From Terriglobia bacterium (GTDB taxonomy: Bacteria > Acidobacteriota > Terriglobia > Bryobacterales > Bryobacteraceae): a stretch of 64,000 nucleotides of DNA. Positions 1 to 64,000 of this stretch are shown here, one piece after another; the first letter of the stretch is position 1; each line of letters starts with the position of its first letter. Under the pieces are notes generated by a model. The model was not told where the DNA came from, did not search any database, and saw nothing but the letters and a program-made list of their open reading frames with translations. The stretch lies in assembly GCA_020073265.1 (NCBI GenBank), contig JAIQFN010000019.1, positions 1-64,000 of the forward strand. The letters are read 5' to 3'. A program made the position numbers and the translations under genes.

Positions 1-204
1 TTTACGCCCACCTATTCCTCCTGGATGAACCAGGTCGAAATCTGGTTCTCCAAACTGCAACGCGAAGTGATCGATCGCGGCATCTTCACTTCCGTCGCCG
101 ACCTCCGGCGCAAGATCCTGCGCTACATTCGGCTATACGGAAAATCTGCCAAGCCCTTCCGCTGGAAATACTCCGACCCAAGGCGGAGAATTCAGTCGTG
201 GTAA
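1..204 (+). CDS. IS630-family transposase, C-terminal end (5' cut by window edge)
   Basis: Open from the window edge to TAA, giving the last 67 residues of a DDE transposase. The piece SSWMNQVEIWFSKLQRE matches the conserved final block of IS630/Tc1-type transposases; the Glu in NQVEIW is the expected third acidic catalytic residue. It is followed by the usual YxxxAKPFRWKY tail. The catalytic Asp residues would lie upstream, outside the window, so whether the element is intact cannot be judged. I saw no clear terminal inverted repeat in the 140 bases that follow. Confidence 0.85.
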   Translation, partial: FTPTYSSWMNQVEIWFSKLQREVIDRGIFTSVADLRRKILRYIRLYGKSAKPFRWKYSDPRRRIQSW

Positions 205-346
205 ATACTTCTCACAGACAGCCCACTAGGATGTCCTCGAAGTAGCAGGCGCTTGGCAGTTCTGAGTCATTTTCTCCCATCTGCCAGATAGGTGTGTCAA
301 CGATACTATTGCCGTAACGCCGGGTTGCCTTCCGATAAGCCGCACC

Positions 347-2512
347 TCACCCTCCCGGCGACTCGAACACCACCACCGCCAGCGGCGGCAGCGTGACCAC
401 CAGACTGTGATAGTGATTGTTGTGCCCCACCGGCTCGGACACCACCGCGCCCGCGTTGCCCAGGTTGCTGCCTCCGAACATCTCGGCGTCGCTGTTGAAG
501 ACCTCGCGGTACACGCCCGGATCCGGCACCCCCACCCGATACCTCATCCGCGGCACCGGCGTGAAATTGCACACGAACAGCAGGAACGGCTTGCCCCCGC
601 TCGGCCGGCGGATGAACGCGATGGTGGAGCCTTCCACATCCCGGAAGTCCACCCACTCGAACCCGGCCCAATGAAAATCCACTTCGTAAAACGCCGGATG
701 CGAACGATACAGCCGGTTCAGCTCGCCCACGTAGGCCTGCAGCTTGCGATGAAAATCGAACTGCAGCAGCTCCCACGGCAGCCCGCGCTCGTCGCTCCAC
801 TCGTCCCACACCCCGATCTCCGACCCCATGAACACCAGCTTCTTGCCCGGATGCCCGTACATGTACGCCAGAAACGCGCGCACGTTGGCGAACTTCTGCC
901 ACACGTCGCCCGGCATCTTGCTCAGCAACGCGCCCTTGCCGTGCACCACTTCGTCGTGCGAGATCGGAAGCACGAAATTCTCGGTGAAGGCGTACAGCAT
1001 GCTGAAGGTGATGTTGTTGTGATGATACTTGCGATGCACCGGATCCTTGGCGAAGTAGTCCAGCATGTCGTTCATCCACCCCATGTTCCACTTCATGGTG
1101 AAACCGAGGCCGTTCAAGTACGTCGGCCGCGACACGCCGGTGAACGCCGTGGATTCCTCGGCCACCGTGATCGCCCCCGGCACCTGGTGCGCTAGCTCGT
1201 TGAAGCGCCGCAAAAAATCGACCGCCTCCAGGTTCTCGTTCCCGCCGTACATGTTGGGAATCCATTCGCCCGGCTGGCGCGAGTAATCCAGATACAGCAT
1301 CGACGCCACCGCATCCACGCGCAACCCGTCGATGTGGTACACCTTCAGCCAGAACAGCGCGTTCGAAATCAGGAACGTCCGCACTTCGTTCCGGCCGTAG
1401 TTGAAAATCAGCGTGCCCCAATCGCGATGCTCGCCCTTGCGCGGATCGGCGTGCTCGTACACCGCCGTTCCGTCGAACTGCGCCAGGCCATGCGCGTCTT
1501 TGGGAAAATGCGCCGGCACCCAATCCACGATCACCCCGATCCCGGCCTGATGGCAGCAATCCACCAGATGCATGAAATCCTGCGGCGACCCGAACCGCGC
1601 CGTGGGCGCATAATAGCCCACCACCTGGTAGCCCCACGAAGCCGACAGCGGATGCTCCATCACCGGCAGCAGCTCGATATGCGTGTAGCCCATGCGCTTG
1701 GCATAGTCCACCAGCTTCGACGCCAGCTCGCGATACGTCAGGTAGTTGTTGTGCGGACCGCGCAGCCACGAACCCAGATGCACTTCGTAGACTGACACCG
1801 GCTCCTTCAGCAGGTCCTGCCGCGCGCGCGCCTCCATCCAGGCCTGATCGCCCCAGCGATAGCTTTCCAGATCGCACACCACCGATGCCGACTTGGGCGG
1901 ATCCTCGCTCTCGAACCCGTACGGGTCGGACTTCTGCTGCCGGTAGGCTCGCAACCGCGCGCGCACCGAATACTTGTAGTTGGTCCCGGCGCCGACGCCC
2001 GGCACGAACAGCTCCCACACGCCGCCCGAGCGCAGACGCATGGGATGCCGCCGCTCGTCCCAATCGTTGAAGTCGCCCACCACGCTGACCACTTCGGCGT
2101 TCGGCGCCCACACCGTGAATCGCACGCCCGCCACGCCTTCGCAGGCCACCAGGTGCGCGCCCATGGTGCGGTAGCTTTCGTACTGCGTGCCTTCGCCGTG
2201 AATGTGCAGGTCGAAGTCCGAGATCAGCGGAGGAAAACGATACGGATCGTCCATCTCGACGTGCGAGCCGTTCCACAGCGTGATGCGCAACCGATAGCCA
2301 TGCGGCTCCCGATCCAGCTTGCCGACGAAGAAGCCTTCGGCGCGCGCCTTGTGCATCGGACTCGCGACGCCTCCCGCCACCACCGCGGCATCCATGGCCT
2401 GAGGCAGGAACGCGCGCACCTCCCAGCCGCTCTCGGTTCGATGCGGCCCGAGAACGCTGAAGGCATCGCTGTGATGGCCGCTGAGAATCGATTCCACGTC
2501 TTGGGCAGTCAT
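347..2512 (-). CDS. glgB: 1,4-alpha-glucan branching enzyme (GH13)
   Basis: Makes alpha-1,6 branches in glycogen in the cytoplasm. The 721-residue product is of normal length for the family. An N-terminal CBM48-type module ([18 protein letters not shown], around residue 130) precedes the GH13 barrel. Visible catalytic blocks are DGLRVDAV (nucleophile Asp near 398), AEEST (acid/base Glu near 451) and SHDEVVHGK (near 517), followed by an all-beta C-terminal domain. It starts back-to-back with the deaminase gene on the other strand, and its ATG overlaps the first possible ATG of that gene. No other glg gene is adjacent; a GH57 enzyme lies about 57 kb away. Confidence 0.97.
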
Positions 2513-2537
2513 GCACAGTTATTATGGCAAGGTGGCC

Positions 2538-3437
2538 ATGCCCAAGGCAGAACTGCACCTGCATCTGGAAGGATCCATCCAGGCCGAGACGCTCCTGGCC
2601 ATCGATCCCGCGCTTTCGGCCGCCGAGATTCAAGCCAATCTGAAGTGCCGCACTTTCGAGGAATTTCTGCGCGGCTACATCTGGATCACCGGCAAACTGC
2701 AAACGCCCGCGCACTACGCGCTCGCGACGCGCCATCTGCTGGAGCGCCTGGCGGCCGAGAACGTCACGTATGCTGAGATCACGCTTTCGGCCGGCGTGGT
2801 GCTGTGGAAGCAGCAGGATCTCGCGGCCGTCTACGAGGCCGTCTGGAAGGAATCGCAGCGCTCTCGCGTCCGGACTTATTGGATCCTCGACGCCGTCCGG
2901 CACTTCGGCGCCGAACATGGCATGGACGTCGCGCGCTTCGCGGTCACCCGCCGCGAGCACGGCGTCATCGCGTACGGCATCGGAGGCGACGAGGCGCGCG
3001 GACCGGCCGAATGGTTTCGCGACGTTTTCGCCTTCGCCCGCGACGGCGGCCTGCACCTGGTCTGTCACGCCGGCGAGACGTGCGGCCCCGAATCGATCTG
3101 GGCCGCGCTCGCAATCGGAGCCGAGCGCATCGGACACGGCATCGCGGCCGCGCGCGATCCCGCTCTGCTCCAACACCTGCGCGAATCCGACGTGCCGCTG
3201 GAGGTCTCGATCACCAGCAACGTGGCGACGGGCGTAGTCGCGTCGCTCGAACAGCACCCGGTGCGGCAGCTTTACGACGCCGGGGTTCCCATCGTCCTCA
3301 ACACGGACGATCCATCCTTCTTTAATACGACGCTCACGCGCGAATACGAGCTGGCCGAGCGCACCTTCGGCCTGCCGGTCGATCGGCTCGCAGCCAACAG
3401 TTTCCGCTACGCCTTCGCGGCCCCCGCGCGCGACTAA
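2538..3437 (+). CDS. add: Adenosine deaminase-family protein
   Basis: Zinc-dependent purine deaminase of the amidohydrolase superfamily. Metal and catalytic motifs appear in order: HLHLEGS near the N terminus, CHAGE (general-acid Glu), the IGHG histidine block and NTDDP. The product is about 299 residues, shorter than E. coli Add, as in bacterial adenosine/aminodeoxyfutalosine deaminase variants, so the substrate is uncertain; in a menaquinone-making acidobacterium a futalosine-pathway role is possible. I chose ATG 2538 because AAGGTGG sits just upstream. An in-frame ATG at 2511 would overlap the divergent glgB start and add nine residues. Confidence 0.85.
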
Positions 3438-3499
3438 ACCCGCGCCCTGGATCCGCCGATGGAACGAAGGGAGAGCTCTCCCGCGGCCGCTCCTTTCGC

Positions 3500-5134
3500 G
3501 TGAAGAATACGTTCCAAACCATCGGCAAGAACTTCCGGCGCCTGGCCCGCCGACGGACGCGCGCCTGCCTGGCCGTGGCCGCTTTCGCGATGCTGACCCG
3601 GCTGGCGCTCTTCCCCTGGCTCGGCACGCCCAACCCCACGGTCCACGATGAATTCAGCTATCTGCTAGGCGCCGACACGTTCGCCTCGGGCCGCCTCACC
3701 AATCCCACGCATCCGTTCTGGATGCACTTCGAAACCTTCCACGTCATCCAGCAGCCGACCTACGCATCCAAATACCCGCCGCTGCAAGGCCTGGTCCTCG
3801 CGCTGGGCCAGATCCTGGGCAGTCCCTGGATCGGCGTCTGGCTGAGCGTGGGCGTCATGTGCGCGCTGGTGTGTTGGGCCTTGCAAGGATGGCTGCCGCC
3901 CTCGCCCGCGCTGCTCGGCGCGATGCTGGTCGCGATCCGCCTCGGCATCTTCGACTATTGGATGAATTCCTACTGGGGCGGAGCCATCGCCGCAACCGGC
4001 GGCGCGCTGGTGATCGGAGCGCTTCCCCGGTTGAAGCGCAAACTGCGTGCCCGCCATGCCGCTGCGTTCGGACTCGGCCTGGCGATCTTGATGAACAGCC
4101 GTCCCTATGAAGGCGCGATTCTGGGAGCCGCCGCCGCGGTGTCGCTGGCTGTGGCGCTGATCCGCCGCCGCGAGCCCCTGCTTCGCGTGCTCTCGCGCAT
4201 CGCTCTGCCGGCTGGTGTGATTCTCGGCTTGGCCGCCTGCGGAACCGCGTTCTACAACTTCCGCGTCACCGGCAGCCCCCTGCGCATGCCGTACCAGGTC
4301 CACGAGGCCCAATATGTCGTGAGCTCCGTCTTCTTGTGGGACAAGCCGCGGCCCGTTCCGGTCTATCACAACGAGCCGATGCGCCGTTATTGGTCCGTCT
4401 TCGACGTGCAGGTGGAAGATCTCATGCGCGGCCATCCCGTCCTCAGCACGCTGCTGAAGCTCGGTTACGGCTACGAGTTTTACCTCGGCAACGGCTTCAT
4501 GGTGCTGCCGCTGTTCGGTCTGATCGTTCTCTGGCGGAACGCGCGCGCGCGGCTGGCTCTGATCCTGTTCGGTGTTTTCCTGCTGGGCCTGGTGCCGGAG
4601 AAAACCATCTGGCCGCACTACCCCTCGCCGTCGCTGGCGCTGTTCTTCCTGCTCATCATGTACGGCTTTCTCGGCATCCGATCGTGGAAGATCGGTCGCG
4701 CTCCGGTCGGCGCCGGCCTGGTGAAGCCGCTCATGATCGCGTTCTATGTGCAGAGCCTGATGTACATCGTGTTCGCCTGCCTGCATCTGGATGGGGCGCA
4801 CGTTGGCGGCGCCGCCGATTTCGCGCAGGCGCGCCGGAGTCTGGCCGCGAAGCTTGAAAAGCTGCCGGGACAGCAGCTTGTGATGGTGCGCTACACGCCT
4901 CAGCACATCGTTCACAACGAGTGGGTCTTCAATCGCGCCGACATCGACCACGCCAAGGTGGTCTGGGCGCGCGAGCTGGGTCCGCAAGAAGACCGCCCGT
5001 TCCTGGAATACTTCCGCGATCGCAAGATATGGCTGCTGGAAGCCGACGCCGATCCACCGCGCCTCAGCCCGGTCCCGGTTCTGAATGTGGGGCAGGCAAT
5101 CTTGCCTGCAGCCGGCTTTCAGCCGGCCCGCTGA
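3500..5134 (+). CDS. Polytopic membrane protein, GT-C glycosyltransferase-like
   Basis: A 544-residue protein starting with GTG, with a basic N terminus and roughly ten hydrophobic segments. After the first membrane helix comes an acidic loop [11 protein letters not shown], then KYPPLQG and NSYWGG. This layout resembles PMT/ArnT-type GT-C enzymes, which use a lipid-linked sugar donor and an acidic first loop. The C-terminal soluble part is short. The last 15 codons lie inside a palindromic repeat (5087-5127), so the end [16 protein letters not shown] is repeat-encoded rather than a conserved domain. The exact substrate is unknown. Confidence 0.6.
5087..5127. repeat. Palindromic repeat family A, copy 1
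   Basis: Two adjacent hairpins: CAGGCA-loop-TGCCTG, then GCCGGC-loop-GCCGGC. Related copies are at 35978-36017 and 55453-55492. This copy lies inside the 3' end of the membrane-protein gene and is translated. Confidence 0.85.
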
Positions 5135-5138
5135 TCTT

Positions 5139-6278
5139 CTAAATCGCCCCCGAGTCGCTCAGCTTCACCCGTACGTTGGTGGTGCGCCCGTTGCGAAAGA
5201 CCGTCAGCTCCAGCGTGTCGCCGGCCCGCTTGCTCGACAGCGCCCGGCTGATCGCGTCGTTGCGATCGATCGGCCGGCCGTCGATCGCCATGATCAAGTC
5301 CCCGCCCACCACCAGTTGCACATTGCCGATCTGCACCGTCTCGCGGCCTCCGCGCAATCCCGCGCGATCCGCCGGCGATCCCGGGTCCACCGCCTGAACC
5401 AGCAGTCCGCCTTGCGTCGGCAGGTTCAACGCGTCGGCATAATCGCCCGACACCGGCACCACCGTGACCCCCAGCTTTGGCCGCTTGCGCCCGGCCTGCG
5501 TATCTTCCAGCATCGCCTTGGCGCGATTGATCGGCATGGCGAAGCCGATCCCGATACTCCCGCCGTTCGGCCCGAGAATCGCCGTGTTGATGCCGATCAC
5601 GTTGCCGGAGGAATCCAGCAGCGGCCCGCCGCTATTGCCGAAGTTGATGGCCGCGTCGGTCTGAATGAGACCTTCCAGCTCCTGATCGTTCTCGCCGCGA
5701 ATGGTCCTGCCCAGCGAGCTCACCACGCCGGTGGTCAGCGTCCCGTTCAGCCCGAAAGGATTGCCGATAGCGAGCACTTTCTGCCCCACCTGGATCCCAT
5801 CGGAATCGCCCAGCCGCAGCCACGGCAGCGATTTGCGCGGCGTAATCTGGATCAGCGCCAAATCGTTCGATTCGTCGCGGGTCACCAGCGTCGCCTTGTA
5901 GCGCGTCTGGTCGGACAGCGTCACTTCGAGGGTGCGCTCGTTCGTCACCACGTGGCTGTTGGTCAGAATTTTTCCATCCCCGCTGATCATGAATCCGGAT
6001 CCTTGATCGCGCGACGGAACGACGTCCAGGAAAATCGTCCGCCGGTACACCGTGCTGGTCACGTTCACGGTGGCCAGGTGCGCGGTCTTATAGATCTCGA
6101 TGTTGTTGGTCTCGTCCGCGCTCAGCCCGGCGCCGCGAGCCACGGTCGGTCCCGACCAGCTCTGCGGGGGCACGCCCGATCCCTGCCCCAGGAATCGATA
6201 CCGCCAGTTCGCCCTGGACGTTATGAAAAGGAAGCCGCCCACCAAAACAGCGGCGACAATCAAGACGCGCAATCTCAT
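5139..6278 (-). CDS. HtrA/DegP-type serine protease with one PDZ domain
   Basis: A 379-residue envelope protease. It starts with one N-terminal membrane anchor or uncleaved signal (residues 4-20), followed by a trypsin-like domain with the triad LTNSHVV (His near 108), ESNDLALI (Asp near 138) and GNSGGP (Ser near 215). One PDZ domain lies around residues 270-370 (VQAVDPGSPADRAGLRGG). It is the last gene of a folD-coaE-htrA run and overlaps the coaE stop by four bases, suggesting translational coupling. One PDZ domain and a membrane anchor make it closer to DegS/HtrA than to two-PDZ DegP. Confidence 0.93.
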   Translation of the reverse strand: MRLRVLIVAAVLVGGFLFITSRANWRYRFLGQGSGVPPQSWSGPTVARGAGLSADETNNIEIYKTAHLATVNVTSTVYRRTIFLDVVPSRDQGSGFMISGDGKILTNSHVVTNERTLEVTLSDQTRYKATLVTRDESNDLALIQITPRKSLPWLRLGDSDGIQVGQKVLAIGNPFGLNGTLTTGVVSSLGRTIRGENDQELEGLIQTDAAINFGNSGGPLLDSSGNVIGINTAILGPNGGSIGIGFAMPINRAKAMLEDTQAGRKRPKLGVTVVPVSGDYADALNLPTQGGLLVQAVDPGSPADRAGLRGGRETVQIGNVQLVVGGDLIMAIDGRPIDRNDAISRALSSKRAGDTLELTVFRNGRTTNVRVKLSDSGAI

Positions 6279-6880
6279 GCTGATAAACTCCGTAGCGAGT
6301 TGTACACGCCCCGCACTTGTTCGAGCGTGCTTTCCTTGGTGCCCGACGTATCGATCACGTAGTCGGCCACGCGCACTTTCTCATCGAGCGGAAGCTGCCG
6401 GCTCAGCCGCGCCAGGACCTCTTCTCTCGTATACGGTCCTCGCTTCATAGCGCGTTCAATCTGCTGTTCCATGCTGCAAACCGCCACGATCAGCTTGTCG
6501 AACCTCTTATAACTTCCAGTTTCAACCAGAATCGCCGCCGCGACAACTACGATGGCGTCGGGGTCGGTGCGCTGGATCTCCTCGATCATCCGCCTCTGGC
6601 GTGCGCCCACCGCCGGATGCACCAGCCGGTTGAGCTTCTCCAGCATCTCCGGCTGATCGAAAACCAGCGCCGCCAGCTTGCGCCGGTCGATGAAACCCTC
6701 CTGGTCGAGAATCCGGTCGCCGAACAAGTTCACTACGTCGTCGAAAACTTCGGCGCCCGGCAGCAGCACCTGGTGCCCCAGCTCGTCGGCCTCGATCAAA
6801 TGGCAGCCCAGATCCGCCAGCGCCTGGCCGACGAAGCTCTTGCCGCTCGCTAGCCCGCCCGTCAGCCCTACCCGCAGCAT
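6275..6880 (-). CDS. coaE: Dephospho-CoA kinase
   Basis: Catalyses the last step of coenzyme A synthesis by phosphorylating the 3'-OH of dephospho-CoA. The 201-residue protein has the P-loop GLTGGLASGKS at the N terminus, then the EADELGHQVL substrate-binding block, and DxLIVAVC and RQLPLDEKVRVADYVIDTSG later, all typical of CoaE. It overlaps folD upstream by 13 bases and htrA downstream by four, so the three genes are probably one transcript. Confidence 0.95.
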   Translation of the reverse strand: MLRVGLTGGLASGKSFVGQALADLGCHLIEADELGHQVLLPGAEVFDDVVNLFGDRILDQEGFIDRRKLAALVFDQPEMLEKLNRLVHPAVGARQRRMIEEIQRTDPDAIVVVAAAILVETGSYKRFDKLIVAVCSMEQQIERAMKRGPYTREEVLARLSRQLPLDEKVRVADYVIDTSGTKESTLEQVRGVYNSLRSLSA

Positions 6881-7728
6881 AAATGCTGCTCGGCGGCGGC
6901 CACCGTGTTGGCCATCAGCATCGCGATGGTTAGCGGACCCACGCCTCCCGGCACCGGCGTATAAGCGCTAGCCAGTTCCAGCGCCGCCTCCGCATCCACG
7001 TCGCCTACTAACCCTTTGCCGTCCGGCCCGCGATTCTGTCCGACGTCGATGACCACGGCCCCCGGCCGGATGAACTCGCGCGTCACCAGCCGCGGCTTTC
7101 CGATGGCCGCCACCAGGATGTCCGCGCGCCGGCACTCCTCCGCCAGATTAGACGTCTTCGAGTGGCAGATGGTCACGGTCGCGCTCTGGTGCAGCAGCAG
7201 CAGGGCGATCGGCTTTCCGACGATATCGCTGCGCCCTATCACCACGGCTTTCTTGCCCGCGATCGGAATCTCGTAGCGCCGCAGCAGCTCTATGATCCCG
7301 GCCGGCGTGCAGGCCCGCGGCGCTGGAATATTCGCCACCAGGCTCCCCACGTTCATCGGATGAAACCCGTCGACGTCCTTGTCGGGCTTCACCGCCAGCA
7401 GAACGCGCCGGCTGTCCACCTGCTTGGGAAGCGGCACCTGCACCAGGATTCCATCGATCTCGCTGCGCTGGTTGAGTCCTTCGATGATGCCCAGCAAGTC
7501 ACCGGTCGAGATGGTGGCCGGCGGCGTGATCTTCTCGCTGTAGATGCCCAGGTCGCCGCAGGCCTTGGTCTTGCCGCGCACGTAGATCTCGGACGCGGGA
7601 TCGTTGCCTACCAACACCACAGCCAGGCCCGGCGGCCGGTGACTCGCCGTCAACTTCGCGACGCGCGGCCGCAGCTCCGCCAGAATCTGTTCCCGCACCC
7701 ATTTTCCATCCAGGATCTTGGCGCTCAC
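6868..7728 (-). CDS. folD: Bifunctional methylenetetrahydrofolate dehydrogenase / cyclohydrolase
   Basis: Interconverts 5,10-methylene- and 10-formyl-tetrahydrofolate, supplying one-carbon units for purine and Met-tRNA formylation. The 286-residue product has normal length. Diagnostic segments are YVRGKTKACGDLGI (catalytic Lys), PLPKQVDSRRVL, the NADP-binding VIGRSDIVGKP and the C-terminal PVPGGVGPLTIAMLM. It is the first gene of the minus-strand folD-coaE-htrA operon. A family-B palindrome lies just upstream of the start. Confidence 0.96.
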   Translation of the reverse strand: MSAKILDGKWVREQILAELRPRVAKLTASHRPPGLAVVLVGNDPASEIYVRGKTKACGDLGIYSEKITPPATISTGDLLGIIEGLNQRSEIDGILVQVPLPKQVDSRRVLLAVKPDKDVDGFHPMNVGSLVANIPAPRACTPAGIIELLRRYEIPIAGKKAVVIGRSDIVGKPIALLLLHQSATVTICHSKTSNLAEECRRADILVAAIGKPRLVTREFIRPGAVVIDVGQNRGPDGKGLVGDVDAEAALELASAYTPVPGGVGPLTIAMLMANTVAAAEQHLCCG

Positions 7729-7752
7729 TCATTCGTGAGCATAGCAGACGAT

Positions 7753-7798
7753 GTGGCGCACGCACTCATGCGTGCCGCGTTCACACTCGTGTGAACGC
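7753..7798. repeat. Palindromic repeat family B, copy 1
   Basis: Two perfect stem-loops in tandem: GCACGCA-CTCA-TGCGTGC, then GCGTTCACA-CTCG-TGTGAACGC. Five more copies occur at 13211, 16270, 44292, 58937 and 61750, all between genes. Confidence 0.9.
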
Positions 7799-7841
7799 TA
7801 GGGGTGAACGCGAAGGACTGACGGACGTTTCCAAGACCGCC

Positions 7842-8390
7842 TCACTTCGTTGGCCGCTTGCTCTTCGCCTTGGCCGGCGTCGCCCGCTCATTCAGCAGCT
7901 TCAGCGCCTGCTCGCGAATGTGCTGGTCCTGCTGGTCGTCGAAAAATTTCTCGTCCTTGCCGCTGTACTGCGCGCGAATCATCCCCTTGCGGTCGATGAA
8001 CACCATCAGCGGAACCAGCGGCCGCTCGTCCTTGGGCCACTGCAGATACTCGAGCGCCGGCGCCCCGCCCGCGATTCCCACCGGAAACGGCGGATTGAAC
8101 TGCCGCACGAAACCCGGAATGTCCGGGTTGTCGTTCACCGCGGCCTCCACCACCTCAAACCCCTTCGGACCGAGATCCTTCTGAATGCCACTCAGAACCT
8201 GAGTGGTTTTTTGGCAGTGCGGTCAAGTGGTGAGAATGAAGACCAGGCACAGCACCTTGCCGCGGTATTGGGTCACCAGCAGTTGCTTGTCACCCGCAAG
8301 CCCGATGACAAACTCCGGCGACTTCCGCGGTATCTCGATCCCGAAGGCCGAGGCGGCCACCAGCAAAAGCATGAATATCCGTCGACGCAT
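7842..8390 (-). CDS. Probable selenoprotein: secreted TlpA/AhpC-like redoxin with UxxC active site
   Basis: One reading frame of 182 residues is interrupted by a single TGA at 8223-8225, exactly where thioredoxin-fold proteins place the first active-site cysteine. The local sequence is VFILTT-U-PHCQKT, giving U56-P-H-C59. The frame stays open on both sides and reads as one redoxin: signal peptide (residues 1-17, RRRIFMLLLVAASAFG), strand-loop active site, the cis-Pro segment LVPLMVFIDRKG near 133, and a basic tail. A perfect hairpin starts 16 nt after the TGA, as in bacterial SECIS elements. The likely role is thiol-disulfide or peroxide chemistry outside the cytoplasm. The Sec machinery (selA, selB, selD) is not in the window. 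Alternatives are a TGC-to-TGA error or a nonsense mutation; the hairpin argues against both. Confidence 0.8.
8188..8206 (-). promoter_or_regulatory. SECIS-like hairpin downstream of in-frame UGA
   Basis: On the minus strand, CCACTCAG-GTT-CTGAGTGG forms an eight-pair perfect stem with a three-base loop, starting 16 nt after the UGA at 8225-8223. The apex AGGTTCT closely resembles the AGGTCT apex of the E. coli fdhF SECIS, where the loop G-U contacts SelB. It lies inside the coding sequence, as bacterial SECIS elements do. Confidence 0.72.
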
Positions 8391-8487
8391 TGGAAAATTT
8401 GAGTATACCGGACTCGCGAAGCCTATCGCGCTCAAACACCGGCGGACAGACTTCACGTCCGTGGCACTCTCATCAGAACGCGACTTC

Positions 8488-8769
8488 CTACACCAACTCC
8501 AGCCGAATCCGGCGACCGACTGCGACCGCGGCCTTTTGAAGCGTGCTCAACGTCACTGCGGCATTCTCCGGATCGAGAAGCCTGTCGAGCGCCGCTCTGC
8601 TGGTATGCATTCTCCGGGCCATCGCTGCTTTCGTGAGACCCTTTTGCTGCATGGCCGTTTCAACCTGGCGGGAAACCACTCGCTTGATAGCAGCCGCGCT
8701 GACCTCCTCATACAGGCCCTCCTCGCGAAGCCAACTGTCGAAAGATGATCCAATGTTCTTCTTCTTCAT
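8488..8769 (-). CDS. HigA-type HTH antitoxin-like protein
   Basis: A 93-residue protein beginning MKKKNIGSSFDSWLREEGL. It contains a helix-turn-helix (KAAMARRMHTSRAALDRLLDP) typical of XRE/HigA-like antitoxins paired with phage Gp49-type (HigB/RelE) toxins. I chose ATG 8769 because it overlaps the TGA of the remnant toxin frame by the ATGA arrangement usual in these toxin-antitoxin pairs; the longer upstream frame is not conserved-looking. Only the last codons of the toxin survive upstream, so the antitoxin appears orphaned. It may still act as a DNA-binding repressor. Confidence 0.85.
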   Translation of the reverse strand: MKKKNIGSSFDSWLREEGLYEEVSAAAIKRVVSRQVETAMQQKGLTKAAMARRMHTSRAALDRLLDPENAAVTLSTLQKAAVAVGRRIRLELV

Positions 8770-8831
8770 CCCGGTTGCCCCTTCTTGCGCTTGATCGCCA
8801 GGTCCAGGTCCTTTTTCGGAGTTTTCTGTCT
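8766..8831 (-). pseudogene. 3' remnant of a HigB/Gp49-type toxin gene
   Basis: In the frame ending at TGA 8766-8768 the sequence reads RQKTPKKDLDLAIKRKKGQPG. This is the characteristic end of phage Gp49-like toxins (usually FQKKTQKTPKKDLDLA). The frame is preceded directly by a stop, and nothing upstream resembles the rest of the toxin. The toxin is therefore truncated. Confidence 0.7.
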
Positions 8832-8991
8832 TCACAACCAGCGTATCATTTTTGATACAGGTCGGCAATACCCTTTGGTTGGGAGTCACCATCCGCACGA
8901 CGCTTTCTTCGCTTCCCCGTCAACTATTTCCATGCGCCACCCTGTGCCCGCAACTTCGCCCAATGCTATCCCGTTCCCAGGAGGCATTCCC

Positions 8992-9720
8992 ATGAACGAA
9001 TCCCATCTTTTCCCCAACGGCGCGCAGGACCCTTCCGCCGCCACAAGCGGCATCACCACCGAGACCCAGCGCCCCGACCGCGCCGCCATCAACCGCGCCA
9101 ACGCCCAACACTCCACCGGCCCGCGCACCCCCCAAGGCAAGCAGCGCTCCTCGCTCAACGCCCTCCGTCATGGACTCACCGGCCACACCATCGTCCTGCC
9201 CTCCGAAGATCTGGACGCCTACCAGAGCCACCACCAGGCTTTCCTGGACGAATATCAACCCCAAGGTGCCACCGAAACGCAACTGCTCCAGGAACTCAGC
9301 GACACCGCCTGGCGTCTCAATCGCATCGCCGCGCTCGAAACCAATCTCCTGACGCTCGGCCTCACCGGCCACATCGAGAAAATCTCCACCGGCCATCCCG
9401 AAGCCGACGCCGCCCTCGCCATCGCCGCCGCGTTTCGCGAACAGACCCGCGCGCTGAACACCATCAGCACACTCGGCCAGCGGCTCTCCCGGCAATTTCA
9501 AAAAACCCTCGAGCAGCTCCGCCAGCTCCAGGCCGAACGCCGCCAGAAAGAAGATCGCCAGCTCCACCGCGCTGCCAAACTCCTCAAGGCGCACAAGATG
9601 GACGGAGTCCCCTACGACCCCGCCCAGGATGGCTTCGTTTTTTCAAATGACCAGATCGAGACCTACTTGAACCGCCGCGACCGGCTGGACCAGGCCGCCC
9701 ACACCCTCTACTGCACCTAG
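8992..9720 (+). CDS. STGPRT/NALRHGL-family hypothetical protein (paralogue 1)
   Basis: A 242-residue cytoplasmic-looking protein with no signal peptide or membrane segment. The N terminus holds NRANAQHSTGPRTPQGKQ followed by SSLNALRHGLTGH; the rest is predicted to be helical (TQLLQELSDTAWRLNRIAALE, then coiled-coil-like SRQFQKTLEQLRQLQAERRQK). The start is ATG 8992 with a strong AGGAGG seven bases upstream. A paralogue lies at 52874-53557 with the same motifs and the same leader motif CCCAATGCTATCCC about 20 bases before its ATG. I know this as a repeated family in acidobacterial genomes with no assigned function. Confidence 0.75.
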   Translation: MNESHLFPNGAQDPSAATSGITTETQRPDRAAINRANAQHSTGPRTPQGKQRSSLNALRHGLTGHTIVLPSEDLDAYQSHHQAFLDEYQPQGATETQLLQELSDTAWRLNRIAALETNLLTLGLTGHIEKISTGHPEADAALAIAAAFREQTRALNTISTLGQRLSRQFQKTLEQLRQLQAERRQKEDRQLHRAAKLLKAHKMDGVPYDPAQDGFVFSNDQIETYLNRRDRLDQAAHTLYCT

Positions 9721-9769
9721 GCAATCGGGCGTTGCCGCTCTGCTTCCGTCCGTGTACGATACGAGACGC

Positions 9770-10618
9770 ATGCTGTTTTCCGACCTCGCCCTCTCGCGCC
9801 GCCTGGAACGCGCCGAAGGACACGCCTGCCTTCAGTTCGCCCAGGCGCGGCGTCGCTTGTTCCCCGCGAGCGGCGCCGGTTGGATGGAATGCGCGGGAGC
9901 CTATGCAGTCTTCGACGGCGTCGACTCGCCCATCACCCAGAGCTTCGGACTCGGCATCTTCGAACCCCTGAGCGCAGCTTCACTGGATGCGATCGAGCGT
10001 TTCTTCTTCGATCGCGGGAGCGCGGCGATTCACGAAGTGAGCCCGCTCGCCGGCGTCGAAGCGCTGGACCTGCTCTGCGCGCGCCACTACCGGCCCATCG
10101 AAATCAGCAATGTCCTGTATCGGCCACTCGATCCGCCCTTCGCTGAAAGCCCCGCCAACATCCGGGTGCGCGCGATCGGTCCTGACGAAGCCCAACTCTG
10201 GAGCGACGTCAGCGCGCGGGGCTGGGCGCACGAACACCCGGAATTACTGGAGTTCCTACAACAAATGGGCGCGCTCTCTTCGGCGCGCGAAGACACTCTA
10301 TGTTTCCTCGCCGAGCTGGACGGCCAACCCGGCGCCGCCGGCGCGCTCTGCATGCACCAGGGAGTGGCATTGTGTGCGGGTTCGGCCACGGTTCCGGAGC
10401 TGCGCCGCCGCGGCCTGCAATCGGCGCTCCTGAACCACCGCCTGCGCTACGCCTCCGAGCACGCTTGCGACATCGCCATGATGGTGGCTCTCGCCGGCAG
10501 CGAGTCCCAGCGCAACGCCGAACGCAAAGGATTCCGCATCGCCTACACCCGCACCAAGTGGCGCTCGGGGACAGACGAATCTGTCCCAAGCGGCAAGAGC
10601 CTCTCTTCGAAACCATGA
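9770..10618 (+). CDS. GNAT-family N-acetyltransferase
   Basis: About 282 residues. The C-terminal half carries the GNAT acetyl-CoA site: VALCAGSATVPELRRRGLQSALL fits the V-x-x-x-x-R/Q-G-x-G/A pattern, followed by NHRLRYASEHACD and the late block GSESQRNAERKGFRIAYTR. The N-terminal half may be a second, degenerate GNAT-like domain. The acceptor substrate is unknown. I prefer ATG 9770 (MLFSDLALSRR) over the GTG at 9752. The last 16 or so codons run into an 84-85 bp tandem repeat, so the tail GTDESVPSGKSLSSKP is repeat-derived. Confidence 0.8.
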   Translation: MLFSDLALSRRLERAEGHACLQFAQARRRLFPASGAGWMECAGAYAVFDGVDSPITQSFGLGIFEPLSAASLDAIERFFFDRGSAAIHEVSPLAGVEALDLLCARHYRPIEISNVLYRPLDPPFAESPANIRVRAIGPDEAQLWSDVSARGWAHEHPELLEFLQQMGALSSAREDTLCFLAELDGQPGAAGALCMHQGVALCAGSATVPELRRRGLQSALLNHRLRYASEHACDIAMMVALAGSESQRNAERKGFRIAYTRTKWRSGTDESVPSGKSLSSKP

Positions 10619-10820
10619 GAGGTCTTCGCGCGTGGACAGATCCGTCTGTCCCCGTCCCCCGGAATCTGTCCCAAGCGGCAAGAGTCTCTCTTCGAAACCA
10701 TGAGAGGTCTTGGCGCGTGGACAGATCCGTCTGTCCCCGTTCCCCGAATCTGTCCCAAGCGGCAAGAGTCTCTCTTCGAAACCATGAGAGGTCTTCGCGC
10801 GTGGACAGATCCGTCTGTCC
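10567..10820. repeat. Three tandem units of 84-85 bp (family C)
   Basis: Units begin at 10577, 10662 and 10746 with GAATCTGTCCCAAGCGG and end in GGACAGATCCGTCTGTCC. They are nearly identical. The outer parts GGGGACAGAC and GTCTGTCCCC are complementary, so each unit can fold. The first unit overlaps the GNAT 3' end. There are no unique spacers, so this is not a CRISPR array. Confidence 0.92.
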
Positions 10821-10842
10821 CGTACGTTTTTCCCCCGTCCGC

Positions 10843-10848
10843 TATAAT
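10843..10848 (+). promoter_or_regulatory. Possible -10 box of the fadNAE operon
   Basis: A perfect TATAAT lies only ten bases before the fadN ATG, with no good -35 and no Shine-Dalgarno. If it is used, transcription would start at or next to the ATG, giving a nearly leaderless mRNA. Confidence 0.4.
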
Positions 10849-10857
10849 TTAAGTTCC

Positions 10858-13188
10858 ATGCACACTATTCGTCGCGTCGCCGTGCTCGGTGCGGGCACCA
10901 TGGGTTCTCGCATCGCCGGCCATTTCGCCAACGCTGGCATTCCCGCTCTCCTGCTCGACATCGTCGTCCCCGGACAGCCCAACCGCAACGCCGCCGCGCT
11001 CAAGGGCATCGAGAACACGCTCAAGCAGCGCCCCGGTGGATTCTTCACCGACGACAAGGCCGCCCTCGTCCGGCCCGGCAATTTCGAAGATCACCTGGGC
11101 GGCGTTTGCGAGTGCGACTGGATCATCGAAGCCGTCACGGAAAATCTCGAAATCAAGCGCGACCTGTGGCGCAAAGTCGACGCCGTCCGCAACCCCGGCG
11201 CCATCCTCTCCACCAACACCAGCGGCATTCCGCTCGCCCACATCTCGGACGGCTTCTCGCACGAGTTCCGCCGCCAGTTCCTGGGCACGCACTTCTTCAA
11301 TCCGCCGCGCTACCTGCACCTGATGGAGTTGATCCCCGGCGCCGACACCGACCCGCACATCCTGGCCGCCGTCGAGGAGTTCGCCGACCGCCGTCTCGGC
11401 AAAGGCGTGGTCCGCACCAAGGACACTCCCAACTTCATCGGCAACCGCATCGGCAGCTTCTTCGGCGGCACCATCGCGAAGACCATGATGGAGGAAGATT
11501 TCACCATCGAAGAGGTGGATGCCATCACGGGATCGCTCATCGGCCTGCCCAACAGCGCCAGCTTCCGCCTGCTCGACCTGGTGGGCCTGGACGTCTGGGC
11601 CTTCGTCGGAACGAATCTCTACCACGCCGTCCCCGACGATCCCTGGCGCGACCGCTTCCTGCCCACTGACTTCCAGAACAAAATGATCGAGCGCAAATGG
11701 ATCGGCGACAAAACCGGCCAGGGCTTCTACAAACGCATCGGCAAGGGCGACAACAAAGAGATCCACGCCCTCGATTGGAAGACGCTCGAATATCACCCCG
11801 CCGCGAAACCGCGCTTCGCTTCCGTCGACGCCGCCCGCAACATCGAAGACCTGGGCGAGCGCCTGCGCACTCTGCTGCGCTCCGACGACCGCGCCGGCCG
11901 CTTCCTGTGGAAGGTCTTCAGCGACCTCTTCCTGTACTCGGCCGAAATGATCCCCCAGATCTCCGACCGCATCGTCGAAATCGACCGCGCCATGCGCTGG
12001 GGCTACGCCAACAAGCTCGGCCCCTTCGAGCTGTGGGACGCGCTCGGCTTCGTCGACGTCGTGACGCGCCTGGAAGTGGATCATCGCCCGCTGCCCCAGA
12101 ACATCAAGACGGCGCTCTCGCACGGCGCCATGTCTCTGTATCGCTGGGCCGGCAGCGTCCATCCCGTCACTGAGTATTTCGATTTCCACACCAACGCCTA
12201 CCAGCCCATCGAGCCGCGCGCCGGCATCACCGTGCTCTCCGATCTGAAGCGCGCCAACGGCGTGGTCGCCAAGAACGCCGGCGCATCGCTGATCGACCTC
12301 GCCGACGGCGTGCTGTGCGTCGAGTTCCACAGCAAGATGAACGCCCTCGGCGAGGACAACATCGGCATGCTGTACGCCGGCCTCGAAGAGACCAACAAGA
12401 ATTTCGACGCCATGGTGATCGCCAACGAAGGCGAGAACTTCAGCGTCGGCGCGAACCTGATGATGGTGCTGCTGGCCGCGCAGGAAGGCGAATGGGACGA
12501 GCTCAACCGCGCCATCAACCGCTTCCAGCAGGCCAACATGGCTTTGAAATACGCCGCGAAACCGGTGGTCTCCGCGCCATTCGCGCGAACCCTGGGCGGC
12601 GGCTGCGAAATCGTGCTGCACTCCGCGCGCGCCCAGGCGTCGGCTGAAACCTACATCGGCCTGGTGGAAGTCGGCGTCGGCTTGATTCCCGGCGCCGGCG
12701 GTTGCAAGGAGCTGCTGGCGCGCCTCAAGGATCCGCGCAAAGTTTTCGAGCTGATCGGCTACGCCAAAGTCTCCTCCAGCGCCGAGGAGGCCAAGAAGCT
12801 CGGCTTGCTCGACCGCGCCGACTCCATCTCGATGAACCCCGAGCGCCTCATCGGCGACGCCAAGCAGTTGGCTCTTTCGCTCGTTCCGCGCTACGCGCCC
12901 GGCGTCCCGCGCACCGACATCAAAGTCGCGGGCGAAAGCGGCTTCGCGCTGCTGAAGCTGGGCGCCTGGTCCATGCGCCAGGGCCACTTCATCAGCGACC
13001 ACGACGTCACCATCGCCGAAAAACTCGGCAACGTCCTCACCGGCGGCCGCCTCACTGGCGAACAAACCGTCTCCGAACAGTATTTGCTGGATCTGGAGCG
13101 CGAAGCATTCCTGAGCCTGTGCGGCCACCCCAAGACACAGGAACGCATGGGGTATATGCTAAAGACAGGTAAACCACTCCGCAACTGA
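10858..13188 (+). CDS. fadN: 3-hydroxyacyl-CoA dehydrogenase / enoyl-CoA hydratase fusion
   Basis: A 776-residue bifunctional beta-oxidation enzyme that hydrates enoyl-CoA and oxidises 3-hydroxyacyl-CoA with NAD. Domain order is the FadN order, the reverse of FadB: an NAD-binding domain ([15 protein letters not shown], residues 7-21), the 3HCDH C-terminal domain around 190-290 with a second copy to about 440, then a crotonase domain around 475-690 ([32 protein letters not shown]). The dehydrogenase motif [17 protein letters not shown] is intact. It is followed by fadA and fadE, exactly as in the B. subtilis fadNAE operon. The frame is open far upstream, but ATG 10858 gives the expected N terminus. 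Confidence 0.94.
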
Positions 13189-13210
13189 GTCTGGGTGGAC
13201 TATGCACCGC

Positions 13211-13256
13211 GTGGCGCACGCACTCGTGCGTGCCGCGTTCGCACTCGTGCGAACGC
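13211..13256. repeat. Palindromic repeat family B, copy 2
   Basis: Stem-loops GCACGCA-CTCG-TGCGTGC and GCGTTCGCA-CTCG-TGCGAACGC between fadN and fadA. Compared with copy 1, the second stem changes a base on both arms and keeps pairing. Confidence 0.9.
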
Positions 13257-13280
13257 AACGAAGAATTTAAGGAACCAACC

Positions 13281-14456
13281 ATGAACGCCGTAATCGTCGA
13301 TTGTCTCCGGACCCCCGTCGGCAAAGCCCCCAAAGGTACGCTGCGCACCACGCGCCCGGACGACCTGGCCGCGCTCGTCTTCCGCCGCCTGCTCGAAAAA
13401 TATCCGGCCGTCCCCGCCTCCGAAATCGACGACGTGATTCTCGGCTGCGCCAACCCGGAAGGCGAATCCGGCATGAACATGGCGCGCGTGGCCGCACTCC
13501 GCGCCGGCCTGCCCGACTCGGTCCCCGGCGTCACCATCAATCGCTTCTGCTCCTCGGGCCTGCAAGCCATCGCCATGGCGGCCGATCGCATCCGCTCCGG
13601 CGGCGCTCAGATCATCCTCGCCGGCGGCGCCGAATCCATGAGCATGATTCCGATGTCCGGCTACAAGTTCGCGCCCAATCCCTGGATGGTCGACAACCTG
13701 CCCCAGATCTACATGGGCATGGGTCTCACCGCCGAAGAGGTCCAGCGCAAGTACGACGTCAGCCGCTCCGACGCCGACCAGTTCGCGTATCGCAGCCATC
13801 AGAACGCCCTGCGCGCCCAGGCCGAAGGCCGATTCGACGAAGAGCTGGTCCCGGTGGAACTGCAATCGACGGTGCTCGAAAACGGGAAGCCGCAACACCG
13901 CGAGTCCGTGTTCAGCAAGGATGAAGGCCCGCGCGCCGACACGTCGCTCGAAGCGCTGGCCAAGCTAAAGCCGGTTTTCGACGCCAACGGCAGCGTCACC
14001 GCGGGAAATTCTTCGCAGACCAGCGATGGCGCCGCTGCCGCGCTGGTGATGTCCGAACAGAAAGCCCGCGAGCTGGGGCTCAAGCCCATGGCCCGATTCG
14101 TCAGCTTCGCGGTCGGCGGCGTGCCTCCCGAGATCATGGGCATCGGACCGGTGGTCGCGATCCCCAAGGCGCTGGCGCTGGCGGGCCTGAAGACCTCCGA
14201 CATCGGCGTCATCGAGCTGAACGAAGCCTTCGCCGTGCAGGCGCTGGCCGTGATTCGCAAGACCGGCCTGGATCTGGAGCGGGTGAACCCCAACGGCGGA
14301 GCCATCGCGCTCGGTCATCCGTTGGGCTGCACCGGCGCCAAACTGACCGCAACCATCCTGCGGGAAATGCAACGCCGCGACTTGAAATATGGAATGGTGA
14401 CAATGTGCGTAGGCGGCGGCCAGGGCGCCGCTGGAATTTTCGAACGTCTTAACTGA
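13281..14456 (+). CDS. fadA: Acetyl-CoA acyltransferase (3-ketoacyl-CoA thiolase)
   Basis: Performs the thiolytic last step of beta-oxidation. The 391-residue protein has all three thiolase signatures: [16 protein letters not shown] with the acyl-accepting Cys near residue 91, NEAFAVQAL, and the C-terminal [13 protein letters not shown] with the second catalytic Cys. [10 protein letters not shown], with the catalytic His, is also intact. The start is ATG 13281, preceded by AAGGAA; earlier in-frame codons come from the upstream palindrome. It is the middle gene of the fadN-fadA-fadE operon. Confidence 0.96.
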
Positions 14457-14491
14457 ACGAGAAACCAGAAACTAGAAAACGAGAAACTGTT
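14457..14491. repeat. AGAAAC-type short direct repeats (family D)
   Basis: The fadA-fadE spacer is made of GAGAAAC-CAGAAAC-TAGAAAA-CGAGAAAC units. Similar runs occur beside tRNA-Trp (23614-23702), and a related heptamer pattern occurs in the rpsG-fusA spacer. Confidence 0.5.
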
Positions 14492-16264
14492 ATGGCATCC
14501 TCTACTCTCTCGCCCACGAAACACCAAGGCGGTTCATTCCTGCTCGAACCGACGACTTCCGATGAGATCTTTACTCCGGAGGATTTTACCGACGAACACC
14601 GGGCCATCGCCCGCACCACCGAAGAATTCTGGACCAAGGAAGTCGCTCCCAATGTCGAGGGGATCCAGCATCAGGAACCCGGCTTGGCCGTTTCGATCCT
14701 CCGCAAGTCCGGCCAGCTCGGCCTGCCCGCGGTAGTGATTCCGGAAAAGTTCGGCGGCATGGAGATGGATCTCACCTCGGCCATGATCGTCGCCGAGGGC
14801 ATCTCGAAAGACGGTTCCTATTCCGCCTGGCACGGCGCGCAGGCCGGCATCGGCGCATTGCCGTTGTTGCTGTTCGGCACCGAGGATCAGAAACAGCGCT
14901 ATCTGCCCAAAGTCTCCACCGCTGAAATGGTCGCCGCTTACTGCCTCAGCGAACCGCAGGCCGGCTCCGACGCTCTGGCCGCGAAAACGCGCGCTGATCT
15001 CACGCCCGATGGCAAGCACTACATCCTCAATGGCCAAAAGATGTGGATCACCAACGGAGGCGCGGCGGATCTCTACACCATCTTCGCCAAGGTCGGCGGC
15101 GAGAAGTTCACTGCGTTCCTGGTGGAGCGCAAATTCCCCGGCGTTCAGCCCGGCGCCGAAGAAAAGAAGATGGGCATCAAGGGCAGCTCCACCACGGCTG
15201 TCTACCTCGACAATGTCAAAGTGCCGGTCGAAAACGTGCTCGGCGAAATCGGCCGTGGCCATATCATCGCGTTCAACATTCTCAACCTGGGCCGCTTGAA
15301 GCTGGGACCATTCGCAGTCGGCGGCGCCAAGGAAGTGCTGCGCGCTTCCATCAAGTACGCCAAGGAGCGCAAAGCCTTCGGAAAATCCATCGCCGAGTTC
15401 GGGATGATCCAACACAAGCTGGCCGAGATGGCCATCCGGCTCTTCGCCACTGAATCGTGCAGCTATCGCGTGGTCGGCTTGATTCAAGGCGAGCTGGAAG
15501 GCTTCTCCTGGTCGCAGCCCGACGCCGCGAAAACCATGCTCAAAGCGGTCGAGGAATACGCCGCCGAGTGTTCCTTCATCAAGGTATTCGCCTCGGAAAT
15601 GCTCGACTACGTGGTCGACGAAGGCGTTCAAATCCACGGCGGCTACGGTTACCATCAGGACTACCCCGTCGAGCGCGCCTATCGCGACTCGCGCATCAAC
15701 CGCATCTTCGAAGGCACCAACGAAATCAACCGCCTGCTCGCCACCGGCATGCTGCTGAAGCGCGCCCAGCGCGGCCAGTTGGGCCTGGTCGAAGCGGTCA
15801 AGAAACTACAGGCCGAGATTCTGGGCGGCCCGTCGCTCTCAACCGCCGCCGATGAGGACAGCAAGCTGGTGGAGAACGCCAAGAAAGTCGCGCTGCTCAC
15901 TCTCGGCGTCGCCTATCAGAAGCACATGGCCGCGCTCGAGGATCAGCAGGAAGTTCTGGCCGGCATCACCGACATCTCGATGAACGCCTTCGCCATGGAA
16001 TCGGCTCTGCTCAGAACTCAAAAGCTGGCGAAACAACACAAGGGCGAAAACGCCCAGGACATGACCGCCGTCTTCCTGCGCGAGGCCATGGAAATCGTGG
16101 AAAGCTCGGCGCGCACCGTGTTGGCCGCCTGCTCCGATGGCGACGCGCTGCGCATGAATCTCGCGGTGCTGAAGCGCTTCACCAAGTTCGAACCGGTGGA
16201 CGCCATCGCAACCCGCCGCCGCATCGCAGCCCGGTTGCTCTCGGCAGACCGCTACTCGGTGTAG
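14492..16264 (+). CDS. fadE: Acyl-CoA dehydrogenase
   Basis: An FAD enzyme that makes the trans-2-enoyl-CoA double bond, the first step of beta-oxidation. The 590-residue length is that of the FadE/YusJ and VLCAD-like type, with an additional C-terminal helical domain (about 450-590). Family motifs are AYCLSEPQAGSDA and MWITNGGAADLYTIFAK in the middle domain, then GYGYHQDYPVERAYRDSRIN and FEGTNEINR near residue 410, where the catalytic Glu lies in VERAYRD or at the usual site. It is the last gene of the fadNAE-like operon and a family-B palindrome follows. Confidence 0.95.
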   Translation: MASSTLSPTKHQGGSFLLEPTTSDEIFTPEDFTDEHRAIARTTEEFWTKEVAPNVEGIQHQEPGLAVSILRKSGQLGLPAVVIPEKFGGMEMDLTSAMIVAEGISKDGSYSAWHGAQAGIGALPLLLFGTEDQKQRYLPKVSTAEMVAAYCLSEPQAGSDALAAKTRADLTPDGKHYILNGQKMWITNGGAADLYTIFAKVGGEKFTAFLVERKFPGVQPGAEEKKMGIKGSSTTAVYLDNVKVPVENVLGEIGRGHIIAFNILNLGRLKLGPFAVGGAKEVLRASIKYAKERKAFGKSIAEFGMIQHKLAEMAIRLFATESCSYRVVGLIQGELEGFSWSQPDAAKTMLKAVEEYAAECSFIKVFASEMLDYVVDEGVQIHGGYGYHQDYPVERAYRDSRINRIFEGTNEINRLLATGMLLKRAQRGQLGLVEAVKKLQAEILGGPSLSTAADEDSKLVENAKKVALLTLGVAYQKHMAALEDQQEVLAGITDISMNAFAMESALLRTQKLAKQHKGENAQDMTAVFLREAMEIVESSARTVLAACSDGDALRMNLAVLKRFTKFEPVDAIATRRRIAARLLSADRYSV

Positions 16265-16269
16265 CAAAC

Positions 16270-16294
16270 GTGGCGCACGCACTCGTGCGAACGC
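16270..16294. repeat. Palindromic repeat family B, shortened copy 3
   Basis: Begins like the first hairpin (GTGGCGCACGCACTCG) and ends like the second (TGCGAACGC). It looks like a deletion between the two internal ACTCGTGCG copies of a full repeat. Confidence 0.8.
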
Positions 16295-16301
16295 CTCGGT
16301 T

Positions 16302-16745
16302 ATGAAGATCGTCATCACCGTCGGACTCCCAGGCTCCGGCAAGTCAACCTACCTGGCGCGGCGGCGCCTGAACGCGATCTCATCCGATGAAATTCGCCGC
16401 CTGCTGGCCGACGACCCGCGCGATCAGTCGATCAACGCCCGGGTCTTTTCGACCATCCGCCACTTGATCCGCCAGCGCATCGCCGTCCGCCGCCGGGTCA
16501 CCTACGTCGACGCCACGCACTTGACGCGCTGGGAACGCCGCCCCTACGTCCAGCTCGCGCGGCGTTACCAGTGCAAACTCGAAGCGCTGTACTTCGACGT
16601 CCCCGTCGAGACCTGCCTCCGCCGCAACCGCAAGCGCCACCGCCTGGTGCCCGAGAGCGCGATTCGTCAGATGGCCGCGCGGCTCCAACCGCCCACGAAA
16701 GAAGAAGGCTTCAGCCGCATCACTCGGCTCCCACCTGCACGATGA
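16302..16745 (+). CDS. P-loop kinase, polynucleotide-kinase/AAA_33 type
   Basis: A 147-residue protein with Walker A VGLPGSGKSTY at residues 8-18, the block ISSDEIRR (Asp-Glu), VTYVDATHLTRWERRPY as Walker B, and RRNRKRHRLVPESAIRQM, a lid-like arginine-rich region. These are features of the T4 Pnk/zeta-toxin-like kinase family. The substrate could be a nucleotide, RNA end or small molecule and cannot be told from sequence. The last 26 bases overlap the end of the convergent oxidoreductase gene. Confidence 0.8.
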   Translation: MKIVITVGLPGSGKSTYLARRRLNAISSDEIRRLLADDPRDQSINARVFSTIRHLIRQRIAVRRRVTYVDATHLTRWERRPYVQLARRYQCKLEALYFDVPVETCLRRNRKRHRLVPESAIRQMAARLQPPTKEEGFSRITRLPPAR

Positions 16746-17727
16746 GTTTGCCCGCGTTCGATCCATCGAACAGCTTCTTCAAGGCACGCGGCGCATTCTC
16801 GAGACCCTGTACTACGTCCACGCGATACTTCAGCTTGCCCTGCATCGCCCAGCCGATCATTTCTTTGATCGCGTCTTCGGCGCGAGGCAGGTAATCGGTG
16901 ACCAGAAAACCTTCCATGCGAGCGCGCTTCATGATGAGGTTCACCAGATTCGACGGCCCCGGCGCCGGGGTGCCTGCATTGTACATAGAGATCATTCCGC
17001 AGACCGAAATTCGCGCACCCAGATTGATGAGATCCAGAACCGTTTCAAGAATCTTGCCGCCGACGTTGTCGAAATAGATGTCGATTCCCTCGGGACAGTG
17101 CCGCATCAAAGCTTCGCGGACGTTCTCGGTCTTGTAGTTGACCGCCGCGTCGTAACCGAGTTCTTTGATCCAACGGCATTTCTCGTCGCTCCCGGTGAGT
17201 CCAACGACGCGCAGGCCTTTGATCTTCCCGATCTGTCCCACCAGCGATCCCACCGCGCCCGCCGCGGTCGATACCACCAGCGTCTCGCCGGGCTTCGGCC
17301 GGCAGATGTCCAGCAGTCCGAAGTAAGCGGTCAGTCCGATGTGTCCCAGCAGTCCGAAAAACGCAGTGGTCGGAACCGGCAGTCCTTTGGGAAGCTTGGT
17401 CAATGCGGGGCCGGGCAGCACGGCGTACTGCTGCCAGCCAAGCAAACCTTGCGCCAGGTCGCCGGGCGCGAAACCGGAGTGCCGCGATTCTTCCACCACG
17501 CCGATCCCAATGCCGCGCATCACCTCGCCGAGTTTGGGCGCGGGCAAGTAGGAATCGGCTTCGTTCATCCAGACGCGATTGGTCGGGTCCAGCGAAAGAT
17601 ACACCGATCGCACCAGCACCTGGCCGTCCTCTAACGCCGCCACCGGCGCCTCGTTCCACCGGAAGTCGGAGTCCTTCACCAGGCCGTCCGGCCGCGCGGC
17701 GATCAACCATTGATGATTCGTCTGCAT
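16720..17727 (-). CDS. NADP-dependent MDR oxidoreductase (CurA/YncB, leukotriene B4 dehydrogenase-like)
   Basis: A 335-residue zinc-free medium-chain reductase that probably reduces alpha,beta-unsaturated carbonyls. Visible segments are LSLDPTNRVWMNE near residue 50, GHIGLTAYFGLLDI near 140, the NADP-binding VSTAAGAVGSLVGQIGKIKG near 155-175, YFDNVGG near 230 and GKLIVQVGAE at the end. The start is taken as ATG 17727 (MQTNHQWLIAARP), the usual N terminus for the family; the frame is open 44 codons further without resemblance. It overlaps the P-loop kinase gene tail to tail. Confidence 0.9.
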   Translation of the reverse strand: MQTNHQWLIAARPDGLVKDSDFRWNEAPVAALEDGQVLVRSVYLSLDPTNRVWMNEADSYLPAPKLGEVMRGIGIGVVEESRHSGFAPGDLAQGLLGWQQYAVLPGPALTKLPKGLPVPTTAFFGLLGHIGLTAYFGLLDICRPKPGETLVVSTAAGAVGSLVGQIGKIKGLRVVGLTGSDEKCRWIKELGYDAAVNYKTENVREALMRHCPEGIDIYFDNVGGKILETVLDLINLGARISVCGMISMYNAGTPAPGPSNLVNLIMKRARMEGFLVTDYLPRAEDAIKEMIGWAMQGKLKYRVDVVQGLENAPRALKKLFDGSNAGKLIVQVGAE

Positions 17728-17748
17728 GGTGAGAGTATACTGTGCCTG

Positions 17749-18711
17749 ATGCATTCCAAGTTGCAGCGTGCCGTGCTGCTGCTCGCGCTTCTGTCGCTGG
17801 CCTCCTGCCAGCAGCGCACCAGGAAGCTGATCGGAGTGGTGCCCAAGGCGACCTCGCATCTCTTCTTCATGTCCGTGCAGGCCGGAGTGCGCGCCGCCGA
17901 GAAGGATTTCAACGTTGAAGTGCTATGGAACGGCCCGCGCGAGGAGACCGAGTATTCCCGCCAGATCGAAATCGTGGACTCGATGATCGCGCGCCGCGTC
18001 GACGCGCTGGCCATCTCCGCCACCGATCATACCGCGCTGGTCAAGCCGGTCCAGCGCGCCATGGACGCCGGGATTCCGGTGACCGTCTTCGATTCGGGCC
18101 TCGACCTCACCGGCTACGTCACCTTCGTCGCCACCGACAACTATGGCGCCGGCGAGACCGCCGCGCGCCGGCTGGCCGCGCTGATCGGAGGCCGCGGCAA
18201 AGTGGCCGAGCTGATGCACAAGCCCGGCGGCATGTCCACCGTCGATCGCGAGCGCGGATTCGAGGAAGTGATGGCCAAGGAGTTTCCCTCCATCCGGATC
18301 GTCGCGCGCCAGTACGGCATGGCCGACCGCGCCAAGTCGCGCGACGCGGCGGAAGATATGCTAACGGCGCATCCCGATCTGGACGGCATGTTCGCTTCGG
18401 CGGAGGCGAACTCCATCGGAGCCGTGCAGGCCATCAAGGCGCGCAGCCTGTCGGGCAAGATCAAGCTGGTCACCTTCGATTCGAGCGACATGCACATCGA
18501 AGCGCTCAAGGACGGGACCATCGATCTCATGCTGGTGCAGGACCCCTACCGCATCGGCTATGAAGCCGTGCGCAGCCTGGTGATGAAGCTCAACGGCCAG
18601 ACGCCGCCTCGGCGGATGGATCTGAAGGTGCACGAAATTCGCAAGTCCGACCTGCCTCAACCGGAAGTGCAGGCGCTGTTGTTTCCGAGGTGGAAGAGCG
18701 AGCAGCCCTAG
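17749..18711 (+). CDS. Sugar ABC transporter-type periplasmic binding lipoprotein
   Basis: A 320-residue type-1 periplasmic binding protein. A lipoprotein signal LLLALLSLASC ends at a Cys near residue 22, so it should be anchored to a membrane. The mature part has the peripla_BP_4 pattern: IGVVPKATSHLFFMSVQAGV, VDALAISATDHTAL, TVFDSGLDLTGY, VATDNYGAGETAA, and LMLVQDPYRIGYEAVRSL at the hinge-proximal end. No permease or ATPase gene is adjacent, so it is an orphan receptor whose transporter, if any, lies elsewhere. I chose ATG 17749 since it gives a clean signal peptide. Confidence 0.88.
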   Translation: MHSKLQRAVLLLALLSLASCQQRTRKLIGVVPKATSHLFFMSVQAGVRAAEKDFNVEVLWNGPREETEYSRQIEIVDSMIARRVDALAISATDHTALVKPVQRAMDAGIPVTVFDSGLDLTGYVTFVATDNYGAGETAARRLAALIGGRGKVAELMHKPGGMSTVDRERGFEEVMAKEFPSIRIVARQYGMADRAKSRDAAEDMLTAHPDLDGMFASAEANSIGAVQAIKARSLSGKIKLVTFDSSDMHIEALKDGTIDLMLVQDPYRIGYEAVRSLVMKLNGQTPPRRMDLKVHEIRKSDLPQPEVQALLFPRWKSEQP

Positions 18712-18724
18712 TTAGTCGACAAAG

Positions 18725-18970
18725 TTAGTCGACAAATTCGACGCGGTATTCTTCGATCACCGGGTTGGCCAGAACATCGCGCGCGATCTGATCGATCTCG
18801 GCGGCCGCCTTGTCGCGATTGGTCCCGGGTTCCAGAGTGATCTCGAAAAACTTGCCCTGCCGCACCGCCGCGATCGCGGTATGGCCCAGACCGGCCAGCG
18901 CGGAGCGGATGGTCTGGCCCTGAGGATCCAAAACAGTCGGCTTCATGGAGACGTACACGCGAGCTTTCAT
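18725..18970 (-). CDS. purS: Phosphoribosylformylglycinamidine synthase subunit PurS
   Basis: Small (81-residue) subunit of the three-part FGAM synthase with PurQ and PurL, needed for ammonia channelling in purine synthesis. The sequence fits the family: MKARVYVSMKPTVLDPQGQT, then GKFFEITLEP and VLANPVIEEYRVEF. purQ and purL, its usual partners, are not adjacent, although purB lies 1.2 kb away on the other strand. The last 13 bases of the gene are duplicated in tandem just past the stop (18712-18738). Confidence 0.93.
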   Translation of the reverse strand: MKARVYVSMKPTVLDPQGQTIRSALAGLGHTAIAAVRQGKFFEITLEPGTNRDKAAAEIDQIARDVLANPVIEEYRVEFVD

Positions 18971-19116
18971 GGAAATTCCATTGTAGCCCTATGTCCTAAC
19001 TGGAACTTTGGTCCTAACACCAGAAGGACTATGAGAATGAATCGATCGATTGATGGCGGCTAGTGCCTCGACAGTATTGAATGGAGAAGCAAGTCAATTT
19101 CCGGATGGAGGAAAAA

Positions 19117-19317
19117 ATGAACTTAGTTACATTCGTGCAAACGGCCTTGGTTCAACTGAAAAAGGACCGCCGAGGCCAGGACCTTATCGAGTATGCCCTG
19201 ATGGCCGGCTTCGTGGCGGTCGCCGCGGGCGCCGTCATGCCCAGCGTTTCCGCCAGCATCAGCACCATCTTTTCTCAAGTTTCGAGCGTGATGTCGGTAG
19301 CGGCCTCGCAGAGCTAA
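19117..19317 (+). CDS. Flp/Fap-type pilin
   Basis: A 66-residue prepilin of the tight-adherence (Tad) pilus. After a short basic leader comes RRGQDLIEYALMAGFVAVAA, the classic Flp motif: a Gly cleavage site, Glu five residues into the mature protein, an adjacent Tyr, then a hydrophobic helix. The start is ATG 19117 with GGAGG six bases upstream; the longer frame to 19081 is less likely. No tad/cpa assembly genes are in the window, so assembly genes must be elsewhere. Confidence 0.88.
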   Translation: MNLVTFVQTALVQLKKDRRGQDLIEYALMAGFVAVAAGAVMPSVSASISTIFSQVSSVMSVAASQS

Positions 19318-19404
19318 CCTCCCAAACCCTCAAGCCAACTGTTTCAAGCTGGACACGCGGCGCGTCACTGTCCTAACCTACAACTTACGGGACGGAGGCG
19401 CGCT

Positions 19405-20181
19405 ATCGTCAAAGTTTGTGTGCTGGCCAGCAGTAGTTCGGGCAACTCGACGTTCATCCGAACCGAGCGAACGCGCATCCTGGTCGATGCGGGCTTGAGC
19501 AAACGCGACATCCTGGCCCGCCTGGCGGCGATTGATGAGCAAGCGGAGAACCTGGACGCGATCCTGGTGACTCACGAGCACTCCGATCACGTCAGCGGGC
19601 TGGTCTCGCTGGCCCGGCATCTGAACGTTCCGGTTTATATCACGCGCCTGACAGCTCCGGCAATTCCCTGGGGCGAGTTCACGCCCAAGCTGGACTGCTT
19701 TCAGGCCGGCACCACGTTCTCAGTCGGCGACATCGACGTCGACAGCTTCACGGTTCCGCACGACGCCATCGATCCGGTGGGCTTCTGCTTTCGGGCCGCC
19801 GGGATCAAAGTCGGCGTCGTGACCGACCTGGGCTACGTTCCCGATTCGATCAAGTTTCACCTGCGCGGCGCCGATCTGCTGGTGCTCGAATCGAACCACG
19901 ATCTCGAGATGCTCAAGGTAGGGCCCTATCCCTGGTCCGTCAAGCAGCGGGTGATGGGACGCAAGGGGCACTTGTCGAACGAAGTGGTTTCCGACTTCAT
20001 CCGCTGCGATCTGGACACGTCCATCAGCACGCTGGTGCTGGGGCACTTGAGCGAGCACAACAATCATCCCGAGATCGTGAGAGCCATGGCGGCGCGCGCG
20101 CTGGATGGGGCCAGGCGCAGCCTGTTCACGCGGCTGGTGGTGGCCAATCCCAAGGAACAGACCGAGGTCTTCAGCTACTGA
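19405..20181 (+). CDS. Metallo-beta-lactamase-fold hydrolase (YycJ/WalJ-like), apparent ATC start
   Basis: An MBL-fold protein of about 258 residues with the zinc motif THEHSDHVSG and later VTDLGY and LESNHD, as in the YycJ/WalJ family of putative nucleases or phosphodiesterases. The expected N terminus is a first beta strand, KVCVLASSSSGNST. To include it, translation must begin at ATC 19405, which lies six bases after a perfect GGAGG. The first standard start, GTG 19420, is 21 bases from that site and removes most of the strand. The stop is directly followed by the purB ATG, suggesting coupled translation. Confidence 0.8.
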   Translation: MVKVCVLASSSSGNSTFIRTERTRILVDAGLSKRDILARLAAIDEQAENLDAILVTHEHSDHVSGLVSLARHLNVPVYITRLTAPAIPWGEFTPKLDCFQAGTTFSVGDIDVDSFTVPHDAIDPVGFCFRAAGIKVGVVTDLGYVPDSIKFHLRGADLLVLESNHDLEMLKVGPYPWSVKQRVMGRKGHLSNEVVSDFIRCDLDTSISTLVLGHLSEHNNHPEIVRAMAARALDGARRSLFTRLVVANPKEQTEVFSY

Positions 20182-21495
20182 ATGATCGAGCGCTACACAC
20201 GAGCCGAGCTGGGCCGCATCTGGAGCGAAGAGAACAAGTACCGGCAGTGGCTGGAAGTGGAGCTGGCTACCGCCGAGGCTCTGGCTGAGACCGGGCAGGT
20301 CCCGAGCGACGCGGCGCGGCTGTTGCGCGAGCACGCCCGGTTCGACGTCGCCCGCATCCAGGAAATCGAGCGCGAGGTCCGGCACGATGTCATTGCGTTC
20401 ACCACCGCGGTGGCCGAAAGCATGGCCGCGGCGGGGCACGCCGGCGCGTCGCGCTGGTTTCACTACGGTCTGACGTCCAACGATGTGGTGGACACCGCGC
20501 AGGCGCTGGTGATCCGCGCTGCGTCCAAGGTGATTCTGGATGGCATCCACGCGCTGGCCGATGTGCTGAAGGCCCGGGCCTTCGAGTTCAAAGACGCGAT
20601 TCAGATCGGACGCACGCACGGAATCCACGCCGAGCCGATCACCTTCGGCCTGAAGCTGGCGCTCTGGTACGACGAGATGGAGCGCAACCTGCGGCGTTTT
20701 TCGACGGCTGCGGAAGAAATGCGCGTCGCGAAGATTTCAGGCGCGGTCGGGACCTTCGGCCACATCGGACCGGAGGCCGAGGAACGGATCGCGAAGCGCT
20801 TGGATTTGCGGCCGGCGCCGATCGCGTCGCAGGTGATCTCACGCGACCGCCATGCTGAGTATGTGTCGGCGCTCGCGCTGATCGCCGCCACGCTCGAAAA
20901 GATCGCGCTCGAGGTCCGGCACCTGCAGCGCACCGAAGTCCGCGAAGCCGAAGAGCCGTTTTCCGAGGGCCAGAAGGGATCCTCGGCGATGCCGCACAAG
21001 CGCAATCCGGTGGTCTCGGAACAGATTTGCGGCCTGGCACGGGTGGTGCGAGCCAACGCGCAGGCGGCTTTCGAGAACATCGCTCTGTGGCACGAACGCG
21101 ACATCTCCCACTCGTCGGTGGAGCGTATTATCCTCCCCGACTCCACCACGCTGGTGGATTATATGCTCTCGAAAGCCCATTGGCTGATCTCGGGGCTGCG
21201 GGTTAACACCCAGCGGATGAAGGCGAACCTGGACCTGACCAAGGGGCTGGTCTTCTCCGGGCAGCTCCTCCTGGACCTGGCTGCGGCAGGGATGCTCCGT
21301 GAAGAAGCTTACAGACTGGTTCAGTCCCATGCCATGCAGTCCTGGGAAACGGACGGGGATTTTCGGGCCGCAGTCACGTCCGACGCCGGAATCCAGCGTT
21401 ATCTTACGCCCGACCGGCTGGCAGAGAGCTTCAGTGTTTCCAGGCAGTTAGCGAACATCGACCGCATCTTCCAGCGGGTCTTCGAAAAGCCCTAG
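20182..21495 (+). CDS. purB: Adenylosuccinate lyase
   Basis: Splits SAICAR and adenylosuccinate in purine and AMP synthesis. The 437-residue product has the fumarase/aspartase superfamily signature GSSAMPHKRNP near residue 266, the HYGLTSNDVVDTA block, and IGRTHGIHAEP with the catalytic His. Length and layout match the B. subtilis-type enzyme. Its ATG directly abuts the stop of the upstream MBL-fold gene, so the two are probably translationally coupled. Confidence 0.97.
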   Translation: MIERYTRAELGRIWSEENKYRQWLEVELATAEALAETGQVPSDAARLLREHARFDVARIQEIEREVRHDVIAFTTAVAESMAAAGHAGASRWFHYGLTSNDVVDTAQALVIRAASKVILDGIHALADVLKARAFEFKDAIQIGRTHGIHAEPITFGLKLALWYDEMERNLRRFSTAAEEMRVAKISGAVGTFGHIGPEAEERIAKRLDLRPAPIASQVISRDRHAEYVSALALIAATLEKIALEVRHLQRTEVREAEEPFSEGQKGSSAMPHKRNPVVSEQICGLARVVRANAQAAFENIALWHERDISHSSVERIILPDSTTLVDYMLSKAHWLISGLRVNTQRMKANLDLTKGLVFSGQLLLDLAAAGMLREEAYRLVQSHAMQSWETDGDFRAAVTSDAGIQRYLTPDRLAESFSVSRQLANIDRIFQRVFEKP

Positions 21496-21571
21496 TAGTC
21501 CCTACCCCAAATCTCCGCTTCCATTTCGGCCCTCTTCGATTAAACTATACCTAGGAGACGGGTGGCGTCGG

Positions 21572-22000
21572 ATGAAGACCATTTGCCCAGAAGATCGGTC
21601 CGCGGAGCTAGACCTCGCGCGTGTACTGGTGGTAGACGACGATCCTACCTCCCGTCTAACGCTCCAGACAGTACTAAAAGCCGGGGGATACCGGGTGGAT
21701 GCGGCTGCCTCGGCCGCCGAAGCCGTCGGTAAGATGGACGAGCAGGAGTACGAGCTGGTGCTGAGCGACCTGCAAATGGAGTCGCCCGAAGCCGGGTTGA
21801 AGGTGCTGGCGCACGCCCGGATGATGGACTATAAGCCCGCCACGGCGCTGGTGACCACCTATCAGAACATGCGGCCGCTGAAGACGGCGCGCATGTTGAT
21901 CACGCCCGAGGACATTCCCGGGCTGCTCGCGAAAGTGGCCAACCTGATCAGCGAACGTGCGGCGCGGCGCGTAGAGCGCGAGATGCGGCACGCCACGTAA
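21572..22000 (+). CDS. Stand-alone response-regulator receiver protein
   Basis: A 142-residue CheY-like protein without an output domain. VLVVDDDPTSR gives the acidic pocket, LVLSDLQM the phospho-acceptor Asp near residue 66, and ALVTTY the conserved Thr. The usual Lys-Pro after beta-5 is replaced by LITPED, so the conserved lysine is missing. That may change phosphorylation or signalling. No histidine kinase is adjacent, and the gene stands alone beside the ribosomal block on the other strand. Confidence 0.85.
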   Translation: MKTICPEDRSAELDLARVLVVDDDPTSRLTLQTVLKAGGYRVDAAASAAEAVGKMDEQEYELVLSDLQMESPEAGLKVLAHARMMDYKPATALVTTYQNMRPLKTARMLITPEDIPGLLAKVANLISERAARRVEREMRHAT

Positions 22001-22010
22001 GGTCAGAACC

Positions 22011-22097
22011 GGGGACAGACGGCTCTGTCCACTGCGCGGTCGTTTCGTGAACTAATCAGACCTTATTCTGCCGCTGGGACAGAGACGTCTGTCCCCT
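22011..22097. repeat. Family C-related palindromic element
   Basis: The element starts GGGGACAGACGGCTCTGTCC and ends GGGACAGAGACGTCTGTCCCC, so its ends are complementary. It carries the same GGACAGA...TCTGTCC core as the tandem repeat at 10567-10820. It fills the space between the receiver gene and the rplK stop. Confidence 0.75.
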
Positions 22098-22526
22098 CTA
22101 GATTACGTCCACGCCCATACTGCGGGCGGTGCCTTTCACGCTGCGCACCGCGGATGCCAGGTCGAAGCAGTTCAGGTCCGGCATCTTGATCTTGGCGATC
22201 TCCTCCACCTGCTTTTCGGTGATCTTTCCGACCTTTTGCTTATTGGGTTCCGGCGATCCCTTGGCCAGATTCACCGCGCGCTTGATGAGCACCGGCACGG
22301 GCGGTGTCTTGGTGATAAAGGTGAACGACCGATCGGTATAGATGGTGATCACCACCGGGATGATGAGACCTTCCTGGTCCTTGGCGGAGGTCTTGGCGTT
22401 GAACGCCTTGCAGAACTCCATGATGTTCACACCTTGCGGGCCGAGCGCGGTGCCGACCGGGGGCGCCGGCGTGGCTTTCCCAGCCGGAATTTGCAGTTTG
22501 ACTTGCGCGGTAACTTTCTTTGCCAT
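22098..22526 (-). CDS. rplK: 50S ribosomal protein L11
   Basis: Binds 23S rRNA in the GTPase-associated centre. The 142-residue protein has the full L11 sequence: the N-terminal domain with [20 protein letters not shown] and the C-terminal RNA-binding domain ending [12 protein letters not shown]. It is the last gene of the tuf-rpmG-trnW-secE-nusG-rplK run. rplA, which normally follows, is absent; a palindromic element and a convergent receiver gene come next. Confidence 0.97.
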
Positions 22527-22532
22527 GTTTGT

Positions 22533-23240
22533 CTAGATCTTTTCTACTTGCAGAAAATCCAATTCCACCGGAGTGGCGCGGCCGAAAATGGTCACCAGCA
22601 CGCGCAGCGTGTTGCGCTCCGAATTGATCTCGTCGATCTTGCCCGAGAAGTTCGCGAACGGTCCGTCGATGATCTTGACGGTCTCGTTCTTTTCGAACGT
22701 CATCTTGGGGCGAGGCTGCTTGGCCGAAGTCTGCTGGCGGTACAGAATGTTGTTCACTTCTTCGGCCGACAGCGGCACCGGGCTGTTGCCGCCGCCCACG
22801 AATCCGGTGACGCGCGGGGTGTTCTTCACCTCGTGCCAGAGCTGATCGTTCATCTCCATCTGGACCAGCACGTAGCCGGGGTACAGCAGGCGCTTGCTGG
22901 TGACTTTTTTGCCGGCCCTCAGCTCCATCACCTCTTCAGTCGGGATCAGGATCTGGCCGATCTTGTCGGCGAAACCGAAGGCCTGAGCGCGGCCTTTCAG
23001 GGAATCCGCCACCTTCTGCTCAAATCCCGAGTAGGTGTGGATGATGTACCAGTTTTTGTTCTCGTCGCTGGCGGATGGAGCTGCCGCTTCATCGCCATCG
23101 GCTGGGGCGGCCTCCGCGACAGCGGCCGATTCTTCGGTCTCCGGGGCGGCCAAGGCGGGCGCTTCTTCCCCGGCGGCTTCTCCGGACGGTGACGGCTCGC
23201 CCGCGGTGTCTGGTGTTGAAATGATTTCGTCCTCTGCCAT
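22533..23240 (-). CDS. nusG: Transcription termination/antitermination factor NusG
   Basis: Binds RNA polymerase and Rho or S10. The 235-residue protein is longer than E. coli NusG (181) because of an N-terminal acidic Pro/Ala/Glu-rich extension of about 60 residues. The NGN domain then starts at KNWYIIHTYSGFE, and the C-terminal KOW domain contains VKIIDGPFANFSGKIDEIN. I chose ATG 23240 (MAEDEIISTPD); the frame stays open upstream through secE but without NusG-like sequence. It lies 14 bases after secE and 6 before rplK. Confidence 0.95.
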   Translation of the reverse strand: MAEDEIISTPDTAGEPSPSGEAAGEEAPALAAPETEESAAVAEAAPADGDEAAAPSASDENKNWYIIHTYSGFEQKVADSLKGRAQAFGFADKIGQILIPTEEVMELRAGKKVTSKRLLYPGYVLVQMEMNDQLWHEVKNTPRVTGFVGGGNSPVPLSAEEVNNILYRQQTSAKQPRPKMTFEKNETVKIIDGPFANFSGKIDEINSERNTLRVLVTIFGRATPVELDFLQVEKI

Positions 23241-23254
23241 CTCGTACTTCCCGG

Positions 23255-23512
23255 CTACCGGGAGAATGTCTCGAAGAGCTTCTGGATCGCGCGGTTGACC
23301 ACTTCGTCGACCACCATGAAGAAAGCTCCAAAGGCAAAAACCGCGACAATGACGACCACCGTGGTAGCCCGCACCTGTTTCCAGGACGGCCAGGTGACGC
23401 GGCGCATCTCGGTCTGCAGCTCTTCGAAATAGTCCTTGATCTGCACGGGCCAACTGGAGACCCGCTGGATGAAGTTTCCGGACTCGCCTTGCTGTATTTC
23501 TGCTGTCGCCAT
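23255..23512 (-). CDS. secE: Preprotein translocase subunit SecE
   Basis: An 85-residue single-membrane-span subunit of the SecYEG channel. A short cytoplasmic amphipathic segment (YFEELQTEMRRVTWPSWKQV) carries the conserved E-x-R-R-V-x-W-P motif, followed by one transmembrane helix (TTVVVIVAVFAFGAFFMVV). I chose ATG 23512, which has AAGGAA upstream; a TTG at 23518 would add two residues. It sits between tRNA-Trp and nusG as in most bacteria. Confidence 0.95.
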   Translation of the reverse strand: MATAEIQQGESGNFIQRVSSWPVQIKDYFEELQTEMRRVTWPSWKQVRATTVVVIVAVFAFGAFFMVVDEVVNRAIQKLFETFSR

Positions 23513-23537
23513 TCTCAACTTCCTTATCTTCCGCTGC

Positions 23538-23611
23538 TGGCAGGGGCAGAGGGATTCGAACCCCCAAAGGCGGTTTTGGAGACCGCTGGTTTACCGTTAG
23601 CCTATGCCCCT
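23538..23611 (-). tRNA. tRNA-Trp (anticodon CCA)
   Basis: On the minus strand the acceptor arms AGGGGCA and TGCCCCT pair. The anticodon stem GCGGT/ACCGC encloses the loop CTCCAAA with anticodon CCA. The T arm GGGGG-TTCGAAT-CCCTC is clear, and the 3' CCA is encoded (complement of 23538-23540). It lies between rpmG and secE, its common place in bacteria. Confidence 0.96.
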
Positions 23612-23613
23612 AA

Positions 23614-23702
23614 CTCGTTCTCTCGTTTACTCGTTTCTAGTTCTCTCGTTCCGGATACCCGCAAAGTCGCCAACGATGAACTAGCAACGAGGAACGAGAG
23701 AA
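23614..23702. repeat. CTCGTT/AACGAG-type repeats (family D) with inverted ends
   Basis: The spacer between rpmG and tRNA-Trp holds GTTCTCTCGTTTACTCG and GTTCTCTCGTTC on one side and GAACGAGAGAAC on the other, so it can fold into a hairpin. Its units resemble those between fadA and fadE. Confidence 0.6.
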
Positions 23703-23715
23703 CTCCCTTCTTAGT

Positions 23716-23865
23716 TTACTTGATTTCGCGGTGTACCTGATGTTTGCGGCAAAAGGCGCAGAATTTCTTGAGTTCCAGCCGCTCGGTGTTGGTCTTCTTG
23801 TTCTTGGTCTGGCTGTAGTTCTTGCGCTTGCACTCAGTACACTGCATGGTTATGATTTCACGCAT
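23716..23865 (-). CDS. rpmG: 50S ribosomal protein L33
   Basis: A 49-residue protein that begins [19 protein letters not shown], with [19 protein letters not shown] in the second half. Two CxxC pairs (residues 9/12 and 36/39) make this the zinc-binding form of L33. It lies between tuf and tRNA-Trp, as expected. Confidence 0.96.
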
Positions 23866-23883
23866 CGTCGTTCTCCTGGGATC

Positions 23884-25071
<1,188 letters not shown>

Positions 25072-25107
25072 GGATGTCTCGCTCTCCTGTAAGCTGGCTG
25101 CTTTCTG

Positions 25108-27195
<2,088 letters not shown>

Positions 27196-27208
27196 AAAAA
27201 ACGTTCTA

Positions 27209-27298
27209 GTTCCTTGGTTCTTTGGTTCCTTGGTTCTTTAGTTCCTTGCTTCCCTAGCGCCCCGTTCCTTGAACCAAGGAACCAAAGAACCAAGGAAC
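27209..27298. repeat. 28-bp perfect inverted repeat between rpsG and fusA
   Basis: Arms 27209-27236 and 27271-27298 are exact reverse complements separated by 34 bases. Each arm is made of repeated ACCAAGGA/ACCAAAGA units. It fills almost the whole rpsG-fusA spacer and would form a very stable hairpin in the str operon mRNA. Confidence 0.95.
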
Positions 27299-27302
27299 AT
27301 CG

Positions 27303-27773
27303 CTACCAGCGATAGTGAGCAAATGCCTTGTTTGCCTCCGCCATTCTATGAACGTCATCCTTCTTCTTAATCGCGCCGCCTCGCATGTTGGCGGCGTCCG
27401 TCAATTCCTGCGCCAGCTTCTCGGGCATGCCTTTTTCGGGCCGCGAGCGGGCGTTCTGCAAAATCCAGCGGATCGCGAGACTGGTGCGCCGGTTCTGCGG
27501 AACCTCCACCGGCACCTGGTAGTTGGCGCCGCCCACGCGCCGCGTCTTCACTTCCAGCAGCGGCTTGGCGTTTTCCACGGCCTTCTTAAAAAGCTTCAAC
27601 GGATCGTCCGCGGTGCGGTCCTTGATCTTGTCCATCGCGCCGTAAAAGATCCGCTGCGAAGTGTTCTTCTTGCCGTCCCACATCATGGAGTTGATGAACT
27701 TCTCGGCCAGCGTCGAGTTGTACACCGGATCGGGCAAGATATCTCGGGGTTCAGGTCTGCGTCTGCGTGGCAT
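27303..27773 (-). CDS. rpsG: 30S ribosomal protein S7
   Basis: Primary 16S rRNA-binding protein of the 30S head. The 156-residue product begins [20 protein letters not shown] and contains [20 protein letters not shown] and ALAIRW-like TSLAIRWIL, both standard. It is the second gene of the str operon. In E. coli S7 represses this operon by binding the rpsL-rpsG spacer. Here that spacer is only 29 bases, while the rpsG-fusA spacer has a large hairpin. Confidence 0.98.
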
Positions 27774-27802
27774 ACTTTATTGCGCGGCTCCTTTCGGCGG
27801 CC

Positions 27803-28186
27803 TCACTTGGCCGGCCCTTTCGGCCGTTTGGCTCCGTATTTCGACCTGCCCTGCTTGCGGTCGGTCACTCCGGCGGTGTCCAGCGTTCCGCGCACCACGT
27901 GATAGCGAACGCCCGGCAGATCCTTCACGCGCCCGCCGCGGATCAGCACGATGGAGTGTTCCTGCAAATTGTGCCCGACGCCCGGAATGTAGGTGGTGAC
28001 CTCGATCCCGTTGGTCAGCCGCACGCGCGCAACCTTGCGCAGCGCCGAGTTCGGCTTCTTGGGGGTGGTGGTGTACACTCGCGTACACACGCCGCGCTTC
28101 TGCGGACACTTCATCAGCGCCGGACTCGCCGTCTTGTAGCGAGGCGGCCTCCGCCCATTTCGCACCAGCTGGTTAAACGTCGGCAC
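27803..28186 (-). CDS. rpsL: 30S ribosomal protein S12
   Basis: Decoding-centre protein of 127 residues, the first gene of the str operon. It starts with GTG ([12 protein letters not shown]) behind GAGGAG. The streptomycin-determining loops are the usual [10 protein letters not shown] (Lys43 region) and [15 protein letters not shown] (Lys88 region), with no resistance substitution visible at those lysines. The C terminus is [14 protein letters not shown]. Confidence 0.98.
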
Positions 28187-28512
28187 GAATCTCCTCTTTA
28201 AACGTTGTTGTTTCCTTAACGCACGACGGCCGGCTCAATGCCCAGCCGCAAAATGAATCAGCCTGCAAATCTGCGAGGTACTTGCTGTGGACTAGCCCAT
28301 ATCCCAAACGGCGCTTCGGTGCGTTTTCACTCACCTACTCCGTTCAGAACATCGGGGCCGACCCCCGGACGCACTCCCTATCAAAGAGAGGGGTTTCCGG
28401 GAGCAGAAGACACAACTCGCTAAACCTTATCAAGGATACAGGAGCCGGGCCGAAGTTGTCAATTGTCAGGGGGCGAGTTGGGAGACCAGCCGCTCCCAAG
28501 CTGTCGGGGATG
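28187..28512 (-). other. Leader region of the str operon
   Basis: There is no gene in these 326 bases. On the minus strand they hold a promoter-like pair (28433-28462) and then about 240 bases of leader, including a GC-rich hairpin around 28350-28370 (CCGGGGGTCGGCCCCG) before the rpsL Shine-Dalgarno. The downstream neighbour is the stop of the 28513 gene on the same strand. Confidence 0.5.
28433..28462 (-). promoter_or_regulatory. Putative sigma-70 promoter of the str operon
   Basis: On the minus strand a perfect -35 TTGACA is followed after 18 bases by TATCCT. It points toward rpsL and no other gene intervenes. Confidence 0.55.
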
Positions 28513-29454
28513 TCAGCGCGTGACCGTGACGGTGATGTCCTCGTCGGCCCACAGCGCGCCGTCGGTGGCGTGCCAGCGCAGCACGTAGGTTCCCGGCTCG
28601 TCGAAAGTCACCTGCACCGTCCACTTGTCGTCAGCTGGCGCCGGCGGAGGCTGCCATAGCGGCGACCATTGGGAGTTCGCGCCCGTGCGGGTGTCCTCCC
28701 ACGTCTTCGGTTGCGCAGGACTGAAGTTCACCTTCCCCGCGCCCCGGAATACATAGCAGGCCACCCACAGCCCGGTCGCGCTGCTGACGGTTGCGTACCT
28801 GGGGGGAATCATGCGGATATCCTTGACCTCTTCCGACCCTCGCCGATCCAGCAACGCCCCTCTAGGCCGCCGCTTGGGAACGCCGTCGTCGGTCACGTGC
28901 GCCGACAAGGTCAACGGTTCGCCCGCCTTCACCGTGCGGACGCGATCCCCGGCCGCTTCCAGCACCGGAGGCTTGTTGGCCCGAATCTCGGGGTTGCTCA
29001 CTCCCGCGCCGATCGCGCCGGTTTCCGACGTCAGCACCATGTTGTCGACGAAATAGTCCTGCCTCAGCGACCCGTAGGCTTTCACCGTCTTGCCGTGCGT
29101 CGTCAAGGTCCAGACCACTTCCTTTTCGCCGAAATCCGCAGGCACGCGTACTCGAAACACGAAGCGGTTGCGCCGCGGGAAGAAATGCGTTGGTTGCCCG
29201 CGGTCGGGTTCGCCGGGCTGGAAGTTGTTGTCGGGACCCACCGGGACATCCAACTCTTCTTCCCAGTTCGAATTCATATACCCGAACAGCAGGCTGAAAG
29301 TACCGTCGGCGTTCTTCTCCCAGCCTTCATAGGCCGGCGAGACATTCTGCCCCCGCGAATAGGACAACTGCGCGGAGGCCGTCTGGCAGAGCAGAAGAGT
29401 CGCCGCGGCGGCCAGCAGCAACCGCATCGCTTGAAAACTGCGTTCGATCGACAT
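28513..29454 (-). CDS. Secreted hypothetical protein with Ig-like C-terminal region
   Basis: About 313 residues. An N-terminal signal peptide (MRLLLAAAATLLLCQTASAQ, from the second Met) precedes a mature protein starting LSYSRGQNVSPAYEGWEKN. The middle has RFVFRVRVPADFGEKEVVWTLTT, and the C-terminal 80 residues (TVQVTFDEPGTYVLRWHATDG) look like a PKD/Ig-type beta sandwich. It lies 33 bases after the cytochrome-like gene on the same strand, and the pair probably forms an operon. I do not recognise a function. Confidence 0.7.
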   Translation of the reverse strand: MSIERSFQAMRLLLAAAATLLLCQTASAQLSYSRGQNVSPAYEGWEKNADGTFSLLFGYMNSNWEEELDVPVGPDNNFQPGEPDRGQPTHFFPRRNRFVFRVRVPADFGEKEVVWTLTTHGKTVKAYGSLRQDYFVDNMVLTSETGAIGAGVSNPEIRANKPPVLEAAGDRVRTVKAGEPLTLSAHVTDDGVPKRRPRGALLDRRGSEEVKDIRMIPPRYATVSSATGLWVACYVFRGAGKVNFSPAQPKTWEDTRTGANSQWSPLWQPPPAPADDKWTVQVTFDEPGTYVLRWHATDGALWADEDITVTVTR

Positions 29455-29487
29455 CCCTAACTCCCGGCGCTTCCAGCGCGCTGCCAG

Positions 29488-30957
29488 CTACTGACCTCCG
29501 CCTCCGGTGGGCGTTGGCTGCCTGCGCGCAGGCGGCGCGATCGGATCGCCATTGCAGAGCGGACAACCGATCACCACATCGTTCGGAGTCAGCTTCAGTT
29601 TCTCGCGCCGCTTGGCCATCTCGGCATAGAACTGCTCGTCGGTGAGCGCCACTCCCTGCCCCAGATCGATAAACATGTTGGCAATCGAGCGATTCCCCGA
29701 GCCGGTCCAGTTTCTCGGATCGGGCACGTTCCGGTTGGCGGCCGAATTGTCCATGTAGCCGATGATGTGCAGAATGGTTCCCTTGGGCAGCAGCGGCGCG
29801 TAATCGTCCTCGTACTCGTAGACGCGGACCCAGTTGTGGTCGTAGCCGGAGCAACTGAGCGTCTGAACGTTGATACCCCAGATCGCTTCCAGGCACATGC
29901 GGATTCCCGGCGCATGCAGGTGCGGTTCATACGAAGTGATCTTGGTGTTTTCCGACAGGACGTTGTAGGCATCCAGGCGCTGATTGGCTTCGCCGGCCTT
30001 AATATCGATGTCGACGCCGTTGCCGAGTCCGCGCCGGGCATATCGCACGGTCGGCTTGTAACCCTTGGGGAAAAACTTGAAGCCGAACAGCAGGCGCGCC
30101 TTGGTATCGCGGCCGTTGGAATGGATGTGGCTGGAGGCGAACACCAGGTTGGAGCCAGCCTTGAGGAGCTTTCCCGCGTCATCCGGGAAAATGTCGGCGT
30201 TGCGGCCGACCTCGTGGATGGGCCACGTCCCGCTGCCCTCGCCCACGTCTTCGCCCAGAGCAGCCTGCGCGCCGGGAACCGTGGTGGTCCAGATCATGTG
30301 GTGGAACACGTAGCGGGCGCCGACGGTTTTTCTTCCACCCGCGGTCTCCACCGGAATATCATTCACTTCCTTCATCTCGACCGATTTCACCCAGCGGTCC
30401 TCGGTGAGGCCGGTGGGCGCCGCCTGAAGCTCGCCCCACCAATCGGGCGCGCCGGCTTTCACTGTAATCTCGGGCGTCGAAACCACCAGGTCCGGTTCGC
30501 CTAAATTCCATTTAGTGCCGTCCACCAGCGGCAGCGGCTTCGGCATGTCGGCGGGATTCCCTTCCGGAGCGCCACTGTCGGCCCACTTCACGATCTTGGC
30601 CAGTTCCAGATCGCTGAGCGACGGGTCATTCCTGTAATGCTGGATCCCGATGTTCTTCTCGATGAACCACGGAGGCATCGCGCCGCGCTTGTCGCGCAGC
30701 AGCGTGCGCTGCTTGATGGATTTTGCCCACGGCCGGACTTCGTTGTACGTGATCAGCGACATCGGCGCCACCGAGTTGGGCTGATGGCAGTTCTGACAAC
30801 TGCGCTGGAGAATGGGCGCGATGTCTTTCGCGAACGTCACCTCGCCTTTGATCGTGGGAAGGTCGTCGGCCTTCAGCGCCGAAGAAATCATGACGCCCAC
30901 CACCGCGGGCACAAGCACCGCCAAACCAAGCAATCGCCTGCTATTTGCGAAACTCAT
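29488..30957 (-). CDS. Secreted cytochrome c-like protein with copper-monooxygenase-like region
   Basis: A 489-residue exported protein. After a signal or anchor (LGLAVLVPAVVGVMISSALKA) there is one haem site, CQNCH, within FAKDIAPILQRSCQNCHQPN. Then AMPPWFIEKNIG and repeated His motifs follow (YVFHHMIW, SSHIHSNGRD, YEPHLHAPGIRM), like the copper type II monooxygenase-related proteins of Acidobacteria and Planctomycetes. The tail CPLCNGDP may bind metal. I chose ATG 30957, which has AAAGGAG upstream; the frame extends 24 codons further. The substrate is unknown. Confidence 0.75.
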   Translation of the reverse strand: MSFANSRRLLGLAVLVPAVVGVMISSALKADDLPTIKGEVTFAKDIAPILQRSCQNCHQPNSVAPMSLITYNEVRPWAKSIKQRTLLRDKRGAMPPWFIEKNIGIQHYRNDPSLSDLELAKIVKWADSGAPEGNPADMPKPLPLVDGTKWNLGEPDLVVSTPEITVKAGAPDWWGELQAAPTGLTEDRWVKSVEMKEVNDIPVETAGGRKTVGARYVFHHMIWTTTVPGAQAALGEDVGEGSGTWPIHEVGRNADIFPDDAGKLLKAGSNLVFASSHIHSNGRDTKARLLFGFKFFPKGYKPTVRYARRGLGNGVDIDIKAGEANQRLDAYNVLSENTKITSYEPHLHAPGIRMCLEAIWGINVQTLSCSGYDHNWVRVYEYEDDYAPLLPKGTILHIIGYMDNSAANRNVPDPRNWTGSGNRSIANMFIDLGQGVALTDEQFYAEMAKRREKLKLTPNDVVIGCPLCNGDPIAPPARRQPTPTGGGGQ

Positions 30958-31067
30958 CACAGAGACACTCCTTTCCCCAGACTCCCTCGACTCGATCCAA
31001 ATTATATAGTTGCCGCGCGCCGTTGTCAATGGGTAAGTCTTTGAAAAGGCGCGACAAACAGCCGGCG

Positions 31068-31295
31068 CTATGCTACCGAGCGGTTGGTCGATTGGCGCGC
31101 AATGACGATCCCATCCAACAGGCGCCTCGCGGATGCAGCGATCTCTTGCACCGCGCGGTCGAAAACTTCCTGATTCGCGCGGGACGGCTTTTGGAAACCG
31201 CTGATCTTTCGCACGAACTGCAGCGCGGCCGCGCTCAGCTCTTCGTCCGTCGCGCGTTGTCCAGGCACGCGCAACACTTTAATGCTTCTGCACAT
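31068..31295 (-). CDS. DUF2277 family protein
   Basis: A 75-residue protein matching the small conserved DUF2277 family: MCRSIKVLR at the start, then ATDEELSAAALQFVRKISGFQKPS, and a helical C terminus. There is no signal peptide or membrane segment. The function of the family is unknown. It stands alone between the cytochrome gene and the STAS gene, all on the minus strand. Confidence 0.85.
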   Translation of the reverse strand: MCRSIKVLRVPGQRATDEELSAAALQFVRKISGFQKPSRANQEVFDRAVQEIAASARRLLDGIVIARQSTNRSVA

Positions 31296-31380
31296 CTCAG
31301 GTTCCTCCCTGCCGAAGCCGACACACGCCCGTCATCATAATCTTTGGCGGTATAAAACTTCAAACAGGCAGGAGAGCCGT

Positions 31381-31734
31381 TCAGGCGGTGGCCGATTTTG
31401 ACAGGAGCTGCTCGGCGGTCTCGACGCTTTCGAAGCTTGGAATCATCCCGGCCACCTTGGAGACGGTGAAGAGAGTCTGGATCCGATCGCTCGCGCCCGT
31501 GATCCCGAACCCGCGCCCGTGCCGCTGGCAGGAAGCCAGCACGCCGAGCAGCGTGCCCAAGCCCGCCGAATCCATGTAGGGCACGCCCGACAGCTCCACC
31601 ACTAGGGCCGAGTCGGCCTCGGCGCGCGCCGCATCCTGAAAATCGAACATGGTCTTCAGGGTCAGCGGCCCCGTAAGCCGGAAGACACGCACGCCGCTAG
31701 CGCGCTTCTCTACTTCAATCGTCAGGTCATCCAT
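31381..31734 (-). CDS. STAS-domain protein (anti-sigma factor antagonist type)
   Basis: A 117-residue single STAS domain. The switch motif VPYMDSAGLGTLLGV contains the phosphorylatable Ser near residue 59, as in SpoIIAA/RsbV. The N-terminal strand VFRLTGPLTLKTMFDFQ is also typical. In this family the unphosphorylated form binds an anti-sigma kinase and frees a sigma factor. No cognate kinase or sigma gene is adjacent, so its partner is unknown. Confidence 0.88.
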   Translation of the reverse strand: MDDLTIEVEKRASGVRVFRLTGPLTLKTMFDFQDAARAEADSALVVELSGVPYMDSAGLGTLLGVLASCQRHGRGFGITGASDRIQTLFTVSKVAGMIPSFESVETAEQLLSKSATA

Positions 31735-31857
31735 GGGTTAACTCGTTAAACATCGCAGTCGAGCCTAACACGCGATTGCTACAGTCTCATTACACTAGCA
31801 TGAACCGGGCATTAACGACCGATCTCCGGGGGCCGCGCTAGAGTAGTTAAAGAAGCA

Positions 31858-33177
31858 ATGCAAGCAACCACCAAGACCGCCGCGGATATTCTGGCGGCCA
31901 AGATCCAGGCCCGTACCGCTCGCGTCGGAATCGTGGGCCTCGGCTACGTCGGTTTGCCGCTGGCCGTCGAATTCGCCCAAGCCGGGTTCACTGTGACCGG
32001 CATCGACATCCAGGAAGACAAGGTCGCCCGGCTGAACACCGGGGAATCCTATGTCCAGGACGTGCCCTCGGACGCCCTGCGCCCGCTAGTGGAGGCGGGA
32101 AAATTTCACGCCACCACGGACTTCTCACTGGTCGCCGAGCTCGACACCATCAACATCGCCGTGCCCACTCCGCTCAGAAAAACCAAGGACCCCGACATGA
32201 GCTTCATCGTGTCGGCCTGCGGCGAGATCGCCAAATATTTCAGCCCCGGCAAGCTGGTGATCCTGGAATCCACCACCTATCCGGGCACCACCGACGAGCT
32301 GGTCCTGCCCATGCTGGAGCGTCCCGGCTGGAAAGCCGGCGAGCAGTTCTTCCTGTGCTTTTCGCCCGAGCGCGTCGATCCCGGCAACCCGAAATACCAG
32401 ACCGCCAACATCCCGAAAGTGGTCGGAGGCATCACGCCGGCCTGCACCCGGATGGGCGCCCTGTTTTATTCGCAAGCCTTGCAGCAAGTGGTGCCGGTGA
32501 GTTCGACGCGCGTCGCCGAGATGGTGAAGCTGCTCGAAAACACGTTCCGCATGATCAACATCGGCCTGGCCAACGAGATCGCCCTCATGTGCGACCGCAT
32601 GGGCCTCAACGTGTGGGAAGTGATCGACGCCGCGGCCACCAAACCGTTCGGGTTCATGCCGTTTTATCCGGGACCAGGCCTGGGCGGGCACTGCATCCCC
32701 ATCGATCCGTTCTACCTGTCGTGGAAAACCAAGCAGGCCGGCTTCGAAGCGCGCTTCATCGAGCTGGCCGGACAGATCAACGGCCAGATGCCGCACTTCG
32801 TGGTGGACAAGATCCAGAACGCGCTGAACGATTGCTCAAAGCCGATGAAGGGCTCGCACGTCCACGTTCTGGGAGTAGCCTATAAACGCGACATCGATGA
32901 CGTGCGCGAATCCCCCGCCCTGGACATCATCCTGCTGCTGGAACGCCGCGGCGCGCGGGTGACCTACAGCGATCCGTTCGTTCCAAAGATCCGCTTGGAC
33001 AGCCGCGAGCTCGCCGCCGAAGATCCCCTGGCCATGGCGGCCCAGGCCGATTGCGTGGTGTTGGTCACCGATCACTCCGGCGTCGACTACCCGGGCATCG
33101 TGCGGAATGCGCGCTTGATCGTGGACACGCGCAACGCACTCAAGAACTACCCATCTGAGAAAGTCGTGCGATTGTAG
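31858..33177 (+). CDS. Nucleotide-sugar dehydrogenase (WbpA/TviB-like UDP-HexNAc dehydrogenase)
   Basis: A 439-residue NAD enzyme that oxidises the C6 hydroxyl of a UDP-sugar, probably UDP-GlcNAc, for surface polysaccharide. The N terminus has VGIVGLGYVGLPLAVEFAQAG; the catalytic Cys lies in GPGLGGHCIPIDPF near residue 280, after the helix LLENTFRMINIGLANE. The C-terminal UDP-binding domain has VLGVAYKRDIDDVRESPAL. No glycosyltransferase genes are adjacent, but the Mla operon that follows also concerns the outer envelope. Confidence 0.92.
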   Translation: MQATTKTAADILAAKIQARTARVGIVGLGYVGLPLAVEFAQAGFTVTGIDIQEDKVARLNTGESYVQDVPSDALRPLVEAGKFHATTDFSLVAELDTINIAVPTPLRKTKDPDMSFIVSACGEIAKYFSPGKLVILESTTYPGTTDELVLPMLERPGWKAGEQFFLCFSPERVDPGNPKYQTANIPKVVGGITPACTRMGALFYSQALQQVVPVSSTRVAEMVKLLENTFRMINIGLANEIALMCDRMGLNVWEVIDAAATKPFGFMPFYPGPGLGGHCIPIDPFYLSWKTKQAGFEARFIELAGQINGQMPHFVVDKIQNALNDCSKPMKGSHVHVLGVAYKRDIDDVRESPALDIILLLERRGARVTYSDPFVPKIRLDSRELAAEDPLAMAAQADCVVLVTDHSGVDYPGIVRNARLIVDTRNALKNYPSEKVVRL

Positions 33178-33255
33178 CTCACCGGATCGAGCGCGCAATC
33201 GAACAAACGGATCTCGCTCGGAACCGACCCGCTGCCCCGGCCCCCAATTCTCAAC

Positions 33256-34044
<789 letters not shown>

Positions 34045-34899
34045 ATGGGCGCCGCGCACACCGCCCCACCGGCCGGCAGCCTGCTGCGTTTTGAGAACGT
34101 CACGGTATGCTTCGATGAACTGGAGGCGCTGCACCAGGTGTCTTTCGAGATGCGGGCCGGAGAAACGCGGGTGGTGCTGGGCGCCGCCGGAAGCGGAAAA
34201 ACCGTGCTCCTGAAAACGGCCCTCGGCCTCATCAAGCCCGATGCGGGCCGCGTCTTTCTGTTCGGACACGATATCACCAACGTCCCCGAGCGCGACCTGT
34301 TCGACATTCGCAGCCAGGTGGGCGTGCTGTTCCAGGAGGGCGGGCTGTTCGACTCCATCACCGTGGCCGAAAATGTCGCCTATCCCCTGGTCAACCGCAA
34401 AACCCACACGGTTCCCGCCAGCGAGGTCGACAGCCGCGTCCAGGATGCCCTGCGCTTCGTCGAACTCGAGCACACTCTGGACAAGTATCCCAGTGAATTG
34501 TCGGGCGGCATGCGTCGCCGCGTTGGAATCGCGCGCGCCGTCGTCAGCGAACCGCCGCTGGTGCTTTACGACTCCCCCACCGCCGGCCTGGATCCCATCA
34601 CCGCCAATACCATCATGGCCCTCATCGCCAAGGAGCGCGATACCCAGAACACTGCCAATCTCATCGTGACCCAGCGTTATCAGGACGGGCAACTGATGGC
34701 TAATTTTCGATACAATCGCAACCGTGGGTATCTGGAGCCGGTTTCCGGCAACGGGGATGCGGCCGGGCACGGCTCAAACTCAACTGGCACCGTATTCATG
34801 GTCATGAAAGAGGGGATCGTTGTCTTCGAGGGAACTCAGGCGGAGTTGGAAGCTTCCAGCGACCCTTACGTGATCAGGTTCGTACCGAAATATTCTTAA
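34045..34899 (+). CDS. mlaF: Lipid-transport ABC ATPase (MlaF-like) with altered Walker B and H-loop
   Basis: A 284-residue ATPase partner of MlaE. Walker A GAAGSGKT (residues 46-53), the Q-loop LFQEGGLFDSITVAEN and signature LSGGM are normal. After Walker B (LVLYD) the catalytic Glu is replaced by Ser177 (YDSPTAGLD), and the H-loop His is replaced by Gln210 (LIVTQRYQDG). An insertion of about 35 residues follows the H-loop before VFMVMKEGIVVFEG. The enzyme should bind ATP, but hydrolysis by the usual mechanism is doubtful. The YDSPTAGLD form may be a lineage trait. Confidence 0.92.
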   Translation: MGAAHTAPPAGSLLRFENVTVCFDELEALHQVSFEMRAGETRVVLGAAGSGKTVLLKTALGLIKPDAGRVFLFGHDITNVPERDLFDIRSQVGVLFQEGGLFDSITVAENVAYPLVNRKTHTVPASEVDSRVQDALRFVELEHTLDKYPSELSGGMRRRVGIARAVVSEPPLVLYDSPTAGLDPITANTIMALIAKERDTQNTANLIVTQRYQDGQLMANFRYNRNRGYLEPVSGNGDAAGHGSNSTGTVFMVMKEGIVVFEGTQAELEASSDPYVIRFVPKYS

Positions 34900-34902
34900 C
34901 TT

Positions 34903-35976
34903 ATGCCGCTTCAGGCCAAGGCGAGATGGGCGCGACTCAAGGTGGGGCTTCTGGCCATCGGGGCCATGACTATTCTCGCGATCCTGGTCTTCCTGATCAC
35001 CGGCAACACCAACATCTTCGAGTCCAACGCGCTGGTTTATTCCTACATGTCGGACGCCGCCGCGTTGACCAAGGGCGCCGACGTCAACCTGAACGGCATC
35101 CCGGTCGGCAAGGTCAGGAGCATCACGCTCTCCGGCTCCAAGGATCCACAGCGCCTGGTCCGTCTCGAAATGGAAGTGCCCGAACGCACCTTGAGGGACA
35201 TTCCGGTCGATTCGGTGTCCCAGATCAGCGCCGCCAACGTCCTGGGCACCAAGTACATCAACATCAAGTCGGGCAAAAGCGAAACCACCGTGCGCCCCGG
35301 CCAGGAGATCCCCAGCATCAACACCGAGGAAATCCAGGACCTGGTGCAGCAGGGCTTCGGGGTGCTCAATTCCCTGCAGCACACCGTGGAGCGCATGGAC
35401 CGGATCATTGGGCTGGTGGAATCGGGCCAGGGCAGCATCGGCAAGTTGCTGGTCGACGAAACGCTTTACGATCACTTCCTCGCGATCGTGGATCAGGTCA
35501 AGCAACTGGCCGACGTCTTGGGCAGCGACAAGGGAACTTTCGGCAAGCTGATCTACGACCGCGAACTCTACGACGACTTCCGCAAAACCTTGGGGCGCGT
35601 GGACAACGTGGTCGAAGGACTTCAGCAGGGACAGGGCACGGCTGGGAAGTTACTGAAAGATCCCGCGATGTATAACGAGCTTCAGGCCACCTTGACCGAT
35701 ATCCACAAGATCGTCACCGACCTCAATGAAGGCAAGGGCGACGCCGGCAAGCTGCTCAAGAGCGACGAACTGCACAAGGAGTTGGCCGACAGCATCGCCA
35801 GGATCGATCAGATGATCGACAAGATCAACTCCGGCCAGGGCACCATCGGCCAGCTTCTGGTCAATCCGCAGTTGTACGACAATCTGAACGGCGCAACGCG
35901 CGAGATGCATCTGCTGATGCAGGACTTCCGCGCCAACCCCAAGAAGTTCTTACGCATCAAACTTGCAATCTTCTGA
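34903..35976 (+). CDS. mlaD: MCE-domain lipid-binding protein (MlaD-like) with five 34-residue repeats
   Basis: A 357-residue membrane-anchored substrate protein of the Mla system. One N-terminal transmembrane helix (VGLLAIGAMTILAILVFLI) is followed by the MCE domain (about 38-125: LTKGADVNLNGIPVGKV, ISAANVLGTKYINI). The helical C-terminal part carries five copies of a GxGTxGKLLxDxxLYD motif starting at residues 175, 209, 243, 277 and 311, exactly 34 apart. In MCE proteins such helices form a tunnel for lipids. The gene starts three bases after the ATPase stop. A family-A palindrome follows. Confidence 0.92.
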   Translation: MPLQAKARWARLKVGLLAIGAMTILAILVFLITGNTNIFESNALVYSYMSDAAALTKGADVNLNGIPVGKVRSITLSGSKDPQRLVRLEMEVPERTLRDIPVDSVSQISAANVLGTKYINIKSGKSETTVRPGQEIPSINTEEIQDLVQQGFGVLNSLQHTVERMDRIIGLVESGQGSIGKLLVDETLYDHFLAIVDQVKQLADVLGSDKGTFGKLIYDRELYDDFRKTLGRVDNVVEGLQQGQGTAGKLLKDPAMYNELQATLTDIHKIVTDLNEGKGDAGKLLKSDELHKELADSIARIDQMIDKINSGQGTIGQLLVNPQLYDNLNGATREMHLLMQDFRANPKKFLRIKLAIF

Positions 35977-35977
35977 C

Positions 35978-36017
35978 GTGGGGCAGCCAATCCTGGCTGC
36001 AGCCGGCTTCAGCCGGC
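35978..36017. repeat. Palindromic repeat family A, copy 2
   Basis: Hairpins CAGCCA-loop-TGGCTG and GCCGGC-loop-GCCGGC. Relative to the other two copies the first stem has a G-to-C change on one arm and the matching C-to-G on the other. Confidence 0.88.
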
Positions 36018-36032
36018 CAAACTTGAGAACAC

Positions 36033-36773
36033 GTGCCCCTGAAATACCTCATCGTTAACGCCGACGATTTCGGATTCACCCGCGACGTCAACGAAGGCAT
36101 CGTCCACGCGCATCGGAACGGCATCCTCACCGCCACTACTCTGATGGCCACCGGACCGGCCTTCGAACACGCGGTCTCACTGGCGCGCGACAATCCGGAA
36201 CTGGACGTGGGCGTGCACCTCGTGCTGGTCGGCTCCGCCGGTTTTCCGCCCACCGTTCCGCGCCTGGTGGCCTCGGTGGCGCTCGGACAGATCAAAATTT
36301 ATGATCAGCTCGCCCGTCAGGTGGAGAGAATCCTGAAGGCCGGCATCCGGCCGACGCACCTGGATACCCACAAGCACACACATCTGCTCCCGCCGGTGCT
36401 GAACGCGGTGGCTCGGATCTCGGGCGATTTCCGCATTCCGTGGGTCCGCAAACCGCTGCACGTACCCGTGCCGCTCGCCGATCGCTGGCTCGATCGCAAG
36501 CTGAGCGGCTGCCGCACCACCGACTATTTCGCGGGCTTTGAAATGACCGGCCGCTACGATGCTGCGCAGCTCGCGGCGCTGATCCGCGGCCTTCCGGATG
36601 GCGTCACCGAGTTCATGTGTCACCCGGGATTTTGCACCGCCGAGCTCCAGGCCGCCCGCACTCGTCTCAAAGACAGCCGGCAGCGCGAAGTAGACGCCCT
36701 CACCAGCCCGGAGGCGCGCGCCGCCATCCAGGAATCGCACGTCACGCTAGGCCGCTACCGCGAGCTGGCGTGA
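36033..36773 (+). CDS. ChbG/HpnK-family carbohydrate or hopanoid deacetylase
   Basis: A 246-residue YdjC-fold metal-dependent deacetylase starting with GTG. Metal and catalytic motifs are present: IVNADDFGFT near the N terminus, VGVHLVL near 65 and HLDTHKHTHLLPP near 112, with EFMCHPGF near 195. HpnK members act in hopanoid synthesis, ChbG on chitooligosaccharides; the neighbours do not decide between them. No hpn genes are in the window. Confidence 0.87.
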   Translation: MPLKYLIVNADDFGFTRDVNEGIVHAHRNGILTATTLMATGPAFEHAVSLARDNPELDVGVHLVLVGSAGFPPTVPRLVASVALGQIKIYDQLARQVERILKAGIRPTHLDTHKHTHLLPPVLNAVARISGDFRIPWVRKPLHVPVPLADRWLDRKLSGCRTTDYFAGFEMTGRYDAAQLAALIRGLPDGVTEFMCHPGFCTAELQAARTRLKDSRQREVDALTSPEARAAIQESHVTLGRYRELA

Positions 36774-36804
36774 TGTCCGTGCGGCAGCCTGGCGTTCTCA
36801 GCTT

Positions 36805-37929
36805 TCAACGCGGCGCGCTCTGCTGCGTCGCCACGATCGACCACGGATACATCCCCACGTTCACCTTCACCAGCATGTACGACAGCCCGCCCGGATCGGC
36901 CTCGGTCAAGTGCGCCGTGGCCGGCGGGATGCTCAGGATGTCACCCGGCTTCACGCGATAGCTCTTAGCGCCGCGAATCGACGACCCTTGATATTCGCCC
37001 GGCCAGTTCCGAACCTGCACGCGCTCCACCAGCTCGCCGCCCACCTGGATCTCCGCCCCGCCGGCTTCGATGAAGTAGATGTCGGTGTTGCCCTCGTGAT
37101 ATTCGGCGCGCGACGGCCGAGCGGGATTCTGGTAGCGGTAAAGAAAATTGAACGCGTGCGTGTGGGTGATGGGTAGCTGCAGCAGATCGCGAGGCCCCGG
37201 ATTGGACTCGCCCTTCGCGGCAGCGGCGGCCAGCGTGGCGTGCGCTTTTTTCAATTCTTCCACCGCCCAGTAAACCGTCCCGCCCTGATCCGGCCCCAGC
37301 GGAACATTCACGCGCGGCTCCGTGGTGTTCTGCTGCGTCGCCACCATCGACCACGGATACATCCCGATGTTGACCTTCACCAGCATGTAGGAAAGCCCGC
37401 CTGGATCGGGCTCGGTCAGGTGCGCCGTGGCCGGCGGAATGTTGATGACGTCGCCGGGCTTCACCCGGTAGCTCTTCCCGCCCTTGACCGCCGACCCTTG
37501 ATATTCGCCCGGCTCGTTGGCCACCTCCTGCCGATCCACCAACTCGCCCCCGATGGTGATGTTCGCGCCGCCCGCCACGATGAAGTACACATCCGAACAG
37601 CCTTCGTGCCATTCGGCGCGCGGCGGCCGGCTCGGGTTCGGATAGCGGCACAAAAAGTTGAACGCGTGCGTGCGCGTGATGGGCAACTCCACCAGGTCGC
37701 GCGGACCAGGCGTAGTTGCGCCCTTCGCGGCCGCTGCCGCCAGCGCCGCGTGAGCCTTCTTCAAATCGTCGGCGTTCCAATAGACCACCCCGCCTTGATC
37801 GGGAGCCAGCCCCACAGGCTGGGATCTCGCGCCGGAGGCACCCTGCTGCGCCGTCGCGATGCCCGCCGGAGCCAACGCCATGCCATACAGAAACTTCCGC
37901 CGCAACATGCCCGGAATGGACTGCATCAT
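36805..37929 (-). CDS. Tat-exported protein with two tandem cupin domains
   Basis: About 374 residues. The N terminus MLRRKFLYGMALAPAG is a twin-arginine-type signal. The mature part is two near-copies of a unit of about 173 residues, each ending in a cupin with EYHEG/EWHEG...DIYFI, GGELV and PATAHLTE motifs. The metal-binding second His is visible in PATAHL. Each copy also contains GPDQGG(T/V)VYW and the helix KKAHAxLAAAAAKG. DNA of the two halves is also clearly alike, so the duplication is recent or gene-converted. The start is ATG 37929 behind AGGAGG. The enzymatic role is unknown. Confidence 0.8.
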   Translation of the reverse strand: MMQSIPGMLRRKFLYGMALAPAGIATAQQGASGARSQPVGLAPDQGGVVYWNADDLKKAHAALAAAAAKGATTPGPRDLVELPITRTHAFNFLCRYPNPSRPPRAEWHEGCSDVYFIVAGGANITIGGELVDRQEVANEPGEYQGSAVKGGKSYRVKPGDVINIPPATAHLTEPDPGGLSYMLVKVNIGMYPWSMVATQQNTTEPRVNVPLGPDQGGTVYWAVEELKKAHATLAAAAAKGESNPGPRDLLQLPITHTHAFNFLYRYQNPARPSRAEYHEGNTDIYFIEAGGAEIQVGGELVERVQVRNWPGEYQGSSIRGAKSYRVKPGDILSIPPATAHLTEADPGGLSYMLVKVNVGMYPWSIVATQQSAPR

Positions 37930-38111
37930 CGTAAACCTCCTGGCGAAGCCGGTCGCGAATCTGTACAGCGCTTCTCGACAACCTGCGGCTTCGGCTCCAG
38001 CAATGTTAAACCCGCGCGCTTCGTTTCTCAACCCTGCGTGATCCCCTCTTGAGCAACGGGGCGTGAGACTACTGTGCTACTCCCAAAGCCAGGTCAGTAG
38101 AGCGGCGTAAA

Positions 38112-38645
38112 ATGAATTACCTTTCGATGACTTCGATGCGCGTCGGCAAGTCTCTCATCGTTACCGGAATCGTGCTGTTCGCTCTATGGACAGACTACTT
38201 TCTGCATCTCGTGCGTCCAATGGATATCTGGGATTTCTGCCCTCTACCGTTGGCTCTTACAGTTGTCCTGATTGGCTTCAAGCTCGCTCGGTTCGGCCTC
38301 GGCGAACTGATATTGGCTCACGCTGCTGTCTCTTACAAGCGTGATTTGGTGTTGAGCCTTGCTATCGGGGGGCTGGCCGAATTAAGCCTTTTGGCCTTCT
38401 TCAACTTTGTTGCCGGTAACGACCCAGAAATGGCAGGGCGGTACATTCAACTCCAACGTCTTCAGGATCCCGGGGCCACGGTCGGATTAGCGGTCTTCAA
38501 GTATTTGTACTCTCACCTGGGAGTTTCTCTGAGTCGTGACGTTGGCACTTTCTGCGCTGTGGCGGTGCTGATAGCATTTTGGAGCCTTGGAGTCTTTGCG
38601 ATTCTAACTATCTTCCGGTTTCTTCGCCATGCGAAATCAAGGTAG
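38112..38645 (+). CDS. Small polytopic membrane protein, unknown function
   Basis: A 177-residue protein with about four hydrophobic segments (SLIVTGIVLFALWTDYFLHL; PLPLALTVVLIGFKLARFGL; LVLSLAIGGLAELSLLAFFNF; TFCAVAVLIAFWSLGVFAIL). Two further ATGs (codons 6 and 9) could be the start. Codon third positions are less GC-rich than in the neighbours, which hints at recent acquisition. I do not recognise a family. Confidence 0.6.
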   Translation: MNYLSMTSMRVGKSLIVTGIVLFALWTDYFLHLVRPMDIWDFCPLPLALTVVLIGFKLARFGLGELILAHAAVSYKRDLVLSLAIGGLAELSLLAFFNFVAGNDPEMAGRYIQLQRLQDPGATVGLAVFKYLYSHLGVSLSRDVGTFCAVAVLIAFWSLGVFAILTIFRFLRHAKSR

Positions 38646-38692
38646 CCCACTAGCTACCACCGCTTCGCATGGCTCCCTCCGCGCCAATCATG

Positions 38693-38698
38693 TATAAT
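38693..38698 (+). promoter_or_regulatory. -10 box of the rimP-nusA-infB operon
   Basis: A perfect TATAAT preceded by TG, 56 bases before the rimP ATG. The -35 is poor. The transcript would begin just before the leader hairpin at 38717. Confidence 0.5.
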
Positions 38699-38716
38699 GA
38701 AGTTGTCGAACAAGCC

Positions 38717-38740
38717 AAGTGGGCGAAAGCCCACTTTTTT
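38717..38740 (+). terminator. Terminator-like leader hairpin before rimP (possible attenuator)
   Basis: AAGTGGGC-GAAA-GCCCACTT is an eight-pair perfect stem with a stable GNRA loop, followed by a T run. It lies between the promoter and the rimP start, so it would stop transcription early unless read through. Attenuator-type leaders are known ahead of rimP-nusA operons in other bacteria, where NusA feeds back on its own synthesis. Confidence 0.75.
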
Positions 38741-38754
38741 ATTGCAATAAGCAA

Positions 38755-39228
38755 ATGGTAATCGCCAGGGAAGAAATCGTCGCCCGGATCTCGGAGATCG
38801 CCCATCGTGTAGGCGAGTCCGAAGGTATTGAAATCGTGGACGTTGAGCTGCTGGGCGCCGGACGCGGCCGGGTCCTCAGGATCTTCATCGACCGGCCCCA
38901 GGGCGTCTCGCACTCAGACTGCGAATTCATTTCGCAGCAGGTAGGTACTATTTTGGACGTCGAGGACGTCATACCTGGCGACAGCTACTCGCTCGAGGTC
39001 AGCTCCCCCGGCCTGGAGCGCAAGCTGTCAAAACCCCAGGACTTCGAGAGATTTGTGGGGCAAAAAGCAAAAGTCGTGCTGCGGGAACCGGTCGAGAACC
39101 AGCGCCGCTGGGAAGGCAAGCTCGCCGGCTTTTCTCAAGGAATCGTCGCGCTCTCGCCCAGCGAGGGCCGGATCATCCATTTCCCGCTCGCGCAGGTCCA
39201 AAAAGCCAACCTGAAGTTTGACTGGTAA
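38755..39228 (+). CDS. rimP: Ribosome maturation factor RimP
   Basis: A 157-residue protein needed for 30S assembly. Family segments are visible: GIEIVDVELLGAGRGRVLRIFIDRP in the N-terminal alpha/beta domain, YSLEVSSPGLERKL at the domain junction, and a C-terminal Sm-like barrel. It is the first gene of the rimP-nusA-infB-DUF503-rbfA operon, which couples transcription elongation, initiation factor 2 and 30S maturation. The start is ATG 38755. Confidence 0.95.
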   Translation: MVIAREEIVARISEIAHRVGESEGIEIVDVELLGAGRGRVLRIFIDRPQGVSHSDCEFISQQVGTILDVEDVIPGDSYSLEVSSPGLERKLSKPQDFERFVGQKAKVVLREPVENQRRWEGKLAGFSQGIVALSPSEGRIIHFPLAQVQKANLKFDW

Positions 39229-39260
39229 CTAACCCCTGGACAGTTTGAGAAGAGGAAAAA

Positions 39261-40760
39261 GTGGCAACGATCTATCAGTCCATCGAGATCTTGAGCAAAG
39301 AGAAAGGCATCGATCCGCAAATCGTCATTGACGCCGTCAAGGACGCCATGCTGGTGGCGGCTCGCAAGCACTTCCGCACCACTGAGGATCTGTTCGCCGA
39401 GTTCAACGACGAGACCGGCGCCCTGGAAATCTACGGCGTCAGAAAGATCGTCGAAGCCGTTCAGGATCCGGTGAAGGAGATCTCCCTCCAGGACGCCCGC
39501 AAGATCGACCCGCAAGCCCAGGTGGACGCCGAGCTGCGCATTCCCAAGCCGACCGACGTGCTGGGACGCATCTCCGCCCAGACCGCCAAGCAGGTCATCC
39601 TCCAGAAGGTGCGCGAGGCCGAACGCGAGACGGTCTTCTCGGAATATTCCACCCGCGTGGGCGAACTGGTCAACTGCAGCGTGAAGCGCATCGAAGGCCA
39701 GGACCTGATGGTGGACATCGGAAAAACCGAGGCCCGCCTGCCCAAGAAGGAACAGAGCAAGCTCGAGAACTTCAGCGTGGGCGACCGCTGCCGCTGCGTC
39801 ATCCGCAGCGTCGAGAAGGCCGGCAAGAACGCCGGCGTCATCGTTTCCCGCGCCGCGCCCGAGCTGGTCATGCGCCTCTTCGAACAGGAAGTTCCCGAGA
39901 TCTACGACAACACCGTGCTGATCAGGGGCTGCGCCCGCGAGGCCGGCGAGCGAACCAAGATCGCCGTGGTCAGCCGCGACCGCGACGTCGATAGCGTGGG
40001 AGCCTGCGTCGGCATGAAAGGCATGCGCGTGCAGTCCATCATCCGCGAGCTGCGCGGCGAGAAAATCGACATCATCGAGTTCTCCGAGGACCCGGTCGTG
40101 TTCGCCACCCACGCCCTCAGCCCGGCCAAGATCACGCGCGTTTCCATCATCGATCCCGCCGAAAAGCACATGGAAGTGATCGTCGACGACACCCAGCTCT
40201 CGCTCGCCATCGGCAAGAAGGGGCAGAACGTGCGCCTGGCCGCCAAGCTGCTCGGCTGGAAGGTCGACATCAAGAGCGAAGAAGAGAAGCGCCGGGAAGC
40301 CGAAACCGCAATGGACGCGCTGGTTCCCGCCGGAGCTCCGGTGTCGGTGCTCATCGATCATGGCCTGGCCGAAGAGATCGTCGAGCAACTGATCGCCGGA
40401 AGCGTCGGCACCGTCGAAAAACTCGGCTCCATGACGCCCGAGGAACTCGAGACCATTCCAGGCATCAGTCCCGAGGTGGTGCAGAAGATCCTGGTCGCGG
40501 TGAACTCTTACTACGCACAGTTCGAGCCGCCCGCCGAAGCGGTCGAATCGGCCGAGCCGGTGGTGGAGGCGTCAGCCCCGGCGGAGTCGAGCGAATTAGA
40601 AGCCGCCGAGCTTGTCTCCGCGCCCGGCAAGGCCGATCCCGAGCCGCCGCTTGAATCGGTTCCGCAGTCCGCCGCATCCAATGAACCAGCCCCGCCTTCG
40701 GTTTCTCCTGACCTGAAAAGCGAATTTGATACCATAAAGAACTCGGAGGACGTCGGTTAG
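39261..40760 (+). CDS. nusA: Transcription termination/antitermination factor NusA
   Basis: A 499-residue RNA polymerase-binding factor starting with GTG. Domains in order are the N-terminal polymerase-binding domain (IDPQIVIDAVKDAMLVAARKH), S1 (GELVNCSVKRIEGQDLMVDIG, near 130), KH1 and KH2 (CVGMKGMRVQSIIRELRGEKIDII; LAIGKKGQNVRLAAKL), and a helix-hairpin-helix near 380 (LGSMTPEELETIPGIS). An Ala/Glu/Pro-rich tail of about 80 residues ends the protein. The tail is not part of the conserved core. Confidence 0.96.
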   Translation: MATIYQSIEILSKEKGIDPQIVIDAVKDAMLVAARKHFRTTEDLFAEFNDETGALEIYGVRKIVEAVQDPVKEISLQDARKIDPQAQVDAELRIPKPTDVLGRISAQTAKQVILQKVREAERETVFSEYSTRVGELVNCSVKRIEGQDLMVDIGKTEARLPKKEQSKLENFSVGDRCRCVIRSVEKAGKNAGVIVSRAAPELVMRLFEQEVPEIYDNTVLIRGCAREAGERTKIAVVSRDRDVDSVGACVGMKGMRVQSIIRELRGEKIDIIEFSEDPVVFATHALSPAKITRVSIIDPAEKHMEVIVDDTQLSLAIGKKGQNVRLAAKLLGWKVDIKSEEEKRREAETAMDALVPAGAPVSVLIDHGLAEEIVEQLIAGSVGTVEKLGSMTPEELETIPGISPEVVQKILVAVNSYYAQFEPPAEAVESAEPVVEASAPAESSELEAAELVSAPGKADPEPPLESVPQSAASNEPAPPSVSPDLKSEFDTIKNSEDVG

Positions 40761-40790
40761 CCGCCCGGTTGCAAGGGTGTCGCAGTACGT

Positions 40791-43640
40791 ATGAGCAAAA
40801 TCCGCATAAACGAGCTGGCAAGGCAACTCGAAATTCCGTCCCACGACATCCTCGCGATGCTGCCGGAACTCGGCGTCAGCGAGAAGAAGACGCACTCGAG
40901 TTCGGTCGACGACGACGTCGCGGAACTGATTCGCATCCGCGTTCAGGGCGGTGAACCAAGGCAGTATCGGCCCGAGGCCGCGGGAGCGCCAGTGGCCGTC
41001 GAAGAGCCGCCCGCCGTTGAAGAGTACGCTCCAGCGCCGGCCATCGCTCAACCCGCTGCCGCCGCTCAGCCCGCTCAGTCCAAAGGAGTCCCCTCACTGT
41101 CTCCGGAAACGATCCCTGCCGTGCTGGAAGACGGCGCATCAGCAGCAGCCCTGGCTGAAGAACCAATGCGCGCCAAGCCGGCCCCACTGCGGCCCCCGTT
41201 GGCCACCGGCGTGAGCGCTCCACTGCATCCTCCGCTGCGCACCACTCCGGTTCCGGCCCGGCCCGTTCCGCCCGCACCGCGCCCCGGACAGATTCTTTCA
41301 GGACCACGGCAGCCGCTGCCCCAGGGTCCCGCGCCGCCCGCGTCCGTAGCGACGCCTGCGCCCCCAGCCGCACGGGCTTCCGCGCCCGCTCAGGAAATAG
41401 CTCCCGGACCGGTGCCGACCTTGCCATTGCGAGCCCCCGCGCGCCCCGGCCTGGCAGGCCAGCCCGCCGCTCGTCCTATCGTTCCTCCGCGTCCCGACAT
41501 GGTGGCGCGTCTGCAGCAGACCAGACCCGCTCCGGCCCCCGGACAACCGCAGGCCCCCCGGCCTGGCATGCCCACCCGCAGCTCCACGCCGGTCCCCGGC
41601 CAGCCGATTTATCGCGGGCCCATTCGTCCCGGTCAGCCCGTCATGCGCGGCCCCGGCATGGGACCCGGCGGCGGTGCGGCCCCCGGCCTGCGCCGGCCAC
41701 GCACGCTGCATCCCACTTCGCCTCTGCGCGCCGAACCCGCTACCCTGCTTCCAACCGAGCAGCAGCGCCGTCACCAGGCCAAGCCCGCCGGGCGCGACCG
41801 CCATCGCGATCAGGAACAGGAAGAGGGCCGACTCGGAATGCGCGTGTCCCGGCGCGAGCAGCCCGCCGCGCCCCCGCCCATCGACCGCGAAATCACCGTC
41901 TCGGAAGGCATCACCGTCAAGGAGCTTTCTGAAAAGCTCGGCATCAAGGCCAACCTGGTCATCAAGAAACTGGTCGAAAAGAAAATCTTCGCCACCATCA
42001 ACCAGAACCTGGAAGTCAAGATGGCCGAGGAGATCGCGCGCGAGTTCGGCGCCTCCACCAACAAGGTCAGCTTCGAAGAAGAGAGCACCCAGGAGATCGA
42101 GCTCGCCGAGGAATCTTCCGACCGCGTCAAGCGCGCGCCCGTCGTCACCATCATGGGCCACGTCGATCACGGCAAGACTTCGCTGCTGGACGCCATCCGC
42201 TCCACCAACGTGGCCGATCGCGAGGCCGGCGGCATCACCCAGCACATCGGCGCCTATCACATCATAAAGAACGGCCGCAAAATCGTCTTCATCGATACGC
42301 CCGGCCATGAAGCCTTCACCCGCATGCGCGCCCGCGGCGCCAAGGTCACCGATATCGTCGTGCTGGTGGTCGCTGCCGACGACGGCGTCATGCCCCAGAC
42401 GCTCGAAGCCATCGATCATGCCAAGGCCGCCGGCGTCCCCATCATCGTCGCCATCAACAAAATCGACAAGGGCGACGCGCAGCCCGAGCGCATCAAGCAG
42501 CAACTGGCCGACCGCGGCCTGCTGGCCGAAGACTGGGGCGGCGACGTCGTCATGGTCCCGGTTTCCGCCAAAGCCAAGACCAACCTGGACCTGCTGCTCG
42601 AAATGATCCTGCTGGTGGCCGACATGCAGGACCTCAAGGCCAATCCCGATCGCCCGGCCGTCGGCACCGTGCTCGAAGCCCAGCTTGATCGCGGCCGCGG
42701 CCCGGTGGCCACCGTGATCGTGCGCAACGGCACGCTGAAAGTCGGCGACTACTTCATCTGCGGCTCGGTCTTCGGCAAGGTGCGCGCGATGTTCGACGAT
42801 CGCGGAGCGCAGATGCGCGACGCCGAACCCTCCATGCCCGCCGAGGTCCTGGGACTCGATTCCCTGCCCGAGGTCGGCGACACCTTCCAGGTGGTTACCG
42901 ATACCGCCAAGGCCAAGCAGATCGTTATCTACCGCGAATCCAAGGCGCGCGACGCCGCCATGTCCAAGACCAACCGCATCACGCTCGAGCAATTGCACGA
43001 GCAGTTGAAGGAAGGCGAGGTCAAGGAACTCAACATCATTCTCAAGACTGACGTCAGCGGCACCGCCGAAGTCCTTTCCGACATGATGCAGAAGCTTTCC
43101 AACGATAAGGTCCGCATCCGCGTGCTGCACTCCGGCGTCGGCGCCATCAACGAGACCGACGTGCTGCTGGCTTCCGCGTCCAACGCCATCATCGTCGGCT
43201 TCAACGTGCGCCCCGAACGCAACGCCACCGCGCTGGCCGAGCAGGAAAAAGTCGACATCCGCCTGCACACCATCATCTACGAGCTCACCGACGAGCTGAA
43301 GCGCGCCATGACCGGCATGCTCGAGCCCGTGTTCAAGGAAGTCTACCAGGGCCGCGCCGAAGTCCGCGAAGTGTTCCGCATCAGCAAGGTGGGCAACGTG
43401 GCCGGCTGCATGGTCATCGACGGCTTGATCAAGCGCGACAGCGAAGTGCGCCTGCTGCGCGACAACGTGGTGGTGTTCACCGGCAAGATTGAATCGCTGA
43501 AGCGCTTCAAGAACGACGCCAGCGAAGTCAAGAACGGATTCGAATGCGGCGTGACCATCCGAAACTTCAGCGACGTCAAACCCCGCGATGTCATCGAAGC
43601 CTTCGTCACCGAGCGTGTGGCCGCCGAGGCAATGGCGTGA
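40791..43640 (+). CDS. infB: Translation initiation factor IF-2
   Basis: A 949-residue GTPase that places initiator fMet-tRNA on the ribosome. The first 50 residues form one IF2-N module ([18 protein letters not shown]). A low-complexity Pro/Ala/Arg linker of about 300 residues follows, then a second IF2-N module ([22 protein letters not shown]). The G domain starts near 450 with [16 protein letters not shown], then DTPGHEAFT and NKIDKGD, and domains 2 to 4 complete the protein. The linker is much longer than usual and rich in RPG and PAPP units. Confidence 0.96.
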
Positions 43641-43647
43641 CAATGCC

Positions 43648-43935
43648 ATGCCAACCGTTGGCGTACTGACGCTCGAACTCCACCTGGACGGCTCGCACTC
43701 CCTCAAAGACAAGCGCCATACCGTCAAGGGCCTCAAGGACCGCCTTCGCAGCAAGTTCAACGTGGCGGTGGCCGAAATCGATTATCAGGACCTGTGGCAG
43801 CGCGCGCTGGTCTCCGCCGTGACCGTTTCGAGCGACCACACCCACGCCGCGCAAACTCTACAATTGGTGGAGCGCGAAGCGGCGGCGATTCTGGGCGGCC
43901 TGCTGGTGGGTACAACCCTCGAGTGGATTGAATGA
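43648..43935 (+). CDS. DUF503 (YlxP-like) protein
   Basis: A 95-residue protein. GVLTLELHLDGSHSLKDKRHTVKGLKDRLRSKFNVAVAEID is the family signature. YlxP-like genes commonly sit between infB and rbfA, as here, and are linked by context to translation or RNA binding; no biochemical role can be read from sequence. Its end overlaps the rbfA ATG by four bases. ATG 43648 gives the expected N terminus. Confidence 0.92.
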   Translation: MPTVGVLTLELHLDGSHSLKDKRHTVKGLKDRLRSKFNVAVAEIDYQDLWQRALVSAVTVSSDHTHAAQTLQLVEREAAAILGGLLVGTTLEWIE

Positions 43936-44285
43936 CCGACCACCGCACCGAACGCATTTCCGAAGCCCTGCGCGAAGAGCTCTCCGAACTGATCGGCTAC
44001 GAGCTCAGCGACCCGCGCATCGGCTTCGCAACGGTGACGGATGTCCAGGTGACGCCCGACAAACGCCACGCCTTCGTGCGCGTGGGCGTCCCCGCCGACA
44101 CCGACAAGCAGCAGACCCTGGCCGCCCTCGATCACGCCCGCAATTTCCTGCGCCGCGAACTGGCCGCCCGCCTGGAACTCTTCCGCGTCCCCGAGCTGCA
44201 CTTCGAAGCCGACATCGCCACCGAACTGGGCGGCCGCATGGAACACCTTCTAAAGCGCGTGAAAAAAGGCCGCCCTCGCGAATAG
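43932..44285 (+). CDS. rbfA: Ribosome-binding factor A
   Basis: A 117-residue KH-fold protein for 30S (16S 5' end) maturation and cold adaptation. Conserved pieces are RISEALREELSELIGYELSDPRIGFATVTDVQVTPD and RRELAARLELFRVPELHFEAD. The length is normal. It is the last gene of the rimP operon, its ATG overlaps the DUF503 stop, and a short family-B palindrome follows. Confidence 0.95.
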   Translation: MTDHRTERISEALREELSELIGYELSDPRIGFATVTDVQVTPDKRHAFVRVGVPADTDKQQTLAALDHARNFLRRELAARLELFRVPELHFEADIATELGGRMEHLLKRVKKGRPRE

Positions 44286-44291
44286 CCGCAC

Positions 44292-44315
44292 GTGGCGCAC
44301 GCACTCGTGCACGCG
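44292..44315. repeat. Palindromic repeat family B, single-hairpin copy 4
   Basis: GTGGCGCACGCACTCGTGC followed by ACGCG. Only the first hairpin of the family is present, just after the rbfA stop. Confidence 0.75.
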
Positions 44316-44442
44316 AGATGTTGGATTTCGCCCCTCTGCTTCCAGCATAGCAAGCTAAAGCATTGAAAACAAGACTAGATTTCAAACCGGTGTCCGGCTA
44401 TTATCAACCAGCGAAGCAGACTTCGACTTACAAGGAGCCAGC

Positions 44443-45372
44443 ATGCCAGAGCCGCTGAACGCATTCGATGCGTCTATCCTGGACCAGAAGGCGTCCAAGG
44501 CCGGCCCAGCCGCGATCGACATCGCCTACCAGCGCCTCGGCAACCCCGACGCGCCCGTAGTGCTGCTGATCATGGGCCTCGCCGCGCAATCCATCCATTG
44601 GCCGGACGCATTCTGCCACGCGCTCGCCGGCGCCGGCCTGCAAGTCGTCCGCTTCGACAATCGTGACGCCGGCCTCTCCACGCACATCACGAACGCCCCG
44701 CCACCCGACCTGCCCGCGGCGCTCGCCGGCGACCTCTCGTCCGTGTCCTACACGCTCTCGGACATGGCCGCCGACGCGGTGGGCTTGCTGGACGCGCTCG
44801 GCTTCCACCAGGCGCACATCGTCGGCGCGTCCATGGGAGGAGCGATCGCGCAAACCATGGCCATCGAGCATCCGCACCGCGTCCGCTCTCTCACCTCGAT
44901 GATGTCGACAACCGGCAACATGTCAGTCGGCCAGCCCTCGCCGGACGCGCTCCGCGAAGTGTTCGCCGGCCCGCCCGCGGTCACCCGCGACGAAGTCGTT
45001 CAGCAGCGGCTCCGGGCTTCCCGCGCCGTCGGCTCGCCTGGATTTCCGGCGGACGAGAAGGAAGTCGCCGCGCGAGCAGGCCGCGCCTTCGACCGCTCCC
45101 ACGATCCGGCCGGCATCGCCCGCCAAGCCATAGCGACGGTCGCTTCCGGCGATCGGACCGAACGCCTCCGCCATCTCGCTGTCCCGGCGCTCGTAATCCA
45201 CGGCCTCGCCGACCGCATGTGCGACGCGAGCGGCGGGCGCGCGACGGCGGAAGCCATCCCCGGCGCAGAACTCGTCCTGATCGAGGGAATGGGCCATGAC
45301 CTGCCACCCGCTTTGCGCCCCCAACTCGCAGCCCACATCGCCGAATTCGTCTGGCGCGCGGAGCGCCGTTGA
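44443..45372 (+). CDS. Alpha/beta-fold hydrolase
   Basis: A 309-residue hydrolase. The nucleophile elbow GASMG (Ser near residue 130) lies in AHIVGASMGGAIAQ. An oxyanion segment LLIMGLAAQSIHWP lies near 45, the acid is probably in LVIHGLADRMCD near 255, and the catalytic His is in GMGHDLPP near 287. These fit epoxide-hydrolase or esterase-like family members; the substrate is not identifiable. About 130 bases of its 3' part are duplicated at 48240-48373, on the far side of the next gene. Confidence 0.88.
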   Translation: MPEPLNAFDASILDQKASKAGPAAIDIAYQRLGNPDAPVVLLIMGLAAQSIHWPDAFCHALAGAGLQVVRFDNRDAGLSTHITNAPPPDLPAALAGDLSSVSYTLSDMAADAVGLLDALGFHQAHIVGASMGGAIAQTMAIEHPHRVRSLTSMMSTTGNMSVGQPSPDALREVFAGPPAVTRDEVVQQRLRASRAVGSPGFPADEKEVAARAGRAFDRSHDPAGIARQAIATVASGDRTERLRHLAVPALVIHGLADRMCDASGGRATAEAIPGAELVLIEGMGHDLPPALRPQLAAHIAEFVWRAERR

Positions 45373-45483
45373 ACGAGCCCCTGCCATTGCCACCCACGGC
45401 TGCACCATCCTCACAGCTCGGAAAATCGCAAGCTTCAGTTACGCTCACATCTGCGGCTTAACCGGGCAGTGCGCTGGCTGAAT

Positions 45484-48105
45484 CTATTGCACTGGAATGG
45501 TCACAAGAGGGGGCCCCAGGCCGCCGGTGGTGAATTGGACGTTCAGGTTGCCAGTGCCAACCTGGTCGGGAACAACGACGTTGAATTGATACAGTCCGAC
45601 CGAGCCCGGGCTGAGGCCTGCGAACAGCACCGCCGCGTTGTGCGCGTTGATGGTGGCCGAGGGCATCGGGTTCATGGTGGAGGCCGGCGACGATCCCGCC
45701 GGAGCGCCCGTTGCAGGCAACGGCGTCACCGGACCGAATCCGGTCCCGTAAAATGTGATGGCATCACCTGGATGGGCGGGGTTCTGGCTGGTTACCAGCG
45801 AATAGTCAGAATGAACGGCCACCGCCTGTTTGCCATCGCTCGTGACAATCGCAGGGAAGGTGGGGAGGAAGAACGCGCGCATCGCAGTACTGACCGAGCC
45901 GTTGTTGACGACCACGATGGTGGCGGCGGGCACGGTATAGGGTACGTCCAAGCCCCGAACCTCCCAAGGCATCTGAAAGTTGATCTGCTCCTGGCCGTTG
46001 ACATTCGCAATGGCATACAGCGGCGCCGGCACGCCGTTGACGAGCACGGAGGTGCCATGGATCGAGTAAGGCAGCACCGAGGTGGACGCTGAAACCACTC
46101 CGTTCACTCCCCGAGTAAGACCTGTTCCGAAGATCGTCGCGATCATCCCCGGTGAAACCCCGGTTTGGAAACTGGCGGCGTTAACCGTGGCTGACAGGCC
46201 GATAGCCTCAGTATTGGGAAGCGGGAACAAAGGCGCGGGTCCCGCCCATCCGATTTCCAGGGGACGATACCGCCGGATCTCGACCGGAGGTTCCTGGCCG
46301 AGCGTCAAGATGGCGCGCCAGGGCGCGCTAAAGACCAGTTTGACGGTGTTGCTGGTTGCATTGCAGCTGGGCAGTGCACCCGCTGTGCTGGAACAAGCCG
46401 TCAATGTGCTCGAAAACGTGCCGTCGGAGTTTACCGGCCCGGTGGCGAAAAACCAGGTTGGCTGTCCCGAAGAGCTGTACATCAGCCCGCCAGCGCGCAG
46501 CGTGTTCCCTTGCACTTCGAGAAAATAACCCCGCCCCGATTGAGTCGTCTCGTCCCACCAACCCGTTCGCCGGGCATTCAACATCGGCGAAGCCCACTGG
46601 CCGCTGAATTGGAACCGTTGGATTGGGATACTCTGCGTTCCGATCTGCAATGTTGCGGTGGCCGCGCCATTGAAGACCAGCGTTACTGCAGGACCGTCCA
46701 CCACCCCAGTCGGCGGCGTCGCAGCCTGGTTCAACGCCCACCCCCCTGTGTACTGTTCCGCCGTGCCGGCATACTCACCAGTCGGCCTTTGAATGCAACG
46801 CACCAGGCTCCACAGCGGATCGCCTTTCGTGGAATACGTCAAGGTTCCCAGGCGAACGACGCCATTCTCCGCTTCCATCACATAGAACGTTCCCGGCGTC
46901 GCCGCGTTGTACCACCAGCCACTGGCCGGAATCGTTTGGGGCGTGCTCGCCTGATTGGCTTGCGTGAACGTCTGCAGCGCGGGTTTGCCGCGAAGGTTCT
47001 CGCCGGGCGATCCCTGAAACGCAGGCTGGTGAGTGTCTAACCAGGAATAGGGCAGGCGACCGATCGAATCGAACACCGCGCCCCAGAACCAGGACCGATC
47101 CAGCGTTGGCATGAGATGGAAGAACACCTGATAGAGATTCACCTGGGCCTGATAATCGACTGGAGGCCAGACGCTGCCAGGTTGAAGCTCGAATAACGGC
47201 AGCTCGCCCATGGCGGCGTTCGGAAACGACGCGAAGGCCGCGTCGGTGATCAGGACCGGTTTTCCGTAGAGCGCATGCATATCCGACATGACGTGGAATA
47301 CGTTTTCGCCGTCGATATCCGCTTGAAAGTCGGCCGCTAATTCAGCGACAGTGGGGTCGGCATGGTGGGTAAGATCCGGCCCAAATCCGATACCGAAAAC
47401 GTCCTGCAAGGCTGCAATTTGCGGCGGACGGTTTAAAATCCAGAAGCTGATACCCGGTCCCCATGCTGAGGAACCCGAAGTCAACTTTCCGCTGAATACG
47501 GCTCGAACCTGAGCGGCCGCCTGCGTCCATAGGTCGAGGACGCTGGAATTGACGGTAAGCTGCTCGAGATCGTCGCTGTACAGAATGAAGTACTCGCAGC
47601 CCGCGCTCTCGGCGATCTGCGCCGTGCTGACCAAGCGCGGGATATGTTGGGCCATGAACGCTCGAGCGTCGGTGGGCTCGGCGCGTTTCTCCAGGAGGGG
47701 CGCGATCCCCACCATAATGCATGGAATGCCCTGCGCGGTCAGCCTCTGCCCGAACGCAACGACATTGCTCGCCTGGCCCTCCAGGGGAAATGGGACGGAT
47801 GGGTCGTAAGCGTTATCGGTTGGGTTCTTCAACAGGCCAAGGGTCACGTTGATCTTCACCAAATTGGTTCCGGTGGCTTTGATCTCGCTCACAATCTGAT
47901 CGAGCGTTGGAACCGAATAACCGAATCCAAGATCGACCGGATCAACGTATCCACTCTGAATGCCGGTGACCGCCAACTCCGCGAAGGAAAGGCCGTTGAC
48001 TTGGAATGGGCCGGTTTGCGTAGGCTTCAGAAAATCCTGGCTCTGAGCAGCGGCGAAATGCGAATGCATGAGGATCAGAGCGAGCAAGCAAAGACGCTTA
48101 TTCAT
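45484..48105 (-). CDS. Large secreted protein: TIM-barrel-like region, GWW repeats and TIGR03437-type C-terminal domain
   Basis: About 873 residues. A signal peptide (MNKRLCLLALILMHSHFAAAQ) is followed by a region to about 385 with TIM-barrel-like features (NLVKINVTLGLL; CEYFILYSDDLEQL; KPVLITDAAFASF), perhaps a glycoside hydrolase. Two copies of a GWWxxxTxxG...VRLGTLxYSxxGxPxW motif lie near 392 and 510. From about 638 there is a TIGR03437-type domain (NAASFQTGVSPGMIATIFGTGL; YGTGFGPVTPLP). It is exported and probably acts on or binds polysaccharide. Start ATG 48105 was chosen for the signal peptide; a TTG at 48129 is also possible. Confidence 0.8.
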   Translation of the reverse strand: MNKRLCLLALILMHSHFAAAQSQDFLKPTQTGPFQVNGLSFAELAVTGIQSGYVDPVDLGFGYSVPTLDQIVSEIKATGTNLVKINVTLGLLKNPTDNAYDPSVPFPLEGQASNVVAFGQRLTAQGIPCIMVGIAPLLEKRAEPTDARAFMAQHIPRLVSTAQIAESAGCEYFILYSDDLEQLTVNSSVLDLWTQAAAQVRAVFSGKLTSGSSAWGPGISFWILNRPPQIAALQDVFGIGFGPDLTHHADPTVAELAADFQADIDGENVFHVMSDMHALYGKPVLITDAAFASFPNAAMGELPLFELQPGSVWPPVDYQAQVNLYQVFFHLMPTLDRSWFWGAVFDSIGRLPYSWLDTHQPAFQGSPGENLRGKPALQTFTQANQASTPQTIPASGWWYNAATPGTFYVMEAENGVVRLGTLTYSTKGDPLWSLVRCIQRPTGEYAGTAEQYTGGWALNQAATPPTGVVDGPAVTLVFNGAATATLQIGTQSIPIQRFQFSGQWASPMLNARRTGWWDETTQSGRGYFLEVQGNTLRAGGLMYSSSGQPTWFFATGPVNSDGTFSSTLTACSSTAGALPSCNATSNTVKLVFSAPWRAILTLGQEPPVEIRRYRPLEIGWAGPAPLFPLPNTEAIGLSATVNAASFQTGVSPGMIATIFGTGLTRGVNGVVSASTSVLPYSIHGTSVLVNGVPAPLYAIANVNGQEQINFQMPWEVRGLDVPYTVPAATIVVVNNGSVSTAMRAFFLPTFPAIVTSDGKQAVAVHSDYSLVTSQNPAHPGDAITFYGTGFGPVTPLPATGAPAGSSPASTMNPMPSATINAHNAAVLFAGLSPGSVGLYQFNVVVPDQVGTGNLNVQFTTGGLGPPLVTIPVQ

Positions 48106-48239
48106 ATGGCGCCGAGAGTCGTTGGGCAATATGGAAAAGAGTATACTTCATCCTCGCCTCGTACCAGTCAGTGTCCAGAACCTGTTCCCGCAAAACCCAC
48201 ATCGCCGCAGGCCCACGATCACGAACGCTCGCCGCCCGG

Positions 48240-48373
48240 CATCTCGCTGTCCCGGCTCTCGTGATCCACGGCCTCGCCGACCGCATGTGCGACGCAAGCG
48301 GCGGCCGAGCGACAGCGGAAGCCATCCCCGGCGCAGAACTCGTCCTGATCGAGGGAATGGGCCATGACCTGGC
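48240..48373 (+). pseudogene. Duplicated 3' fragment of the alpha/beta hydrolase gene
   Basis: Nearly identical to 45172-45304, including LADRMCDASGGRATAEAIPG and IEGMGHDL in the same frame. The sequence on either side is unrelated to the parent gene, the nucleophile region is missing, and no start is evident. It is a remnant left by a duplication spanning or flanking the 45484-48105 gene. Confidence 0.85.
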
Positions 48374-48535
48374 GGCTGATTTTACCAGGTGGCAACACAG
48401 CAACTCGAAGTTTGAGCAGGAATTCGAGAGGGTGGTGCAAGCATTGCGCGCGGACGTCCGTGCTGCGCGAGTTACTACCCGAGCCTAGACTGGGCGACAA
48501 CTTACTTGGCTCACCTGGGGCGATACCCTAAAGGC

Positions 48536-48703
48536 ATGGCCCCTATTCGTCCAAGACTCATCTGGCAGGACGCCTTTAACATCGCGTCGGTCCTGTTCGC
48601 GTTCGCTATCGCTAGGGCGGAGGACATGATGTTTTTTGTGATCTTCACCTCTGTCGCTCTAGAGGCTGTGCGCTGCTTGGAATATGGTTTCACAAGGAAG
48701 TAA
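48536..48703 (+). CDS. Possible small membrane protein
   Basis: A 55-codon frame from ATG 48536 reads APIRPRLIWQDAFNIASVL, FAFAIARAEDMMFFVIFTSV and ends in EYGFTRK. One or two hydrophobic segments could span a membrane. No Shine-Dalgarno is clear and no family is recognised. It may be a chance ORF in AT-richer DNA. Confidence 0.25.
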   Translation: MAPIRPRLIWQDAFNIASVLFAFAIARAEDMMFFVIFTSVALEAVRCLEYGFTRK

Positions 48704-48841
48704 CTTTGGCGGTTCGTGTGATTGTGCGCAAGAAGGCCGACGCTTTCGATCGCTGTCAGCTTACATTCGTGAAATGTAGGAGATATCGTGTACCATTCTA
48801 TGATTGCTTCGTATTAACAATAATCTCTTGCATTAAAACTA

Positions 48842-48871
48842 TTGCGGTCCCCACTGTAGATGACGTACAAT
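48842..48871 (+). promoter_or_regulatory. Possible promoter of the 48.9-52.7 kb secreted-protein genes
   Basis: TTGCGG and TACAAT are separated by 18 bases, about 55 bases before the probable start at 48926. It is the only good sigma-70-like pair ahead of this gene run. Confidence 0.35.
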
Positions 48872-49025
48872 GCGCTTTAAAGCGATTGAGCTGTACGCAT
48901 CATCAAGACAATCTGGAGCTTCCAAATGCTTAAAACTGTAATATTATGCGTGCGTAGCGTTCTTATTCTCTGCCAGCAACGGCAAATCGGCAACCATCGC
49001 GGCTCCAAGCAACCTTCAGATCAAT

Positions 49026-50405
49026 ATGGGCTTCATCCCTTTCGATCACTACGACACCGCGACGCCCGCAACCCAATACTTCCCAACTTCCTGTCCTGCT
49101 GGTAGTAGCGTGCGTTCCTGTGTACAGACGCTGCTGGGAATATGGAAGCAGCAGCGCGTATCGGGTGTGAGAATCTTATTCGCGTTCTGCGGCGGAGCTG
49201 GTTCAACGGCCCTCACGAATTGCGGGACCTACAATCCACCTTACAGTCTGAATCCCACTTGGATCGCGAACGTGAACACCTTCTTTGCCGACGTTCATGC
49301 CGCCGGCATTCAGAATGTGACAATTACACCGTCTCACGCCGGGACCGGAGGAGACACATATGCGATCATGGCGCCGGCTGCGCCTCCATCCGGCAACCGC
49401 TGCGCAGATACCACTTCTACGCTTCGCTACTGGGCCGCCGCTCCATTTGGAGAGAAAGTATGCCCGGGCGGCTCGTGCGGAGACGGCTTTCCCACTGGCA
49501 CTGACGACAATAACGGCTACAATTGTTCGCCGAAGAACCCGATCTTTGTTGGCTGGCAGAATCTGTACAATGTTATTAGTGCGATGCTGGATAAGGCCAC
49601 AAATAATGGTTTGACGGTATTCGAACTCGATGCAGAGCAAGAACTCGACTGGCTCAATTTTCCTGTCCATGCCCGCTATATCATTGACAATGCGCATACG
49701 GACACTGGCAACCCAGACTCCGTTAACTCACTTCGTTACTACATGGGTACGGCTCACACCTTCGATCCCGGACGCGTTACATGGTCCACCGCAAGTGACC
49801 ACGCCACGATAGCGGGGACAAATTGTACCGACGTGTACACGGACTACGCCCGCTTACTGCCATCGGACGAATTTGCCTCCGCAATCGGCGGGGGGGTGAT
49901 TGGCATACCTTTCGGTTTGTCACTCTCAGGAGGCCTCGCCTGCGGAGGCACAACCGGGGGATCTCCTCCGATGTTTCAAATGCCAGTCGCGCACACACAG
50001 CCTCACATCGTTGACATCCACGACTACGCATGCGTTCACAATGGCAGCGACTGTTATGCGAGTGATTCTCAGGCGCAGATCACCAACGAATCTCAAATTG
50101 ACTTCAACGATGTAGTCCATTACCTGGCGCTTCTGAACGTGCAGTCGTCGCTCTTCATGCTGGGGGAAACCCACAGTAACAGCAATAACGGAAGCGGGTA
50201 CACGTGCGATGTCAGTCCACCGGGACAATCCGCGCCAGCTACCGCGGCGGGTGAAATGGTTACTGGGTACAATTCCAGTTCACTGGCGGGGCACAACGTC
50301 GTATTTCGACCTTGGTTTTACTTGGGCGGCTCGTGCTTTAGCTACCCGAACAATATCAACGTGAACTTGAACAACGGCGGCCCTTACACGCCATCCCAGC
50401 CTTGA
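49026..50405 (+). CDS. Secreted TIM-barrel-like protein; signal peptide in another frame (frameshift)
   Basis: The 459-residue frame starts at ATG 49026 (MGFIPFDHYDTATP). It continues upstream without a start as LFSASNGKSATIAAPSNLQIN, which looks like the end of a signal peptide and a mature N terminus. The missing beginning, MLKTVILCV, is in another frame from ATG 48926 behind GGAG. One base change near 48950-48960 would join them. The body resembles a glycosidase-like barrel (VSGVRILFAF; FFADVHAAGIQNVTITPSHAG; VFELDAEQELDW; FMLGETHSN) with many Cys. Family and substrate are not recognised. It is the first of three same-strand genes for exported proteins. Confidence 0.65.
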   Translation: MGFIPFDHYDTATPATQYFPTSCPAGSSVRSCVQTLLGIWKQQRVSGVRILFAFCGGAGSTALTNCGTYNPPYSLNPTWIANVNTFFADVHAAGIQNVTITPSHAGTGGDTYAIMAPAAPPSGNRCADTTSTLRYWAAAPFGEKVCPGGSCGDGFPTGTDDNNGYNCSPKNPIFVGWQNLYNVISAMLDKATNNGLTVFELDAEQELDWLNFPVHARYIIDNAHTDTGNPDSVNSLRYYMGTAHTFDPGRVTWSTASDHATIAGTNCTDVYTDYARLLPSDEFASAIGGGVIGIPFGLSLSGGLACGGTTGGSPPMFQMPVAHTQPHIVDIHDYACVHNGSDCYASDSQAQITNESQIDFNDVVHYLALLNVQSSLFMLGETHSNSNNGSGYTCDVSPPGQSAPATAAGEMVTGYNSSSLAGHNVVFRPWFYLGGSCFSYPNNINVNLNNGGPYTPSQP

Positions 50406-50416
50406 GGATTATATTT

Positions 50417-51142
50417 GTGAGAATACATTTCCTATTTCTGGCGATGCTGACTTTCCTTGCCGCCCTTCCGTCTAACTGTCAGACGGCATTTGGCAAACTA
50501 GGGGTCACAGTCACCGACGAGCAAGGCGTCGCATTGCCATCGGCCAGTGTATCTGGCAGCCGCGTGCCCAACTTGATCCGCGCAGGTTCTCATTTCGACC
50601 TTGCTCCGGGAGAGCAGCGATTCTTCGTATCAGGCGCAACGGACGCTGCCGGCTCATATTCCAACAGCAGTGTTCCACCCGGCACCTACCTGGTTTGCGC
50701 CGAAGTTCCCGGCCAGGCGTTTCTCAATTCCTGTAAATGGGGCGAAACGAAGTCGATGGTCGTTGCGTCTGGACAAACGTCGGCGGATACCGTCCGGCTT
50801 GGCAAGGGCGTGTTCTTGAAAGTCCACATCGAAGATCCGAAGTCACTGTTGCCGCCTGACCGCCGTCCGCTGGGCCCGCCGCCGGTAATTGTCGGCGTTA
50901 AGTTCGGAAACGGAGCGTTTCTGGCGGCGGACCTTGTATCAGTCACAGAAGGCGCTGATTTTTCGATGCCGATCCCAGTCAATACTCCATTGGAATTGTG
51001 GCTCTCGACCCGTGAAGTAAGTCTGGCGGATCAACAGGGAAACACGGTAGATTTATCGACTAGGAAGATCTCTTTCACTGCCATACCGTCTTCGGATCAG
51101 TCCTTTTCGTTCACGGTTTCAGGCCGCATTGCAGCACCATAA
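50417..51142 (+). CDS. Secreted protein with carboxypeptidase-regulatory-like (CnaB-type) domain
   Basis: About 241 residues from GTG 50417, with GAGG upstream and a signal peptide (MRIHFLFLAMLTFLAALPSNCQ). The first half fits a beta-sandwich Cna-B/regulatory-like domain: GKLGVTVTDEQGVALPSASVSGS, ATDAAGSYSNSSVPPGTYLVCAE. The second half (VFLKVHIEDPKSLLPP to the end) is not recognised. A TTG at 50402 overlapping the previous stop is an alternative start. Its stop overlaps the next ATG by one base, so the genes are probably translated together. Confidence 0.7.
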   Translation: MRIHFLFLAMLTFLAALPSNCQTAFGKLGVTVTDEQGVALPSASVSGSRVPNLIRAGSHFDLAPGEQRFFVSGATDAAGSYSNSSVPPGTYLVCAEVPGQAFLNSCKWGETKSMVVASGQTSADTVRLGKGVFLKVHIEDPKSLLPPDRRPLGPPPVIVGVKFGNGAFLAADLVSVTEGADFSMPIPVNTPLELWLSTREVSLADQQGNTVDLSTRKISFTAIPSSDQSFSFTVSGRIAAP

Positions 51143-52728
51143 TGCGAATACCCAGTTTCGTTCGGTTTGCATTCCTCATTTCACTGACATTCACGTTTTC
51201 CTTTTCCGTGCTGGCTCAGAAGCCGCAAATTTCTCCGGGCGGTGTGGTCAACGCCGCCGATTATGCGGGACCAGTCGTGCCGAGCCACGGACTCGCGCCC
51301 GGTTCGATCGCCTCGATTTTCGGTCAGAATCTCGCTTCTGATACCGTCACCGCCGACAAGACACCACTGCCCACTTCGCTGGCCGGGACATCGGTGACCG
51401 TGAACGGCATAGTGGTGCCGCTTTTCTATGTATCGCCGAAGCAGATCAACTTTCAGGTTCCATCCGCGCTTCCGCTCGCCTCAAACGGATACGCTCCGCT
51501 CCCGGTTATCGTATCCACTGGAGCCGGGTCGAGTGACGGTGTGCTGGCGGACTTCAGCTCATACGGGCCTGGAATTTTTGCACTCGATTCGAGCGGTTGT
51601 GGCCACGGCGCGGTTCTTAACACTGCAACCGACGGATCGGTTTCCGTAAATTCCCCGGAAAATAGCGCCTCGCCAGGATCATACATATCGATCTATGCCA
51701 CCGGCTTGGGTTTGGTCTACAACGCGCCTCCGGACGGATCGCCTGCACCGTTAGATCAGCTGGCACCGGCTTTTTTTCAACTCAGCGTGGGTCTGGCCCA
51801 TTCACTCCTCCTCACCACCTTCGCGGGTAGAGCCCCGGGCCTAGTCGGCGTCGATCAATGGAATGTCAGGCTTCCGGCCGATGCACAGGAAGGCTGCGCA
51901 GTTCCCGCGGTTGTCGAGGATTTCGCCGTAAGCAGCCAAGCGGTAACCATCGCAGTCCATAGAGGGGGCGGGCAATGCGTGGATCCCCAGCCTGACTCGG
52001 TGGGAGAAATTACGTTGACCAAAACGTTTGCTTCCGGAACCTCATCGGATGGGGAATCCGACGTTTTTCAGGCCAGTTTTCCGTTCTCGCCCGGCCAGCC
52101 CGCGCCCGTGCTGCCACAGAATGATCAACGGAGCATATACGGCGTGTCAACGGCTTCCGCTCCCGCGTGTCCAATTCCCGGATATGGGAGCGAATCCGCC
52201 GGAAGCCTGAGGCTCGACGGGCCTGGCGGTTCGTTCCTCATCGCACCGATGTCCGACGGCGACAAAGTCTCCTACCAGCGGACACTCCCAATCGGCACGC
52301 TGCAACCTGGTGCATATACTGTATCGTCGGCGGGCAGCAGCGGCGTAAGACCGTTTGAGTCAGTCATTCAGCTGGGATCGGACATTCAAATTTCCGGTTC
52401 TTACCCTCCAGGAACGAGCATTTCGGATCATGGGTCGTTCCAGGTCTCTTGGGCTGGTGGCGACGATGACGAGATCGTGAAGGTAACGCTGATTTCTCAC
52501 TTGTTCCAGTTCGATACCATCCACAGTCAGATGGTGCCGGCTACGGCGCATTCAATCGCTTTGCAGGGACCCAACGGCTTTTTGGGACTCCAGGCCTCTA
52601 ACAATGCGGAACTGGTTTTCGAGGTCCTGCCAAAGCAAGCGGCGACTTTCTCCGCGAGCGGTCTGGCACTCGGCGGCTACCTAAATTGGGAGTACAAACA
52701 CCGCTTTGCTGGCCTCGCCATCCAATAA
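51142..52728 (+). CDS. Secreted TIGR03437-type domain protein
   Basis: 528 residues with a signal peptide (FVRFAFLISLTFTFSFSVLAQ). Residues about 27-265 are a TIGR03437-type domain: GVVNAADYAGPVVPSHGLAPGSIASIFG, VTVNGIVVPLFYVSPKQINFQVP, SPGSYISIYATGLGLV, VDQWNVRLP. The remaining 250 residues are a separate beta-rich region (LRLDGPGGSFLIAP; GSFQVSWAGGDDDEIVKV) of unknown fold. This domain is expanded in Solibacter and is one reason to place the organism there. It may be an adhesion or surface-binding protein. It is the third gene of the secreted-protein run. Confidence 0.8.
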   Translation: MRIPSFVRFAFLISLTFTFSFSVLAQKPQISPGGVVNAADYAGPVVPSHGLAPGSIASIFGQNLASDTVTADKTPLPTSLAGTSVTVNGIVVPLFYVSPKQINFQVPSALPLASNGYAPLPVIVSTGAGSSDGVLADFSSYGPGIFALDSSGCGHGAVLNTATDGSVSVNSPENSASPGSYISIYATGLGLVYNAPPDGSPAPLDQLAPAFFQLSVGLAHSLLLTTFAGRAPGLVGVDQWNVRLPADAQEGCAVPAVVEDFAVSSQAVTIAVHRGGGQCVDPQPDSVGEITLTKTFASGTSSDGESDVFQASFPFSPGQPAPVLPQNDQRSIYGVSTASAPACPIPGYGSESAGSLRLDGPGGSFLIAPMSDGDKVSYQRTLPIGTLQPGAYTVSSAGSSGVRPFESVIQLGSDIQISGSYPPGTSISDHGSFQVSWAGGDDDEIVKVTLISHLFQFDTIHSQMVPATAHSIALQGPNGFLGLQASNNAELVFEVLPKQAATFSASGLALGGYLNWEYKHRFAGLAIQ

Positions 52729-52873
52729 GAAGTTTTCTTCTCGGTAGACCCCGCATCCGTCGATCTTGCAACCACCTCACCCCACCTTTCTCCTCTTCCC
52801 CCTCACCAACTTCCCCGCCCCCACGCCTCCGCACCCAACAACCCAATGCTATCCCTGAGCCAAGGAGAAAAAC

Positions 52874-53557
52874 ATGTCACCCGACCGACGTTCCCGCATC
52901 CAACCCACCCAAACCGCGCCCACCTCCCGCCGCACCACCGCCAATCGCGAAAACGCCAAGCTCTCCACTGGCCCCCGCACCGACGCCGGCAAGCAGCGCT
53001 CCTCCCTCAACGCGCTCCGCCACGGCCTCTTCAGCCACGCCGCCGTCCTGCCCACCGAGGACCCCGCCGCCTACCAGCTCCACTGCCGCCGCTTCATCGA
53101 TGAACTCCTGCCCGTCGGCGCCCTCGAAGAACACCTCGTCCAGTCCCTCGCCGACACCGCCTGGCGCCTCAACCGCATCCCCGCGCTCGAGGCCAAGCTC
53201 CTCGCAGCCGCTCTCGCCAAACCCGCCACCAACCTCACGCCCGCCGATCCCGCCGACCCCGACCTCGCCATCGCCCAAGGCCTCGCCGAACAAACCCGCC
53301 CCCTCACCGCCCTCAGCGCCGGCGAGCAGCGCCTCTCCCGCCAGTTCGACCGCATCCTCAACCAGCTCCGCGACCTCCAGACCGCCCGCGAACAATCCGA
53401 AGGCGATCCCGACGAAACCGAAGAAGCCGAAGAAACCAATGACACCGGCGAAACTCCCGCCGGCCCCGGCCCGGTTGGCTTCGTTTTGCAAAAAAACTCT
53501 GCTAAAGCGTCTCAAGAAGGGCCGACCCAAACAATAACCGCTCGTGGCGTAATGTAG
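52874..53557 (+). CDS. STGPRT/NALRHGL-family hypothetical protein (paralogue 2)
   Basis: 227 residues, paralogous to the 8992-9720 product: NRENAKLSTGPRTDAGKQRS, LNALRHGLFSHAAVLP, LADTAWRLNRIPALEAKLL and RLSRQFDRILNQLRDLQTAREQ correspond segment by segment. The C terminus differs (acidic EETEEAEETNDTGETP). AAGGAG precedes ATG 52874, and the leader motif CCCAATGCTATCCC lies 19 bases upstream, as in the other copy. No signal peptide or membrane segment is seen. The function is unknown. Confidence 0.75.
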   Translation: MSPDRRSRIQPTQTAPTSRRTTANRENAKLSTGPRTDAGKQRSSLNALRHGLFSHAAVLPTEDPAAYQLHCRRFIDELLPVGALEEHLVQSLADTAWRLNRIPALEAKLLAAALAKPATNLTPADPADPDLAIAQGLAEQTRPLTALSAGEQRLSRQFDRILNQLRDLQTAREQSEGDPDETEEAEETNDTGETPAGPGPVGFVLQKNSAKASQEGPTQTITARGVM

Positions 53558-53578
53558 TGGTAAAATCAGCGTCGCGCG

Positions 53579-53835
53579 ATGCCGACCATCTGTACCTTCT
53601 ATGGAATCTTGATCCGAATGTTCTTCATTGATCACGCGCCGCCACACTTTCACGCCCGATATGCTGAGTTCGAAGCCACCATAGACATCAGCACCCTGGA
53701 CTCCAGGGCCAACTGCCGCGCCGGGCTTTGAGCCTCGTCCAGGAATGGGCGATGATACATAGAGATGAGCTACTGGAAGACTGGCGGCTCTGCCGCGAGA
53801 ACACCCAGCCGGCCAAGATTGAGCCGCTGACGTAA
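53579..53835 (+). pseudogene. DUF4160 gene with a frameshift
   Basis: The frame from ATG 53579 reads MPTICTFYGILIRMFFIDH, APPHFHARYAEF and ATIDISTLD, the DUF4160 N terminus, then runs to a stop at 53731. The rest of the family sequence, QLPRRALSLVQEWAMIHRDE and LLEDWRLCRENTQP, is in another frame ending at 53835. One missing base near 53705-53711 explains this. DUF4160 and DUF2442 genes commonly occur as a pair, as here. The break is either a real mutation or a sequencing error. Confidence 0.85.
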
Positions 53836-53850
53836 CCGGAGTATTGTTCA

Positions 53851-54126
53851 ATGTATTGGGACGTGGTTGAAGTGAAGCCGGAGCCTGACTACTGCCTCTT
53901 TGTCCGCTTCAAAGACGGACTGACAGGACGCGTGCGGTTGGAGCGAGAAAAGCTCACGGGCGCGCTCGCGCCTCTGCGGGATGTGCGGTTCTTCGAGCAG
54001 GTCTTCATCGATTGCGGCGCAGTGGCTTGGCCCGGTGACATCGATTTGGCGCCGGATGCAATGTACGCTCAAGTCTCCGGCCAACGTCACGAACAGCAGG
54101 CAGGCCCAGGAGTGAGGGGCCGCTGA
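53851..54126 (+). CDS. DUF2442 family protein
   Basis: A 91-residue protein: MYWDVVEVKPEPDYCLFVRFKDGLTGRVRL, then REKLTGALAPLRDVRFFEQVFID and the family end AVAWPGDIDLAPDAMYAQV. DUF2442 proteins are small, often paired with DUF4160 in toxin-antitoxin-like modules, but a biochemical activity is not established. It lies 15 bases after the frameshifted DUF4160 gene. The last 15 residues (RHEQQAGPGVRGR) are not part of the family. Confidence 0.85.
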   Translation: MYWDVVEVKPEPDYCLFVRFKDGLTGRVRLEREKLTGALAPLRDVRFFEQVFIDCGAVAWPGDIDLAPDAMYAQVSGQRHEQQAGPGVRGR

Positions 54127-54407
54127 ACGGGTGCCTGGCCGGTCACGAGCCATCTCGTAATCCATCAAACAGTTCGTGGCATCAGTTCTCTAACCAACAC
54201 ATTTAAAAGCACTAACCCTTGTCTGATCCCTGCACCGCCAGCCCCCGGTCACACAAAACCCGCCCAACTTCGGCAATTGCGCCTCGAACTCTTGACACTG
54301 GGCCATCTCCCAAGCGCTACTAATATCTTGGGCTGTCATCGCGCGGCCCGACTACAAGCTCCAACAGACTTTCGCGTTTTCTTTTCGGACGCGAGACCAG
54401 GTGCTCA
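54127..54407. other. Intergenic region before hemE, no gene seen
   Basis: These 281 bases have no convincing ORF, RNA gene or repeat. A TTGACA at 54292-54297 has no -10 box at a suitable distance. Confidence 0.4.
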
Positions 54408-55448
54408 ATGAAAATGGCTTCAATGAACAGTCGATTCTTGGATGCTTGCCGCCGCCGGCCCACCGATGTACGGCCGGTCTGGTTTATGCGGCAGGCCGGA
54501 CGCTACATGAAACAGTACCGCGACATTCGCGCCAAAGCAGGGATCTTGGAAATCTGCAAACGGCCCGACCTTGCCGCGCAAGTCACCCTCCAGCCCGTCG
54601 AGATCCTGGATGTCGACGCCGCCATCATCTTCGCCGACCTGCTGCTCCCCGTCGAACCCATGGGACTCAAGCTCAAGTTCGTCTCCGGCGAAGGCCCCGC
54701 GATCGACAACCCCGTGCGCACCTCCGACGATGTCGATTCGCTATCCATCTCCAACACCGACGACCTCGGCTACGTGGGCGAGGCCATCCAGATCGTCGCC
54801 CGCCAATTGGCCGGACGCGTCCCCGTCATCGGATTCGTGGGCGCGCCGTTCACGCTCGCCAGCTACATGATCGAAGGCGGGCCGTCGCGCAATTTCATCA
54901 AGACCAAGCAGATGATGTATCAGGATGAGACCCTGTGGCGCCGCCTGATGGGCAAGCTGGTGGACGTGCTGGGACCGTTCGCGCTCGCCCAGGTCACCGC
55001 CGGCGCCCGAGCCATTCAGGTGTTCGATAGCTGGGTCGGCGCGCTCGGCCCGGACGATTACGTCCGCTACGTCGCCCCCTACTCGCGCGCCCTGATCGAG
55101 CGGATTCGCACCGCCAGCGTTCCGGTCATCCACTTCGGTACCGGCGCGGCCGGATTCTTCCGCGAGTTGCACGCGGCCGGCGGCGACGTCATGGGTGTCG
55201 ACTGGCGCATCAACATCGACCAGGCCTGGATGGACATCAGCTATCGCTCCGCCGTCCAGGGCAACCTGGATCCGGCCGTGCTGTTCGCCCCTCTGCACGA
55301 GCTCAAGATGCGCGTTCACGAGCTGCTGAAGCGCACCGGCACGCGACCCGGCCACATCTTCAATCTCGGCCACGGGATCCTGCCCGAAACCCCGGTCGAC
55401 AGCGTACGCGCGGTAGTAGAATACGTTCGGGAATACCGGCTCGCTTAG
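54408..55448 (+). CDS. hemE: Uroporphyrinogen decarboxylase
   Basis: Decarboxylates uroporphyrinogen III to coproporphyrinogen III. The 346-residue enzyme has the N-terminal signature RRPTDVRPVWFMRQAGRYMKQYR with the key Arg residues, then DAAIIFADLLLPVEPMG (catalytic Asp), IGFVGAPFTLASYMIEGG and FNLGHGILPETPVD near the end. Starts at 54408, 54414 or 54423 are all possible. The next gene in the same direction is protoporphyrinogen oxidase, so two haem steps lie together; a family-A palindrome is between them. Confidence 0.96.
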   Translation: MKMASMNSRFLDACRRRPTDVRPVWFMRQAGRYMKQYRDIRAKAGILEICKRPDLAAQVTLQPVEILDVDAAIIFADLLLPVEPMGLKLKFVSGEGPAIDNPVRTSDDVDSLSISNTDDLGYVGEAIQIVARQLAGRVPVIGFVGAPFTLASYMIEGGPSRNFIKTKQMMYQDETLWRRLMGKLVDVLGPFALAQVTAGARAIQVFDSWVGALGPDDYVRYVAPYSRALIERIRTASVPVIHFGTGAAGFFRELHAAGGDVMGVDWRINIDQAWMDISYRSAVQGNLDPAVLFAPLHELKMRVHELLKRTGTRPGHIFNLGHGILPETPVDSVRAVVEYVREYRLA

Positions 55449-55452
55449 ACGA

Positions 55453-55492
55453 GTGGGGCAGGCATTCGTGCCTGCAGCCGGCTTCAGCCGGC
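55453..55492. repeat. Palindromic repeat family A, copy 3
   Basis: Hairpins CAGGCA-loop-TGCCTG and GCCGGC-loop-GCCGGC, right after the hemE stop. Confidence 0.88.
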
Positions 55493-55531
55493 AAGTTTTC
55501 GGTGGTCCGATACGTGCTCCGACAAGACCCT

Positions 55532-56887
55532 ATGACCCAGAAGGCTCTCATCATCGGCGGTGGGATTTCCGGCCTGTCAGCGGCCTACTATCTCTCCAAG
55601 TCCGGGATCCGCGCCACCATCCTCGAGAAAACGCCGCGCGCCGGCGGAGTAATCCGCACCACCGTCCAGCAAGGCTGCGTGCTCGAAGCCGGCCCCGATA
55701 GCTTCATCGCCGCGAAGCCTTGGGCCATGGACCTGATCCGCGAACTCGGCCTGGCGGACGAAGTCATCGGCTCCAACGACCACCTGCGCGTCACCTACAT
55801 CCTGAAGAAGGGCCACTTGGTGCCATTGCCCGACGGACTCATGATGATGGTCCCCACCAAGATCATGCCGCTGGTCGGAACGCGCCTGCTGAGCTGGGGC
55901 ACCAAGATCCGCATGGGCCTCGAATTCCTGCGCCGTCCGAAAGGCCCGCGGCCGGACCGCTCGGTTTACGATTTTCTGCTCGATCATTACGGCCAGGAAT
56001 CCATCGACTATCTGGCCGAGCCGCTGCTGGCCGGAGTCTACGGCGGCGATCCGCGCCAGATGAGCGTCAACAGTGTGCTCGCGCGCTTCGTCGAAATCGA
56101 ATCCAAGTACGGCAGCCTGACGCGCGGTGTGCTGGCTGCGCCGCGTCCCAAGGGCGGTGGCTCGCTCTTTCGCACTTTGAAAGGCGGACTCCAGCAACTG
56201 GTGGACGCGCTCACGCCCAGCGCCGAAATCGTCGAGACCACGGTCGAAGCCATCCAGCGAAACGGATCCGGCTTCCGCGTGCGAGCCGGCGGAAATTGGA
56301 TGGATGCCGAGCACGTCATCCTGGCAACACCGGCGCACGCCGCCGCCCGCCTCGTGCGGCCCAACCACGCGGAACTCGCGGATCTGCTGGCCGCGATTCC
56401 CTACACCTCGTCCATCACGCTGGCGCTCGGCTATCGCAAAGACACCTTCGATCATCCGCTAAATGGCTTTGGATTCCTGGTGCCCCAGCGCGAGCGCAAG
56501 TACATGGCGGCCTGCACCTGGGTCGGCAACAAGTTCAACCATCGCGTTCCCGAAAACATGGTGCTGCTGCGATGTTTCATGGGCGGCAACGCGCTCGCGC
56601 TCACCGACGACGCTCTGGTGGACGCCGCGCGCAGTGAGCTCAGTAGCATCATGCGCCTCCAGGCCGCGCCCGTGTTTAGCAGCATCGCGCGCTGGCCGGA
56701 CTCCATGGCCCAGTACGCCGTAGGTCACGAGCAGCGCGTCGCGCGCATCGAAGCCATCCTGGAATCCATGCCCGGCTTGCACCTGGCGGGCAACGCCTAC
56801 CACGGCATCGGCATCCCGGATTGCATCCGCATGGGAAAAGAAGCCGCCGCCCGCGTCACATCTGCTACGCCGCTCTCCGTCGCGTGA
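55532..56887 (+). CDS. hemY: Protoporphyrinogen oxidase (HemY/HemG FAD type)
   Basis: Oxidises coproporphyrinogen III or protoporphyrinogen IX using FAD. The 451-residue protein has the dinucleotide-binding motif ALIIGGGISGLSAAYYLSKSG at the N terminus, EKTPRAGGVIRT, the substrate-side segment LEAGPDSFIAAKPWAM, and the C-terminal LHLAGNAYHGIGIPDCIRMGKEAA. ATG 55532 gives the normal N terminus; an earlier GTG at 55502 is possible. Ferrochelatase is not adjacent. Its last 23 bases overlap the convergent permease gene. Confidence 0.94.
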   Translation: MTQKALIIGGGISGLSAAYYLSKSGIRATILEKTPRAGGVIRTTVQQGCVLEAGPDSFIAAKPWAMDLIRELGLADEVIGSNDHLRVTYILKKGHLVPLPDGLMMMVPTKIMPLVGTRLLSWGTKIRMGLEFLRRPKGPRPDRSVYDFLLDHYGQESIDYLAEPLLAGVYGGDPRQMSVNSVLARFVEIESKYGSLTRGVLAAPRPKGGGSLFRTLKGGLQQLVDALTPSAEIVETTVEAIQRNGSGFRVRAGGNWMDAEHVILATPAHAAARLVRPNHAELADLLAAIPYTSSITLALGYRKDTFDHPLNGFGFLVPQRERKYMAACTWVGNKFNHRVPENMVLLRCFMGGNALALTDDALVDAARSELSSIMRLQAAPVFSSIARWPDSMAQYAVGHEQRVARIEAILESMPGLHLAGNAYHGIGIPDCIRMGKEAAARVTSATPLSVA

Positions 56888-57638
56888 ACGGCAGGCTCAG
56901 CACGAACAGCCCGACTCCTAACAAGACGATACTCGGACCCGGCAGAAAATGAAACGTCTCGGCCAACCAGACTCCCGACACCGAAATCGCGCCGCCCAGC
57001 ACCGCGGATGCGATCACGTACCGGCGCATGCTCCCCGAGATGTTCTTCGCGATCGCGGCCGGAATGATGGTGAGCGCGCCCATCAGCAAAGTGCCTACCA
57101 GCTTGATCCCCAGCGCCACGATCATCGCGAAGATCACCAGCAGCGCCAGATCGTACTTGCGGCCCAGGCCATGCACCTTGGCCAAGTCCGGCGAGACGAT
57201 CAGAAACAGGAAACGCTTGGCCAGCACGAAGCACAGCGCCGACAACACCACCGCCGTGAGCAGAATCGAGATCAGGAACGGCAGCGAGAGCGTGGGAAAA
57301 GCCCCGAACAACGACTCGACGATCTCGGTGTTCGGAATGATGAGGATTCCAATCGCGAGACTGGCCGTAAACAGCAGCCCCACGATCGCGTCCGGCGGCA
57401 CACGGCTTCTGCCTTCCAGCCAGAAGATCGCAAACGCGGCCGCGATCAGGAAGACGATCACGCCATAGAACGGGTCCAGGCTGTACACCAGCGCCAGCGC
57501 GATGCCGGGCAGCGCCACGTGCGACAGCGCATCGCCCACCAACGCCATTCGCCGCAGCACAATGAACGGACCTACGCTGCCGGACGCGATGCCCACCGCG
57601 AGCGCGATCCAGAACGAGGCGTGGTAGGACGAGTCCAT
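56865..57638 (-). CDS. Metal (zinc/manganese-type) ABC transporter permease
   Basis: A 257-residue ABC-3 family permease (ZnuB/MntB-like) with about eight hydrophobic segments. Family motifs are LRRMALVGDALSHVALPGIALA near residue 27, and LVGTLLMGALTIIPAAIAKNI near 190 with the conserved GAL. It follows its ATPase gene by four bases. A binding protein (ZnuA-type) is not in the operon. The metal is not identifiable from the permease alone. Confidence 0.92.
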   Translation of the reverse strand: MDSSYHASFWIALAVGIASGSVGPFIVLRRMALVGDALSHVALPGIALALVYSLDPFYGVIVFLIAAAFAIFWLEGRSRVPPDAIVGLLFTASLAIGILIIPNTEIVESLFGAFPTLSLPFLISILLTAVVLSALCFVLAKRFLFLIVSPDLAKVHGLGRKYDLALLVIFAMIVALGIKLVGTLLMGALTIIPAAIAKNISGSMRRYVIASAVLGGAISVSGVWLAETFHFLPGPSIVLLGVGLFVLSLPFTRRRAA

Positions 57639-57642
57639 GATT

Positions 57643-58365
57643 TCAGTGAGCCGGCCCGTGCTCGTGATGGTAGTATCCGGACTCGCCGTACAGTGTCGCG
57701 AGCGCTTCCGGATTCAGCACTTGAACCGGCGCGCCCTGGCAGACCACGCTCTTGTTCAGGCACACTACTTTCTGCGCGTAGCGGTACACCACCGACAGAT
57801 CGTGCGAGATCAGCAGCAGCGACGTCCCGCGCTCGGTCTGAACGCGATGAAGGAGCGCATAGAGGTTCTCTTCGAATCCCGCATCCACGCCGGCGGTCGG
57901 CTCGTCGAGCAGCAGCACACCAGGATGCTCCAGCATGGCCCAGGCCAGCAGCAAACGCTGCGTTTCGCCGCCCGACAATTCAGCCAGGTTTTTTCGCAAT
58001 ACGCTCCGGTCCAGACCCACCAGCGTCAGCTCGTGGTCCAGGTGCGCGACGAACTCCGCGCTGGGCCGCCAGAAACTGGGCGATTGCAGCAGGAAGAACT
58101 CCATGGCGGTTATGGGCGCGGAACGGTCCACCGAAAAGCGCTGCGGAACGTAGCCGATCTTCGTGTCCTGCCGCCAGCGGACCACGCCGGTGTGGGGCAG
58201 CAATCCCAGCAGCGCGCGAAACAGCACGGTCTTGCCGGCGCCGTTGGGACCCAGCACCGCGAGCGCTTCACCTGGCTGCAGTGAAAACGAAACGTCGCGC
58301 AGAATCTGAACGCCGTCCAGCGTCACGGAGAGGTTCTCTACTGTCAGGACCGGTTCATGACTCAC
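57643..58365 (-). CDS. Metal ABC transporter ATP-binding protein (ZnuC/MntA-like)
   Basis: A 240-residue ABC ATPase: Walker A GPNGAGKT near residue 38, the Q-loop VPQRFSVDR, signature LSGGETQRLLLAWAML, Walker B GVLLLDEPTAGVD and H-loop LLLISHDLS are all intact. The C terminus YYHHEHGPAH is His-rich and may bind metal. I chose GTG 58365, which overlaps the upstream stop as GTGA; the frame is open further but is a shadow. It pairs with the permease next to it. Confidence 0.92.
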   Translation of the reverse strand: MSHEPVLTVENLSVTLDGVQILRDVSFSLQPGEALAVLGPNGAGKTVLFRALLGLLPHTGVVRWRQDTKIGYVPQRFSVDRSAPITAMEFFLLQSPSFWRPSAEFVAHLDHELTLVGLDRSVLRKNLAELSGGETQRLLLAWAMLEHPGVLLLDEPTAGVDAGFEENLYALLHRVQTERGTSLLLISHDLSVVYRYAQKVVCLNKSVVCQGAPVQVLNPEALATLYGESGYYHHEHGPAH

Positions 58366-58922
58366 TTCTTGATGTACACCTCCGCCTCCGACGGCCGGAC
58401 CACGATCCGGTCCACTCCCTCGGCCAGCTCGAACGGCTCGTCGATCTTCGCGTTCGGATAGAGCGGCATGAAGAAAGTCTGAATCAGAAAATCCAACGGC
58501 GCGCCGCTCACCGCCAGTCCATTGAGTTCCACGCGCGTCAAGTGGACCGTGGCGCGGCCGTTCGCCGCTTGAATGCTGGCCGTCGCCCGCACCCGCTTCT
58601 CGCCCTGAATCAGCTTGGCCACCAGCCAACTGGTCTCGACGCCCGCGGCGTGCCGCAGTTTCAGAAAATCCACCAGCGCGTATCCGGTGGCGGTCCCGCT
58701 TCCAAGCTCGAGCCTCGGCTCTCGCAGTCCTTCCGGAACAATCTCCTTCGCCTTGGCGCGGCCCCAGGCATTCAGCTCCGCCAGGCTGAACACGATCACC
58801 GCACCCGGCTTGCAGTTCCCGCTTTCGATGACTTCGATCTTGCGGCTGACCCGCTCGACTTGCGGATCCGCCGCCAAGACAACAGCAGCTATGGCGAGCG
58901 CACTGAGAAGGCGTCTACCCAA
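58362..58922 (-). CDS. Hypothetical exported protein upstream of metal ABC transporter
   Basis: About 186 residues starting at TTG 58920-58922, with a signal peptide-like GRRLLSALAIAAVVLAADPQ. It contains ESGNCKPGAVIVFSLAELNAW and RVELNGLAVSGAPLDFLIQTFFMPLYPNA. I do not recognise a family. Its end overlaps the ATPase start by four bases, so it is probably translated with the transporter. The longer frame begins inside a palindromic repeat and is unlikely. The start is uncertain because no Shine-Dalgarno is visible. Confidence 0.65.
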   Translation of the reverse strand: MGRRLLSALAIAAVVLAADPQVERVSRKIEVIESGNCKPGAVIVFSLAELNAWGRAKAKEIVPEGLREPRLELGSGTATGYALVDFLKLRHAAGVETSWLVAKLIQGEKRVRATASIQAANGRATVHLTRVELNGLAVSGAPLDFLIQTFFMPLYPNAKIDEPFELAEGVDRIVVRPSEAEVYIKK

Positions 58923-58936
58923 GTCCCATGATAAGC

Positions 58937-58982
58937 GTGGCGCACGCACTCGTGCGTACCGCGCCGCCACTCATGGCGACGC
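58937..58982. repeat. Palindromic repeat family B, diverged copy 5
   Basis: GCACGCA-CTCG-TGCGTAC followed by GCGCCGCCA-CTCA-TGGCGACGC. Both hairpins are recognisable but each has mismatches. It lies between the hypothetical gene and the SYLF gene, which point away from each other. Confidence 0.8.
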
Positions 58983-59014
58983 TCGGTCTTGGTAGAATCA
59001 GCCTGGAGGAGAAA

Positions 59015-59683
59015 ATGAATAAGACCTGCCTTGCAATCGTTGCGCTGACCGGAGGCCTGCTCCAAGGTGCGGTGGCGCCGGATGCGCTGGACTCGACGGC
59101 CGACATGATGACCGAGATCATGTCCGCGCCGGATAAAGGAATCCCCCAGGATCTTTTGGGAAAGGCCCAATGTATCGTGGCCGTGCCGGGCGTCAAGAAA
59201 GGCGCATTCATATTCGGCGGAAAATATGGCAAGGGCTTCATGCTGTGCCGCAAGAGCAGCGGAGTGGGCTGGTCGGCGCCGGCCGCGGTTCGAGTGGAAG
59301 GCGGCAGCTTCGGTTTCCAGATCGGCGTCTCCGAGACTGACGTAGTGATGCTGGTGATGAATGAAGTCGGCGCCAAGAAGCTGCTGGCGAGCAAATTCAC
59401 ATTGGGCGCGGATGCCTCCGTCGCCGCCGGCCCGGTGGGACGCACGTCCTCAGCCGAGACGGATGCTCAGATGCACGCTGAGATCCTGACCTATTCGCGC
59501 TCGCGCGGTGTATTCGCCGGCTTGTCGCTGCAAGGCGCCACGCTGCGCCCCGACGACGATTGGAATAAAGAGCTGTACGGCAAAGCCATGCCCAACCGCG
59601 ACATCGTCATGGGCAGCACGCCCGCGCCTGCGTCCGCCGGGAAGTTGCTGGCGCTGCTCAACAAGTACTCGAGCCGCAAGTAA
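59015..59683 (+). CDS. SYLF (Ysc84-type) lipid-binding domain protein, exported
   Basis: 222 residues: signal peptide MNKTCLAIVALTGGLLQGAVA, then the SYLF core: LLGKAQCIVAVPGVKKGAFIFGGKYGKG, SSGVGWSAPAAVRVEGGSFGFQIGVSETDVVMLVM, SRSRGVFAGLSLQGATLRPD. Proteins of this family bind phosphoinositides or other lipids in eukaryotes; in bacteria the role is not settled. ATG 59015 is preceded by GGAGG. It stands alone between divergent and convergent neighbours. Confidence 0.93.
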   Translation: MNKTCLAIVALTGGLLQGAVAPDALDSTADMMTEIMSAPDKGIPQDLLGKAQCIVAVPGVKKGAFIFGGKYGKGFMLCRKSSGVGWSAPAAVRVEGGSFGFQIGVSETDVVMLVMNEVGAKKLLASKFTLGADASVAAGPVGRTSSAETDAQMHAEILTYSRSRGVFAGLSLQGATLRPDDDWNKELYGKAMPNRDIVMGSTPAPASAGKLLALLNKYSSRK

Positions 59684-59695
59684 CGAAGCCGGGCG

Positions 59696-61738
59696 TCAGG
59701 CCCCGAAGTTCGGAAGCTCGATCCAGCCCTCCGATGGGATCAACTCCACCGGCGCGCTGCCGTTGATGAGAGCGATCTGAAAGGACACCGGCTGGCTCTG
59801 CGAGCCGGGCAGAAGCCGGAAAGGTATCCGGGCCTCGAAAATTTTCTTCTGCGCGACCTCGACGGCCGGGTTGCCTAACAGCGAGATGTTTTCTTGCCCG
59901 GTCCGCAACTCGATCGCGGTGAACTCGGGCGCTGCCTCGAAATCCAGGCGCAGGTACAGGTTGTCCGCGTCCGAGCCGTAGAACAGATCGCGAACCATCT
60001 GCCTGCTGCCGTGCATCGATCCCGAACGCGTTTCGCTGCGATAGCGCCCCGCGCCCATCCACTCAAAATACGAAGTGACTTCGCCGTCGATCACCGCATG
60101 AATCGGGTTGTGCGGACGCTCCTGCGAATCGCGCGCCTCCATCATCAGGATGGGACGCGACAGCTCCTCGGGCGGCGCCAGGCCGAGCAGGCGGTACACG
60201 TTGGCCAAATGATCGCGATACAGCTCGTCGAACTCCACGCGGTTGTCGGAGTGATGCTCCGGCCCGTACCACCAGCACCAGTCGCTGCCCTCGGCGATCA
60301 TCAGTTCCTCGAACGCCAGACGGCGCTGCTCTTCCGGAACGCCCGCGGCCGCTTCATCGAACTTCTGGCGGGCGCGCAGCAGAAACTCCCAGGCCTTGTT
60401 GTCTTCCTGCGCGCCGATCCACACATCGAAGTTCGCATTGATCCACGAGCCGGGGAAGATATGATCCAGCGGCCGCGGTTGGTCGATGCGCAGCGCCTCG
60501 CTGACCGTCAGCGCATCCAGGTCGGACGCCTTGCTGATGCGCTCGTACAGTTCGCTGAGGAACGGCCGGCCGTTCTGGTAATAATATTCCCAAGCGTTTT
60601 CGCCATCCAGAATGATGGGGACCAGCACATCGCCACCGCTGGCCGCCACCAGTTGCGCGTTGGCGCGAATCCGTTCCAGAAACTGCTCGGCCGCCTCCGC
60701 CGCGCCCATCTTGGAGTAGACGAACCCCACCTGATCGCTCAGGAAGTGATCGCGGAAAATCATCCGGATCTCGCGGTTCTGCTGGCTCCAGAGATACGAC
60801 CGGTAAGTGGCGTCCGGGCCGGCCGTCTTGTGCAGCGTCTGCGCCAGCACGCCGTTGTCGCTGGCCGCCCACTCGAAGCCAGCCTCGGCCGCCAGTGCCA
60901 GCGCTTCATCGGAAACCGATCCCTCGGAAGGCCACAGCCCCACCGGCGCGCGCCCGAATTCACGCTGGATGAACTCGCGCGCGGTCTTCAACTGGTGCCG
61001 CGCATCTCCCGGATACAGGAAGCGGCTCGGCAACGGCACCTGCGGGTGCGACACGCCGGCGATGTTCGAATCGCACAGCAGCGGAAGAATCGGATGGTAA
61101 AAGGGCGTGGTGGAAATCTCAATCTGTCCCCGAGCGACGAACTCGCGGTACACCGGCACCACGCGAGCCAGTATCTCGCGTTGCTTGCGCACCATCAGCG
61201 CCTGGTCCTCGAGCGAGTAGCGGCGCTCCTTGGCGATCAGGCTTTTCACCTCGGCATCGTTCTCCTGGAACGTTTCGTCGAACCAGGCCACTTGCGACAA
61301 TACCTGCAGATCCCGAAAATCCTGCGGACCAAAGAGCCGGCGCGCGCGCTGCGGACTAGCGCCCGACTTCTGCCAGGCGTCGTACAGCTCGCCGTACCGC
61401 GGATAGCGATAGATCATCCGGCCGGCGTTGGCCTGGAAGAAATACTTGAGCACGAACTCCTGCTCGGCTTCAGTCAACTCATGCGCCGGTTTGACGGCGC
61501 AATCGAGAAACGGATCCGCCGCCCGGCCCGAAGCATACTCCTCGATCTGCACCACCATGGACGGAACCAGGTTGAAGGTCTGGTGCACCGCTGGAAAATC
61601 TTCCAGGATCTTCACCATCCCGTAGTAGTCTTTGAGCGAGTGAAAGCGCGTCCACGGGAGGCGGTACTCGCCGGTCACCAGATCCTTGTAGAACGGCTGG
61701 TGCATGTGCCAGACAAAGCAAAGATGGATACGCGGCAT
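59696..61738 (-). CDS. Glycoside hydrolase family 57 protein
   Basis: A 680-residue GH57 enzyme with the starting motif HLCFVWHMHQPFYKD. Further family blocks are GLWPSEGSVSDEALAL (candidate nucleophile Glu near residue 270), EWAASDNGVL with the acid Asp, and DGENAWEYYYQNG near 380. The C-terminal 150 residues are beta-rich. Family members are alpha-amylases, amylopullulanases or branching enzymes, so it probably works on glycogen or related alpha-glucan. It has no signal peptide, so it is cytoplasmic. A family-B palindrome precedes it. Confidence 0.93.
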   Translation of the reverse strand: MPRIHLCFVWHMHQPFYKDLVTGEYRLPWTRFHSLKDYYGMVKILEDFPAVHQTFNLVPSMVVQIEEYASGRAADPFLDCAVKPAHELTEAEQEFVLKYFFQANAGRMIYRYPRYGELYDAWQKSGASPQRARRLFGPQDFRDLQVLSQVAWFDETFQENDAEVKSLIAKERRYSLEDQALMVRKQREILARVVPVYREFVARGQIEISTTPFYHPILPLLCDSNIAGVSHPQVPLPSRFLYPGDARHQLKTAREFIQREFGRAPVGLWPSEGSVSDEALALAAEAGFEWAASDNGVLAQTLHKTAGPDATYRSYLWSQQNREIRMIFRDHFLSDQVGFVYSKMGAAEAAEQFLERIRANAQLVAASGGDVLVPIILDGENAWEYYYQNGRPFLSELYERISKASDLDALTVSEALRIDQPRPLDHIFPGSWINANFDVWIGAQEDNKAWEFLLRARQKFDEAAAGVPEEQRRLAFEELMIAEGSDWCWWYGPEHHSDNRVEFDELYRDHLANVYRLLGLAPPEELSRPILMMEARDSQERPHNPIHAVIDGEVTSYFEWMGAGRYRSETRSGSMHGSRQMVRDLFYGSDADNLYLRLDFEAAPEFTAIELRTGQENISLLGNPAVEVAQKKIFEARIPFRLLPGSQSQPVSFQIALINGSAPVELIPSEGWIELPNFGA

Positions 61739-61749
61739 AGGTTATGGGG

Positions 61750-61790
61750 GCACGCACTCCGGCGTGCCGCGTTCACATTCGCGTGAACGC
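61750..61790. repeat. Palindromic repeat family B, copy 6
   Basis: GGCACGC-ACTCCG-GCGTGCC followed by GCGTTCAC-ATTCGC-GTGAACGC. Both arms of each stem pair, although loops and some bases differ from other copies. It lies between the GH57 gene and the phosphoesterase gene. Confidence 0.82.
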
Positions 61791-61800
61791 CGTGAACAAT

Positions 61801-64000
61801 CTACCTTACGAACAAACTGCGCACCGGCGGAGGCGGGTCGGTGCCGCGAAGGGCCAGCCAAAGAATGTCGTTCATCTCGTCGTCGTCATTCAAGTCGGCC
61901 TCGCTGAAGTCGAGCCGCGCGGAACGGGCGGCAGTCGGCGAATTCCCGGGGTTGCGCTCTTCGAGCGAGATGCGCGGTTTCTCAGCCTGATAGGGCGCCA
62001 GCGACGCCTCTTTGGAAAAAGCATTGACCATGACCCTGGCACCCGCGTCGTAATGCGTCATCGGGCGAAGATGCAGGATCAACTCCATGGTTCTGAGCAC
62101 GGACGTGGTGTTGTACATGGTGCTGTCGATCCGGCCCGTGTGCGTGTACGGCGAAATCAGATAAACCGGCGCGCGATGCGAATCCACGTGGTCCGGCCCG
62201 TTCTGCGAGTCGTCTTCGACGACGAAAATCGCCAGGCTGCTCCAGAACTTGCTGCGCGAAAGCCCGTCCACGATCATGCCCAGGGCGTAGTCGTTATCGG
62301 CGAACGAAGAGAGCGGCGCGATCTTGCCGGGCGTGGTGCCGTTGGTGTGATCGTTGCCCAGCCGCATGATCAACAGTGCCGGCATGGTTCCAGTTTTCTC
62401 GAACTCCGCCAGATCCTCCAGAAACACCTGCGCGCGCTTCACGTCCGGGAAGTCCACATCGAAGCCGCGATACCTGCGGTTGGTGACCTTGGCGAGCACC
62501 GGATCGCGCACGGTTTCGATTTCGACGCCATCATCTCCCGCGGTCTTCTTGTTCTGGGCCCAATAGCCGTAGTTGCGCATGGAAACGCCGCGCGCCGCCG
62601 CATTGGTCCACAGGTAGCCGGCCGGCGGATAGGCCGCGGGCTCGCCGCCTTCGAATCCATAAGCGGCGTGGCGCCGGGCGTACTGGCTGGGCCACAGCTT
62701 CTCGACGAAATCGTTCGAAATCGCCGATGTCGACCAGTTGTGCCCGTCGGCGCTCACGTCGCCGTTCACGTAGAAGTTGTCGAACAGCACGAACTCGCGC
62801 GCCAGCTTGTGATGATTCGGCCCGGCCTTCTCGGTGAACAGGCACAGCGACGGATCGCTCGCGCCCTTGCCGATATCGCCCAAAACCTGATCGTAGGTGC
62901 GATTCTCTTTGACGATGTACAGCACGTGCTGGATGGCGGGCGGGATCCCCTCCGGCCCGGCCTCCAGTTCGGCGTCGTTGTAGGGCGAATTGCGGCGCAC
63001 TTCCTGCGTGTAGCTTTGCAGCGCGTCGTCGGTGAACGGCGGAATGAACGACGCGGATCCCGTCTGAATGTTGGCCACGTACTGGTCGGTGCGCTCACCT
63101 TCGCCATTCTTCACGGCGCGCTTGGTCGGATTCGGCCCCCGCGGATTGGCGTAGGTACGCGATCCCTTTCCGTTCAACACCACCAGGCGACCATCGACGA
63201 GCGCCTTGACCGCGGTCGGATACCAGCCCGTGGGAATGAATCCCAGCACGTGGCTGCGCGACTCGGTGACGTCCACCACGCCGGTTGCGTTGGCATCGGA
63301 ACACACCACGTACAGGCGACTGTGATCGCCGCTCAACGCCAGCGCGCTGGGCGTCATCCCGAGAGGATGGGCGGGCGACGTGGACACGTTGATGGATTCC
63401 ACCACGCGCAGATCGCCGCCGTCGGACACCGCCACCGCGTAAACATTGTTCGTATTGGCGGCCGTGACAAAAATGCGCGCTTTCCATCCGGCGCCTTCTT
63501 CGGTTTCCGCCGCGCTGGCGCGATCGCGCCACAACATGTCGGTGGCATGCGCGCCCACTCGCAGCACCTGCAACTCGGCGCCGTCCGAGGTCTGATGACG
63601 CACCAGCGAGCCGTCCGCCCAACTGGTCACGAAGAACGCCTTGCCGTCCGGCTGAAACAAAATGCGGTAGGGCCGCCGCCCGGTCTTGAACTTCTCGATC
63701 AGCATGCCGGATTGGGGATTCACCACCAGGATCTGGTCGTGGTACAAGTCGCAGGCATACAGCAGCCGGCCATCCGGTGAGACGGCCACGTCGCCGATGA
63801 AATCGTGCTGCGTCTTCTCGGCTGCCTTCACCAGCTCGAACGTTCGCGCGGGCCGCAGCGCTCCGTTCTCATCCAGGGAAAACTCGAAGATCGACGCTTT
63901 GGAACCGCCGCCCACCCACAGTGTGCGCCCGTTCGGCGCGAGCGCCAGGCCCAGCCAGCCATCCGGAACCGGCGTGCGTCCCACTTGGCGGCCATCCTTG
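61801..64000 (-). CDS. Beta-propeller/phosphoesterase-family protein (5' end beyond window)
   Basis: At least 732 residues, open to the window edge. The N-terminal half has repeated strands typical of a YVTN/NHL-type beta propeller (VAVSPDGRLLYACDLYHDQILVVN; LSGDHSRLYVVCSDANATGVVDV). The C-terminal half, from KENRTYDQVLGD on, is a phosphoesterase-type catalytic domain (PF04185-like; FVLFDNFYVNGDVSADGHNW; LGNDHTNGTTPG; VVEDDSQNGPDHVDSHRAPVYLISPYT). Such Acidobacteria proteins are usually exported; the signal would lie outside the window. Substrates may be phospholipid or phosphate ester. Real function is untested. Confidence 0.85.
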   Translation of the reverse strand, partial: KDGRQVGRTPVPDGWLGLALAPNGRTLWVGGGSKASIFEFSLDENGALRPARTFELVKAAEKTQHDFIGDVAVSPDGRLLYACDLYHDQILVVNPQSGMLIEKFKTGRRPYRILFQPDGKAFFVTSWADGSLVRHQTSDGAELQVLRVGAHATDMLWRDRASAAETEEGAGWKARIFVTAANTNNVYAVAVSDGGDLRVVESINVSTSPAHPLGMTPSALALSGDHSRLYVVCSDANATGVVDVTESRSHVLGFIPTGWYPTAVKALVDGRLVVLNGKGSRTYANPRGPNPTKRAVKNGEGERTDQYVANIQTGSASFIPPFTDDALQSYTQEVRRNSPYNDAELEAGPEGIPPAIQHVLYIVKENRTYDQVLGDIGKGASDPSLCLFTEKAGPNHHKLAREFVLFDNFYVNGDVSADGHNWSTSAISNDFVEKLWPSQYARRHAAYGFEGGEPAAYPPAGYLWTNAAARGVSMRNYGYWAQNKKTAGDDGVEIETVRDPVLAKVTNRRYRGFDVDFPDVKRAQVFLEDLAEFEKTGTMPALLIMRLGNDHTNGTTPGKIAPLSSFADNDYALGMIVDGLSRSKFWSSLAIFVVEDDSQNGPDHVDSHRAPVYLISPYTHTGRIDSTMYNTTSVLRTMELILHLRPMTHYDAGARVMVNAFSKEASLAPYQAEKPRISLEERNPGNSPTAARSARLDFSEADLNDDDEMNDILWLALRGTDPPPPVRSLFVR

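Follow-up and report, generated by a model that had tools for sequence, protein, structure and literature searches.

The window, a 64,000-nucleotide stretch of DNA, almost certainly carries on its minus strand a gene for an envelope-type, ResA/TlpA-like thiol-disulfide oxidoreductase of the Redoxin/AhpC-TSA superfamily in which the catalytic residue is selenocysteine (Sec). This computational prediction is based on the reading frame, a TGA at a Cys position, a conserved SECIS-type hairpin, a genome that has the Sec machinery, purifying selection before and after the TGA and a thioredoxin-type fold. A first-pass annotation had already read the TGA as Sec, and that reading, itself predicted from sequence, is supported by the machinery, by the Cys homologues and by a hairpin that is kept only together with the TGA. 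The locus comprises the following features:

7842-8390, minus strand: predicted gene for a selenoprotein of the Redoxin family (182 residues, residue 56 being Sec); the true stop is the TGA at 7842-7844
8223-8225, minus strand: in-frame TGA, residue 56, first position of U-P-H-C; homologues align Cys codons with it, and 17 of 237 family genomes share the TGA
8214-8216, minus strand: TGC, encoding Cys59 at the second (resolving) position of UxxC, invariant in 12 of 12 aligned proteins
8340-8390, minus strand: N-terminal MRRRIFMLLLVAASAFG, which by its sequence probably is a signal peptide; model confidence is below 50 at residues 1-4 and 8-16
8188-8206, minus strand: bacterial SECIS hairpin of eight perfect pairs inside the coding sequence, 16 nt after the TGA, supported by folding, conservation and a covariance model
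8194-8200, minus strand: SECIS apex AGGTTCT with an invariant GGT; A26, G27, G28, T29 and T32 are invariant in the 17 TGA genes
6868-7728, minus strand: folD, directly downstream of the redoxin gene

A redoxin frame with a single internal TGA

Translation of the minus strand from 8390 to 7842 gives 182 residues and a final stop, and the sole internal stop is the TGA at codon 56 (...FILTT-*-PHCQKTTQVLSG...), which confirms the earlier claim that a TGA at the first active-site Cys is the only stop in a 182-codon redoxin frame. The protein passes the Pfam gathering cut-off for PF08534 (Redoxin; E = 1.2e-7, 32.1 bits against 26.6) and is also above the Pfam cut-off for PF00578 (AhpC-TSA; E = 1.8e-6, 28.3 bits), and its Pfam match spans the TGA. 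The two conventional open reading frames that had been named for the locus, 8223-8456 and 7842-8153, are both present in the ORF list, and a gene caller would probably report them as two genes. Since the window protein scores below the cut-off of every NCBIfam model, automated annotation may well give only fragments and thereby hide a redox enzyme.

One way to account for a TGA at a Cys position is a variant genetic code in which TGA stands for ordinary Cys or Trp throughout the organism. The redoxin gene, however, is itself terminated by a TGA (7842-7844), and TGA is thus apparently an ordinary stop as well in the window genome. Homologues have TGC or TGT at the site, L002 of the window genome itself among them, the TGA is accompanied by a specific hairpin, and the genome possesses the Sec machinery. 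Taken against these observations, a variant code is extremely improbable, and we continue with Sec as the residue at position 56.

Selenocysteine machinery

The window genome (6.4 Mb in 131 contigs, 98.18% complete, 3.34% contamination) has all four components for which the first-pass annotation had proposed a search. These are selA (442.6 bits, cut-off 267.9), selB (384.6 bits, cut-off 242.25), selD (376.5 bits, cut-off 125) and a tRNA-Sec with the anticodon TCA (76 bits). The selD gene itself has one in-frame TGA, which is followed by a hairpin with a GGT apex. Two formate-dehydrogenase-like loci of the same genome, both of which lie under the curated cut-off of TIGR01591, are judged from their sequences to be probable further selenoproteins. 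L128 (G000:C38:41111-42985) is fdhA-like and has an in-frame TGA before HAPSV, with a predicted hairpin whose apex is GGTCT, and L130 (G000:C100:61452-62219) has an in-frame TGA before HGPTV, where no clear SECIS was resolved. We take the TGA before these two motifs to be the known Sec site of formate dehydrogenase.

Across the 17 genomes with a TGA redoxin gene, selB is above its cut-off in 16, the exception being G481, which is 87% complete. It is also above the cut-off in all three Cys relatives tested (G004, G066 and G526), and absence of SelB therefore does not account for the Cys forms in these genomes. The tRNA-Sec search took in 10 of the 17 TGA genomes. Eight score at least 70 bits, G001 scores 54.6 bits, and G078 (72% complete) has no match above the level of the tRNA-Ser-like matches. 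Because a tRNA-Ser (L014) also passes the Rfam cut-off for tRNA-Sec, a tally over that cut-off is not clean, and we did not use one.

Predicted fold and proposed mechanism

An AlphaFold2 model based on 12 sequences, with Cys substituted for Sec, has a mean pLDDT of 87.4 and places residue 56 between a strand (46-52) and a helix (57-76). As in a thioredoxin fold, the motif is found where the first long helix begins, and P127, which is probably the cis-proline, is invariant in all 12 aligned proteins. The best 13 structural matches, mostly of the ResA and DsbE types, have Z-scores of 18.1-20.8 over 134-140 residues. In a profile search against sequences of solved structures, the top hit is 3c71, a ResA variant whose motif is CPHC. 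Each of the 12 aligned proteins matches the ResA model NF002854 at E <= 0.01, and the window protein, at 31.5 bits against 170, falls under the cut-off of that model; it is ResA-like and is not classed as ResA. In its predicted model the window protein is like the ResA/TlpA/DsbE oxidoreductases in fold, and it differs from them in having Sec for the first Cys.

In the mechanism that we propose, SelB with Sec-tRNA-Sec would bind the hairpin just 3' of the UGA, and selenocysteine would be delivered at the UGA rather than a release factor ending the chain. The product, which the first-pass annotation had called secreted, would probably be exported, as suggested by the resemblance of its N-terminus (MRRRIFMLLLVAASAFG) to a signal peptide. 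Sec56, placed where the first active-site helix begins, would then be the attacking selenol of a U-P-H-C motif with a DsbA-like dipeptide, and Cys59 would resolve the selenenyl-sulfide. We infer Sec insertion itself in this scheme, together with export, the redox direction and the partners.

We discarded a canonical peroxiredoxin role (PxxxTxxC(U)) on account of a mismatch in the motif. Residues 52-59 read I-L-T-T-U-P-H-C, in which the residue three before Sec56 is Leu53 and the residue three before Cys59 is Sec56 itself, and there is no Thr at either place. Sec-containing peroxiredoxins carry TxxU, according to the main text of a recent catalogue (PMC13188914). These proteins and the window protein are related through the AhpC-TSA superfamily, with Sec at the first motif position in the window protein and at the last in theirs.

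A SECIS-type hairpin downstream of the TGA

RNA folding of 8181-8225 yields an eight-pair hairpin at 8188-8206 with the apex AGGUUCU and an energy of -12.0 kcal/mol, and so reproduces the perfect eight-pair hairpin, starting 16 nt after the TGA, that had been noticed in the letters. A bulged U is important in the E. coli fdhF SECIS, and no bulged U of the fdhF type is present in the window hairpin. The limits given for bacterial SECIS elements in the main text of PMC13188914 are a loop of 3-9 nt, an upper stem of 4-16 bp, a G in the first two loop positions, a distance of 16-37 nt from UGA to loop and an energy of at most -7.5. The window hairpin lies inside these limits, with a loop of 3 nt (GUU), 8 bp, a UGA-to-loop distance of 24 nt and the energy given above. 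Scanned against Rfam at gathering thresholds, the window gave a tRNA and nothing else.

Considered by itself, the window hairpin is mildly unusual (z = -1.99, with 8 of 200 shuffles folding at least as well) and would be weak evidence; it is raised above chance because TGA and hairpin recur at the same codon in 17 family genomes. The window holds a single match to the combined pattern (TGA, motif and hairpin), against none in 100 shuffles, a contrast that shows rarity only, since the pattern was derived from the redoxin gene and its relatives. Viral contigs contained no exact match to the pattern.

TGA and Cys codons at residue 56

A protein search of 151 genomes found homologues in 147. Among the matches listed, codons were read at the highest-ranking place of each top genome, at 20 further stretches (all other listed places that contain an internal stop, together with some more) and at the paralogues in the window genome. 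The residue-56 codon in the resulting 59 tblastn rows is TGA in 11, which represent 10 distinct genes as L069 repeats L033, and TGC or TGT in the other 48. Cys at residue 56 of TlpA/AhpC-type homologues, which the first-pass annotation had suggested looking for, is thus the common state in these rows. Other flagged internal stops are not at residue 56; the visible ones are near the C-terminal end, and the rest are outside the tblastn alignment.

A search with the pattern of TGA, motif and hairpin core, allowing at most two mismatches, matched in 19 of 237 family genomes, of which 17 (from 10 genera) have TGA and two have Cys. A reversed control pattern gave a single match in the same 237 genomes. 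The newly found TGA genes read through into full-length redoxins. Sec and Cys versions also occur within one genus, as seen for G525 versus G526 and for G000-G003 versus G004.

Conservation of the hairpin

The hairpin is well preserved among the 17 TGA genes (15 distinct sequences), in which 93.3% of 105 cells are standard pairs, versus 27.6-34.3% in versions with the partners slid. In percentage paired, in doubly changed cells and in covariation score alike, none of 500 shuffles comes up to the TGA genes. Three of seven pairs have changes on both sides, and three of the seven never vary. Two of five covariation measures are unexceptional, namely the number of pairs changed on both sides, which 107 of 500 shuffles equal or exceed, and the further pair types (477 of 500), and the outermost pair of the hairpin fails in 7 of the 15 distinct TGA sequences.

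By comparison, 28 Cys homologues, drawn from 49 in hand, are 39.3% paired, which is no better than their slid versions (30.6-42.3%). Relatives that keep the TGA and lack the hairpin, a case that had been raised in advance as evidence against Sec, were not seen; the TGA relatives keep the hairpin, whereas the Cys relatives do not. Counted among the 28 are two near relatives of the TGA genes. G526 (L095) has TGC at the site and keeps the hairpin with its apex changed from GGT to GCT, and G066 (L081) has TGT and keeps the apex with a broken stem.

We made a covariance model (R1) from redoxin hairpins and no others, and ran it against 396 genomes of the phylum. The window scores 68.2 bits and the next best place 29.2 bits. 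At E <= 0.01 the model matches in 109 of the 396 genomes, with many weak places among them, and 12 loci were examined, the window's own included. At eight of the 11 other loci, the hairpin starts 25 nt after an in-frame TGA of a selD-like frame, and three of these frames that were scanned score 350-364 bits to TIGR00476. The spacing between UGA and hairpin in the selD genes found by R1 is 9 nt, or three codons, longer than in the redoxins. By the test applied, L117 and L127 are not selenoprotein genes, and L126 received no call either way. SelD is a recognised selenoprotein family in the main text of PMC13188914, and the recovery of selD by a model made from redoxin hairpins therefore identifies the redoxin hairpin as recognisably the same signal. 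A covariance search had been among the checks proposed at the outset, and its outcome favours the SECIS interpretation. The hairpin core common to the redoxin and selD genes may serve as a search model for other acidobacterial selenoproteins.

As a side observation, L117 (G201:C30:113595-113637), which ranks second to the window by R1 and is not in a redoxin frame, is a TGACCGCACTGCCAA sequence that forms one arm of a long inverted repeat.

Selection on both sides of the TGA

Selection was compared among four genes of the same genus. Between the window gene and L021 (G003), dN is 0.201 and dS 1.341 before the TGA, and dN is 0.235 and dS 1.312 beyond the hairpin codons; several of the dS values are saturated, and we therefore rely on the contrast and not on the figures. 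Low dN relative to dS on both sides of the TGA indicates that both halves are kept as protein. Synonymous differences between the window gene and L021 over the 14 codons after the TGA are 0.429, against about 0.62 elsewhere, and fall to 0.21 over the same codons in the comparisons with G001 and G002. Selection thus seems to preserve the hairpin stretch at the RNA level too.

These results bear on two further explanations of the TGA. It might belong to a pseudogene or be a sequencing error, with the hairpin arising by chance, and in this regard the window hairpin alone is only mildly significant and the assembly is fragmented (131 contigs). Such an accident would not place the identical TGA codon in 17 genomes of 10 genera, each followed by a full-length frame, nor would it leave purifying selection after the TGA in the four same-genus genes or changes on both sides of the hairpin pairs, and we give this explanation next to no weight. 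An alternative with slightly more to be said for it, though still very unlikely, is that the UGA really ends translation or works as a regulated switch, so that a short N-terminal product or an internally started protein would be the functional form and Sec would be inserted rarely. There is an in-frame GTG start after the TGA (7842-8153), and bacterial Sec insertion depends on selenium supply, both of which would suit a switch. The N-terminal 55 residues, however, are without most of the modelled fold, and both halves are constrained and align lengthwise with uninterrupted Cys homologues. A full-length protein with Sec at residue 56 remains the reading that we adopt.

Relation to catalogued selenoproteins

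The first-pass annotation had called the protein a probable new selenoprotein. It is a new acidobacterial member, but its kind was known already, as UxxC selenoproteins of the Redoxin type have been catalogued. A 2026 catalogue of prokaryotic selenoproteins includes in its main text a 'Redoxin family protein' with PF08534 and UxxC (example HEU0032618.1; PMC13188914), and the main text of a 2008 Global Ocean Sampling survey includes 'Prx-like 3', also UxxC, with 68 sequences and a weak match to pfam08534 (E >0.001; PMC2398784). Both are predicted selenoproteins assigned to PF08534 with Sec first in UxxC, as in the window protein; for HEU0032618.1 the likeness is one of description. Predicted UxxC selenoproteins of this Pfam family have been in print since 2008, and the window protein is therefore an addition to a known kind and not a new kind. 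The same catalogue text describes a Prx-like thiol:disulfide oxidoreductase with PF00578 and UxxC (PMC13188914). Compared by description, that family and the window protein have in common the UxxC motif and an AhpC/TSA-type domain, although the window protein matches PF08534 slightly better than PF00578 (32.1 versus 28.3 bits).

What is new is the acidobacterial lineage, of which the window protein is a well-supported member and in which there were probably several exchanges between Sec and Cys. The window lineage is acidobacterial, and neither 'acidobact' nor 'acidobacteri' occurs in the main text of PMC13188914 or PMC2398784; 'acidobacteri' is likewise absent from the main text of PMC5029168. 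Among the titles returned by searches of a set of open-licence papers, none describes an acidobacterial selenoredoxin. In the available text of PMC1794560, four selenoproteins of three families are counted for the Acidobacteria, with the families unnamed there, and the available text of PMC12013277 gives three known selenoprotein genes and no new ones for one acidobacterium.

Probable history of the Sec/Cys exchange

In a quickly built tree of 79 proteins, 17 with Sec and 62 with Cys, from which the SECIS codons were removed and the long row L003 was left out, the Sec and Cys labels need at least eight changes, five of them forced by starred branches; as the trees are unrooted, these counts do not separate gain of Sec from its loss. 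A tree uniting the 17 Sec rows in one clade is rejected (p-AU 3e-5), in a test made with the first tree already seen. That first tree, with 80 rows, likewise needs eight changes, four of which are forced. These are quick trees of chosen, not exhaustive, rows, made without bootstrap and containing a long Sec row (L054). It is somewhat more probable than the converse that the redoxin moved between Cys and Sec several times within one acidobacterial family and that some Cys copies, such as those of G526 and G066, are former selenoproteins with a decaying SECIS.

If that history is correct, the family would be a natural series for studying the gain and loss of selenocysteine. Since Sec and Cys versions occur in one genus, and even side by side in G078, one could weigh directly what selenium at a single active site costs against what it brings. 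The pair in G078 (L069, G078:C27, rows 583 and 1156) consists of tandem redoxins in one genome, the Cys copy followed by the Sec copy.

Gene neighbourhood

Six loci were compared for their gene neighbourhoods, and they offered no functional lead. In the window, L023 and L024, folD lies directly 3' of the redoxin gene, and in L021 it follows after another ORF. Of the six, the Cys relative L022 (G004) has no folD 3' of its redoxin gene, and L022 may therefore not be a positional counterpart. Upstream of the redoxin gene in the window (8488-8898, minus strand), a small protein has a match to a Cro/C1-type helix-turn-helix right at the Pfam cut-off.
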